A stretch of 41,582 bases of DNA, from contig JAHLVZ010000015.1 of assembly GCA_019058165.1 (NCBI GenBank), positions 1-41,582 on the forward strand, given 5' to 3'. Below the pieces are notes generated by a model. That model saw only the letters and a program-made list of their open reading frames with translations, had not been told where the DNA came from and made no database searches. Position numbers and translations under genes: made by a program. The stretch is from Candidatus Heimdallarchaeota archaeon (GTDB taxonomy: Archaea > Asgardarchaeota > Heimdallarchaeia > JABLTI01). Of this stretch, positions 1 to 41,582 are shown in pieces (within the stretch, counting starts at the first letter, position 1; every line of letters starts with the position of its first letter).

Positions 1-662
1 TTTCTATTGATGACATGGTTGACAAAATCATCAATGTGCAAGTCTTAGATCCAGGATATGCATCTTTGATCACATCTAGTGGATTGGTTGTTGCACATCC
101 AGATCCATTATCTATACCCGATTTAGGAAATCCTGATTTCAAGCATATCTCAGAGATTGAAAAGAACCTTGATAGTTCCTCTGCATTAAGCCAAGCTGAT
201 ATAGACGAAATAACCTCAGGAGGTTCTGGTATTCTTGAGTATACTCGAGATGGCCAAGAACGATACTTAGCTTATCAACCAGTAGGCAAAGGTGATTACA
301 TTAGTATAATCATTGTTCCTGTTGAAGAAGCTCTAGAGGGTATTGAGCCAGTAGAAGCACGAATGAACGATGCAATCAGAACTAACTTGAACACTATCTG
401 GATAATTGTTGGTGCAAGTTTTGCCATTGGAATTACTGTTGGATTAATTCTTACAGCATACATAACAAGACCTTTCACACATCTCATCAAAGTAGCTCAA
501 TCATTATCTACAAGACGTGCGCGGAAAGACATCATGGAAGGAATCATGTTAAACATAGATCCAGAATTACTGCAAAGCGAAGACGAACTCGGTGAGCTGA
601 CGCGAGCTTTCAAAGGAATGATAGATTCCGTTCAACAAGCAGAGCGGGAGAAAGATGACTAA
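1..662 (+). CDS. Cache-HAMP membrane sensor protein, C-terminal part (5' end cut by window)
   Basis: The reading frame is open to the left window edge (codons before the first ATG at 15 are sense), so this is the C-terminal part of a longer gene. Visible order: the end of an extracellular Cache-type ligand-binding domain (ending around YLAYQPVGKGDYISIIIVP), one membrane helix (about residues 123-147 counted from the ATG at 15), then a HAMP linker with the expected RPF start and the DELGELTRAFKGM second helix. The protein stops right after HAMP with a short charged tail. No histidine kinase, methyl-accepting or cyclase output domain follows; the next gene, 38 bp on, is an unrelated decarboxylase. 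It may signal through a separate partner or only modulate another receptor. Domain assignment is by motif and hydropathy. Confidence 0.8.
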   Translation, partial: SIDDMVDKIINVQVLDPGYASLITSSGLVVAHPDPLSIPDLGNPDFKHISEIEKNLDSSSALSQADIDEITSGGSGILEYTRDGQERYLAYQPVGKGDYISIIIVPVEEALEGIEPVEARMNDAIRTNLNTIWIIVGASFAIGITVGLILTAYITRPFTHLIKVAQSLSTRRARKDIMEGIMLNIDPELLQSEDELGELTRAFKGMIDSVQQAEREKDD

Positions 663-700
663 TCTTCTCCCATTTTTTATCTTTTTTAGGAGAAAATCAA

Positions 701-2500
701 ATGAAATGGAAACTTGACGATAGTAAATTAGTATATGGCGTAGATAGAAAAGACCTATACTATCTTGATATTAACAAAGAAGGAAAATTAGAATTAGTAC
801 TAGATGATCAAAGAATCAGTTTTGAAAAAATTATAGAGATATTTGAAGAAAAAACAAAATATTGTGATGCTTCTTTTGCAATTAGAATTCCTCAGCTTAT
901 AACATATCAAATCAGGAAATTAATTACATCATTTACTGAGGCAAGAGAGAAGTATAACTATCAAAGTAAATATTATCCAATTTATCCGATTAAAGTTAAT
1001 CATTCTAGATTCATTATTGAAACAATTATCAAAACTCATCCTACTTATGGATTCGAATCAGGAACAAAATCAGAATTCATACTATTACTTCAAGCATTAA
1101 AAAAAGAGAAGCACCGGTTAATCATGTGTAATGGTGCTAAGGATCGAGAATACTTACAATCAATAAAAGAAGCAATAGCTGATGGATTTAAAGTCTGTAT
1201 ATCTATTGAATCTGAACAAGAAATGATAGACACTCTTGATATTCTACCTTTAGAGAATTACCAGCTTGCCTTCAGAGTGAAGCCGTATGTAACCTTGCAT
1301 GGTCATTGGGGAGCATCTAGTGGTAGACATTCAAAATTTGGTTTAGCAATTGGAGAATTGTTTGATGTTATTGATGTATTAAGGGAGAAAAAAGCAACTC
1401 ATTTACTTACGATGTTACATTCACACCCTGGTTCTCAAATCACTGATTTGGAAGGATTCGAAAGATTCGCTACATTTGTTGCAAGAGTTTACGAACTTCT
1501 TCACAAAGAAGGATTCACAAATTTAAAAACAATCAATTTTGGTGGGGGATTACCGATTGATTATGATAATCGACTTGATGAAGATTTCATGCAAAAATAT
1601 GCTGAAATATTTGTAAAAGTGCTTTCCATGAAGCTACCAAAATTACAACCCATTATTATGACAGAGTCTGGAAGAGCAATCACAGCACTCTCTACAATTA
1701 TAATTGTAAAAACAATTGATCGATATTCAGTGTTTTCCGAAGCATATTATGATAAAACATTGGGTGTTGCACATTGGGGTGAAAAAGCAGCAAAATATAA
1801 ACAAGTTAGTTCAGCAAGAGATGTTTTAAAGAAATGGTCATTATGGGAAAGAAGAAAACCTCCACTTGATTTTCTTGAAGGATTAAACGATTATGAGTAT
1901 ATAACTCTTGGACTAAAAAGAGAACTTCGTAAGTTGTTCTTTGGTTTTGAAGATTTCGAAAAGCATCTCAATAAGGTAGAAGCGAAGTTATTATTAAAAC
2001 CAGAATATGCTGTTCAAGGTAATTTTTCAGTTTTCAATTCCATAGGAGATCTAGTTTTAGTTAAACAATATTTCCCAATTATACCAATAAGTAGTCTTAA
2101 TCAACAACCTGATACAATAGTGCGATTATTTGATATTACATGTGATTCCGATGGGGAAGTAGCAGTGTATCATCCACAAGTCAGTGAAAAGAAATTATTT
2201 ACTGAAGATGATTTTCAACTAACATTTTCAAAACCATTTACTTTAGGTGGATTTCCAGTTGGTGATCTAAAAGAATTAAAAGACAGTTATCTTGTTATCC
2301 CATTAGCTGGAGCATACCAAGATATTGTTGAATTTGATCATAATCTACTTGGAGATTTACCAGATGTTTTAGTTGCACTAGATGGTGAATGGTTTATAGA
2401 ACTTCTAAATGGCGCACAATCCATTAGTAGCGTTCTAGCTGATGTTGGTTTTGATTGTGATGTGGATGATGATCCATATTATGATAATGGTTCTATGTGA
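701..2500 (+). CDS. speA: Biosynthetic arginine decarboxylase, SpeA type (PLP, alanine-racemase fold)
   Basis: Predicted to decarboxylate arginine to agmatine, the first step of the agmatine route to putrescine and other polyamines; cytoplasmic. Visible motifs: PLP-lysine YPIKVN (K98), GFESGTKSE, LHSHPGSQ (238-246), the phosphate-binding glycine loop FGGGLP (G281-G283), ESGRA (322-326), the catalytic loop TCDSDG with Cys481, and LAGAYQ near residue 547. The long insert between ESGR and CDSDG (about 330-470) matches the SpeA subfamily rather than ornithine or diaminopimelate decarboxylases. At 599 aa it is somewhat shorter than typical bacterial SpeA (about 630-660). The start is supported by AGGAGAAA at 688-695. 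Archaea more often use pyruvoyl-dependent arginine decarboxylases, so a bacterial-type enzyme suggests transfer. No agmatinase or agmatine deiminase is adjacent. Confidence 0.9.
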   Translation: MKWKLDDSKLVYGVDRKDLYYLDINKEGKLELVLDDQRISFEKIIEIFEEKTKYCDASFAIRIPQLITYQIRKLITSFTEAREKYNYQSKYYPIYPIKVNHSRFIIETIIKTHPTYGFESGTKSEFILLLQALKKEKHRLIMCNGAKDREYLQSIKEAIADGFKVCISIESEQEMIDTLDILPLENYQLAFRVKPYVTLHGHWGASSGRHSKFGLAIGELFDVIDVLREKKATHLLTMLHSHPGSQITDLEGFERFATFVARVYELLHKEGFTNLKTINFGGGLPIDYDNRLDEDFMQKYAEIFVKVLSMKLPKLQPIIMTESGRAITALSTIIIVKTIDRYSVFSEAYYDKTLGVAHWGEKAAKYKQVSSARDVLKKWSLWERRKPPLDFLEGLNDYEYITLGLKRELRKLFFGFEDFEKHLNKVEAKLLLKPEYAVQGNFSVFNSIGDLVLVKQYFPIIPISSLNQQPDTIVRLFDITCDSDGEVAVYHPQVSEKKLFTEDDFQLTFSKPFTLGGFPVGDLKELKDSYLVIPLAGAYQDIVEFDHNLLGDLPDVLVALDGEWFIELLNGAQSISSVLADVGFDCDVDDDPYYDNGSM

Positions 2501-2505
2501 AAAAT

Positions 2506-2523
2506 AGTGAGTAGTCTCTCACT
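2506..2523. terminator. Hairpin between convergent genes
   Basis: AGTGAG (2506-2511), a 6-nt loop, and CTCACT (2518-2523) form a perfect 6-bp stem that overlaps the stop codon of the minus-strand PEBP gene and lies 6 bp after the speA stop. On the plus strand it is followed by a pyrimidine-rich run. It is placed to serve both converging transcripts; function is inferred. Confidence 0.45.
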
Positions 2524-2986
2524 TCTTTTCCTTTATTTTCTCATAAAGGCCAATTAACTCGGTTTCTTCAATTATGTGCCCTTTCATTAATTTAAGTACT
2601 TTTTTCCTTCCACTTTTCCTATCTAGTGGGAGTTTCTCATCCAAAGCGTACAAATTGAAAATATATCTGTGCTTCCCCCATGGTGGACAAGGACCAATGT
2701 ATTTGTTTTGAAGTACACCATTTCTCCCAACAATAGCATTTTCTAATTTGCTTCCTTCTGCTATAGTTTTAGTATCTGGATCTAAATGGCAAATAACCCA
2801 ATGAGGAAATATCATTTTTGGAATCGGAACATCGGGGTCAGTCATAATAAGAACAAGACTTACTGCATTATTCGGGACACCTGAGATTTTAAGAGGAGGT
2901 GATGTTTCTTCTCCTTGACATGTATATTTCTTTGGTATATCTCCATTGTGTTTAAATGCAGGACTTGTTAGCTTTAACTTTCCCAA
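2519..2986 (-). CDS. PEBP / YbhB-YbcL family protein (Raf kinase inhibitor-like fold)
   Basis: Small cytosolic protein of the phosphatidylethanolamine-binding protein family, prokaryotic YbhB/YbcL branch. Family signatures are clear: LTSPAFKHNGDIPKKYTC near the N-terminus, the ligand-pocket motif DPDVP followed by PHWVICHL, and the GPCPPWGKHRYIFNLYAL segment. These form the anion-binding pocket of the fold. The physiological role in prokaryotes is poorly known, so none is assigned. The frame extends to a TTG at 2998, but GGTGAT at 2996-2991 sits 4 nt before a TTG at 2986 giving MGKLKLTSP, so I prefer that start. It is convergent with speA and has no operon partner. Confidence 0.85.
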   Translation of the reverse strand: MGKLKLTSPAFKHNGDIPKKYTCQGEETSPPLKISGVPNNAVSLVLIMTDPDVPIPKMIFPHWVICHLDPDTKTIAEGSKLENAIVGRNGVLQNKYIGPCPPWGKHRYIFNLYALDEKLPLDRKSGRKKVLKLMKGHIIEETELIGLYEKIKEKK

Positions 2987-3096
2987 CTTTATCACCAATC
3001 ACATTCTTTGTTTTCTTATTGATTAACTCTTTGGAAAATTCTAAAAACAGTTAATGAGCAGTGGTAAAACATTGAAGCATTTATTCAGTAAAAAAA

Positions 3097-4545
3097 ATGG
3101 TGTTTGAGGAAATGAATCAAAATAATATTTTGTTTAAAAGAGATAGAGATACTATTCTATTTGATGATGTAAATCTAAGAAACATTGAAACCAAATTTGG
3201 AACTCCTACTTATTTATTTAGTGCTGATCAAATTCGAAGAAATATCAGATATCTTAGAGAAAAAATGCTAGAATATAATCCTCAAACCTCAATTGCTTAT
3301 TCTATGAAAAACAACATCATCCCAGAAATTTGTTCTATAATTGCTGATGAAGTAAATTATTTTGAAACAACATCAATACTTGAGCAGAAGATTATAGAAA
3401 AGATCATTCTCGAGAAGAAAAAAAATATTCATATTGTATCTACTAATATTTACAAGCCAGATGAATTAATAGAAGATGTAATAAAATATCCAATTATTTC
3501 TTCATCAGAAAATGATTTAGAGAATTGTCACAGCTTTCTTGCAATTGATTCATATCAAGATCTAAAAAATATAGAGAAAGTTGCGAAAAGGCTAGGAGTA
3601 AAACCTAAGGTTTTGATAAGAGTTAATCCAGGTATTAAGATGGATATTGAGGAAACTATCTTTGCTTCTGCTAATGTTACAGCAAAATGTGCAGTAGTGA
3701 TATCAAATATTGAACCTATAATAAAGGCAAGCAATGATCCAACAATAAAGATCTGGTTACCTGAAAGACAATTTAAACCTGAATTTGATACTGCAGAACG
3801 TTTAGTAAAGGAAGCTTATGAAAGCGAATCTTTAGACCTGGTTGGTCTACATTGTCATCTAGGTAGCCAAATTACAAATATAGAATATTTTGATCGATTT
3901 TTTGAGGTAGTCACACGATTCTTCAAAACAATGAACGAAGAAATCAATGATAAATTAAAAATCCTAGATTTAGGAGGAGGATATCCTGTAGATTATGCTC
4001 ATTGTGAGTGTGTTCCTACTATTGAGGATATTTCTAAGAGTCTATCCAAAAATATCAAAAATTCTGGTATAAATCCAGATATTATAATCGAGAGTGGTCG
4101 TTTTATAACAGCAAATTCAGGCATCTTATTATCGAAAATTACAATTACAAAAGAAAATTCTGATGGTCGTAAAATTGCAGTTCTTGACTTATCGATTTAT
4201 AGTGATTTGCTAGATGTTTTAACTGCTCAATGGAGTTATGATTATTCGTTAATTAATGATCTACCAGATACTGATCAAAAAGCAACTTGGAAATTAGTTG
4301 GAGGAACAAATGATACATTAGACCAAATAACTCCAAGGATGATCAAATGTAGTAATTGCAAAGAACAGATAATAGAAAAGAAAGAAATAACTTTTCTGCG
4401 AGATTTAGTAATTGGTGATTTAATTGCAGTAAAATCAGCGGGAGCATATACAACATGTTTCAATTCAAATTATTGTGGAAGAATAAAACCACTAATTGTT
4501 ATTAAAGATTCAATGAGTGAACAACAAATACTAAGAACTAGATAG
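3097..4545 (+). CDS. Group IV PLP decarboxylase (ornithine/diaminopimelate decarboxylase-like) lacking the catalytic Cys
   Basis: Alanine-racemase-fold decarboxylase related to ornithine and diaminopimelate decarboxylases. Visible: PLP-lysine in IAYSMKNN (K71), GLHCHLGSQ (250-258), glycine loop DLGGGYP (G293-G295), ESGRF (332-336), and C-terminal AGAYTTCFNSNYCG. At 482 aa it is longer than the usual 400-430, with an insert around 200-235. In ornithine decarboxylase the active-site loop reads GPTCDGLD; the aligned loop here is GGTNDTLD (402-409), so the Cys that protonates the decarboxylated intermediate is Asn405. Substrate is therefore unassigned: it could be a decarboxylase with altered chemistry, a racemase-like enzyme or a regulatory homologue. 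Two decarboxylases of this fold in 4 kb suggests a polyamine or amino-acid link, but they are separate transcription units. Confidence 0.75.
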   Translation: MVFEEMNQNNILFKRDRDTILFDDVNLRNIETKFGTPTYLFSADQIRRNIRYLREKMLEYNPQTSIAYSMKNNIIPEICSIIADEVNYFETTSILEQKIIEKIILEKKKNIHIVSTNIYKPDELIEDVIKYPIISSSENDLENCHSFLAIDSYQDLKNIEKVAKRLGVKPKVLIRVNPGIKMDIEETIFASANVTAKCAVVISNIEPIIKASNDPTIKIWLPERQFKPEFDTAERLVKEAYESESLDLVGLHCHLGSQITNIEYFDRFFEVVTRFFKTMNEEINDKLKILDLGGGYPVDYAHCECVPTIEDISKSLSKNIKNSGINPDIIIESGRFITANSGILLSKITITKENSDGRKIAVLDLSIYSDLLDVLTAQWSYDYSLINDLPDTDQKATWKLVGGTNDTLDQITPRMIKCSNCKEQIIEKKEITFLRDLVIGDLIAVKSAGAYTTCFNSNYCGRIKPLIVIKDSMSEQQILRTR

Positions 4546-4564
4546 AAAATCAGATTTCTTGATA

Positions 4565-4574
4565 TTTTTATATA
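4565..4574 (+). promoter_or_regulatory. Archaeal TATA box for the gene at 4623
   Basis: TTTTTATATA lies 49-58 bp before the ATG, which predicts a start of transcription near 4597 and a leader of about 25 nt. Confidence 0.45.
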
Positions 4575-4622
4575 GACTGTTAATCACTCTTATTTTGAGA
4601 ATATCTCGATGGTGCTAATTCG

Positions 4623-4979
4623 ATGTATAGAGATAGAAGAACTCTAAACTTGACACTTCTAATAATTGTCATTGTTATTGTAACTGTAGTTGCTATCTCA
4701 ATCATCTCTGTGAATGCAGTTATTGGTAATTGGGGGATATACGAGATATTAGCAGCAATCGGCGGAGCACTACTTATTATTGGAGGATTTGGAGTTTATA
4801 CGAGTTATGCAGGTGGAGTTTCGATATCAAGTCGTAGATTGCACGCTCAAGCTCCAGAGGTTGCTATGGCTGAATCTAAATATGCTCGATCAAGAAGAGC
4901 AAAAATGCCATGGATCAGTTTCTTAATAATGCTTATTGGGGTAATTTTTCTAGCTGTGGGACTTTCAAGAATTTGGTGA
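4623..4979 (+). CDS. Small three-helix membrane protein, unknown function
   Basis: Not recognised. The 118-aa protein has three predicted membrane helices: about residues 9-31, 39-62 and 97-117. A short positively charged segment (RDRR) precedes the first, and a loop with RR, KYARSRRAK and Ala/Glu residues lies between the second and third. No catalytic motif is visible. It has its own TATA box at 4565-4574 and appears monocistronic. Coding is supported by the fit of the hydrophobic pattern to the frame and by the promoter position. Confidence 0.65.
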   Translation: MYRDRRTLNLTLLIIVIVIVTVVAISIISVNAVIGNWGIYEILAAIGGALLIIGGFGVYTSYAGGVSISSRRLHAQAPEVAMAESKYARSRRAKMPWISFLIMLIGVIFLAVGLSRIW

Positions 4980-5044
4980 TTTTCTTTTCAGAAACAAACT
5001 TTTTATGTCAAACATTTTGAAACAAGAATGGATTGTGAGAGTAT

Positions 5045-5863
5045 ATGAATAAGAAATATTTCGATGCAAACAAGGAGCTCTGGGATGAGTATTCAAAATT
5101 ACATTACGGAACAAAAACAGACGGATATAATGTGGAATCATTTCTGAAAGGACAAACAACACTGAAACCATACGAATTAAAAGAAATGGGTGATGTTAAA
5201 GGAAAAACTTTGTTGCATCTCCAATGCCATTTTGGACTTGACACACTTTCTTGGGTAAGAGAAGGAGCTATTGTAACAGGGATAGATTTCTCAAGTGAAG
5301 GAATAAAACTGGCAAAATTGCTCGCTAAAAGGGCTAATCTAAAAGGCGACTTCATTGAAACAAATCTCTATGCTTTACCAAAAGTTCTCTCAAAGAAATT
5401 TGATATTGTATATACTTCAATTGGAGTGCTTTGGTGGTTAAATGATCTAAAAGAATGGGGAAAAATCATAGCTAATTTTCTAAATCCAGGAGGGGTCTTT
5501 TATATCGCTGAGATTCATCCATTCTCATCTGTTTTTGATGATGAAACAAAAGACATCAAAAATCTACAAGTCTACTATAATTATTTCCATGACCCAAAGC
5601 CTTTGGAATTTACTGTTGATGGTTCTTATGCTTCTGGCGAGAAGAAAATGGAACCCAAGAAGGAGTATGGATGGAATCATAGCTTGTCGGAAATAATTAA
5701 TTCTTTAATTGAAGCTGGTCTGACTATAGAATTTCTGAAAGAATATCCTTTCACAGTTTGGAAACAATTACCATTTATGGAACGTGGCTCTGATGGATAT
5801 TACCGTTTAAAAGATCAAAAAGCAGAAATCCCTCTTCTGTTTACTTTGAAAGCCACAAAATAA
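5045..5863 (+). CDS. Class I SAM-dependent methyltransferase
   Basis: A Rossmann-fold methyltransferase. Motif I is LLHLQCHFGLDTL (56-68), a variant in which the usual DxGxGxG is replaced by LQCHFG, as seen in one UbiE-like subfamily. The acidic residue that contacts the SAM ribose is D81 in GIDFSSEG, followed by FIETNLYALP (post-II) and FDIVYTSIGVLWWL (motif IV region). The C-terminal half, with EYGWNHSLSEII and FTVWKQLPFM, is likely the substrate lid. The acceptor cannot be deduced. ATG start 66 bp after the preceding gene; a stem-loop follows the stop. Confidence 0.8.
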   Translation: MNKKYFDANKELWDEYSKLHYGTKTDGYNVESFLKGQTTLKPYELKEMGDVKGKTLLHLQCHFGLDTLSWVREGAIVTGIDFSSEGIKLAKLLAKRANLKGDFIETNLYALPKVLSKKFDIVYTSIGVLWWLNDLKEWGKIIANFLNPGGVFYIAEIHPFSSVFDDETKDIKNLQVYYNYFHDPKPLEFTVDGSYASGEKKMEPKKEYGWNHSLSEIINSLIEAGLTIEFLKEYPFTVWKQLPFMERGSDGYYRLKDQKAEIPLLFTLKATK

Positions 5864-5869
5864 TTTTTT

Positions 5870-5902
5870 CCGGGGTTAATTCATCCCCAAAAACTTTTTA
5901 TT
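5870..5902 (+). terminator. Terminator-like hairpin after the methyltransferase
   Basis: GGGG and CCCC flank a 9-nt loop directly after the stop codon, with T-rich and A-rich sequence outside them that can extend the stem, followed by a run of five T residues. It resembles a factor-independent terminator and fits the end of a single-gene transcript. Confidence 0.45.
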
Positions 5903-5997
5903 TAGCTAAATTATTTTCTAAAGTTTGTAGCAAAGTACTGATAGATTAAACTCCTAACTAATAATATGCGGATATTACAATCGTATCTATATACGAA

Positions 5998-6252
5998 ATG
6001 CATAATGTTACTGGGTTAAATATCGATAAAGTTAGAGGAGCGCGTATATTGTCGAGTAGGAAAAATAGAGATGAGTTCAATAAAGAAATAGTTGATACAC
6101 TGCAGAAAATAGTTCATCCAAAACGATTAAACAGAATTTATGATCGAGTTATTAATTTTCAAAAATCTCAGCAACACCTAGAACATCAGAAGTACGTTTT
6201 AGGAGTTATTCAAGAATATATTAAGGAAATTGACGGTTTTCTGCAAGAATAG
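5998..6252 (+). CDS. Small charged helical protein, unknown
   Basis: Not recognised. The 84-aa product is predicted to be almost wholly helical and basic-acidic mixed (for example KNRDEFNKEIVDTLQKI and FQKSQQHLEHQK), without Cys, membrane segment or catalytic motif. It is a plausible small DNA-binding, adaptor or coiled-coil protein. It sits alone between the methyltransferase (plus strand) and an FMN-binding protein (minus strand). No clear Shine-Dalgarno precedes the ATG; TATCTATATACG lies too close to it to be an ordinary TATA box. Confidence that it is expressed is moderate. Confidence 0.5.
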   Translation: MHNVTGLNIDKVRGARILSSRKNRDEFNKEIVDTLQKIVHPKRLNRIYDRVINFQKSQQHLEHQKYVLGVIQEYIKEIDGFLQE

Positions 6253-6267
6253 GTTCTGAAAGGACAT

Positions 6268-6690
6268 TTATTTCCATTCGAATCTATACCGTTTTCTATT
6301 GCTTAAAACACGCACTTCTGTGATTTCTAGTTTTATTAAACCGAAGTTTGGATCTGCTGGTTCAGTAAAATAATCCTTAAAGAAAGATATTGCTTTTGAG
6401 AGTTTTTCTTTGGTTTTCAAGTCCTCTATAACATATGCTTTTCCTGTTGCTCTTATCATTCCTTTCAGTTTTTCTCGATCATTGAATGAAAATTCAAAGT
6501 TTGCATTTTCTTTTACTTGATCCATTTTTTCTTCATAAGATCTACTTGTTAACCAGAATTCGTTATCACAATAAATAAGAGCCATAGGTCGAACTCTTGG
6601 TTGATTTTTTTCCACAGTAGAAAAGAAAACTAACGGCTTTTGTAAAAGGTGTTTTCTCACATCTTCAAATGTAAATTCTTGTTCAGTCAT
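6268..6690 (-). CDS. Pyridoxamine 5'-phosphate oxidase-like (FMN-binding split barrel) protein
   Basis: A small split-barrel flavoprotein homologue. The visible pattern is typical of the family: a first strand LVFFSTVEKNQPRVRPMALI that turns around a substrate/flavin site, then EFWLTSRSYEEKMDQVKEN, and a helix-strand FRATGKAYVIED-like segment (here MIRATGKAYVIED). The C-terminal FGLIKLEITEVRVL strand completes the barrel. Such proteins bind FMN, F420 or haem and act as small oxidoreductases; the substrate is not predictable. The frame runs to a TTG at 6708, but ATG at 6690 preceded by GGGAT is the more likely start (MTEQEFTF). Confidence 0.75.
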   Translation of the reverse strand: MTEQEFTFEDVRKHLLQKPLVFFSTVEKNQPRVRPMALIYCDNEFWLTSRSYEEKMDQVKENANFEFSFNDREKLKGMIRATGKAYVIEDLKTKEKLSKAISFFKDYFTEPADPNFGLIKLEITEVRVLSNRKRYRFEWK

Positions 6691-6708
6691 TTTTATCCCA
6701 CAAGCCAA

Positions 6709-6999
6709 TTACTATGTGAATATAGAATTAAAATTAATAAGAATAATCAAAAATCTAGATTAAATGTATGATTCAGCACAATGATTTACTTCCTAAAGTA
6801 ATATGTTCACTTTTTCTAAGTTTGTAATTGAGAATTCCTTTAACTAATTTTAACCTAAATGTACTTGTTGTTCACTTTCAACAATATAGGTAACACCAAA
6901 AAAACCCATTTACAGCTAGTAGATTAGAATCATATCGAACATCCACTCCAAACTTTGTAAAAGATCTACACTATGAGATTTATCCTGCGGATGGGAATG
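6709..6999. other. About 290 bp non-coding, nothing distinct
   Basis: AT-rich spacer between the FMN-binding gene and the hairpin after the epimerase gene. A 61-codon plus-strand frame from 6973 is antisense to the epimerase gene and is not credible. The minus-strand epimerase transcript probably ends here, and the promoter of the FMN-binding gene must also lie here, but I could not pick a convincing TATA box. Confidence 0.5.
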
Positions 7000-7023
7000 G
7001 AGAAGGACCCCCTCGTCCTTCTC
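7000..7023 (-). terminator. Perfect 9-bp hairpin directly after the epimerase stop codon
   Basis: GAGAAGGAC (7000-7008) and GTCCTTCTC (7015-7023) form a perfect stem with a 6-nt loop, abutting the stop codon at 7024-7026 on the minus strand. It is much more GC-rich than its surroundings. No T-run follows on the minus strand, so it may protect or process the 3' end rather than act as a simple terminator. Confidence 0.5.
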
Positions 7024-8097
7024 TTACTTACCTGTTTTGCTTGGAATTGTATCGATTGGTTTTGTTTGGACACTTTTTGCTTTTGCCTTTTTGGTCTGTC
7101 TTCTGGGTTTCATGTACTGTTTAACAGTTTTCAAATAAGCTCTATAATGAGGAGATAATCTGAGCAATTGATAACGAATTGCTGGTCTGAATATTTTTAT
7201 GAAGATTTTAGCAAATGAGTATCTTTTCATTGTTTCCTGGACATAATCTTCATATGAGTATCTTTGATACTTGAGAATTCTTTGGCTTTCAGTTGTGTCC
7301 ATATAACCACAGTGAAATGGTTCTTCACTAAATGCTTCTTCTGGTAAACGACCAACACCCATTGCTTCTAACAAACGACCCATATACTCTGAATAAGGGA
7401 CTCGACAGCTTTCTCCACCTGCAATATGCAAGATTTTACCCCAAACTTCGGTGCTCTCTGAAGCATTTGCCATAGCTAATCCTGTGTCTTTTGTATGACA
7501 CATTTCAATAGGGGTATCCAATGGGACCTCATACATAAGCGGATCTATTCCTTGATCCATTGGCGGAATTGCTGCAAATCTAAAAATAGTCCAATTTAAT
7601 CCTGATTCCTTTACCATTTTCTCACATCTAACCTTCATCCTTGCATATTCATCATGAGGGCTAGGATTTAATTCATCAGTGACTTTTATTACATAGTCGC
7701 ATCCTTTGTGTCTCACATCACCATATGTTGCGACTGAAGAACTAAAAATCAGTTTTGCTTTTCTAGGCATTTTCTTTAATGCATTAATGATGTTCCTTGT
7801 TCCACCAACATTCACGGGTTCAGCTAATTCTGGTCTTTCATTAGCAAGTGGAGGAATTATTGCTGCTAAATGAATCACAACATCTATTCCTTCTACTGCA
7901 TCAACAACTTGTAAAGGATTTCTCAAATCTCCCCAGATAATTTCTAACTTGTTACTAAACTTCTTGAATTTCTTTGCAGTGCGTTTATTCTTTCTAGTTG
8001 GAATATCAAAACATCTTATATTATGATCTCTTTTTACAAGTTCAGCTAATGTACTTGAACCAACATTACCAAACGCGCCTGTGAGTAGTATTTTCAC
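7024..8097 (-). CDS. NAD-dependent epimerase/dehydratase (extended SDR)
   Basis: Extended short-chain dehydrogenase/reductase. The N-terminal dinucleotide motif is TGAFGNVG (6-13), D31 after the second strand suits NAD(H), the acidic contact is GDLRNP (56-61), and HLAAIIPP (76-83) is the usual NAG-equivalent region. Catalytic residues are the Ser cluster FSSSVATYG (118-126) and Y151-x3-K155 in EYARMK. The family acts on nucleotide sugars or related substrates, and the closest shape is a UDP-sugar epimerase-like enzyme. The C-terminal 30 residues are a basic Lys/Arg-rich tail (for example MKPRRQTKKAKAK), unusual for the family and possibly for membrane-surface or nucleic-acid contact. GTG start with GGAG further upstream; monocistronic. 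Confidence 0.85.
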   Translation of the reverse strand: MKILLTGAFGNVGSSTLAELVKRDHNIRCFDIPTRKNKRTAKKFKKFSNKLEIIWGDLRNPLQVVDAVEGIDVVIHLAAIIPPLANERPELAEPVNVGGTRNIINALKKMPRKAKLIFSSSVATYGDVRHKGCDYVIKVTDELNPSPHDEYARMKVRCEKMVKESGLNWTIFRFAAIPPMDQGIDPLMYEVPLDTPIEMCHTKDTGLAMANASESTEVWGKILHIAGGESCRVPYSEYMGRLLEAMGVGRLPEEAFSEEPFHCGYMDTTESQRILKYQRYSYEDYVQETMKRYSFAKIFIKIFRPAIRYQLLRLSPHYRAYLKTVKQYMKPRRQTKKAKAKSVQTKPIDTIPSKTGK

Positions 8098-8159
8098 TTT
8101 TCATTTTTCTCCAATGCTTTTTTGATTCATTTTGAATCTTAGCACTATCTCACGTGGTT

Positions 8160-8290
8160 CCTGTTTCTTCCGCAATGATCGGCGCTTGCAAACCAGGTCA
8201 GGCCATTTCTGACAGATGTTTTACGCTACCAGTATTGCTTGCCATTATAGAAAGGATCGGTACTAAATCCGATTTTATTATTTTTTAGCG
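8160..8290 (+). ncRNA. Candidate structured RNA with rod-like fold and terminator-like end
   Basis: Nested complementary segments line up in order: CC 8160-8161 with GG 8254-8255, TTTCT 8164-8168 with AGAAA 8249-8253, GCAAT 8172-8176 with ATTGC 8234-8238, GCG 8183-8185 with CGC 8224-8226, and GTCAG 8197-8201 with CTGAC 8209-8213. A second hairpin ATCGG/CCGAT (8256-8273) is followed by a T-rich stretch, as at a 3' end on the plus strand. The apical part contains ACCAGGTCAGG (8192-8202), which matches the 5' strand of SRP RNA helix 8, but the GGAA tetraloop and AGCAG strand are absent. No clear TATA box is seen upstream, so the strand and expression are uncertain. Confidence 0.3.
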
Positions 8291-8320
8291 GAATTCAATC
8301 GTTGGTAATGAGTAATTTAT

Positions 8321-8363
8321 AGAGGTTACTTGCGGAGGGTAAGTCCTGCCAAGTAAGACCTCT
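8321..8363. repeat. 43-nt inverted repeat (hairpin)
   Basis: AGAGGT-TACTTG (8321-8332) pairs with CAAGTA-ag-ACCTCT (8350-8363): two perfect 6-bp stems split by a 2-nt bulge, with a further GGA/TCC pairing inside. It lies about 90 bp upstream of the predicted TATA box of the downstream gene, so it is probably not in that gene's leader. It could be an RNA element or an operator. Confidence 0.5.
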
Positions 8364-8452
8364 AACTATTTATTCTCTTGATGATATTTAAAGCTTTACA
8401 AACATGTAATAATTCTGTCGACAATGACTAGAAAGGTAATTTCTTATCGAAA

Positions 8453-8463
8453 GAACATATTTA
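8453..8463 (+). promoter_or_regulatory. Possible TATA box for the gene at 8498
   Basis: AACATATTTAT about 40 bp before the ATG predicts transcription from near 8480 with a short leader. The match to the archaeal consensus is only fair. Confidence 0.3.
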
Positions 8464-8497
8464 TTGCTAAGAATACTGCAGTTAACTGGGTATTGTT

Positions 8498-9394
8498 ATG
8501 AAAATAACTGAAGTAGGTAAAAGAGGAGTTGTTTTTACATTTGATGACCTCTCGACAGAAGATATGGAAGCACCAACAAATGTCTTTGTGATTATTGGTG
8601 AAAAGCATATTTTCATCTGTGATACTTTTCTCGGACCAGGATCAATGGTAGGAGTCAAGGAGTATCTAAAGGAATATTCTGATAAAACTATCATTATTTT
8701 TAACTCCCACTACGATTGGGATCACCATTGGGGCAACTGTGCTTTTCCGGATACAAGAATTTACTCTCATCATTTGACTAGAGATAAGATACTAGAGGAA
8801 GGAGAAAAGAGCCTTGAGACTTACAAGAAGTTTCAAAGAGGAGAGATTACAATCACTCCGCCAAATACAGTATTCTATAATGCAATGTCTTTCATTGATG
8901 AAAAGGTGGACATTTTTCATTCTCCAGGACATACCGAGGATTCTAGTTCTTGCTTCGATTTAGAAAGCAATGTTTTGTTCGTAGGAGATAATGTTGAAGA
9001 CCCTATTCCATATATTCGTTCTGATCTTGAGGGTGTTGCTGAATATGTTGAAACATTGGAATTATATTACATGCTTGAATTTGATAAACTCATACCGGGT
9101 CATGGTCCAATAGCAGATAAGAAACTGTTAAAGCAAAATCTAGATTATCTCAAGCATTTTCCAGAATTAGAGAAACCAATTGATTTGAAAAAATTAGGCA
9201 AACCATACTATCACATTCATTTGCATAATTTGTCAACTTTAGCAGAAGAATTAAGCAAGAAAGAACAATATGAAGATGCTATAAAATATTACCAACAAGT
9301 TGTCGAACTTGGCAAGAAGTTTGAATTAATAAATGCCGATAGCATTAAAAGAGTCAAAGGAAAAATTGAAGAAATAAAGAAGGCAATGTCTTAG
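8498..9394 (+). CDS. Metallo-beta-lactamase-fold hydrolase with altered metal motif and TPR-like tail
   Basis: Residues 1-210 form a metallo-beta-lactamase fold: NSHYDWDHHWGN (69-80), SPGHTEDSS with H145, FVGDN with D164, and IPGHGP with H202. The canonical first motif is HxHxDH; here it reads H71-Y-D73-W-D75-H76, so the second metal-ligand His is Asp. The other metal ligands are present. Residues 235-298 look like a TPR-type helical pair (LAEELSKKEQYEDAIKYYQQ) and may bind a partner. The family includes glyoxalase II, lactonases, RNases and flavodiiron-type proteins; the substrate is not predictable. It is convergent with TrmO, and the two stop codons overlap by 4 bp. Confidence 0.8.
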   Translation: MKITEVGKRGVVFTFDDLSTEDMEAPTNVFVIIGEKHIFICDTFLGPGSMVGVKEYLKEYSDKTIIIFNSHYDWDHHWGNCAFPDTRIYSHHLTRDKILEEGEKSLETYKKFQRGEITITPPNTVFYNAMSFIDEKVDIFHSPGHTEDSSSCFDLESNVLFVGDNVEDPIPYIRSDLEGVAEYVETLELYYMLEFDKLIPGHGPIADKKLLKQNLDYLKHFPELEKPIDLKKLGKPYYHIHLHNLSTLAEELSKKEQYEDAIKYYQQVVELGKKFELINADSIKRVKGKIEEIKKAMS

Positions 9395-9885
9395 TCTTCT
9401 TTAGTAAATCTGCTATCGGATTTGGTTTTTTCATATTCTCTTTTTTCATACCAACCGCTTTTGGCATTTCGAAAACAATCAAATTCCTGGAAATATGGTT
9501 TTATATCGAGCAAGGGAGTTTCATCTAGCATATCAACTCCTTTCACTTCCAATTTTACTTCATTCTTAAATGAAACAATATCTAGCAACTCAACAACTGA
9601 TATACCAATAGGATTCGGTCTATTTGGTGCACGAACAGCGAATAAGCCCATTATCTCTTCGCTTAGAAATGGTTTTACGAGTAATTCGAAATCTTTGCTT
9701 TTGTGGAAATGATAAATTAGAATTATATGAGAAAAATCCACTATTCCTTTGAGACCATTCATATATTTAAGCGGTAATACAACAGAACCTTCTGCTTCAG
9801 AAAATTTAGATTGAATAGGCATTCCTTCAACCGTCTTGAAAGGTGTCTTAATAACGCCAATTGGTTTGTAAACAATATCTTTCAT
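9391..9885 (-). CDS. trmO: TrmO (TsaA/YaeB) tRNA-t6A37 N6-methyltransferase
   Basis: Predicted to use SAM to methylate the N6 of threonylcarbamoyladenosine at position 37 of tRNA-Thr, giving m6t6A. The family signature is plain: YKPIGVIKTPF at the start, SEAEGSVVL, the central IILIYHFHKS strand, the SAM-site block FAVRAPNRPNPIGIS (84-98), and LDETPLLDIKPYF. At 164 aa it matches the single-domain archaeal form; the E. coli enzyme has an extra C-terminal domain. It starts with ATG and ends inside the stop of the convergent upstream-strand hydrolase. It appears to be transcribed alone. Confidence 0.9.
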   Translation of the reverse strand: MKDIVYKPIGVIKTPFKTVEGMPIQSKFSEAEGSVVLPLKYMNGLKGIVDFSHIILIYHFHKSKDFELLVKPFLSEEIMGLFAVRAPNRPNPIGISVVELLDIVSFKNEVKLEVKGVDMLDETPLLDIKPYFQEFDCFRNAKSGWYEKREYEKTKSDSRFTKED

Positions 9886-9958
9886 ATCTTACACATCGAA
9901 AACTTCTATATCTAAATAGAATTCAAACTATTTGGATATTTTTAATATTCATGTATGA

Positions 9959-9970
9959 TATATATAATAA
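9959..9970 (+). promoter_or_regulatory. TATA box for the gene at 10001
   Basis: TATATATAATAA ends 30 bp before the ATG, predicting a transcript with a leader of about 10 nt or less. Good consensus. Confidence 0.5.
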
Positions 9971-10000
9971 TTAGCAAGAATAACTTATCTGTGATTGTAA

Positions 10001-10597
10001 ATGAAGAGAGAAATACTGGTAATTTCATTGGCAAGTATCCTAATTTTATCTTTGACAATAACTCTTCAAAGCCTTGTTATTTTTGAGCTTAGTAAAAAAA
10101 GTGGACTAGTGTTTGCTGATGAAGATGTAATCATAACAGTAAACGAAACTATTGCTAGTTTCTATGCAAGATATGCTGTGATGAATTATGATGAAGTAAC
10201 AAATTATTGGATTGCATTACCTTTTGCATTAAAACCTTGGAATATAAATCTAACAATTAATAATATCTCTACTGATTATTACTGGACCGTTTCTTATGTG
10301 GATTCTGAACCGCTACCATTCGATGCTATTAGATTTAAATTACAAATTGAGAAAAATCAGAAATTGGATATAGAAGTTAGTTATTTCAGGAATTTTGAAA
10401 TTATTGAAGAAAATAGTACAGAATATGGTTTGTTCAAGTATATTGTGGGATCTACAAAAAGTTGGAGTCAACCTCTGGATTTTGCTCATTTTGAATTCTG
10501 GCAAGAGAAAGACAGCATCAAAACACTTCTTGAAACAAGGGATTTTTACACATGGATGCCGGAAGAGACTTTTCTTTACTTCTATTTTACAGTTTAA
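10001..10597 (+). CDS. Exported or membrane-anchored protein, unknown
   Basis: Not recognised. A positively charged start (MKRE) and a hydrophobic segment at about residues 5-30 form a signal anchor or signal peptide; the remaining about 165 residues are a beta-rich extracellular domain with Trp/Tyr-rich strands (YYWTVSYVDSEPLP, FYTWMPEETFLYFYF) and several N-x-S/T sites (NET, NLT, NNIS, ENST), typical of archaeal glycosylated surface proteins. No second membrane helix is seen. It has its own TATA box and ends 43 bp before the MFS gene, which seems to have a separate promoter in that gap. Confidence 0.65.
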   Translation: MKREILVISLASILILSLTITLQSLVIFELSKKSGLVFADEDVIITVNETIASFYARYAVMNYDEVTNYWIALPFALKPWNINLTINNISTDYYWTVSYVDSEPLPFDAIRFKLQIEKNQKLDIEVSYFRNFEIIEENSTEYGLFKYIVGSTKSWSQPLDFAHFEFWQEKDSIKTLLETRDFYTWMPEETFLYFYFTV

Positions 10598-10607
10598 GAG
10601 GGCAAGA

Positions 10608-10617
10608 ATTATTTATA
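10608..10617 (+). promoter_or_regulatory. TATA box of an apparently leaderless transcript
   Basis: ATTATTTATA lies 23-32 bp before the ATG of the MFS gene at 10640. At the usual archaeal spacing, transcription would start at or next to the ATG. No Shine-Dalgarno is visible before that ATG, which agrees with a leaderless message. Confidence 0.4.
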
Positions 10618-10639
10618 GGGAAAATTACATAATTCTGTT

Positions 10640-12442
10640 ATGAACCAGCAAAGGTTTCCATATGGCAAATCTACTTTGATTAGTATTGGCTATATGACAA
10701 ACAACCTTACTTGGTCAGTCTACAATGCATTTGTACCGCTATTTCTTACTACTAACTTTTGTGTTTTGTTAGGAGAAAATGCAGTGGTAATAAACACATT
10801 AGTAGGGTTAGTTATGATTTTAGATAATATAGCTGCTGTTCTCATTCAACCATATATTGGAGCAAGATCAGATAGAACCTGGGTTAAAAATCTAGGTCGA
10901 AGAATGCCATTTGTTATAATTGGAATACCTTTAGCTGCGTTTTTCTTTGGTTTTATTGGTTCATTTTGGTCAACACTATGGGTTCTGCTGATAGCAGTAA
11001 CTGGATTTAACATAAGCATGGCCTTTTACAAATCTCCGGTAATGAGTTTAATGCCAGACACGCTTCCCCGAGAATATCGTAGTCAAGGTTCAGGTGTTCT
11101 TAATGTTGTTGGAAGTATTGGAAGCATATCAGGACTAGTAATAGTTTCAACTCTAATAAAAGCGGGGAGAACTAGTCTTGCATTTTGGTTATTATCTATT
11201 TTAATGATAGTTTGTTTGGCTATTCTTTATTTCACCATCAAAGAGAAAAAGGATGTTGAAATTGAGGAATGTGAAGAAAGACTTGGTATTTTTTCATCTT
11301 TTAAGACATTATTCAAGGAGAAAAATAAGGGACTAATTCTTTTGCTTTTTTCAATGTTCTTTCATACGGCAGGATATAATGTTGTTGAGACGTTTATTTC
11401 ACCTTATATTCAATATGTTCTAAATCCCGAAAGTTATACTGAGGTAGGAAAAGTCTGTGACATAGTAGTAGAGGGTGCTACGGGAGGGTACATACTCGCA
11501 GCGTTTGTTGGTTTTTCTGTTCTTATGGCTCTGCCTGCAGGATTAGTTGGTAGAAGAATTGGAGCTTTGAATGCTTGTTTATTAGGACTTTTGGGATTTA
11601 TTGTTGCAGTCATACCAATTACCATAATTAGTGTAACAAGTTTAGATGCCTTAAGAGACATTCTAACTTTTAGTACTTCATCTACATCCCAATTTGGACC
11701 GGTAACACTAGTTTATATCGGATTGGTCATTTTACTAGCTTTTAGTTGGTTAACGCTTTCTATTAACTCAATTGTTGTTATTTGGAATTTTGCTCCAAGA
11801 AACAAAACTGCTACTTACACAAGTTATTACTATGCTTTTCATCATCTAGCTGCAATAGTTAGTCCTTTCCTAGCTGGTGGGATTTTTGATTTATTTCAAG
11901 CATATTTCAAAAGAAAAGGATGGAACGTTCCAGGTATTCGAGTACTCTTTATTTACGTCTCATTTTGTTTTGTTATTGCATTAATTCTCTTATCAATAGT
12001 AAAGATATTACGAACAAAAGAATTGCGTAAAATTGAAGACACTGATGAATATGTTCTAAGAAGATTCGAAGAGAAAGAATATCCATTGCTATTCTTACCC
12101 ATGCTTCTATTTGGCGTAGGTCTTCGACAAGAAAAAGCTTTGATTGATTTAAGGAAAGAGCAAAATCGAGAACGTCGAGAACTAAAGCGTGAAATAAGAA
12201 AGCTAAGGAGAATGCGCAGAAAACTAAAATCAGATGTTATATTGGGTGATTATCAGGATCTAGATGAGGAACATCGATTAGCTATTATTGAGCGTTTAGA
12301 ATCAGAAAAAGAACTAAGAAGAGATCATCGAGAAAAGAGAAAGGAATTGAGAGATGAAATAATTAAAGAGAAAATCAAGAAAAAGTTAGAAGATGAAAGT
12401 GATCAATCAGAGTCTAAGAAATCGAAAAAAGATGATAAATAA
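10640..12442 (+). CDS. MFS transporter (SLC45/GPH-like) with charged coiled-coil tail
   Basis: Major facilitator carrier with about 12 membrane helices in residues 15-455. The loop after helix 2 reads GARSDRTW then GRRMPFVIIG, the arrangement found in the SLC45/sucrose-proton symporter and GPH sugar-cation groups, so a sugar or glycoside is a reasonable guess. Later landmarks are PDTLPREYRSQGSG (loop 4-5) and NFAPRNKTATYTSYYYAFHH. From about 485 to 600 there is a long, highly charged helical tail (RREL.REIRKLRRMRRK and EKIKKKLEDE type segments) predicted as a cytoplasmic coiled coil, unusual for this family. It is preceded by a TATA box and ends 9 bp before a convergent gene. Confidence 0.85.
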   Translation: MNQQRFPYGKSTLISIGYMTNNLTWSVYNAFVPLFLTTNFCVLLGENAVVINTLVGLVMILDNIAAVLIQPYIGARSDRTWVKNLGRRMPFVIIGIPLAAFFFGFIGSFWSTLWVLLIAVTGFNISMAFYKSPVMSLMPDTLPREYRSQGSGVLNVVGSIGSISGLVIVSTLIKAGRTSLAFWLLSILMIVCLAILYFTIKEKKDVEIEECEERLGIFSSFKTLFKEKNKGLILLLFSMFFHTAGYNVVETFISPYIQYVLNPESYTEVGKVCDIVVEGATGGYILAAFVGFSVLMALPAGLVGRRIGALNACLLGLLGFIVAVIPITIISVTSLDALRDILTFSTSSTSQFGPVTLVYIGLVILLAFSWLTLSINSIVVIWNFAPRNKTATYTSYYYAFHHLAAIVSPFLAGGIFDLFQAYFKRKGWNVPGIRVLFIYVSFCFVIALILLSIVKILRTKELRKIEDTDEYVLRRFEEKEYPLLFLPMLLFGVGLRQEKALIDLRKEQNRERRELKREIRKLRRMRRKLKSDVILGDYQDLDEEHRLAIIERLESEKELRRDHREKRKELRDEIIKEKIKKKLEDESDQSESKKSKKDDK

Positions 12443-12451
12443 GAAATTTAG

Positions 12452-13234
12452 TTATTTACGTCCTATACAGAATAAAATAGATGCCGGAGCAGATCCATAT
12501 TTCATTATATTTTGTTTAATAATCTCTTTTCTTTTTAATAACCTATCATACTCAGAAGATTCCTTTACTTGAACAATGCTTTCTTCAAGTTCCTTTATTA
12601 CAAATTTAATTAGATTTTCATTTAATGGATCTTCACATTGTTGATTATTTGAACAGAAAAGGCATTTAACGTATCGTGATGATTCATATACTTGGAATTC
12701 TCTTAAATTTAATTCCTCAATTATTCCTATAATTGTTTTTTTTGTATACGTTTTTTGGTGATAAATACCCAACATATTATCAATTTCAGCTCCTAATGTA
12801 TGTAAGGCAATGTCAGTTTTTTGAGCTTCAGTTTGATTCCCATCACAGAACATTTCTTGAATAATGAGGTAAGCACCTGGTTTCAAAACTCGTTTCATTT
12901 CATCTAAAACATCATTCATGTTTTCTAAATGATGAAGAGAATTTGCTAAACAAACAAGATCGAATTTATTATTATCAAACCTTAATTTTTCAGCATTCAT
13001 TAGATGAATCTTAACAGATTTTCCAGCAAGATTTTTCTTAGCTTTTTCCATTTCTTTTTTGTCTGAATCAATTCCAGTAAAAGACTCATAATCCTTAAGT
13101 GTATCAATTAACATTGCAATGAAATCGCCATCACCAGAAGCAACATCTAAAACATTACCACCTGAAATGGTTTTCATTATTTTAGCAATTTCAACTGCTC
13201 CAGATTTTAATAGATTTGGAGGAACTACTTCCAT
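12452..13234 (-). CDS. Class I SAM-dependent methyltransferase with small Cys cluster
   Basis: UbiE/Methyltransf_11-type Rossmann enzyme: motif I VLDVASGDGDF (28-38), acidic ribose contact D56 in GIDSDKKE, post-II MNAEKLRFD (79-87), FDLVCLANSLHHL (91-103) and RVLKPGAYLIIQEM (115-128). Residues 130-260 form a mixed helical cap that holds C191-x2-C194-x5-C200 and C130, a pattern that might bind a metal or be substrate-related. The acceptor is unknown; quinone, lipid or small-molecule substrates are possible. ATG start with AGGTT upstream; it has its own TATA box. Confidence 0.8.
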   Translation of the reverse strand: MEVVPPNLLKSGAVEIAKIMKTISGGNVLDVASGDGDFIAMLIDTLKDYESFTGIDSDKKEMEKAKKNLAGKSVKIHLMNAEKLRFDNNKFDLVCLANSLHHLENMNDVLDEMKRVLKPGAYLIIQEMFCDGNQTEAQKTDIALHTLGAEIDNMLGIYHQKTYTKKTIIGIIEELNLREFQVYESSRYVKCLFCSNNQQCEDPLNENLIKFVIKELEESIVQVKESSEYDRLLKRKEIIKQNIMKYGSAPASILFCIGRK

Positions 13235-13291
13235 CTTGTAACCTCTTAGATCATTACCTAGATACTGAAATAAAAAACTAAATACAAATCT

Positions 13292-13303
13292 GTTATATAA
13301 ATT
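13292..13303 (-). promoter_or_regulatory. TATA box for the methyltransferase at 12452-13234
   Basis: On the minus strand the sequence reads AATTTATATAAC, about 58-69 bp before the ATG, predicting a start of transcription near 13268 and a leader of about 35 nt. Confidence 0.45.
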
Positions 13304-13364
13304 TTGAAGTTCAGTTATTTTACTAGATTATTACCAAGATTTAGTAGATGATGTTGAAAGAGAA

Positions 13365-13400
13365 AAAAAATCGTAAAAAAAGAAGAAAAAAACAGATTAA
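13365..13400 (-). terminator. T-rich terminator region after the ICMT-like gene
   Basis: On the minus strand, several T-runs of 7-8 residues occur 60-95 bp after the stop of the ICMT-like gene, the usual form of archaeal terminators. Confidence 0.4.
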
Positions 13401-13460
13401 CTTTTAACAACTTAAAAAAATATTCTGCAAAAGCATAAATAACGACTTATATTTCACTTT

Positions 13461-14129
13461 TCATTCCTCTTTATCTCTTGTATTTTTGTCAAGTTTCCTT
13501 GTATCTCTTTTTAAAAATTTGAAAATTGGTGGGAATAAACTACCTGTTCTTTGTTTATAAGTTATATATTCATCGCCAAAAGTCTCAACTAATAGCTCTT
13601 CTTCTTTTCTAATCCTGAGAAGAAGAATTAAACAAATCCCTCCAATCCAAATTATACCAAAGAACCAGTTTCCAGTAATTAGGAAAATTGCTGTGTGAAA
13701 GAAAATATAGGTAGTATATATTGGATGTCTAATAAATCTATAAGGACCAGTAGATACAAACTTATGATTTTGTTTAATTTTTAAAAAAAAGGAATAATTT
13801 TTACCCAAATAAAAATGTGCTATAATAAATAATCCTAATGAAAACACTCCAATAGTCAATCCTACCCAAATGAGGGGATTTGGATAATGCGGAATATTTC
13901 CCCAAGCAAACCAATCTGGCATCGTTATAAAAGTAAAAACGATAATTATTATAGAAATAATATAGATTTGGATTAAAGATAAAGTGAATATACTATCTTT
14001 TACATCTGAATCTTGATTCAAGTTTATTGATAATAAAGCTAAAAGAATTCGCATGATTGTAAAAACACCATATAATGTTCCTAGAATTATCCTTACAGCC
14101 AAACCATAATCCATTTTCACATCTTCCAT
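13461..14129 (-). CDS. Isoprenylcysteine carboxyl methyltransferase-like membrane methyltransferase
   Basis: Integral membrane methyltransferase of the ICMT/PEMT group. About five hydrophobic segments are visible: residues 9-34, 48-70, 86-106, 138-152 and 156-172. The C-terminal SAM-binding signature is intact: FVSTGPYRFIRHPIYTTY (124-141, with R134-H135-P136), then RIRKEEELLVETFGDEY (172-188) and YKQRTGSLFPP. In eukaryotes ICMT methylates prenylated protein C-termini, while prokaryotic relatives act on lipids, thiols or unknown targets; no prenyltransferase is adjacent, so the target is open. It is downstream of the PadR/HAAS pair on the same strand but separated by a terminator, and has its own TATA box. 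Confidence 0.8.
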   Translation of the reverse strand: MEDVKMDYGLAVRIILGTLYGVFTIMRILLALLSINLNQDSDVKDSIFTLSLIQIYIISIIIIVFTFITMPDWFAWGNIPHYPNPLIWVGLTIGVFSLGLFIIAHFYLGKNYSFFLKIKQNHKFVSTGPYRFIRHPIYTTYIFFHTAIFLITGNWFFGIIWIGGICLILLLRIRKEEELLVETFGDEYITYKQRTGSLFPPIFKFLKRDTRKLDKNTRDKEE

Positions 14130-14189
14130 TTCTGGGATTTTTTAAAAAGATTTAGATATTTGACATGATAAATTACATAATGAGTATTC

Positions 14190-14200
14190 GCTTTATATTT
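14190..14200 (-). promoter_or_regulatory. TATA box for the ICMT-like gene
   Basis: On the minus strand GAAATATAAAG lies about 61-71 bp before the ATG at 14129, predicting transcription from near 14167 with a leader of about 38 nt. Confidence 0.4.
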
Positions 14201-14204
14201 CTTA

Positions 14205-14339
14205 GGGGCGGGAATTTGATGAAGAATTGATCATCAATCACCGCTGCAAATGTCCCAAACGAGTAAGAATGCTGAGGGTAAAAAATAATCATCAGAGATC
14301 AAGATATGGTGCCTGCTCTGCAGGTATCAAAACTTGATA
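14205..14339. ncRNA. Candidate structured RNA or structured 3' region
   Basis: The 240-bp gap holds an ordered set of perfect hairpins: GCGG (14208-14211) with CCGC (14241-14244), outside TTGATGA (14216-14222) with TCATCAA (14231-14237); then GATA (14303-14306) with TATC (14325-14328), outside CCTGC (14312-14316) with GCAGG (14320-14324); alternatively TATCAA (14325-14330) with TTGATA (14334-14339). The segment is richer in GC than its flanks. The strand is undecided: it lies between the terminator of the HAAS gene and the promoter of the ICMT-like gene. No open frame is present. Confidence 0.35.
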
Positions 14340-14341
14340 AT

Positions 14342-14375
14342 AAAAAAAAAGAGGGTTAATGGATTACCCATTAAC
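14342..14375 (-). terminator. Intrinsic-type terminator of the PadR/HAAS operon
   Basis: On the minus strand GTTAATGG, a 5-nt loop and CCATTAAC form a perfect 8-bp stem that overlaps the stop codon of the HAAS gene, followed within 4 nt by nine T residues (A-run 14342-14350 on the plus strand). Confidence 0.7.
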
Positions 14376-15642
14376 GATAGATTTCTACTTCTCTCATCGG
14401 AAATCCTTCTGTTTCTAGTTTTGCAATTCTAGACAATTCAGATATGATACTGAGCGCATTTATGGCGACAATGACATAGACAATTATTTGCAATACGAGG
14501 AAGGTAGTACTTTGATCCCACCAATACCAATCAACATTAGTAACTAACCAATTGATTTTACTTAAAACCTCTTGGTGGATTCCATCATATTCAAAAACTG
14601 TTCTTATTAGTGAAAGCCATAATGGAATGTATACTGCTTTTGGAAAGATACTGAGAAACATTAATCCTTGCTGTAATCGTAAGAGTCTACCAATTAATGC
14701 TTGTAGAAATCTGATTATTCCAATTACTAATGATATACCTCCAAGAATTACTAACCAATATCTTAATGGCGATGTGCCCATGAAATCAAACAATGGTAGA
14801 AATGGCATTACTACAAGTGCAGTTCCAAATACCATGCCGGTAATTCCTTCAGACAAGTAGTTTCGTCCTAGATCGCGTTTGTATTTAACAACTCTTTCTG
14901 GTCCTGGAGTTATCTTTTCTCTGATTACTCTTGGTTCTTTGACTATGATAGTTTCTTTGACAATCTTTGGAGCAGCAATTGTTACTGTTGTTTCAGTTGG
15001 AGTTGATTCTTGGAAAGTTTTAGCTGCAGCTTCTGATTTAGCTTCAGTAGCTTCGGTTGTTTCCTTTGGTCTTGTTTCAAAAAACCTTCGAATTGTTGAT
15101 GGTAGTCTTGCTGTAAACCGGCTGAAATCTTCTGGTAGATAGCCTTCCTTTGATAAATATACAAATTGTATTGTAATAAGAACCAAAGTAATTGCTATAC
15201 TAATGAAAATTCCTTGGAAGAAGTCTCCAAAAACCTCACGAGCAGTAGTAGTACCGATAAAGCTGAATAACAACCCTATAAAATTAAAACCAACTAAAAC
15301 TGCACCGACAATGATTAGGATCTTAGTATAAATCGGGAATAATTCTTCAGTGATAAAGTACTTTGGTTTTCCACGTCGTTTGTATTCACCTGCGATTTTG
15401 CTAGGTGAACCCATCTGATCAATTACTAATTCGATTTGTTCTTCAGAAGGTTCTCCGCCTTCAGCTAATTCAGTCGCACGATCCCAAATATGAGTTTCTA
15501 ATTCCTCTAAAATATCAGAGATATTATCTTTTTCATCTTTTAACCAAAACGGTAATTTCTTTTCAACGTCATAAAGAAAAGTTTTAATCAATTCTTGTCG
15601 TCTATCAGAATCATTACTGTAATTGTTTTTTTCGTTACTCAT
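14371..15642 (-). CDS. HAAS-domain membrane protein, partner of PadR regulator
   Basis: Residues 1-90 are a HAAS/DUF1700-type helical domain, with the diagnostic LEELETHIWDRATEL and IDQMGSPSKIAGEY segments. HAAS proteins are classically encoded next to PadR repressors and are thought to signal through or sequester them. Six or so membrane helices follow: about 105-128, 143-166, then after a Thr/Glu/Lys-rich linker (190-250) 266-285, 291-312, 325-345 and 374-400. The Shine-Dalgarno AAGGTGAG overlaps the end of padR, and only 2 nt separate the genes, so they are co-translated. The linker (SEAAAKTFQESTPTETTVTI) is low in complexity. The role as a membrane arm of PadR control is inferred from family context. 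Confidence 0.8.
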   Translation of the reverse strand: MSNEKNNYSNDSDRRQELIKTFLYDVEKKLPFWLKDEKDNISDILEELETHIWDRATELAEGGEPSEEQIELVIDQMGSPSKIAGEYKRRGKPKYFITEELFPIYTKILIIVGAVLVGFNFIGLLFSFIGTTTAREVFGDFFQGIFISIAITLVLITIQFVYLSKEGYLPEDFSRFTARLPSTIRRFFETRPKETTEATEAKSEAAAKTFQESTPTETTVTIAAPKIVKETIIVKEPRVIREKITPGPERVVKYKRDLGRNYLSEGITGMVFGTALVVMPFLPLFDFMGTSPLRYWLVILGGISLVIGIIRFLQALIGRLLRLQQGLMFLSIFPKAVYIPLWLSLIRTVFEYDGIHQEVLSKINWLVTNVDWYWWDQSTTFLVLQIIVYVIVAINALSIISELSRIAKLETEGFPMREVEIYR

Positions 15643-15644
15643 TT

Positions 15645-16175
15645 TTACTCACCTTGTGCCTTTAATTCTTCAATGTATAACCCACATACTTCACAGAATT
15701 TTGCAAAATCATCAAGCTTGATCTTGTTTGCACAATTTGGGCAATACATGAACCTGTCTTCAGGTAGCTTGATCTGATAATCCATAAGAGGGGACATCGC
15801 TTCTAATAGTTTGGCGAAAAAGCCAGACATATGATTTAGCAGCTTTATTCCTTCTTCTGTGAGAATATAGTATTTTCTTGGGCGACCACCGAGCTCTTTT
15901 TTCTCTGAGGATAGCACTCCATCTTTCTCCATTTTTCTTAGTAATGGATACAATGTTCCTTCTTCAATTATCATTACTTTCTTTGTTTCTTCTTCTAGTT
16001 CCTTTAAAAGCTGGTATCCATAGATTCCATCTCTTGGATAACGTTTGATAATTTGTAACACTGCCACTGTTGAAATCCCACGTAGAAGCTCTGATTCAAA
16101 GCTTTCCACATAGGTTCTGAAGTGATCAGTTCCGATGAGTGCTTCCGGATGAAATGTTTTTACTTTTTTTAACAC
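15645..16175 (-). CDS. PadR-family transcriptional regulator with C-terminal zinc ribbon
   Basis: Winged-helix repressor. The PadR domain spans about residues 35-120: AVLQIIKRYPRDGIYGYQLLKELEEE-type opening, IEEGTLYPLLRKMEKDG (recognition region), and the wing GGRPRKYYILTEEG. The C-terminal part holds CPNC and CEVCG pairs (from about residue 149 to 166), a zinc-ribbon pattern not usual in PadR proteins, possibly for dimer contact or metal sensing. The start is GTG with AAAGGTGAT upstream. It is the first gene of an operon with the HAAS membrane protein. A 21-bp palindrome at 16232-16252 in the upstream promoter region is the likely binding site. Confidence 0.85.
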   Translation of the reverse strand: MLKKVKTFHPEALIGTDHFRTYVESFESELLRGISTVAVLQIIKRYPRDGIYGYQLLKELEEETKKVMIIEEGTLYPLLRKMEKDGVLSSEKKELGGRPRKYYILTEEGIKLLNHMSGFFAKLLEAMSPLMDYQIKLPEDRFMYCPNCANKIKLDDFAKFCEVCGLYIEELKAQGE

Positions 16176-16231
16176 TCGTTATCACCTTTTTTGTGTTCTT
16201 TTTGTAGTATTCTCGGAACACTATCCGATTA

Positions 16232-16252
16232 ATACTATAATGTGTATAGTAT
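16232..16252. promoter_or_regulatory. 21-bp palindrome, likely PadR operator
   Basis: ATACTATA and TATAGTAT are perfect inverted 8-mers separated by ATGTG. The site lies in the divergent promoter region, overlaps the AT-rich region expected for the minus-strand padR promoter, and ends 5 bp before the TATA box of the plus-strand Mre11-like gene. Autoregulation by PadR is usual for the family. Control of the nuclease gene from the same site is inference. Confidence 0.6.
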
Positions 16253-16257
16253 ACCCC

Positions 16258-16266
16258 ATATATAAA
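16258..16266 (+). promoter_or_regulatory. TATA box for the Mre11-like gene
   Basis: ATATATAAA matches the archaeal consensus well and predicts transcription from near 16290, about 40 nt before the ATG at 16333. Confidence 0.5.
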
Positions 16267-16332
16267 GCTATCTTTTAGCGTGAAAAATGCAAGCTGGAAA
16301 AGTTTTAATGAAAAAAATAAGCAAGAAATAGT

Positions 16333-17340
16333 ATGCGCTTACTGGCAATAGCTGACACACACCTAGGATACGAGACTGGGAAAACGTCACAAGCAAGGAA
16401 ATTTGTTTACGAGCGAATGTTTGAGGTGTTCGAAGAGATAATACAAATAGCAAAAAGAGAGAAGGTTGATTATATTCTACATGGGGGAGATATTTTTAAT
16501 CGAAGTAAGCCCAGAAAAAAAGTGATTACGAGAGCATACAAACTCATAGAGCAAATCTTAACGGATGATATTGGATTCATTATTGCACCAGGCAATCATG
16601 AAAAATCTATAATGCCAGATACTCTCCTAAGATTTCATCCAAAAAGTCATTTCTTTTCCGAGTTTGCAGTGATAGATTTAGAAGATTGTGCGCTTATCGG
16701 ATTTCCTTATTCAAATAATATATCAAAATTAATTGATGAAAAAATATCTCAAGTCATAAAAAAATTTGAACACAAGCCTTGCATTATTCTGTGCCATCAA
16801 TTGTTTGATGGAGCCGAATTTGGTCCTCATAAATTTAGATTTAGTATTAATCATGGAGCTATTGATCCTTTGCTTTTTCCTGAAAATATAAAATTAATAA
16901 TTTCTGGACATATTCATCGTGCTCAATCACTTATGAATGGTTTTATTGTTTATCCTGGATCAACTGAAAGAACTAGTTTTATAGAAATAATTGAACCTAA
17001 AGGTTTTCTATTGATTGAGATAGATGAAAAACAACTGCAAGTTAAGTTCAAAGAACTTTCTTCAATACCTATGAATGTTATCGAAAACAATCTCACTAAG
17101 CAAGAGCTTAAGATCAATGACCTCAAACAGCAAATAGAAAATGGTATGATTAGGACGCTTCTACGTTTTACAGGCCGATCTCTCACAACTGATGAGATAG
17201 AGTCTCTACGAAATCTGTTTCCCAATAAGCAATATCCTCTACTAACAATAAGTCCAAGATTTCCCAATCAAGTTTTGAAATCACTTTATGAAGAAAATTT
17301 ATTGCCATTTAATGTTCCTGAATTTTCAAAGAGTATATAG
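16333..17340 (+). CDS. Mre11/SbcD-like metallophosphoesterase (DNA repair nuclease)
   Basis: Calcineurin-like phosphoesterase of the Mre11/SbcD group. All metal motifs are present and in order: ADTHLG (D8, H10), HGGDIFNRSKP (D53), APGNHE (N88, H89), CHQ (H155) and SGHIHR (H193, H195), followed by the Mre11-type YPGSTERTSF. Such proteins are Mn2+-dependent nucleases that trim DNA ends, normally with Rad50/SbcC ATPase. No Rad50, HerA or NurA gene is adjacent, so this may be a paralogue or be encoded apart from its partner. Residues 235-335 form a shorter cap/C-terminal region than in full Mre11. It is divergent from padR and shares its regulatory region. Confidence 0.82.
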   Translation: MRLLAIADTHLGYETGKTSQARKFVYERMFEVFEEIIQIAKREKVDYILHGGDIFNRSKPRKKVITRAYKLIEQILTDDIGFIIAPGNHEKSIMPDTLLRFHPKSHFFSEFAVIDLEDCALIGFPYSNNISKLIDEKISQVIKKFEHKPCIILCHQLFDGAEFGPHKFRFSINHGAIDPLLFPENIKLIISGHIHRAQSLMNGFIVYPGSTERTSFIEIIEPKGFLLIEIDEKQLQVKFKELSSIPMNVIENNLTKQELKINDLKQQIENGMIRTLLRFTGRSLTTDEIESLRNLFPNKQYPLLTISPRFPNQVLKSLYEENLLPFNVPEFSKSI

Positions 17341-17475
17341 ATGAATGCAAGATTAGTGGTCATTTCTATCCATTTTTCTTTTAATAAGAGACCACACTGA
17401 GTGACAATGCACATTAATCTAGGTTCATCATGCTGAAAGTATACTAAAGTGTAACCAAGATTAATAAAAACAACC

Positions 17476-17484
17476 AAATATATT
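17476..17484 (+). promoter_or_regulatory. TATA box for the tldD-tldE operon
   Basis: AAATATATT predicts transcription from near 17506. This would make a TTG at 17507 leaderless and leaves about 25 nt of leader before the ATG at 17531, the preferred start. Confidence 0.45.
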
Positions 17485-17530
17485 GAATGAAAGTCAAGAG
17501 ATATAATTGAAAGATTTTGATGTGAAAGGT

Positions 17531-18943
17531 ATGAGTAGTTTTAAGGAAACAATTGAACAACTCGAGCCTGAGAAAATCATTGATAAAGCTCTTAAACTCG
17601 GCGCTTCTTATGCGGATGTTCGTTATCATCTTAATAACAACGAACAGATACGAGTTGAAAACAAAACTCTAGAAGATTACAAATCTCAAAGTTTTGGAGG
17701 TTTGGGTTTACGAGTAGTACTCAATGGTGCAGTTGGTTTTACTTCAACAAGTGATTTATCAAAAAATAGTATAGATAAAACTCTTCAAGAAGCACTAAAA
17801 TTAGCTAAATCATTTAAGAGTAATAAAGGTAATTTTGCAGATACAAAAACCATGAAGCTTGATAAAAAAGCTTCAATGAAAATTGACCCTATAGACATCT
17901 CTCCCGAGGAGAAAGTCAAATTACTTATTGAAACTAATAAAGCGGCATTAATTAGTGATGAAATTAAGAACGTTATAACCGTGATGGGTTCCTCACTAGA
18001 TTATAGATACTTCTTGTCATCCCATGGAACACAGACAACTGTTGAAGTACCATTAATTGGTCTTGTTGAAATTTCTGTTGCAGCATCTAATGGTAAAATG
18101 GAATCGATGTTTCATGGACATGGCGACTGCAGTGGTTTTGAATTTGTAAAGAAAAGAGACTGGAATGATTTCTCAGTAGACTTATCTGAACTAGCTTTGC
18201 GTTCTGTAAAGGCAAAAGCTCCACCAGCAGGCACTTATCCTGTAGTTGTGGATCCAAGACTCGTTGGAATTTTAGTTCACGAGGCTTTTGGACATGCTGC
18301 AGAAGCGGATTTAGTATTTACTGGAACTTCTACTCTTAAGGATCGCTTAGGAGAACAATTAGCAAGTGAGCAAGTAACTATAATTGATGAAGGAATAGTT
18401 GACGGTGGCTATTACATGCCTACTGATGACGAAGGTACACCAAAAGGAAAAACTGTAATTTTAGATAAAGGTGTACTGAAAGGCTACATGCATGATAGAA
18501 ATTCAGCCCATGAATTATCAGTTACCCCAACTGGTAATTCAAGAGCACAGGATTTTGAAAACCAACCACAAGTCCGAATGACTAATACCTACATAGATGG
18601 TGGAAAATATGAATTCGATGAATTACTCGAAGGAATAAAAGAAGGCATCTATATTAAAAATAAAGGATCAGGTGGAGGTCAAGTCGAAGTTGGTGCTGGG
18701 ACATTCACTTTTAATGGTGGTGAAAGCATCATGATACGAAATGGTGAATTAGCAGAACCTGTTAGAGGTGTTGTTATCAGTGGAGTTATTCTTGATACAT
18801 TGAAAACAGTTGATGCGGTTGGAAATGATTTAGAGATATCTACAGGTTATTTCGGTGGTTGTGGCAAGGGAGGTCAGACTGCTAAAGTTGGTTTTGGTGG
18901 TCCTCATATTAGAGTTCAAAAAATGACTGTTGGAGGAAGATGA
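17531..18943 (+). CDS. tldD: TldD metalloprotease
   Basis: Catalytic subunit of the TldD/TldE zinc protease, which in E. coli degrades unfolded peptides, including CcdA, and matures microcin B17. The metal-binding helix is VHEAFGHAAEAD, an HExxxH motif with H258, E259 and H263 counted from the TTG at 17507. Other signatures: GASYADVRY near the start, GTPKGKTVILDKGVL, TGNSRAQDF and the C-terminal GYFGGCGKGGQTAKVG. The frame reaches a TTG at 17507, but the ATG at 17531 gives MSSFKETIEQLEP and already contains the full family start, so I chose it. It is followed 3 bp later by tldE, so the two subunits are made together. Confidence 0.92.
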   Translation: MSSFKETIEQLEPEKIIDKALKLGASYADVRYHLNNNEQIRVENKTLEDYKSQSFGGLGLRVVLNGAVGFTSTSDLSKNSIDKTLQEALKLAKSFKSNKGNFADTKTMKLDKKASMKIDPIDISPEEKVKLLIETNKAALISDEIKNVITVMGSSLDYRYFLSSHGTQTTVEVPLIGLVEISVAASNGKMESMFHGHGDCSGFEFVKKRDWNDFSVDLSELALRSVKAKAPPAGTYPVVVDPRLVGILVHEAFGHAAEADLVFTGTSTLKDRLGEQLASEQVTIIDEGIVDGGYYMPTDDEGTPKGKTVILDKGVLKGYMHDRNSAHELSVTPTGNSRAQDFENQPQVRMTNTYIDGGKYEFDELLEGIKEGIYIKNKGSGGGQVEVGAGTFTFNGGESIMIRNGELAEPVRGVVISGVILDTLKTVDAVGNDLEISTGYFGGCGKGGQTAKVGFGGPHIRVQKMTVGGR

Positions 18944-18946
18944 AAA

Positions 18947-20275
18947 ATGGATTTTGGTGAACTAGCAGTAAAGAAAGCATTAAAAATTGGTGCTAATGAA
19001 GCAGAAGTCTATATTCTAAAAAAGAATATAACAAAAGTCGATTTTTCTTCTGAAATTGAAATGTTCAAGAATTCTGATACCATAGGTATTGGAGTAAGAG
19101 TTGCTGTTGGAAAAAAACTAGGTCTTCATGCAACATCTATTCTTACAAAAGATGAGATTCTTGGCGCTGTCCAAAAAGCTGTTAATATAGCTAAAGCTAC
19201 CCCCGAAGACCCAAATTGGAATGGCTTCAATAAGAAATACGGTAAAACAGCTGTTACAAAGAATTATGATAAAACTCTAGAGAGCTTAGAATATGATGCG
19301 ATTATAGATAAAATACTTGGTGGCATCAATAGAGCTACTGAAAATGACAGAAAAGTAAAAGTTACTCGAGGAACTTTGTATTTGAATCGCGGTGAAATAT
19401 CAGTTACTAACAACTACAATGATACAATCACTTACAAAGGATCAGCCATTTCTTCATATATGATGACAAAAGCTATAGAAGGCGGCGAAAGCACCGGTGC
19501 TGAAGGTCAAGATGTACGTTTTTGGAAAGATTTAGATTATAACAAAATCGCAGACTATGCAGCAGAACAAGCATTAAAACACATAAAAGCAAAGCCCATA
19601 GAAAGTACCAAATTACCTGTAATCATGAGAAACGAATTCGCTTGTTTCATGTTTGGTATGATGATAGGTAGCAACGTTAATGCTGAAAATATACAGAAAG
19701 GTCGATCCACTTTTGCTCCGAAACTAAATACCCAAATCGCTGATGAAAGAATTACAATCACTGACGATGGAACTATGCCAGGTGGTTATAGAACCAGACC
19801 TTTTGATAGTGAAGGGCATCCAACACAGAAAACAAGCTTAATTGAGAAAGGAGTCCTCAAGAATTTTCTATATGATAATTACCGAGCAATAAAAGCAGAA
19901 ACAAAATCAACTGGTAATGCTCGAAGAGATTACTTCCAGATTCCAAATCCTTCATTGAATAATTTCATAATAAAACCGGGAACAACAAGCCTAGAAGACA
20001 TGATCAAAGATACTAAGAAAGGCTTTTTCATTGACAGAACTATTGGTGAATGGCTTTCCCGTCCAACTAGTGGTGAAATGAATGCTACCGTAACTCATGG
20101 TTTCTTAATCGAAAACGGTGAACTCACTCAGCCAGTGAACAATGTAATTGTTGCTGGTAATTTCTTCGAAATTCTCAAAGACAAGATTGATACTATTGGC
20201 AATGATGTTACAAACAATGATCATATGTATAGTCCTGCGATTAAGGTTTCAGAAATGACCATTGCTGGAAAATAA
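18947..20275 (+). CDS. tldE: TldE (PmbA) protease subunit
   Basis: Non-catalytic partner of TldD in the heterodimeric protease. It shares the overall fold (GANEAEVYI at the start, NSDTIGIGVRV, GTMPGGYRTRPFDSEG, STGNARRDYF and DTIGNDVTNNDHMYSP at the end). The position matching the TldD HExxxH helix reads NEFACFMFGMMIGS, so it lacks zinc ligands, as expected for TldE. ATG start 3 bp after tldD, so the pair forms a tight operon. A hairpin terminator follows at 20286. The archaeal substrates are unknown; family knowledge suggests breakdown of small or unfolded proteins and peptide maturation. Confidence 0.92.
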   Translation: MDFGELAVKKALKIGANEAEVYILKKNITKVDFSSEIEMFKNSDTIGIGVRVAVGKKLGLHATSILTKDEILGAVQKAVNIAKATPEDPNWNGFNKKYGKTAVTKNYDKTLESLEYDAIIDKILGGINRATENDRKVKVTRGTLYLNRGEISVTNNYNDTITYKGSAISSYMMTKAIEGGESTGAEGQDVRFWKDLDYNKIADYAAEQALKHIKAKPIESTKLPVIMRNEFACFMFGMMIGSNVNAENIQKGRSTFAPKLNTQIADERITITDDGTMPGGYRTRPFDSEGHPTQKTSLIEKGVLKNFLYDNYRAIKAETKSTGNARRDYFQIPNPSLNNFIIKPGTTSLEDMIKDTKKGFFIDRTIGEWLSRPTSGEMNATVTHGFLIENGELTQPVNNVIVAGNFFEILKDKIDTIGNDVTNNDHMYSPAIKVSEMTIAGK

Positions 20276-20285
20276 TCTATTATTT

Positions 20286-20307
20286 TGTCCCAACCGGGAC
20301 ATTTTTC
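20286..20307 (+). terminator. Hairpin terminator after tldE
   Basis: TGTCCC, a 4-nt loop AACC and GGGACA form a perfect 6-bp stem followed immediately by a T-rich run (TTTTTCTTTATTTTTG), the form of an intrinsic terminator. Confidence 0.7.
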
Positions 20308-20382
20308 TTTATTTTTGTTATAATCACTAGTCTTACAAAAAAATAAAAACCATGTTGTAGTATCTGGTTCTAGGTGTAAAGA

Positions 20383-22557
20383 ATGTCAACAAAACATGAA
20401 CCAACTACTACTGATCTCATTACATTAGGTTTTGTTACTAATGCTAGGATTTCCCCAACCGGGGACAAGGTTGCTTTTATCTCAATGAAACCTGACTGGA
20501 ATAAAAATCGGTATGAAAGATTATGCTTCATCCATGATATAAAAGAGGATAAAACTTACCAACTAACAAGATCTGGTTCTGTAAGCCAATTCGAATGGAT
20601 CAATAATGATTCTTTAGCAATATTAAAACAGGAAGCAAATGAGAAAGAAAGCGGGAATCAAATTTATATTTTTGATAATTTAATCGGCGAATCTTGGAAA
20701 GTTACCAGTCACAAAAATGGCATTCAAAATTTCAAGCTATTTGCTCAAGGATTACTATTTTTAGCAAAAAATCCAGATATTCATGAGAAAAAGGATCGCA
20801 AGAATAAATTTGGGTCCTATGTCTATTTTGAACATGAGAAAAGTGCGAGCGCATTATATTTTGTTGACCTTGAAAAAATGTTTGTTTACCAGAAGGAAAT
20901 GAAAAATAAGACAGAGGATGAAACAAAAGATCTTGTAAAACCGATTATTGAAGTAAGCAAATTATTAGAAGAACCACTTTCAATAATGAATTACATCCCC
21001 TCAAAACAAAATGATGCTATTTTTTTGAATTGTAAACTTCGCGATGATCTGGTCTATATTTCTGATACAAGTAATTATTGTATAAAGATTGACCCAAAAA
21101 AAGCAATTGATAGCTATCTTTCCAAAAAGAAGGAAAAGAAAGACAAGAACAAAAAAGACGAAAAAGAAGATAAGAAAGAAAAGGAAGATTTGTCCTATCT
21201 AGGAGAAATCCAGAAGTATGCGTTTCCAAAAGAAACATACGTTACAGATATCTCGCCAAAAGGAGATAAATTGCTTATTAGTATGAATGAAAGAGATACT
21301 ATGTTTTATACCCAAGGAGATTATTGGATTCTTGATTTAACAAAATGGGGGGATCTTGTAGAATCCAAGGAAATTGCAGATAAATTTGTAAAAATTACAG
21401 ATGAACTTGATCACATACCATTCGGTGGTAAATGGGTGAAAGATGGCATAGTATTTGCTTACGTAGATGGTACTAAAACAAAAATTGTAAAAACTACAGA
21501 AACAGGAAAAATCACTATATTGAATTTAGAGGGATATATTCATAGAATATACAGTGGATTTGATATCTCTCAAAGTGGGTATTTGTGTTTCTTTGGGAAC
21601 ACAGCTAAGAAAATAACTGAATTATTTGTAGCTGGAAAATCAATAAAGTCAAATGATTTAGAGCTCAAGCAAATAACGAATATTAATGATGAAATAAAAA
21701 CATGGGATTTTGGAACTATAGAAACAATCAGATGGAAAAGTAAAGATGGAACAGAAATTGAAGGAGTTCTTAGAAAACCATCAGATTTTGACCCTAAAAA
21801 GAAATATCCACTTGCTTTTATTATTCATGGTGGACCACAGTCATTTGATCCTGAAAGTCTTTTAGAGTATAGTGAAGCTCTGTACTATCCTTCCGTACAA
21901 TTTGCTAATAAGGGGATTCTGACCTTAAAAGTAAATTATAGGGGTTCTATTGGAAAAGGTCAAGCTTTTCTTGAATTAAATAAAGATAATCTTGGTGTCG
22001 GAGATCTTTGGGACATTGAAAGCGCAATTGACTATTTAGATAAAAAAGGCATAATTGATATAAGCAAAATTGGGTGCATGGGTTGGAGTCAGGGAGGATA
22101 TATCTCAGCCTTTATTGGTCTTCATTCAAAACGTTTTACAGCAGTTTCTGTAGGGGCTGGTATTGCTGATTGGTATACTTATCACATAAGCAACGACATT
22201 CCTCAGTTCACTACTCACTATTTGTCTGGTTCTCCTTTCCGTGATAGGGAGCTTTATGAGAAAACAGCTCCAATTAGTAAAATCAAAGAAGCACAAACAC
22301 CAATGCTAATTCAACATGGTGAAGTCGATCTTAGGGTTCCTGTTGCAAATGCAAAAGAGCTTTACCGAGGATTAAAGGAAATGAATGTTCATGTTGAATT
22401 ATTTATTTATCCCGGAATGGGTCACCCCATAACTAAACCTCGAGAGAATCGAGCAATTATGCATCAGAATTTGAATTGGTTCAGTCACTATCTTATTGGT
22501 GAAGAGTTAGATTTATTGGATGAGAAATCAGAGAAAGAAATAGAAGAAGAAAACTAA
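20383..22557 (+). CDS. S9-family serine peptidase (acylaminoacyl-peptidase/prolyl oligopeptidase-like)
   Basis: Two-domain peptidase: an N-terminal beta-propeller (about 1-450) that limits access to short peptides, and a C-terminal alpha/beta-hydrolase (about 460-700). Catalytic triad: Ser569 in GWSQGG, Asp649 in HGEVDLRVP, His681 in GMGHP; the oxyanion region IHGGPQS is also visible. No signal peptide, so cytosolic. The propeller carries a roughly 30-residue Lys/Glu/Asp-rich insert (residues 247-269, of the KKEKKDKNKKDEK type) that interrupts an otherwise normal blade. It probably removes N-terminal acylated or free residues from peptides and may act after the TldD/E protease encoded just upstream, although they are not in one operon. 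Confidence 0.88.
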   Translation: MSTKHEPTTTDLITLGFVTNARISPTGDKVAFISMKPDWNKNRYERLCFIHDIKEDKTYQLTRSGSVSQFEWINNDSLAILKQEANEKESGNQIYIFDNLIGESWKVTSHKNGIQNFKLFAQGLLFLAKNPDIHEKKDRKNKFGSYVYFEHEKSASALYFVDLEKMFVYQKEMKNKTEDETKDLVKPIIEVSKLLEEPLSIMNYIPSKQNDAIFLNCKLRDDLVYISDTSNYCIKIDPKKAIDSYLSKKKEKKDKNKKDEKEDKKEKEDLSYLGEIQKYAFPKETYVTDISPKGDKLLISMNERDTMFYTQGDYWILDLTKWGDLVESKEIADKFVKITDELDHIPFGGKWVKDGIVFAYVDGTKTKIVKTTETGKITILNLEGYIHRIYSGFDISQSGYLCFFGNTAKKITELFVAGKSIKSNDLELKQITNINDEIKTWDFGTIETIRWKSKDGTEIEGVLRKPSDFDPKKKYPLAFIIHGGPQSFDPESLLEYSEALYYPSVQFANKGILTLKVNYRGSIGKGQAFLELNKDNLGVGDLWDIESAIDYLDKKGIIDISKIGCMGWSQGGYISAFIGLHSKRFTAVSVGAGIADWYTYHISNDIPQFTTHYLSGSPFRDRELYEKTAPISKIKEAQTPMLIQHGEVDLRVPVANAKELYRGLKEMNVHVELFIYPGMGHPITKPRENRAIMHQNLNWFSHYLIGEELDLLDEKSEKEIEEEN

Positions 22558-22574
22558 TTTCTTCTTTTCATTTC

Positions 22575-23474
22575 TTAAAAACTAAATAACCATTTCAGAC
22601 CATCATTAAAGCTAGGTTCAACAACACTTCTATGATGTTTGTCTTCATATAATTGATAATCAAAATGCATACCAGTATAATTTCTCTCTAGTAATCTTGA
22701 TTTCAATCGTTCATAACTTTCTACCAAGATAGATAACTCATTTTCTCCAACACTAATTCGTATGCTGATTGCTAGGGAACCATTGGTTTTCTCAAAGAGA
22801 GCATATTCTTGATTCAAAAGGTATTCATTATAGTAAAAGGTAGTAGGACTAACAATTAAGAAATTTCTAAACAATGAGATATTATTTAGCTCAGATTCAA
22901 ATAGTGAGAACAGTGAGAAATATGATCCATATGAGTGCCCAATTATTGTTCTGCCATAAGTATTATTAGTTTTAAATTCAGCATCTACTTTTGGTATCAG
23001 TTCATCCTTAATAAAAGAATAAAATTTCAATCCTCCTCCTGAATTTATCACAAACCAAGGATCTGCAGGATAAAGATAATCTCTTTCTCGAAAATTCTTA
23101 ACTGGATAACCAATCGCAACTAAAATTGCTTCAGGCATATCTCCAGCTTCAGCATATCTAGAAATAATGCCTTTTACTCCACCGTCACTTATTCTCCAAT
23201 GTGATCCATCAAAATACCAATCACCATCTAGTAAATAGATAACTGGATATCTTTTCAAGTCGCTCGGATTGTAATTATTTGGTAGTGCGACATAAATTTG
23301 GAAGTTATCATCGACATTATGAGAATAAAACATACCGGGAATATTTTGTTCTTTGTTTGGATTACTTATTAGAACGATTTGCATAAAAGTAAATGAACTT
23401 GTAAGTATGAAAATAGCACCAACAAGTACTACAGTCAGTTTCAAACCACTAATTATTTTGGTTGAACCTCTCAT
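22575..23474 (-). CDS. Exported alpha/beta-hydrolase, esterase D / enterochelin-esterase-like
   Basis: Putative serine esterase with an N-terminal membrane segment (about residues 10-35 counted from this ATG region) that would anchor it outside the cell. The hydrolase part shows YPVIYLLDGDWYFDG (oxyanion strand), the nucleophile elbow IGHSYGSYFS with Ser184 (numbered from a TTG at 23483), and a C-terminal EDKHHRS with the likely catalytic His. This arrangement matches the esterase D/IroE-like family that cleaves ester bonds in siderophores or acylated sugars; no siderophore genes are near. The TTG at 23483 is less likely than the ATG at 23474, which follows closely. It is convergent with the S9 peptidase. 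Confidence 0.8.
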   Translation of the reverse strand: MRGSTKIISGLKLTVVLVGAIFILTSSFTFMQIVLISNPNKEQNIPGMFYSHNVDDNFQIYVALPNNYNPSDLKRYPVIYLLDGDWYFDGSHWRISDGGVKGIISRYAEAGDMPEAILVAIGYPVKNFRERDYLYPADPWFVINSGGGLKFYSFIKDELIPKVDAEFKTNNTYGRTIIGHSYGSYFSLFSLFESELNNISLFRNFLIVSPTTFYYNEYLLNQEYALFEKTNGSLAISIRISVGENELSILVESYERLKSRLLERNYTGMHFDYQLYEDKHHRSVVEPSFNDGLKWLFSF

Positions 23475-23623
23475 TATTCTCAACTATAACTATATCATAT
23501 GTCATAGTAAATATCTGTTTATCCCATATTTGCAGATTTAATTGAAGAAGTGATTTCAGAGTCAAAAAAAATCCGACTAAAACTTTTTGAACACTATTTC
23601 GGTAGTAAGTTAGGCGATAGTCA

Positions 23624-24697
23624 ATGGAAATTAAAGTTTCTCTATTACCAGAAGAAAAAAGAGGCTCTGTACCATCGGATGAAAGTCAATTAGGTTTTGG
23701 CAAGATTTTTACAGATCATATGTTTACAACTTTCTTTAAGGATGGCAATTGGCATGAATCTTGTATTGAACCATTTGGACCTTTTGTGTTATCACCAGCT
23801 GCACTTGTGTTGCATTATGGTCAAGAGATTTTTGAGGGCATGAAAGCATTCCGTCAAGCTAACAAAAAAGATGTTTCTCTTTTTCGACCAGAGAAAAATG
23901 CTGAACGAATGAAAGATTCAGCAATCCGTATGTCTATGGAACCCTTACCAGAAGATCAATTTCTTGAAGCACTTCAGAATCTAATTGATGTTGAAAGAAA
24001 ATGGGTGCCAAACAATCCCGGAACTTCACTTTACATTAGACCTACTATGATTGCAACTGAATCACTTTTAGGACATCGTAAATCAAAGGAATATCTATTT
24101 TATATTATTTTGAGTCCGGTAGGACCATATTTCAAAGAAGGATTCAAACCAATAAAAATCTACGTAGAACCTAAATATGTTAGAGCAGTAAAGGGTGGTG
24201 TAGGTGAAGCAAAAACAGGAGGGAATTATGCAGCTACTCTTCTTGCGATGGATAAGGCCTTTGAGCTTGGTTGTAGTCAAGTAATGTGGTTGGATGCCTC
24301 AGAACACAAATACATAGAAGAAGTTGGAACAATGAACCAATTTTTTGTTCTTGATGATACTGTTTATACTGCACCAATTACGGGTACAATCCTCAAAGGA
24401 GTTACTCGAGAGAGTGTTATCACTTTAGCTAAAGATAAGGGATACAAAGTAAAAGAGGAATTCCTCACAATAGACACTGTAACTGAATCTATTAAAAGCG
24501 GGAATCTCACCGAAGCTTTTGGAGCTGGTACTGCAGCATCAATTGCTCCAGTCGGTGAACTCCTTTACAAGGATAAGAAGTATATAATAAAGAACAACGA
24601 AGTTGGACCAATTTCCAAAGATCTTTATGAATCACTAACAGGCATACAATATGGTCGAATAGAGGATCCTTATGGTTGGAATGTTGTAATAAAGTAG
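23624..24697 (+). CDS. ilvE: Branched-chain amino acid aminotransferase
   Basis: Fold-type IV PLP aminotransferase that interconverts Leu, Ile or Val with the 2-oxo acids using glutamate; last step of their synthesis or first of their breakdown. Visible: HYGQEIFEGMKAFR (64-77), FRPEKNAERM (87-96), SLYIRPTMIATE (135-146), PLP-lysine K197 in EAKTGGNYAA, and EEVGTMNQFFV (232-242) with TGTILKGVTRESV. The 357-aa length and these motifs place it in the long BCAT subgroup found in many bacteria and eukaryotes rather than the roughly 300-aa IlvE typical of most archaea. It stands alone, with no other Ile/Val/Leu genes nearby. Confidence 0.92.
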   Translation: MEIKVSLLPEEKRGSVPSDESQLGFGKIFTDHMFTTFFKDGNWHESCIEPFGPFVLSPAALVLHYGQEIFEGMKAFRQANKKDVSLFRPEKNAERMKDSAIRMSMEPLPEDQFLEALQNLIDVERKWVPNNPGTSLYIRPTMIATESLLGHRKSKEYLFYIILSPVGPYFKEGFKPIKIYVEPKYVRAVKGGVGEAKTGGNYAATLLAMDKAFELGCSQVMWLDASEHKYIEEVGTMNQFFVLDDTVYTAPITGTILKGVTRESVITLAKDKGYKVKEEFLTIDTVTESIKSGNLTEAFGAGTAASIAPVGELLYKDKKYIIKNNEVGPISKDLYESLTGIQYGRIEDPYGWNVVIK

Positions 24698-24698
24698 G

Positions 24699-24708
24699 TA
24701 TAAATAAG
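24699..24708 (+). promoter_or_regulatory. TATA box for the LVIVD operon
   Basis: GTATAAATAA lies just after the ilvE stop codon and predicts transcription from near 24731, leaving a leader of about 60 nt that ends in GGTGGG and AAGG before the ATG at 24794. Confidence 0.45.
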
Positions 24709-24793
24709 CATGCTACCCATATTCCGATGAGAAAGGTAATTATTATATTCTACATTCCTCTTTCATTTTATAGGAAAAGGTGGGAAAAGGAAA

Positions 24794-27544
24794 ATGTATG
24801 TTGGTGCCTTAACATCAAAACGTAAAAATACCAGAAGAAAACAAATTGTTGTTTATCTCATACTTTTATTCATAATAATCCCTGTCTTAAATTTTAAACA
24901 AGAATTCAAAGCTAATTCAATCCCGAATCCATCAGATGATAAACGCTTTGGAATAGAACAAGCTAATGATATGATGAATTTTTCGTTAATTAATAATGAT
25001 TTGAATATTTTCTACAAAGATATTATCATTAAAGATGATTTAGCGATTGTAAATAACAAATTCACGATTATTATATTTAATATTACAAATCAAGAGGAAC
25101 CGAAAATTCTGAGTGAATCAAAAAGATGCATTAATGAAATTATGAAAATGCAAGTAGAGGATGACATGGTATTTATTGGATATGATTTTATCCCTCAGGG
25201 TTCATCTATGGCTAAAATACAAGCATTTAATATTTCAGATTCAACTACGATTGAACCAATTGGTTGTTTTCTTTATTATAGATTCATTGATTTCGTAATA
25301 GAAGGCAATCATGGTTATGTTTCAACACTCAACAACAAGATGTTGATTATTAGTGTTCAAGATCCAACAAATATGTATATTGTTGGTGAATTAGGTGGAT
25401 TCACTAGCGGTATATATAGATTAGTAGTATCTGGAAATAATACAATATTGTATAACAACGAGTACTTTGCATACGTTTTATTTATAGATACTTCAGACAA
25501 AGAAAACCCGACTTTGGCATATTTTTCTACTGACTACCATTCAATCATTGATGCAAGTATTGTTAATGATGTATTATTTCTCTTGAGTACTAATAGTTTA
25601 ATTGCTATTAGAATTTTAGATATCAGCTCACCATTACTATTAAACTCATATTATGTATCATATACTGATTCACTATATATTAATGAGGACATTGTCTTCA
25701 TCGATTCATCAACACGAATTACTATTGTGAATGTGAGTGATGTATTTGACTTTGATTTAATTACCTATCATTTTTTGAAAGATCTTAATGTATCATATGT
25801 GAGTTCTTTAGATTTCCACGGAGACTATATCTACTTTACCTGTGGATTGGGAGGAATTTCGGTCTATAATACTACAGAACAATATAATTTCGAAAAGTTG
25901 GTTCAAACAGGTTTTGAAGATGGAGATGAAATATACTATGAAAATGGTCTCTGCTATATTCTAGAACATGAGAGATTAAATGTACTTAATGCCAGTGATT
26001 TAACCAATCTTACACAAATAGGCTCATATGAATTATCTTCTGCAATAGAAATGGAAATTGAAAGTGATATTGCATTTATTATGACAGCTTCTCGGATTGA
26101 GGTTCTTAACGTCTCAGATCCAACAAATATAACAAAAACTAGTGAAATCAATGTTCTTAGTCCTCGTACTCTGAAAGTAAAGAATGGGCTTGTTTCTGTC
26201 CTTGGTAACGATCTTTTTCTTTATAATGCCACAAATCCGAATGCCATAACTTTACTTGATTATGTATTTGAGATCGATGTCTATGGTAATACAATTGAAA
26301 TGACAAATGAAACTATAATCGTTTCTGATTTTGGAGAGATAATAAGCTTCTTCGACTATAGTAATCCAAGTGATCTTCAATTAATTGATATACTGTATAT
26401 TGAGGAGTACTACAATATTGATAAGACATTCTTGTATGGGAATTACATTTTTGGCGTATCTAATTGGAGAGATGAGATTTTAGTGTTAAATCTAACTTCA
26501 ATAAATAATGTTAACTATTTCACTCTCGGAGAATTCTCTAATGGTTTCAATGACATCTATATTGAAAACGATTTAATGTATCTTACATCATGGTATTCGG
26601 TGTTATCAGTCTATAATATCAGTGACATAAAAGATCCCAGTATTCAAAGCGAAATTGATGTTTTATCACAACCAATCATGGATCAAGGATATAGATTAGC
26701 GGTTGAAAACAACACAATATTCCTCTTGAATGGAGAAGGAGCTTTACAGATTATTGGTTTAGATTCCGACAATGATTATTTAGCTGACTATCTTGAAGAG
26801 GAAGTCTACTTAACCACTACTGGATTACAAGATAGCGATAGTGATCTAATAGTGGATGGATATGAGGTCTATTACGGTTTGGATCCGCTCAATGCAAGTG
26901 ATGCTAGTGAAGATTTCGATAATGACAATTTGACAAATCTTGAGGAATTCCTGTATTTCTCCAATCCCACACTAAAAGATAGTGATTCGGATTGCCTATT
27001 AGATAATGATGAAATTACTATTTACAATACAAATCTTACAGCTTCTGACACTGACCTTGATTTACTGGTTGATGGATATGAAGTATTGGTATCATTTACA
27101 AATCCGTTGCTAAATGATTCAGATTTCGATGGTCTACTAGACGGAGAAGAAGTACTGTTTCATTCTACTGATCCTACAAACAATGATACGGATGCTGATG
27201 GTATGGATGATTATTTCGAAGTCCAGTATCATTTGAATCCCCTTGATCCATCTGATAAGTATCTGGATCTTGATTTGGACGGGTTATTAAATATCGAAGA
27301 ATACTCCTATAACACTAGGCCTGATAGTGCAGATACAGATCGTGATTCTTACTCTGATTTCGAAGAAATCGAATTTGGTTCAGATCCTTTAGATCCTCTC
27401 GATTTTCCCGATTACTCGAAAACATTTACAACGTCTTTTGCTGGGTTTGAAGGTTTTACAGTTTTAATTACAACAATTTCTGTATTTAGTATAATTACGA
27501 TTTATATTCAATTCAGAAAGAATAGAGGTGAGAGAGTTGACTAA
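24794..27544 (+). CDS. Membrane-anchored LVIVD-repeat protein with Ca2+-binding-repeat stalk
   Basis: Large cell-surface protein. A basic N-terminus (KRKNTRRK) and a hydrophobic segment (about 18-33) form the export signal. Residues 60-650 hold about 13 LVIVD-type repeats of roughly 40-45 aa, each with a strand like IEVLNVSDPTNITK, predicted to fold as beta-propeller(s). Residues 655-885 contain about nine acidic D-x-D-x-D repeats of the thrombospondin type 3/EF-like kind (for example DSDSDLIVDGYE, FDGLLDGEEV), likely to bind Ca2+ and make a rigid stalk. A membrane helix near 893-910 and RKNRGERVD anchor it. Many N-x-S/T sites suggest heavy glycosylation. The stop overlaps the start of the next gene. 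Confidence 0.85.
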   Translation: MYVGALTSKRKNTRRKQIVVYLILLFIIIPVLNFKQEFKANSIPNPSDDKRFGIEQANDMMNFSLINNDLNIFYKDIIIKDDLAIVNNKFTIIIFNITNQEEPKILSESKRCINEIMKMQVEDDMVFIGYDFIPQGSSMAKIQAFNISDSTTIEPIGCFLYYRFIDFVIEGNHGYVSTLNNKMLIISVQDPTNMYIVGELGGFTSGIYRLVVSGNNTILYNNEYFAYVLFIDTSDKENPTLAYFSTDYHSIIDASIVNDVLFLLSTNSLIAIRILDISSPLLLNSYYVSYTDSLYINEDIVFIDSSTRITIVNVSDVFDFDLITYHFLKDLNVSYVSSLDFHGDYIYFTCGLGGISVYNTTEQYNFEKLVQTGFEDGDEIYYENGLCYILEHERLNVLNASDLTNLTQIGSYELSSAIEMEIESDIAFIMTASRIEVLNVSDPTNITKTSEINVLSPRTLKVKNGLVSVLGNDLFLYNATNPNAITLLDYVFEIDVYGNTIEMTNETIIVSDFGEIISFFDYSNPSDLQLIDILYIEEYYNIDKTFLYGNYIFGVSNWRDEILVLNLTSINNVNYFTLGEFSNGFNDIYIENDLMYLTSWYSVLSVYNISDIKDPSIQSEIDVLSQPIMDQGYRLAVENNTIFLLNGEGALQIIGLDSDNDYLADYLEEEVYLTTTGLQDSDSDLIVDGYEVYYGLDPLNASDASEDFDNDNLTNLEEFLYFSNPTLKDSDSDCLLDNDEITIYNTNLTASDTDLDLLVDGYEVLVSFTNPLLNDSDFDGLLDGEEVLFHSTDPTNNDTDADGMDDYFEVQYHLNPLDPSDKYLDLDLDGLLNIEEYSYNTRPDSADTDRDSYSDFEEIEFGSDPLDPLDFPDYSKTFTTSFAGFEGFTVLITTISVFSIITIYIQFRKNRGERVD

Positions 27545-29690
27545 GAAACAAAAACCGATTGTGTATATGATTTGTTTATTGATTACTTTGCAACTATTTA
27601 GTTTGTCTTTTAATGCAAAGGGATTACAGGATCAAGAGCAAATAAGTTATTCATCAGATGCTACAGTAGATGATTCTTTGATAGATGCGGTTAGTTGTTC
27701 TGAACTAGCTCAATGGGGCAAAAATTATGGATATGCCTATGATATCTTCATTCAAGAGTCTCTTTTGAGCACTATTGCATACTTAGCTGTAGGGTCAGGA
27801 GGATTACTAATTTATGATGTATCAAACCCCTCTAATCCGAAATTGATTGGGGAATATAGCGATGGTGATGCAATTACTCGAGTAATTGTTGTTAAGAAAT
27901 ATGCATTCGTTACTGGTGGCGATTTTGGTTTAAAAATCTTGGATATTAGTACAGCAAAGAAGCCCAAAAAAGTTATGGATTTTTCCGATGTTGAATATAT
28001 GTCAGACATTGAAATATCTGGTGACTACCTTTTTGGTTTGCAATGGGGGAGTATGCTGCATATAATTGATGTTAGTGATCCACGAAATCCAAATTTGCTT
28101 AATACATTCGAATTATCAGAAGCTTTTGAAGTTGATGATATTAAACTAAGAGATAATTACTTGTATTCAATTAGTTCTGATGGTGTTGAGATTTTCGAGA
28201 TAAGTAATCCTAATGATCCAACTCACTTTGAAACATGGGAATTTGATGTTAGCATTCATAGCTTTGATTTCTATAGATTAACAGCAATTATTTCATCGTC
28301 TTCCGAAGTTTTCTTTTATAGCATGGCTAATCCCTCTAATTTTACTTTAATTTCAAGATATCGAGATATTCGTTGCTCTCCTAGTTTCATTGAAGTGTAT
28401 GATCATTACGCTTTCAGTTTTGGCGAAGAAGGTTTCATATGTTTTGATGTTGAAAATCCCTTTAGTATTGTCAAAGTTAATGAGTTCATTAAAGAATATG
28501 GATATAGTCTCGGTGGATTCAAGCATGATGAATTTGTTTACTTGATTGATAACTTTAGGGGATTTGAAATTATTTACATTGGAGACTTAACCTCCAACCC
28601 GTTATTGGCTGGTCGAATTATTACCTTAGGACTTACATTGGATACCTTTGTTCAGGGAGATTTAGCTTATGTTACAAGTTTCTATGGCGGTTTAGAAATA
28701 CTTGATATTGGTAATCCCACGAATCCTAAATTAATTACTAGATATGTTGACAGATCAAGTTATTATGTATGTTTGTATTTGGAAAACTCGAAGTTGTATT
28801 TAGCTAACTATATTACATTTACTATTGATATTCTTGATGTTTCAGATCCTAGCGTACCGGTTCGAATTAGCTCAACATTTGATGACAGTTTTATTTTTTG
28901 GCCTGGATCAAAAATAATGGTAAGAGATAACATTGCATATATTAGTGAATTCTATAGTTTTGCACACATATTTGAGGGAGTTTTGCATATAGTTGACTGT
29001 ACAAATCCTGCTAATGTAACAAAAATTACTGCTTTGACAGGTTTAGATGCTTATTTCTATGATTTCGCTTTAATGGGGAATCATCTCTTTTTAGCTACTT
29101 CTCTAGGTTTATTCATATATGAAATAGATAATGATTACAATCTGACATTGGTGTCTGAATACTCTGATTTATCCTCAAATATCGGAGGAGTATTTGTAGA
29201 AAATAACCATGCTTTTCTAGCAGCCCGTGATTATGGGCTTATTGTATTAGATGTGAGTGATATAGAAAATCCTGTTCTCGCAAGTAGCTATGAAACTGGT
29301 GGAGGTTCTATTTACGAATATGGTGGATATAATATCTATCTGGAGAATAATATTGTTTACATGTCGGATTACAATGATGGGCTACTTGTATTTGATGGTA
29401 GTGACCCTAATAATCCAATTGCCATTGGTAGCTATCAGCGATATGAATATGATCCATATACTTACGGTGGCGGACTCAAGGAGGTTTACTTCTATGAAAT
29501 ATTTGCATATAACGATGTAGTTTATCTTTCCTCTGGCCAAACTGGATTACTTATTGTTCATCATGATGATCTGCCAACTCATTGGATGAGCTTACAGAAT
29601 AAAATTATCATTTCAGTTTCTATAACAGGTCCACTCATTCTTGGTGGGTTAATAGTATTTGTTATTTTACGAATTAAAAAGCGAAGGTAA
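27537..29690 (+). CDS. Membrane-anchored LVIVD-repeat propeller protein
   Basis: Partner of the upstream surface protein. Signal/hydrophobic segment at about residues 8-25, then about 13-14 LVIVD repeats (LLIYDVSNPSNPKLIGEY, LEILDIGNPTNPKLITRY, LLVFDGSDPNNPIAIGSY and similar) across residues 70-690, and a C-terminal membrane helix (about 698-714) ending in RIKKRR. It lacks the acidic Ca2+-binding repeats of its neighbour. The frame starts at a GTG at 27528, but GAGGTGA (27525-27531) stands 5 nt before a TTG at 27537, so that start is preferred; both overlap the previous gene, indicating translational coupling. Function is unknown; LVIVD propellers are common on archaeal and bacterial surfaces and likely bind ligands or other proteins. 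Confidence 0.85.
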   Translation: MTKKQKPIVYMICLLITLQLFSLSFNAKGLQDQEQISYSSDATVDDSLIDAVSCSELAQWGKNYGYAYDIFIQESLLSTIAYLAVGSGGLLIYDVSNPSNPKLIGEYSDGDAITRVIVVKKYAFVTGGDFGLKILDISTAKKPKKVMDFSDVEYMSDIEISGDYLFGLQWGSMLHIIDVSDPRNPNLLNTFELSEAFEVDDIKLRDNYLYSISSDGVEIFEISNPNDPTHFETWEFDVSIHSFDFYRLTAIISSSSEVFFYSMANPSNFTLISRYRDIRCSPSFIEVYDHYAFSFGEEGFICFDVENPFSIVKVNEFIKEYGYSLGGFKHDEFVYLIDNFRGFEIIYIGDLTSNPLLAGRIITLGLTLDTFVQGDLAYVTSFYGGLEILDIGNPTNPKLITRYVDRSSYYVCLYLENSKLYLANYITFTIDILDVSDPSVPVRISSTFDDSFIFWPGSKIMVRDNIAYISEFYSFAHIFEGVLHIVDCTNPANVTKITALTGLDAYFYDFALMGNHLFLATSLGLFIYEIDNDYNLTLVSEYSDLSSNIGGVFVENNHAFLAARDYGLIVLDVSDIENPVLASSYETGGGSIYEYGGYNIYLENNIVYMSDYNDGLLVFDGSDPNNPIAIGSYQRYEYDPYTYGGGLKEVYFYEIFAYNDVVYLSSGQTGLLIVHHDDLPTHWMSLQNKIIISVSITGPLILGGLIVFVILRIKKRR

Positions 29691-29773
29691 TAAATTTAAT
29701 CTGCCTTTTCTTTTCATTTTCTATATCATTTCAGTTATTAAAGTGGATGTTTTGTATAATTATGGTGATAGAA

Positions 29774-30115
29774 ATGAATGAGAAAAAAACAAGTACGATT
29801 GATTTCTCTAAAATTTATGATTTGAATAAAATCGTTGATTATCAAGAGGGATCTGTTGTTAGTAGACAATTAATAAAACAAAAAACAGGAAATGTCACAC
29901 TTTTTGCATTTGCAGAAGGTGAAGGTTTAAGTGAACACACAGCTCCATTTGATGCTCTTGTTTACATTATTGATGGAGAAGCTAAAATTACAATCGATAA
30001 AGAAGTCTTTCACACAAAAGCTGGTGAAGTATTAGTAATGCCTGCTGATATACCTCATGCGTTATATGCCGCTAAGCAATTTAAGATGCTACTTGTTATG
30101 ATTAAGAACGTTTGA
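29774..30115 (+). CDS. Small cupin-domain protein
   Basis: Single-domain cupin (about 113 aa). Motif 1 region reads GEGLSEHTAPFDALVYIIDGEA and motif 2 AGEVLVMPADIPHAL. Only some metal ligands remain: the first His of the HxH pair is seen in SEHTAPFD but the second position is Pro, so metal binding may be weak or altered; the motif-2 His is present in IPHAL. Related small cupins act as sensors or small-molecule isomerases. Several upstream ATGs exist (from 29747), but GGTGAT sits 4 nt before the ATG at 29774, giving MNEKKTSTIDFS. The end overlaps the start of an aldo/keto reductase by 4 bp. Confidence 0.8.
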   Translation: MNEKKTSTIDFSKIYDLNKIVDYQEGSVVSRQLIKQKTGNVTLFAFAEGEGLSEHTAPFDALVYIIDGEAKITIDKEVFHTKAGEVLVMPADIPHALYAAKQFKMLLVMIKNV

Positions 30116-30936
30116 TTAAAGGTGAAACAAAAATAGCTAAACTTAAACTCCCAAAAATTGGCCTAGGAACAATGCAAGGGAACTCGAAAAAATCAAAACA
30201 AGGTTTTATCAAAGGCTTTGAAATTGGTTTCCGATTCCTTGATACTGCTCAGATGTACTTTAATGAGAGAGTCGTCGGTGAGGCAATCAAAGAATCCGGA
30301 ATTCCTCGAGATGAATTCATAGTCGCAACTAAATTATTTGTTAATAATCTTAGTCCTAGAAAAGTTTTCAAAAGTACTGAAAGAAGTCTGAAACGACTTG
30401 GTCTCGAAACAATTGATATGTTGTATATTCATTGGCCCTTTAGATTCCACAAAATAGGTGGTGATACACTTAAGGCTATGAGTAAACTTGTGGATCAAGG
30501 AAAAATACGTTCTATAGCTGTTTCTAATTTTACTCCTCAACATGTGGATGAGGCAATTTCTATTTGTGATAAACCAATTATTGCTAATCAAGTCGAAATG
30601 CATCCTTGGTTACAACAAAAAGAATTAGTTGCTCATCACAAAAAGAAAGGTGTATATGTTGTTCCTTATTTTCCGCTTATGCATGGAAGATTTAACGATG
30701 TTCCTGAACTTGTTGAATTAGGAAAGAAACATAATGTAAGCGCTGCTCAAATCTCACTTGCTTGGTTAATTAAGAAAGGAACTGTACCAATTCCAAAAAG
30801 CGTTAATCCAGTTCATTTGAAGGCAAATTGGGAATCACAAAACATTAAGCTTAGTTCAAAAGATATCAAATTAATAGATTCAATTGAGAAAGAAAAGCGA
30901 TTTCTAAGTCCACCATTAATTGCACCGAAATGGTAG
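30112..30936 (+). CDS. Aldo/keto reductase
   Basis: NADP(H)-dependent (alpha/beta)8-barrel reductase. The catalytic tetrad is complete: D44 and Y49 in FLDTAQMYFNE, K74 in VATKLF, H107 in YIHWPF. Further signatures are KLPKIGLGTMQG, SNFTPQHVDE and the NADP-binding VPIPKSVNP near residues 225-235. At 274 aa it is of the short prokaryotic AKR5-like type. The start is a TTG that overlaps the cupin stop in a TTGA arrangement; no better in-frame start precedes the first core strand. Coupling to the cupin suggests the two act on the same carbonyl or sugar metabolite, which is not identifiable. Confidence 0.88.
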   Translation: MIKGETKIAKLKLPKIGLGTMQGNSKKSKQGFIKGFEIGFRFLDTAQMYFNERVVGEAIKESGIPRDEFIVATKLFVNNLSPRKVFKSTERSLKRLGLETIDMLYIHWPFRFHKIGGDTLKAMSKLVDQGKIRSIAVSNFTPQHVDEAISICDKPIIANQVEMHPWLQQKELVAHHKKKGVYVVPYFPLMHGRFNDVPELVELGKKHNVSAAQISLAWLIKKGTVPIPKSVNPVHLKANWESQNIKLSSKDIKLIDSIEKEKRFLSPPLIAPKW

Positions 30937-30975
30937 AAAAATTCGGAAATGTGATCATATCACATTTTCTTTTTC

Positions 30976-31593
30976 TTATCCTGCAACAATTTGTTTTCTG
31001 TTTGCTTTTTCGATGGCTTCTAAAGCTTCTATTGCTCGTAGTTTTAACCGATCATCTTTAGATTCTTTGAGTATTTTTTGTATGTCCTTTGTAGCTTTTT
31101 TATCTCCAATCCGTCCTAGTGATGTAACTGCGTGATATCTTATGAATCGGTCTTCGTCTTTTCGTAACATGGTCAAAAGTAATTTCAAAGAACTTGGATC
31201 GCCAATTACTCCTAGTGCTTTCGCAGCCTCAGAGCGAACTAACGGGTCATCCTTTTTCTTTAAAACTTCTAAAAGAGGTGGTACTGCATTTGTATCACCA
31301 ATTTTACCTAGGGCAATTGTTGCTTGGTATCTAACACTTTCATGTTCATTATCGAGTGATTTAACAAGTACACCTATTGCTTTCTTGCTACCTATTTTTC
31401 CGAGGGTCTTACAAACTCCTTCTTTGACTAATCTGTGAGAATTCTTATTCAGAAGCGATATAAGAAAATTAATGATGTCTGCTTCTCCAGCAGTTGATAA
31501 AGCATTAATGGCTCTACTTCTAGTATCTAAATCACTACTTTCAAGTTCATTTACCAATATTTCAGCATCTTGTAAACTCGGCACTATATCCAC
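30976..31593 (-). CDS. HEAT-repeat (PBS-lyase type) protein
   Basis: Composed of about five to six HEAT-like repeats of 31 residues covering almost the whole protein (for example RYQATIALGKIGDTNAVPPLL, RSEAAKALGVIGDPSSLKLL, RYHAVTSLGRIGDKKATKDI). No enzymatic motif is visible; such short all-repeat proteins are scaffold or docking proteins. The start is GTG at 31593. It lies between the aldo/keto reductase (convergent) and a DNA methyltransferase (divergent) without operon partners. Confidence 0.85.
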   Translation of the reverse strand: MDIVPSLQDAEILVNELESSDLDTRSRAINALSTAGEADIINFLISLLNKNSHRLVKEGVCKTLGKIGSKKAIGVLVKSLDNEHESVRYQATIALGKIGDTNAVPPLLEVLKKKDDPLVRSEAAKALGVIGDPSSLKLLLTMLRKDEDRFIRYHAVTSLGRIGDKKATKDIQKILKESKDDRLKLRAIEALEAIEKANRKQIVAG

Positions 31594-31777
31594 AACTCAG
31601 AGACCTTTTTTGGCGTTCAGAACGAACACCATTCACCATTCTTATTTTCGCAACTAATCATTTATTATTGTTTCGTCGGTAAAATTCGGAAGCTATATAT
31701 TCGAAAACTTAGTTATGAATACGTAGACTAGTAATTATAATGCGAATTATTCCTAGTAGTTGATTGGTTGGATAAGA

Positions 31778-33520
31778 ATGAAGAAGCATTATGCAGATTT
31801 TCTTAAGAATCTCAAGAAAACCAAGACTACAAGAGAAGCTAATTCCCTTATCCAATCAGTTTCTCAAATTGACAATCTCTTGACTTCTTTGAAAGATAGA
31901 GTAGAATTTATCAACTACCTTGAAAAAGCAGAGACAAAAGTTGAGTCAGGATTAAACTCCAAAACGAAAGAATGGGGAGATGTGCAAACACCAAATTTCC
32001 TAGTGGAAAAAATTTATCAAATACTTACAAAGGCTAATCTAAATCCTGAAATCATAATTGAACCGACTTTCGGAACAGGAAATTTCATTCTAAGTGCTCC
32101 CAAATTTTTCAAAAATATAAAATTAATTTACGGAGTTGAAATCCAGAAGCCACATTTATGGTTTTCTGCTTTCAAGATAATAAGAAATATGCTTAGCCAA
32201 GGAATCCAGAATGAAAATAAATATAAAATAAAATTAATCCATGATGATATTTTCAAACATGAATTTAATCTTGAAGTTTTGAATGAAAAAGAATCCACCA
32301 TTCTTATTGTAGGGAATCCTCCCTGGGTAACAATTTCAGAATTATCATCTCTAAATTCAAGCAATTTACCGTTGAAATCCAATATTAAGGGATTCAAAGG
32401 AATTGACGCTCTTACAGGAAAGAGTAATTTTGATATTACAGAAACAATCATTGTCAAGATGATTAGAATTTTTTCTAAATTCCAAGGAAAAATCGCTTTC
32501 TTATGCAAGAATACAGTTGTTAGAAATATTCTCAAAGAAACAATTAATTCAAATTTAAGCATTTCAAATATTCGTGCTCTGAGTTTCAATGCCAAGGAAT
32601 ATTTTGGTAAAACCTGCAATGCTTCACTACTAGTTGCTGATCTAACTTCTAATAAAAGTGACACCTACTGTACTATAGCAAAAATTGAAGAACCAAAAAA
32701 AATCATCAAAAAAATTGGTTGGCACAATAATCGATTTGTTTCTGATATTGAAAAATACAATAAGCATTCCCAATTTGAAGGACAATTTCCGATTAATTGG
32801 CGTCAAGGCATAAAACATGATTGTGCTAGTATCCTAGAATTAGGATTAACAAGTGATGGAAAACTAATCAATAAGAATAATGATGTTGTCGATGTCGAAG
32901 AAGAACTGGTTTATCCCTTACTAAAAGGATCTTCTCTTAGGAAATTCTTTGCTAAAGATATCTCGAGAAGATTAATCTTAACTCAAACAAAATTATCAGA
33001 AAGTACAGACAAAATCAAAGTGAAACATCCAAAAACATGGCAATATCTAATGAAAAATAAAAAAGCATTTACCAAAAGGAAATCTCGAGTATTTAATAAT
33101 AAACCATCTTTCTCTATTTTTGGAGTTGGAGAGTATACTTTATCTCCTTACAAAGTAGCTATTGCAGGATTCTATAAGAATCCCATTTTCGCTTTCGTTA
33201 CTCCATATAATGGAAAACCAGTTTTATTTGATGATACTTGTTATTATTTGAGCTTCCAAGATTACAATGATGCACTATTCATTTGTTCTGTACTAAACAG
33301 CAAAGCTCTCAAAGATTATCTGGAGTCTATAGTATTCACAGATTCAAAAAGACCTTTCACAAAAGAAATTTTAATGAGGATAAACTTAGCTCAATTAATT
33401 AAAAACACTACTTTTGCAACGCTCAAAGAAATATGGATTGCTAACAACTTTGAACCAAGTGTGAAGATTTCTGAAACTGATTTTAAGAATTTCCAGATAA
33501 AAAACACAAATTTACTATAA
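31778..33520 (+). CDS. Orphan N6-adenine DNA methyltransferase
   Basis: Gamma-type adenine-N6 DNA methyltransferase: the lead-in QTPNFLVEKI, SAM motif I IIEPTFGTGNF (E95 to about F103), the acidic second-strand region YGVEIQKPHLW, motif III HDDIF, and catalytic motif IV VGNPPW (N180-P181-P182-W183). Residues 330-580 are a C-terminal region that includes YPLLKGSSLRKF and FICSVLNSKALKDYLES, typical of the target-recognition part of type IIG/Eco57I-like and TaqI-like enzymes. The restriction nuclease domain or gene expected for a full system is absent on both sides, so it is a solitary methyltransferase or the remains of a system. The frame reaches a TTG at 31760; ATG at 31778 is preferred. Confidence 0.82.
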   Translation: MKKHYADFLKNLKKTKTTREANSLIQSVSQIDNLLTSLKDRVEFINYLEKAETKVESGLNSKTKEWGDVQTPNFLVEKIYQILTKANLNPEIIIEPTFGTGNFILSAPKFFKNIKLIYGVEIQKPHLWFSAFKIIRNMLSQGIQNENKYKIKLIHDDIFKHEFNLEVLNEKESTILIVGNPPWVTISELSSLNSSNLPLKSNIKGFKGIDALTGKSNFDITETIIVKMIRIFSKFQGKIAFLCKNTVVRNILKETINSNLSISNIRALSFNAKEYFGKTCNASLLVADLTSNKSDTYCTIAKIEEPKKIIKKIGWHNNRFVSDIEKYNKHSQFEGQFPINWRQGIKHDCASILELGLTSDGKLINKNNDVVDVEEELVYPLLKGSSLRKFFAKDISRRLILTQTKLSESTDKIKVKHPKTWQYLMKNKKAFTKRKSRVFNNKPSFSIFGVGEYTLSPYKVAIAGFYKNPIFAFVTPYNGKPVLFDDTCYYLSFQDYNDALFICSVLNSKALKDYLESIVFTDSKRPFTKEILMRINLAQLIKNTTFATLKEIWIANNFEPSVKISETDFKNFQIKNTNLL

Positions 33521-33536
33521 TTTTATACTTGACATA

Positions 33537-34832
33537 TTAAGCTGGTTTTTCTTGTTTCTTCATTATTTTCTGAGTAGTATGTTTTGTTGTATCTGAATCT
33601 TTGATCTTTGAATGTATTAGTTCTTTTTCAGAATCATCAGCCATTACTTGATCACTTTCTTTATGGTTGTTTAGACCTGCACGAAGATCTGGTTTATAGA
33701 GGCGTCCTTTCCATGTTGTGGTTTTTCTAAAAACTAGTTCAATAGCAGAAGAGAGCAAGGTAATGAGAAACATCAGCATCATAATGGGAAAGAACACATA
33801 GATAATCCAATGGTGTCTACCTTTATTTCGCAAATAAATAGCAAACAAAACTAAGAGTAAAAGATGAGAAATTATTGTCAAGATTAATGGTAGATAACCT
33901 GTCCAATAAACTGCAGACAAAGTTATTGCAACTGGTGTCAAAAGTCCCCAGAAGATGAATGTTAATGACGCAATCATTCTTCGTGGAGGTGTAAGTTTTA
34001 CACCCGCATAAAGACACTTTTTGAATCCAGTCCAACAATGTCGTATAGATTCTGGATACATTGAAGCATAAACTAGTCTATTTCCTTCCATATAGTATAA
34101 AGCTTGTAAGTCCTTTTTGACTAAACGTGCGAAAGCATAATCCTCGATTATTGAATTTTTCAGTCGTTCATGACCACCAATTTTTTCATATGCACCCCTT
34201 GTCCACATCATGTATATTCCTACAGCAACGAAGGAATATCTCTTCTTTGGATTGTTTACCCTAGCAATACCACCTGACACGAGTCGAGAAATAAAGAAAT
34301 TAATTGGAACAATGCTTTCCCACCACTTTACCACATTGTGATAGGGGTTAAGACTTAGCAAGCCTGCTTTTTTCTCTAGTAACATACTTACAGTTATTCT
34401 TAGTGCATCAGGTTTGTGCTCTGTATCTGCATCTGTGAATAGAAGAATCTCACCATTTGCTTTCTTATATCCAAGATGACAGCCCCTGTTTTTCCCAATC
34501 CATCCCTCAGGAACTTCGTTCTCAATTATGATTTGATCAACAAAAGGCTTGGCTAATTCGACAGTGCGATCTTGAGAACCACCGTCTGAGAGTATAATCT
34601 CGAAATTCGAATAGTTTTGAGCTCGAAGCGATTTTAAGCATTTAACTATATTATTCTCTTCATTAAAAGTTGGAACAATAATACTTACAAAAGGTTCTTT
34701 TGGAAGAGATTTTAGAAAAGAGTCACTGATAACATCTTTCTTTTGAATACTGGCTGAAATGTAATACAATAGGGCGATTATAACTAAAGCTAGGTAAATC
34801 ATGCCTAATATGAACAGCCATAAATTCTGCAA
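33537..34832 (-). CDS. Membrane glycosyltransferase, family 2
   Basis: GT-A-fold inverting glycosyltransferase with a membrane helix at residues 5-28 and a C-terminal group of three to four helices (about 285-365). The catalytic domain shows FVSIIVPTFNEENNI (48-62), LSDGGSQDRT (81-90), and the metal-binding FTDADTEH (D134-A-D136). The sequence pattern EGWIGKNRGCHLGY is shared with glycosyltransferases of the carotenoid/glycolipid CrtQ-like type, so a lipid or isoprenoid acceptor is plausible. The last 60 residues are hydrophilic and low in complexity. The start is a TTG, supported by AGGAGAT upstream. It is monocistronic; donor and acceptor are not known. Confidence 0.85.
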   Translation of the reverse strand: MQNLWLFILGMIYLALVIIALLYYISASIQKKDVISDSFLKSLPKEPFVSIIVPTFNEENNIVKCLKSLRAQNYSNFEIILSDGGSQDRTVELAKPFVDQIIIENEVPEGWIGKNRGCHLGYKKANGEILLFTDADTEHKPDALRITVSMLLEKKAGLLSLNPYHNVVKWWESIVPINFFISRLVSGGIARVNNPKKRYSFVAVGIYMMWTRGAYEKIGGHERLKNSIIEDYAFARLVKKDLQALYYMEGNRLVYASMYPESIRHCWTGFKKCLYAGVKLTPPRRMIASLTFIFWGLLTPVAITLSAVYWTGYLPLILTIISHLLLLVLFAIYLRNKGRHHWIIYVFFPIMMLMFLITLLSSAIELVFRKTTTWKGRLYKPDLRAGLNNHKESDQVMADDSEKELIHSKIKDSDTTKHTTQKIMKKQEKPA

Positions 34833-34954
34833 TTTATCTATCTCCTATCGACAGAATAGTTAGCAATATAATCTTTCTAATGAAAATGGTTCCTTATATA
34901 ATTTCTCGAATACCTTAAGAACTGAGTAAGAAAAAGGAAAAAATGGAATGAACA

Positions 34955-36472
34955 CTAAGGTTCATTCTTTAATGGATGTCTGGTTGGTGTCTCAAAAAGA
35001 TAATCGAGATCAGGTCGATTTTCAATTGCTTTCCTTATTGCCATCACTGTTGCTTTTCGATTATTCACATAGACTCTATTCCTTGAGACTGCTGTTGGAT
35101 GAACAAAGACAGAGGCAATTATGACCAAATCATTCACATATTTTTCTGGAATGAATCCATCTTGCACACAGGTAGTAACTGCTTTTGCTACTCCAGCTTG
35201 CACTGGACCGAATACCATTGATGCTTGTCTTAGGTTTCTAATAAAGACTTTAGGAACTAGGAGGGTATCTGGTTTCACTGCTTCGTTTGTTTCATGTAAA
35301 GCTAAAAGCGGTTCATGCCCCTCTACTTTTGAGGGATCATCTTTTACAAGGGCAAGAGCTTTTGCAAATGCTATACCAACTGGTCCATCTTTTGGACCAA
35401 TTATAAGATCGACATGAGCCATCTCTGGTCGATCACCACCAAAGAATCCTTCACCGACAAGTAATTTCTTTTGCAGAATAGTCTCAGCAGTAACATCAAT
35501 TTGTCCGAATCTTTCCTCGATTTTCTTTGGATCTTCTGGTAAAGCAATAATTGGTTTTACTTTGATTTTTCCTAGTCTTTCTAGTTCAAGTCTTAATTCA
35601 GATCGTAACTCATGACTAATGCTTCCACCAATTTCAAGAGGTAATCTTGGTTTCCGAACTTTTATTCCCATCATATTGAGTGCTTCTTTAGTTCCTGCAC
35701 CACCAGTTTTCACAATAATCCGAGTTATTTTGTGGATTTCCATCTCAGTTTTACGTGCTTCGTCTAGTTTTCCGGCTTCAACTAATTTCTTGATTTTCAC
35801 CCAATAATCACCGATGAAATTAGCAGAGGCTAAGATACAACCATCTACACCTGCAGCCAGTGCAGGAAAAACGATTTCATCCCAACCACAAAGAATCTTG
35901 AATTCAGGAGCCACAGGTTTTACTCTCTCAAGTATTTCCATCAAGTAAGGCATGTTTCCCCAAGAACACTTCATTCCGACGATATTTTCATGTTCTACTG
36001 CTAAGTCTTCAACTACCATTCTTGGAAGAACAACATCAGTAAGTGCTGGTAGTTGATAAAGCATAATTGGGAAATCAACTTTATTTGCAATTTCTGAATA
36101 ATGCTTATACAACCCTCTTTGTGTTGGTTTCATATAGTATGGAGTTACTATCAGCCCCGCATCAGCACCGACATCCATTGCATGTTTGGTCATTGCTATC
36201 GTTCGTTTTGTGCCACTTGTTCCAGTTCCAGCCATAACATCAACTTTGTCATTAGCTTCATCAACGGCAATTTCTATGATTTTCTTTTGTTCGTCCCAGA
36301 ATAATGATGAAAATTCACCGGTGGATCCAGCTGGGACTATGCCTGTAACACCTAAATCATCGATAACAAATCTGATTAATTTACGATAAGCTTCCTCATC
36401 TACTTCATCTTTCTTAGTAAAAGGAGTAACGAGTGCTGGACTCACTCCTCCTGGTCTAAATTTTTTTGCCAT
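34955..36472 (-). CDS. DHDPS/NAL-superfamily aldolase fused to formaldehyde-activating enzyme (Fae)
   Basis: Two complete enzymes in one chain. Residues 1-305: a DHDPS/N-acetylneuraminate-lyase barrel with AGSTGEFSSL (S50, T51), Tyr139 in MLYQLPALTD and Schiff-base Lys168 in VGMKCSWGN. The Arg that DHDPS uses to hold aspartate semialdehyde (five residues after the Tyr) is Leu144 here, so this is not lysine-pathway DapA. Residues 306-332: linker. Residues 333-505: full-length Fae, with LLVGEGFFGG, MAHVDLIIGPKDGP including the conserved His353, VKPDTLLVPKV, FGPVQAGVAKAV, and the terminal RHPL. Fae condenses formaldehyde with tetrahydromethanopterin. The preceding gene, 14 bp upstream, is an unrecognised protein in the same operon. 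Channelling of formaldehyde from barrel to Fae is inferred. Confidence 0.88.
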   Translation of the reverse strand: MAKKFRPGGVSPALVTPFTKKDEVDEEAYRKLIRFVIDDLGVTGIVPAGSTGEFSSLFWDEQKKIIEIAVDEANDKVDVMAGTGTSGTKRTIAMTKHAMDVGADAGLIVTPYYMKPTQRGLYKHYSEIANKVDFPIMLYQLPALTDVVLPRMVVEDLAVEHENIVGMKCSWGNMPYLMEILERVKPVAPEFKILCGWDEIVFPALAAGVDGCILASANFIGDYWVKIKKLVEAGKLDEARKTEMEIHKITRIIVKTGGAGTKEALNMMGIKVRKPRLPLEIGGSISHELRSELRLELERLGKIKVKPIIALPEDPKKIEERFGQIDVTAETILQKKLLVGEGFFGGDRPEMAHVDLIIGPKDGPVGIAFAKALALVKDDPSKVEGHEPLLALHETNEAVKPDTLLVPKVFIRNLRQASMVFGPVQAGVAKAVTTCVQDGFIPEKYVNDLVIIASVFVHPTAVSRNRVYVNNRKATVMAIRKAIENRPDLDYLFETPTRHPLKNEP

Positions 36473-36486
36473 AAAAATTTCAACTC

Positions 36487-37767
36487 CTACTTGTTTAATT
36501 TCCTTGCTGGAATAACAGATAAGCCATTCTTTGTTAAAGCATCTGCAGTAATGTTCAAAGCATCATGTTTATCCATAAAATTGAGTAGCATATTATCCCA
36601 ATCTCCTGAATCAATCACTTCTTTCTTATCTCGGAAGTAATCCAAAATATCTGATGGATGCTCTCGAGTCTCTTCAACCGCTTGTTTTCCGCCCTCGTGT
36701 TTAGCGCTTATGTTCTTTACTGTCTTAGCTAATTCAACAAGTTCATCAGTTCGATCATACGGTTGTCGTACAATACTCTTCCACGTTTCTACGATATGGT
36801 GTTCAAATCTAACAATGTCCTCAAAACCCCAGTCTTTTCTAAACTCGGCAGTAACTTCCATTGTTTTGTTGTTTACTGAATTTGAAAGATTGAAACCAAT
36901 TAGAGGAGTACTTCCATCATCTCTACTTAGTAGTTTTGCAGTCATTAACGTCCATAAACAAGCATATGGATTATCGTTCCCCATAAATACAGAGATCTTA
37001 AATTCCATATCCACTCCTAGTTTGTGGAGCATGTACCCAAGAATTACTGTTCCAGGATTAATGTTGAGAACTTGCTTAACACCATATTCAGTGTAATAGT
37101 AAAGGAATTCATCAATCCACTTAAGAGCGAAATCATTTGGTTGACCAACTCCGCCAAAATAACCGGTAATTGTTGCAGGGCCACCAAGATGAACATTCAC
37201 AGGAGCACCATCTGGCCCAAGTGATGTGCCTTTAGTATCAAGAGTTTCTACAAAAGAAGCATCAATTAACTGCATTGCAGCTGTCATTGCAAGTAAATCC
37301 CCATCTTCCTCTTGCTCTTTCATTTTCCTGACTCTTATGAATCTACCAGGCATCAAATCTTGCTTTTCAATTGCTCGCTTTGCTTCTGCAATAAAGAATG
37401 GGAAATACTGACAAGCACTGATTTCAAGTGTAACTGCTAAGGATTCATCGAATTTGACCTTCTCAACTTCTTTTCCTAGGATTTTCTTTCGATAATCAGC
37501 AATACTGATGAAAGCGTCTTTATCTCGTTGTTCAACTAGCCAATTGAGATCCTTCACGTATTCAGGTTTCTTCTTTTCTAATCTTGCTAAAATGCTATCA
37601 AGCTTACTAGCTTCAACAGCTTTCTTATTTATTTCATCTACCCCACCGTATTTTTCCACGACAGCAAGTAGATCATCTATCACAGGATTGTTTTCTTTCA
37701 CAAAAAAATCATTGATAGCTTTGAGCTTATCCTCTGATATTAGTAATTTCTTCTTAATATCGGTCAA
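36487..37767 (-). CDS. Unrecognised 426-aa protein, operon partner of the aldolase-Fae fusion
   Basis: I do not recognise this family. It is soluble, without signal peptide or membrane helix. The first 110 residues are helical; residues 110-360 alternate strands and helices in a way that could be a TIM barrel. Likely functional motifs are LEISACQYFPFF (114-125), HLGGPATITGYFGG (193-206), NINPGTVILGYML (235-247), FMGNDNPYA (261-269), GFNLSNSVNN (291-300), VRFEHHIVETWKS (319-331), RQPYDR and SAKHEGGKQ (354-362). Conserved-looking Asn, His and Gly clusters suggest an enzyme acting on a small polar or phosphorylated compound. The start is TTG with AGGGTGT upstream. Being 14 bp before the fusion gene, it probably works in the same pathway, for example by making or using the aldol substrate. 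Confidence 0.7.
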   Translation of the reverse strand: MTDIKKKLLISEDKLKAINDFFVKENNPVIDDLLAVVEKYGGVDEINKKAVEASKLDSILARLEKKKPEYVKDLNWLVEQRDKDAFISIADYRKKILGKEVEKVKFDESLAVTLEISACQYFPFFIAEAKRAIEKQDLMPGRFIRVRKMKEQEEDGDLLAMTAAMQLIDASFVETLDTKGTSLGPDGAPVNVHLGGPATITGYFGGVGQPNDFALKWIDEFLYYYTEYGVKQVLNINPGTVILGYMLHKLGVDMEFKISVFMGNDNPYACLWTLMTAKLLSRDDGSTPLIGFNLSNSVNNKTMEVTAEFRKDWGFEDIVRFEHHIVETWKSIVRQPYDRTDELVELAKTVKNISAKHEGGKQAVEETREHPSDILDYFRDKKEVIDSGDWDNMLLNFMDKHDALNITADALTKNGLSVIPARKLNK

Positions 37768-37875
37768 TATTTACACCCTAAAAATCTGATTGTTTGCAAA
37801 GATAGTTCTTTTTACTTCCTTTAAATTTTACTCTAATAAAGAGAATTAAGAAATCATGAGTTTTGTGAATAATGG

Positions 37876-39912
37876 TTATTCTACTACTTTTTCAGGGCAA
37901 ACAATATCATAATTATCCTCATTATGTTCACCAGGAATTTTTCCTGGTATGAATGCCATGTCATAAATCTCTTGAAAATTGATATTATGATTTTCTTCTA
38001 CTGCATATGATCTTAACCAAACATGATCATCTAATTTTGTTAAAATGATCTTATCAATTAGTTCTTCTTTAATTGATTTATTTTTATCAAATAATTCACC
38101 AATATTCTGATTAATCCTTCTGGATCCAAAATAGAAGTTGCTTGCAAGTGGTTGAGTCATTAATTCATTTTTAATCTTAATTTTGAATTGTTCAAACTCT
38201 TTTTCTTCATCTGAGGAAATTTGTTGAATATTTGGAGGAACATAAATAGTAGTATAAATTCTTGTGTTCCAATCCTCACTGACCCTTTCAAGGTCATAGA
38301 CAATTTTTCTCTTTTTCCAGAAGAAGTATGGTCTTGTTGTTCCCCCATATCTCCCATTCTGGAGATAGGTTGTTCCCATCCAATTGGATCTTTGATAAAT
38401 ATGATCATGACCACAAAAGACTATATCAACTCCATATTTTCTGAAAAGTGGAGTTAAAAATGATTGTACTTTCTCATCATTGCCCCAATTAAATCCTCTG
38501 CCCCAGAATCCCAAACTCATAATAGCTGAATGCATGAATACAAAACAGAATTGTGGAACCTTCTCACCCTTATTTACTCTTTCTCGCCATTGCCTAAGAT
38601 CATTTAGTAACCAATGCCATTGCTCTGAATTACATTCTAGCTCATATTTTCCCCAACCCAAACCATTGCTATCAAGAAAAATAGCATGAACATTCCCTTG
38701 ATCTATAGAGTACCAATGTCCAGGCAAACAACCGTTTTTTGAAACAGGATTTGTAATATATTTGTGCCAATACCGACAATCCTCTTCTGAACCACCCAAC
38801 ACGTGTCCTTTTCTCTTTCCTCCGCAATAGTAATCATGATTACCTATACTCGTTAGTAGTGGTACATGATCCCATAAAACAGAACATCTCTTGAAAAGAT
38901 CTGCCCAATATTCGCTATACGATGCATTTTCTGTTAAATCGCCTGTAGCTATTGCTAAAGAATAACCCTCATCGAAAGTAACTTGTTTTTCAGTTGCAGC
39001 GATACTTGAGAAGACTCTTGCTAAATCATCATTTCCCTTTATCACTTTTCTTTTTACTTTCCCTCTCATAAATCCACCTTGTCGTCCAGCATGTAAATCA
39101 GAGCTTACTGTTAAGAACAATGGTTTATTCTTCTGAGAAAGGTTAAAGGAAGTTCTAAAAGTAGTGAATTTTGTACCAGCAAATAATTTCTTATCTGCTT
39201 TTCGATAACATTCAATTCGATATTTGTATATTGTATTTGGTTTTAAATCATTCATTTGACCGATAAATAATGAATTTGCGGATTCTCTACGGTCTCTAAT
39301 CAATTTTGAGATATGTCTTAGTGGATAAACTCCAACCAAGTTCCTTGCTTCATCTAGAACTACAATCTGACAAATTGCAATTTCCTCTTTTTTTGAATTA
39401 AGGAATAAATGCAAACGATTCTCATCTAAATAACCCCAATCTACAAACATTTTTACAAGCATTTTACTATTATCTGTATCAATCCTTTGGAGATATACTT
39501 TATCTGGTACATACTCGAGAATATCTAAACTAAATTCAACAAATTGTTTGTTTATGATAGCATCTTTTCTTATTAGGAACTTATTCTCAACCTCAAAAAG
39601 TAAGGGTGAAAATTCGCCTCTACTTTTCTCCTTTCTTTTCGGCTCTCTAAGGGGTATACCTTGAATTATAGCCTGTGATAGCATTGCAGGAAATAATAGT
39701 AACTTTATCTGTTGTCTCCGAGGGTTTTTGCGATCCTTTTGCTTATCAAAGAATTTCTCACGAAGCTTCTGTTTTTTTTGCTTTTGTTTCTGCTTTGCTT
39801 CTAATCGTAATTTTATTTGATTATGATATTTTTTAGAAACTCCATATATTAGTTTTAGAATCAGTTTTTCATCTGTTATAAAATCTGTAGTGGTGTTTTC
39901 ATTTTCAGTCAT
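37876..39912 (-). CDS. Purple-acid-phosphatase-like metallophosphoesterase, cytosolic
   Basis: About 678 aa. Residues 1-110 are a Lys/Gln/Arg-rich helical region (for example KQKQKKQKLREKFF); 130-262 resemble a fibronectin-III-like domain ending LKPNTIYKYRIECYRKADK; the rest is a calcineurin-type phosphoesterase with SSDLHAG (D275, H277), ATGDLTE (D328), SIGNHDYY (N361, H362), FVFMHSA and CGHDHIYQRS (numbers counted from a GTG at 39921). FN3 plus phosphoesterase is the purple acid phosphatase layout, but no signal peptide or membrane helix is present, whereas such enzymes are usually exported. The ATG at 39912 has GGAG 8 nt upstream and is preferred over the GTG. The substrate is unknown. Confidence 0.82.
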   Translation of the reverse strand: MTENENTTTDFITDEKLILKLIYGVSKKYHNQIKLRLEAKQKQKQKKQKLREKFFDKQKDRKNPRRQQIKLLLFPAMLSQAIIQGIPLREPKRKEKSRGEFSPLLFEVENKFLIRKDAIINKQFVEFSLDILEYVPDKVYLQRIDTDNSKMLVKMFVDWGYLDENRLHLFLNSKKEEIAICQIVVLDEARNLVGVYPLRHISKLIRDRRESANSLFIGQMNDLKPNTIYKYRIECYRKADKKLFAGTKFTTFRTSFNLSQKNKPLFLTVSSDLHAGRQGGFMRGKVKRKVIKGNDDLARVFSSIAATEKQVTFDEGYSLAIATGDLTENASYSEYWADLFKRCSVLWDHVPLLTSIGNHDYYCGGKRKGHVLGGSEEDCRYWHKYITNPVSKNGCLPGHWYSIDQGNVHAIFLDSNGLGWGKYELECNSEQWHWLLNDLRQWRERVNKGEKVPQFCFVFMHSAIMSLGFWGRGFNWGNDEKVQSFLTPLFRKYGVDIVFCGHDHIYQRSNWMGTTYLQNGRYGGTTRPYFFWKKRKIVYDLERVSEDWNTRIYTTIYVPPNIQQISSDEEKEFEQFKIKIKNELMTQPLASNFYFGSRRINQNIGELFDKNKSIKEELIDKIILTKLDDHVWLRSYAVEENHNINFQEIYDMAFIPGKIPGEHNEDNYDIVCPEKVVE

Positions 39913-39947
39913 TAGTAACACTCCATATAGAATTTTATTTTCACATT

Positions 39948-40403
39948 CTAGATTCTAATTATTGAGCATTTGCTAACAAATTCAGATTCAAACATATCTC
40001 TTAATGGTTTACCATAATTAATTAAAACAAGTTTTCCTTTTGCAGTTGGATCTTTCAGATAATTCTTGAATTCATGATAGATTCTTAATTGCAAATGCAC
40101 TTCTTTAATTATATTAAAATCGAATTTGTCAATGATAACTCCCATTGATTTTTCATCTATTATAAATCCAGAAGTTAAAGCGATTAATTGATCTTTTATT
40201 GAGGGAAATTGGGCTAGTTTACCATCAATAGTTGTTAATGCAGTTAACAATTCTTTGAATAGAATATAGGAATAATTCTCTTTTTTCGCTAATCTTCGAT
40301 AGGAGGCTTTTTGGTATTCTGTTCCCTCCTCTCCTGTGATAAAAACAAGTTTACTTGTTGCTCTATTTATTCGAGTGTTTATTTCTTCTAAATCTATTGT
40401 CAT
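39948..40403 (-). CDS. Hypothetical 151-aa protein, unknown
   Basis: Not recognised. Alternating strands and helices (KLVFITGEEG, YSYILFKELLTAL, GVIIDKFDF, KGKLVLINYG) suggest a small Rossmann- or ATPase-like fold, but no Walker A lysine motif is visible, so nucleotide binding is unproven. No Cys cluster or membrane segment. The frame reaches a TTG at 40415, but GGGTGAT stands 3 nt before the ATG at 40403 (MTIDLEEINTRI), which I prefer. It is 35 bp upstream of the phosphoesterase on the same strand and 65 bp downstream of the TPR gene; these three could be one transcript. Confidence 0.65.
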   Translation of the reverse strand: MTIDLEEINTRINRATSKLVFITGEEGTEYQKASYRRLAKKENYSYILFKELLTALTTIDGKLAQFPSIKDQLIALTSGFIIDEKSMGVIIDKFDFNIIKEVHLQLRIYHEFKNYLKDPTAKGKLVLINYGKPLRDMFESEFVSKCSIIRI

Positions 40404-40468
40404 CCAATCACCCAAATCTCACACTCGATTTTTAAAAGATGGAAAGAGGTTAACTATGAATGATTTTC

Positions 40469-41239
40469 TTATTCCTCAGATTCCTCTTGTTTCTTATCTT
40501 CATGTTTATGATAATAATAACTATAACCTTTCACAAGGTCCCAGAAATTCTGATTGTTAACATCTACATGCAATAAGTTCTTGAATGTGTCCATAGCAAA
40601 ACCGTAATTTCTCAGAGCCAATTCATTGAATCCTTTATAGTAAAGCACAACTGGATCATCAGGCGAGAGATTATATGCGAATAAGAAGTATTCTTCGGCT
40701 CTTTGCAAATTTCCTAGATAATGGTGACAAATAGCTACAAAATAAGGAATATTAAAATTACTCTCTTTTATAACATCAGTGTTGAAATTCAACATTATTC
40801 CATCAAATATTTGCAGTGCTTTTTCGAAATTGTTTTGTTCAAACTCTAATAAGCCTTCATAATAGATGCTTGGAAGGAATTCCTTGTTTATTTTAGTTGC
40901 TTTTTTGAAATTCTTTATAGCATCCTTCTTCTTACTTTGAAGCATTTTAGTATAACCAAGATAGTACCAACCAAAGTGACTTTTTGGATATTGCTTAGAG
41001 AAATCACCAAAGCATTCTAACGCAGATTCCAATTTACTTTGTTCTATATATGAAATGCCATCTAATAACAAAGAATCATCTACGCCTTCTGCTAATTGTT
41101 CTTTCTTCAGAGTTTTTGGTTTTGAAGTGGTTTTCTTTTTGCTTGGGGTTGCCTTTTTAGCAGTAGTTTTCTTACTAGTAGATTTTTTCTTCACTTCTGA
41201 TTTTTCTTTCTTTTTTGTTGTTTTCTTCTTTTCACTCAT
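40469..41239 (-). CDS. TPR protein with Lys-rich, histone-H1-like N-terminal tail
   Basis: The first about 48 residues are almost only Lys, Thr, Ser and Ala (TTKKKEKSEVKKKSTSKK and similar), a disordered basic tail like those of histone H1 or Lys-rich DNA-compacting proteins. Residues 55-240 form five or so TPR-type helical pairs, for example ALECFGDFSKQYPKSHFGWYYLGY and AEEYFLFAYNLSPDDPVVLYYKGF. No catalytic motif. The tail could bind nucleic acid or acidic membrane while the TPRs recruit a partner. ATG start with GGGTAA upstream; its TATA box is at 41325-41334. A short acidic end (KHEDKKQEESEE) closes the protein. Confidence 0.82.
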   Translation of the reverse strand: MSEKKKTTKKKEKSEVKKKSTSKKTTAKKATPSKKKTTSKPKTLKKEQLAEGVDDSLLLDGISYIEQSKLESALECFGDFSKQYPKSHFGWYYLGYTKMLQSKKKDAIKNFKKATKINKEFLPSIYYEGLLEFEQNNFEKALQIFDGIMLNFNTDVIKESNFNIPYFVAICHHYLGNLQRAEEYFLFAYNLSPDDPVVLYYKGFNELALRNYGFAMDTFKNLLHVDVNNQNFWDLVKGYSYYYHKHEDKKQEESEE

Positions 41240-41324
41240 GATTAATTACCCGCTCCAAGCAAGTTAATCTGCTAAATATTTGTTAATTTAAATCGGAATA
41301 TTTCCTTTAAAACGAATAGTGGTT

Positions 41325-41334
41325 GTATATATTA
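41325..41334 (-). promoter_or_regulatory. TATA box for the TPR gene
   Basis: On the minus strand TAATATATAC lies about 86-95 bp before the ATG at 41239, predicting transcription from near 41302 and a leader of about 60 nt. Confidence 0.45.
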
Positions 41335-41403
41335 AACGTTTTGAAAGAACATTTGAGATTTCTTATCTTAGATTGTTTCTTCATATATTTTTTAAAAAAA
41401 AGA

Positions 41404-41582
41404 TTAATTGCACTTGGAGTACTTACGTTTACTGATTATCTTTACACTTCTTCTAGTTATGACAATTGCACTGATAGTGATGAGAAATATGATCTCAATT
41501 CTTAAGTTGAATTCACTGGTTGGTGTAGAATAATCTAAAGCTTTCACAATTGTCAACCCACCAAAACCTACTGCAAAATATA
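41404..41582 (-). CDS. C-terminal end of a membrane protein (5' end cut by window)
   Basis: On the minus strand an uninterrupted frame enters from the right window edge and ends at TAA (41404-41406), giving 58 residues. Near its end is a hydrophobic helix (IIFLITISAIVIT) followed by a strongly basic tail (RRSVKIISKRKYSK), the same shape as the C-terminal anchors of the LVIVD proteins at 24794-29690. It is therefore likely the anchor of a surface protein. Coding is suggested by the open frame to the edge and this topology; its length is too short for certainty. It would be the gene immediately upstream of the TPR gene on the same strand. Confidence 0.45.
   Translation of the reverse strand, partial: YFAVGFGGLTIVKALDYSTPTSEFNLRIEIIFLITISAIVITRRSVKIISKRKYSKCN

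Follow-up and report, generated by a model that had tools for sequence, protein, structure and literature searches.

The Fusion Gene and the Window

The window, that is, the whole stretch of 41,582 nucleotides that was analysed, carries on its minus strand a gene in which a DHDPS-type aldolase is joined to a Fae domain, together with the gene of a protein referred to here as PARTNER:

34955..36472, minus strand: DHDPS-type aldolase and Fae fusion, 505 aa (start codon at 36472, stop at 34955-34957)
35594..36451, minus strand: DHDPS/NAL-type aldolase barrel, residues 8-293 (Pfam; alignment with E. coli DapA, NanA and YagE; structure match)
35459..35593, minus strand: linker, residues 294-338 (gap between the Pfam boundaries; low pLDDT)
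34982..35458, minus strand: Fae domain, residues 339-497 (Pfam, NCBIfam, phmmer)
36487..37767, minus strand: PARTNER, 426 aa, 14 bp upstream of the fusion and on the same strand

The 505 codons of the fusion are intact, with no internal stops. Pfam places DHDPS (PF00701) on residues 8-293 far over the cut-off (E 3.7e-73) and Fae (PF08714) on residues 339-497 (E 1.9e-49; 168 bits against a cut-off of 27). NCBIfam recognises dapA (TIGR00674, 214 bits, cut-off 206) as well as one_C_fae (TIGR03126, 166 bits, cut-off 118), and phmmer matches the Fae half to M. extorquens Fae 1y5y (E 1.8e-25). Hence, Pfam and NCBIfam confirm within a single ORF what a sequence-only reading of this DNA had claimed, namely an aldolase of the DHDPS superfamily joined to a complete Fae. 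The barrel has GSTGE at residues 49-53, and a recheck of the numbering found every residue and motif named in that reading at its given position: Tyr139, the Schiff-base Lys168 and Leu144, which occupies the position of DapA Arg138, in the barrel, and the catalytic His353 (His17 of M. extorquens Fae), GPKDGPVG (359-366) and VKPDTL (399-404) in the Fae half. The AlphaFold2 model of the barrel is good (pLDDT mostly 72-98 over residues 11-270) and superimposes on M. jannaschii DapA 2yxg with a TM of 0.95. The linker has a low pLDDT, and the Fae half, for which the alignment was shallow, is poorly modelled, so that the identity of Fae rests on sequence and no channel is inferred.

Elsewhere in the window, a 586-aa protein with an NPPW motif (31760-33520, plus strand), whose position near the fusion is conserved within the genus and which has no Pfam match over threshold, looks like an adenine DNA methyltransferase. 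Two large repeat-rich proteins of 916 and 720 aa lie back to back with overlapping ends at 24794-29690 (plus strand) and are probably surface-exposed.

Distribution of the Fusion

On contigs of Asgard archaea and Bathyarchaeia, over 60 different fusion ORFs were read. Independent assemblies, chromosome-level records among them, have the two domains in one ORF in several Asgard families and in Bathyarchaeia, which rules out an assembly error at the junction. The search for homologues that might expose such an error, and the mapping of DHDPS-Fae chains to taxa, had both been proposed along with the original claim; the first showed the fusion to be genuine and the second placed it in Asgard families and Bathyarchaeia, the latter holding full-length relatives at 50-56% identity. 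The fusion is real and conserved, and the pairing of Fae with an aldolase is a theme already known from Fae-Hps.

Of 228 Asgard genomes, 152 have Fae. The Fae proteins fall by size into one class of ~400-450 aa and another of 490-520 aa, and in loci from many families the larger class proved to be DHDPS and Fae in one frame. Methenyl-H4MPT cyclohydrolase (Mch; H4MPT, tetrahydromethanopterin) tracks Fae across the same genomes (153 positives): it is present in G000 and its genus, and both are missing from G006-G055, which belong to the same class as the window's genome. The window's assembly, ~86% complete, has one Fae copy, and each of the seven sister genomes searched has two. One fusion, in G056, is only 468 aa long, its barrel starting ~37 aa shorter (L034 2438-3844, which is the same contig as L073 5698-7104); this reflects a slip in the assembly or else a genuine deletion.

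The catalytic His of Fae is kept in 54 of 62 aligned sequences, and its loss is confined to one of the two members of tandem pairs. Such pairs of fusions occur in family f28, in f9 (L131) and in the Bathyarchaeon G467 (L097), at loci L064-L071, L097 and L131, and in a tree of the barrels the A and B copies form two clades. Of the f28 copies, A no longer has the Fae His but retains the LEPNL and GPVQSG segments; B retains the His, is missing the LEPNL segment and carries Phe in place of Tyr107 in the barrel. The A member of L131 also lacks the Fae His in the alignment. Such complementary decay is suggestive of a mixed A+B enzyme, and it argues that both activities are still in use.

The Barrel Is Not DapA

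The barrel was aligned with E. coli DapA, NanA and YagE and with 61 fusions. The equivalents of the Schiff-base Lys, Tyr133 and GxTGE are conserved in nearly all 61, and the position of Arg138 is taken by Leu, Cys, Val, Ala, Thr, Met or Phe, never by Arg; NanA and YagE also have Leu there, the corresponding motifs being YQLPALT in the window, YNFPALT in YagE and YNIPALS in NanA. This absence of Arg138 from all fusions makes aspartate semialdehyde unlikely as the acceptor. DapB_C was found in none of nine genomes of the window's genus and is also missing from families f8, f11, f23, f26 and f28. Both observations bear out the earlier proposal that the barrel has a substrate other than that of DapA, and by its sequence the barrel is a pyruvate-type aldolase with an acceptor other than aspartate semialdehyde. 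It is hardly credible that the protein is an ordinary DapA of lysine biosynthesis in which Fae is carried incidentally: the TIGR00674 score barely passes its cut-off and the fusion is the sole DHDPS detected in the Bathyarchaeal chromosome G231, but Arg138 has gone from every fusion, and to the absence of DapB_C from the genus and these families is added that of DapB, undetected in G231.

The fusion also scores below the cut-offs of the profiles for N-acetylneuraminate lyase (TIGR00683, 150 bits against 382), archaeal KDG aldolase (NF040954, 104 against 390) and Fae-Hps (PRK13307, 132 against 274), the last aligning to the Fae part alone, with no Hps domain. A sugar-acid aldolase (KDG/KDX-type), or another pyruvate aldolase with a larger aldehyde, in which Fae would serve for assembly or regulation, is quite improbable. 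Its PALT motif, common to YagE and near that of NanA, would suit such an enzyme; the scores under the NanA and KDG aldolase cut-offs and the widely kept Fae His speak against it, as does an unsystematic look at the neighbourhoods, where no dehydratase or kinase of sugar acids was recognised. The fused Fae, in which the His is retained, points to formaldehyde as the aldehyde.

PARTNER and U310

PARTNER, on which the sequence-only claim about the fusion is silent, has no match in Pfam, NCBIfam or the PDB. Its AlphaFold model is of low confidence (pLDDT 57), and a fold search with it returned only generic TIM barrels (E > 0.008); the modelled fold is probably a (beta/alpha)8 barrel with an N-terminal helical domain, and the near-invariant EHH, KHE and NxH motifs suggest that PARTNER is a TIM-barrel enzyme. 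It adjoins the fusion in both phyla, Asgard and Bathyarchaeia, and is 65-68% identical between the window's genome and Bathyarchaeia, compared with 52-56% for the fusion itself. In 35 of the 40 PARTNER-positive Bathyarchaeia, it lies within 6 kb of a fusion-class Fae and is usually divergently transcribed. A hand count in family f19 found PARTNER in 38 of the 39 genomes with a fusion-class Fae among the matches listed, which reach an E of about 6e-52, and in two of the 26 others.

A second protein adjoins the fusion in L040, L042, L045, L046, L050, L051 and L131:

L040 7009-7947, L045 7201-8139 and L131 4340-5287: U310, an unnamed family of ~312 aa with a weak resemblance to Peptidase_U32

PARTNER is present in 126 and U310 in 12 of the 228 Asgard genomes, never together, and the two swap within a single genus; it looks as if one protein had been replaced by another with the same function. 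Comparison of the two families by hhalign (E 3-6e-4, probability 30-42%) is suggestive of homology only. PARTNER, or U310 in its stead, regularly accompanies the fusion and probably acts on the same metabolites. With PARTNER, the analysis brings to light a conserved protein family without a name or an assigned function.

Homoserine and Threonine Genes near the Fusion and PARTNER

In the Bathyarchaeon G238 (L106), the fusion is followed in a row by thrB (homoserine kinase, 298 bits, cut-off 194) and thrC (threonine synthase, 376 bits, cut-off 167), with ORFs resembling histidine biosynthesis genes upstream on the contig; this adjacency comes from one genome. Threonine synthase homologues also occur near the fusion in L039 and near PARTNER in three f28 loci, which belong to one family and are non-independent. 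A gene of the Ser/Thr dehydratase family adjoins the fusion in two Bathyarchaeia (L221 and L226), and a branched-chain aminotransferase-like gene lies 3-6 kb from it in two genus mates (L033 and L060). In Heimdallarchaeia without Fae and Mch, PARTNER heads clusters of an aspartate-type aminotransferase, a homoserine dehydrogenase (425 bits, cut-off 373) and an aldehyde:ferredoxin oxidoreductase (AOR). An AOR 51-53% identical to theirs lies beside PARTNER and/or the fusion in the Bathyarchaeia L039, L104 and L230.

The compound common to these neighbours would be homoserine, together with the keto acid 4-hydroxy-2-oxobutanoate (HOB). As HOB is the aldol of pyruvate and formaldehyde, the neighbours fit HOB as the substrate of the barrel, and the sequence-only guess at HOB gains independent support from the homoserine dehydrogenase and aminotransferase by PARTNER and from ThrB-ThrC by the fusion. 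The former link runs via PARTNER in genomes that lack the fusion and in which no close DHDPS homologue was found, so the pathway there must differ, and the aminotransferase and homoserine dehydrogenase could represent plain aspartate-family biosynthesis.

Another oxo-acid that yields formaldehyde, either ketopantoate (from 2-oxoisovalerate and formaldehyde) or a 2-oxobutanoate adduct, is an improbable substrate. The aminotransferase-like gene in L033 and L060, the dehydratase-family gene in the two Bathyarchaeia and the failure of an E. coli PanB query to detect PanB in G231 are in line with it, but homoserine and threonine links are more frequent, and no pantothenate genes were recognised with that query around any fusion examined.

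A Proposed Exchange of Formaldehyde between HOB and H4MPT

We infer that the fusion is a pyruvate-type aldolase that exchanges formaldehyde with H4MPT through its own Fae domain, with HOB as the most likely oxo-acid; our confidence in this reading is about even. As a class-I (Schiff-base) aldolase, the barrel would form or cleave the bond that joins formaldehyde to a 2-oxo acid; the most probable reaction is pyruvate + formaldehyde <-> HOB. The Fae domain would exchange this formaldehyde with H4MPT, so that free formaldehyde need not accumulate, and a transaminase would join HOB and homoserine. The fusion would thereby connect homoserine and threonine metabolism with the H4MPT one-carbon pool. 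Fae-Hps, in which Fae is likewise joined to a formaldehyde-making aldolase, provides a precedent that supports this reading.

The evidence on direction is divided. The equilibrium of Fae lies towards methylene-H4MPT, and cleavage of HOB would be favoured thermodynamically because Fae pulls it. The fusion-thrB-thrC cluster favours the direction of synthesis, and homoserine synthesis from pyruvate and a C1 unit fits this cluster equally well as the cleavage assumed earlier. In an assimilatory version, Fae would free formaldehyde from methylene-H4MPT and the barrel would add it to pyruvate, giving HOB and then homoserine as a precursor of threonine and methionine, so that homoserine dehydrogenase would be replaced. 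This version is possible, though doubtful. In L106 the fusion stands where a hom gene might be expected, and engineered E. coli can produce homoserine from pyruvate and formaldehyde by this route (PMC8879981).

Queries from E. coli and Heimdall were run against the chromosome of G231 (1.36 Mb, read stretch by stretch, 22 kb masked). They detected no aspartate kinase, Asd, homoserine dehydrogenase, PanB or DapB, of which divergent archaeal versions could escape them; SHMT is present. These absences speak against a classical homoserine route in G231, and those of homoserine dehydrogenase and aspartate kinase favour the assimilatory version. However, the same queries found no convincing homoserine kinase either, and the organism may be a plain auxotroph; this point and the Fae equilibrium weigh against assimilation. 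As far as these queries reach, G231 has no evident source or sink of homoserine, which also counts against the proposed exchange in general. The gene set of G231 fits the synthesis and the breakdown of homoserine alike and does not decide the direction. Rather doubtful, in our estimation, is a complete natural route in Asgard archaea and Bathyarchaeia from methylene-H4MPT through formaldehyde, HOB and homoserine to threonine, with the fusion as a dedicated enzyme and PARTNER as an entirely new enzyme family; such a route would be the counterpart in nature of the synthetic homoserine cycle.

Comparison with Known Systems

No published description of a DHDPS-Fae fusion or of a natural HOB route was found in the literature searched. 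Bathyarchaeal Fae genes have been taken to indicate methylotrophy or RuBisCO-linked metabolism (e.g. PMC11631310). The fusion, which many Asgard and Bathyarchaeal genomes have as one of two proteins with a Fae domain, is an enzyme of another kind and is associated with amino-acid genes.

The barrel shares with DapA, NanA and YagE the GxTGE motif, the equivalents of Tyr133 and Lys161 and the fold, as the match to 2yxg indicates. In contrast to DapA, the fusion lacks Arg138, carries Fae, belongs to a genus without DapB and has another gene context. Like the fusion, Fae-Hps (PRK13307) combines in one chain Fae and a TIM-barrel lyase that yields formaldehyde, which it is thought to catch as methylene-H4MPT (PMC5241800). 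However, the barrel of the fusion is of the Schiff-base DHDPS type and not Hps, the domain order is reversed, with Fae at the C-terminus, and the fusion is a separate second gene, with different neighbours, in genomes that also have the Fae protein of ~400-450 aa.

A parallel to the proposed chemistry is the HOB aldolase step in the synthetic homoserine cycle of E. coli, which likewise runs pyruvate + formaldehyde <-> HOB <-> homoserine, and for which RhmA is described only as promiscuous and HOB as non-native (PMC8879981). Unlike RhmA, the fusion would be a natural enzyme dedicated to this reaction and equipped with a carrier domain of its own. Should HOB prove to be the substrate, a reaction hitherto described as promiscuous and engineered would have its dedicated enzyme in nature, and threonine and homoserine metabolism would be coupled to the C1 carrier of archaea in the lineage that is closest to the eukaryotes.
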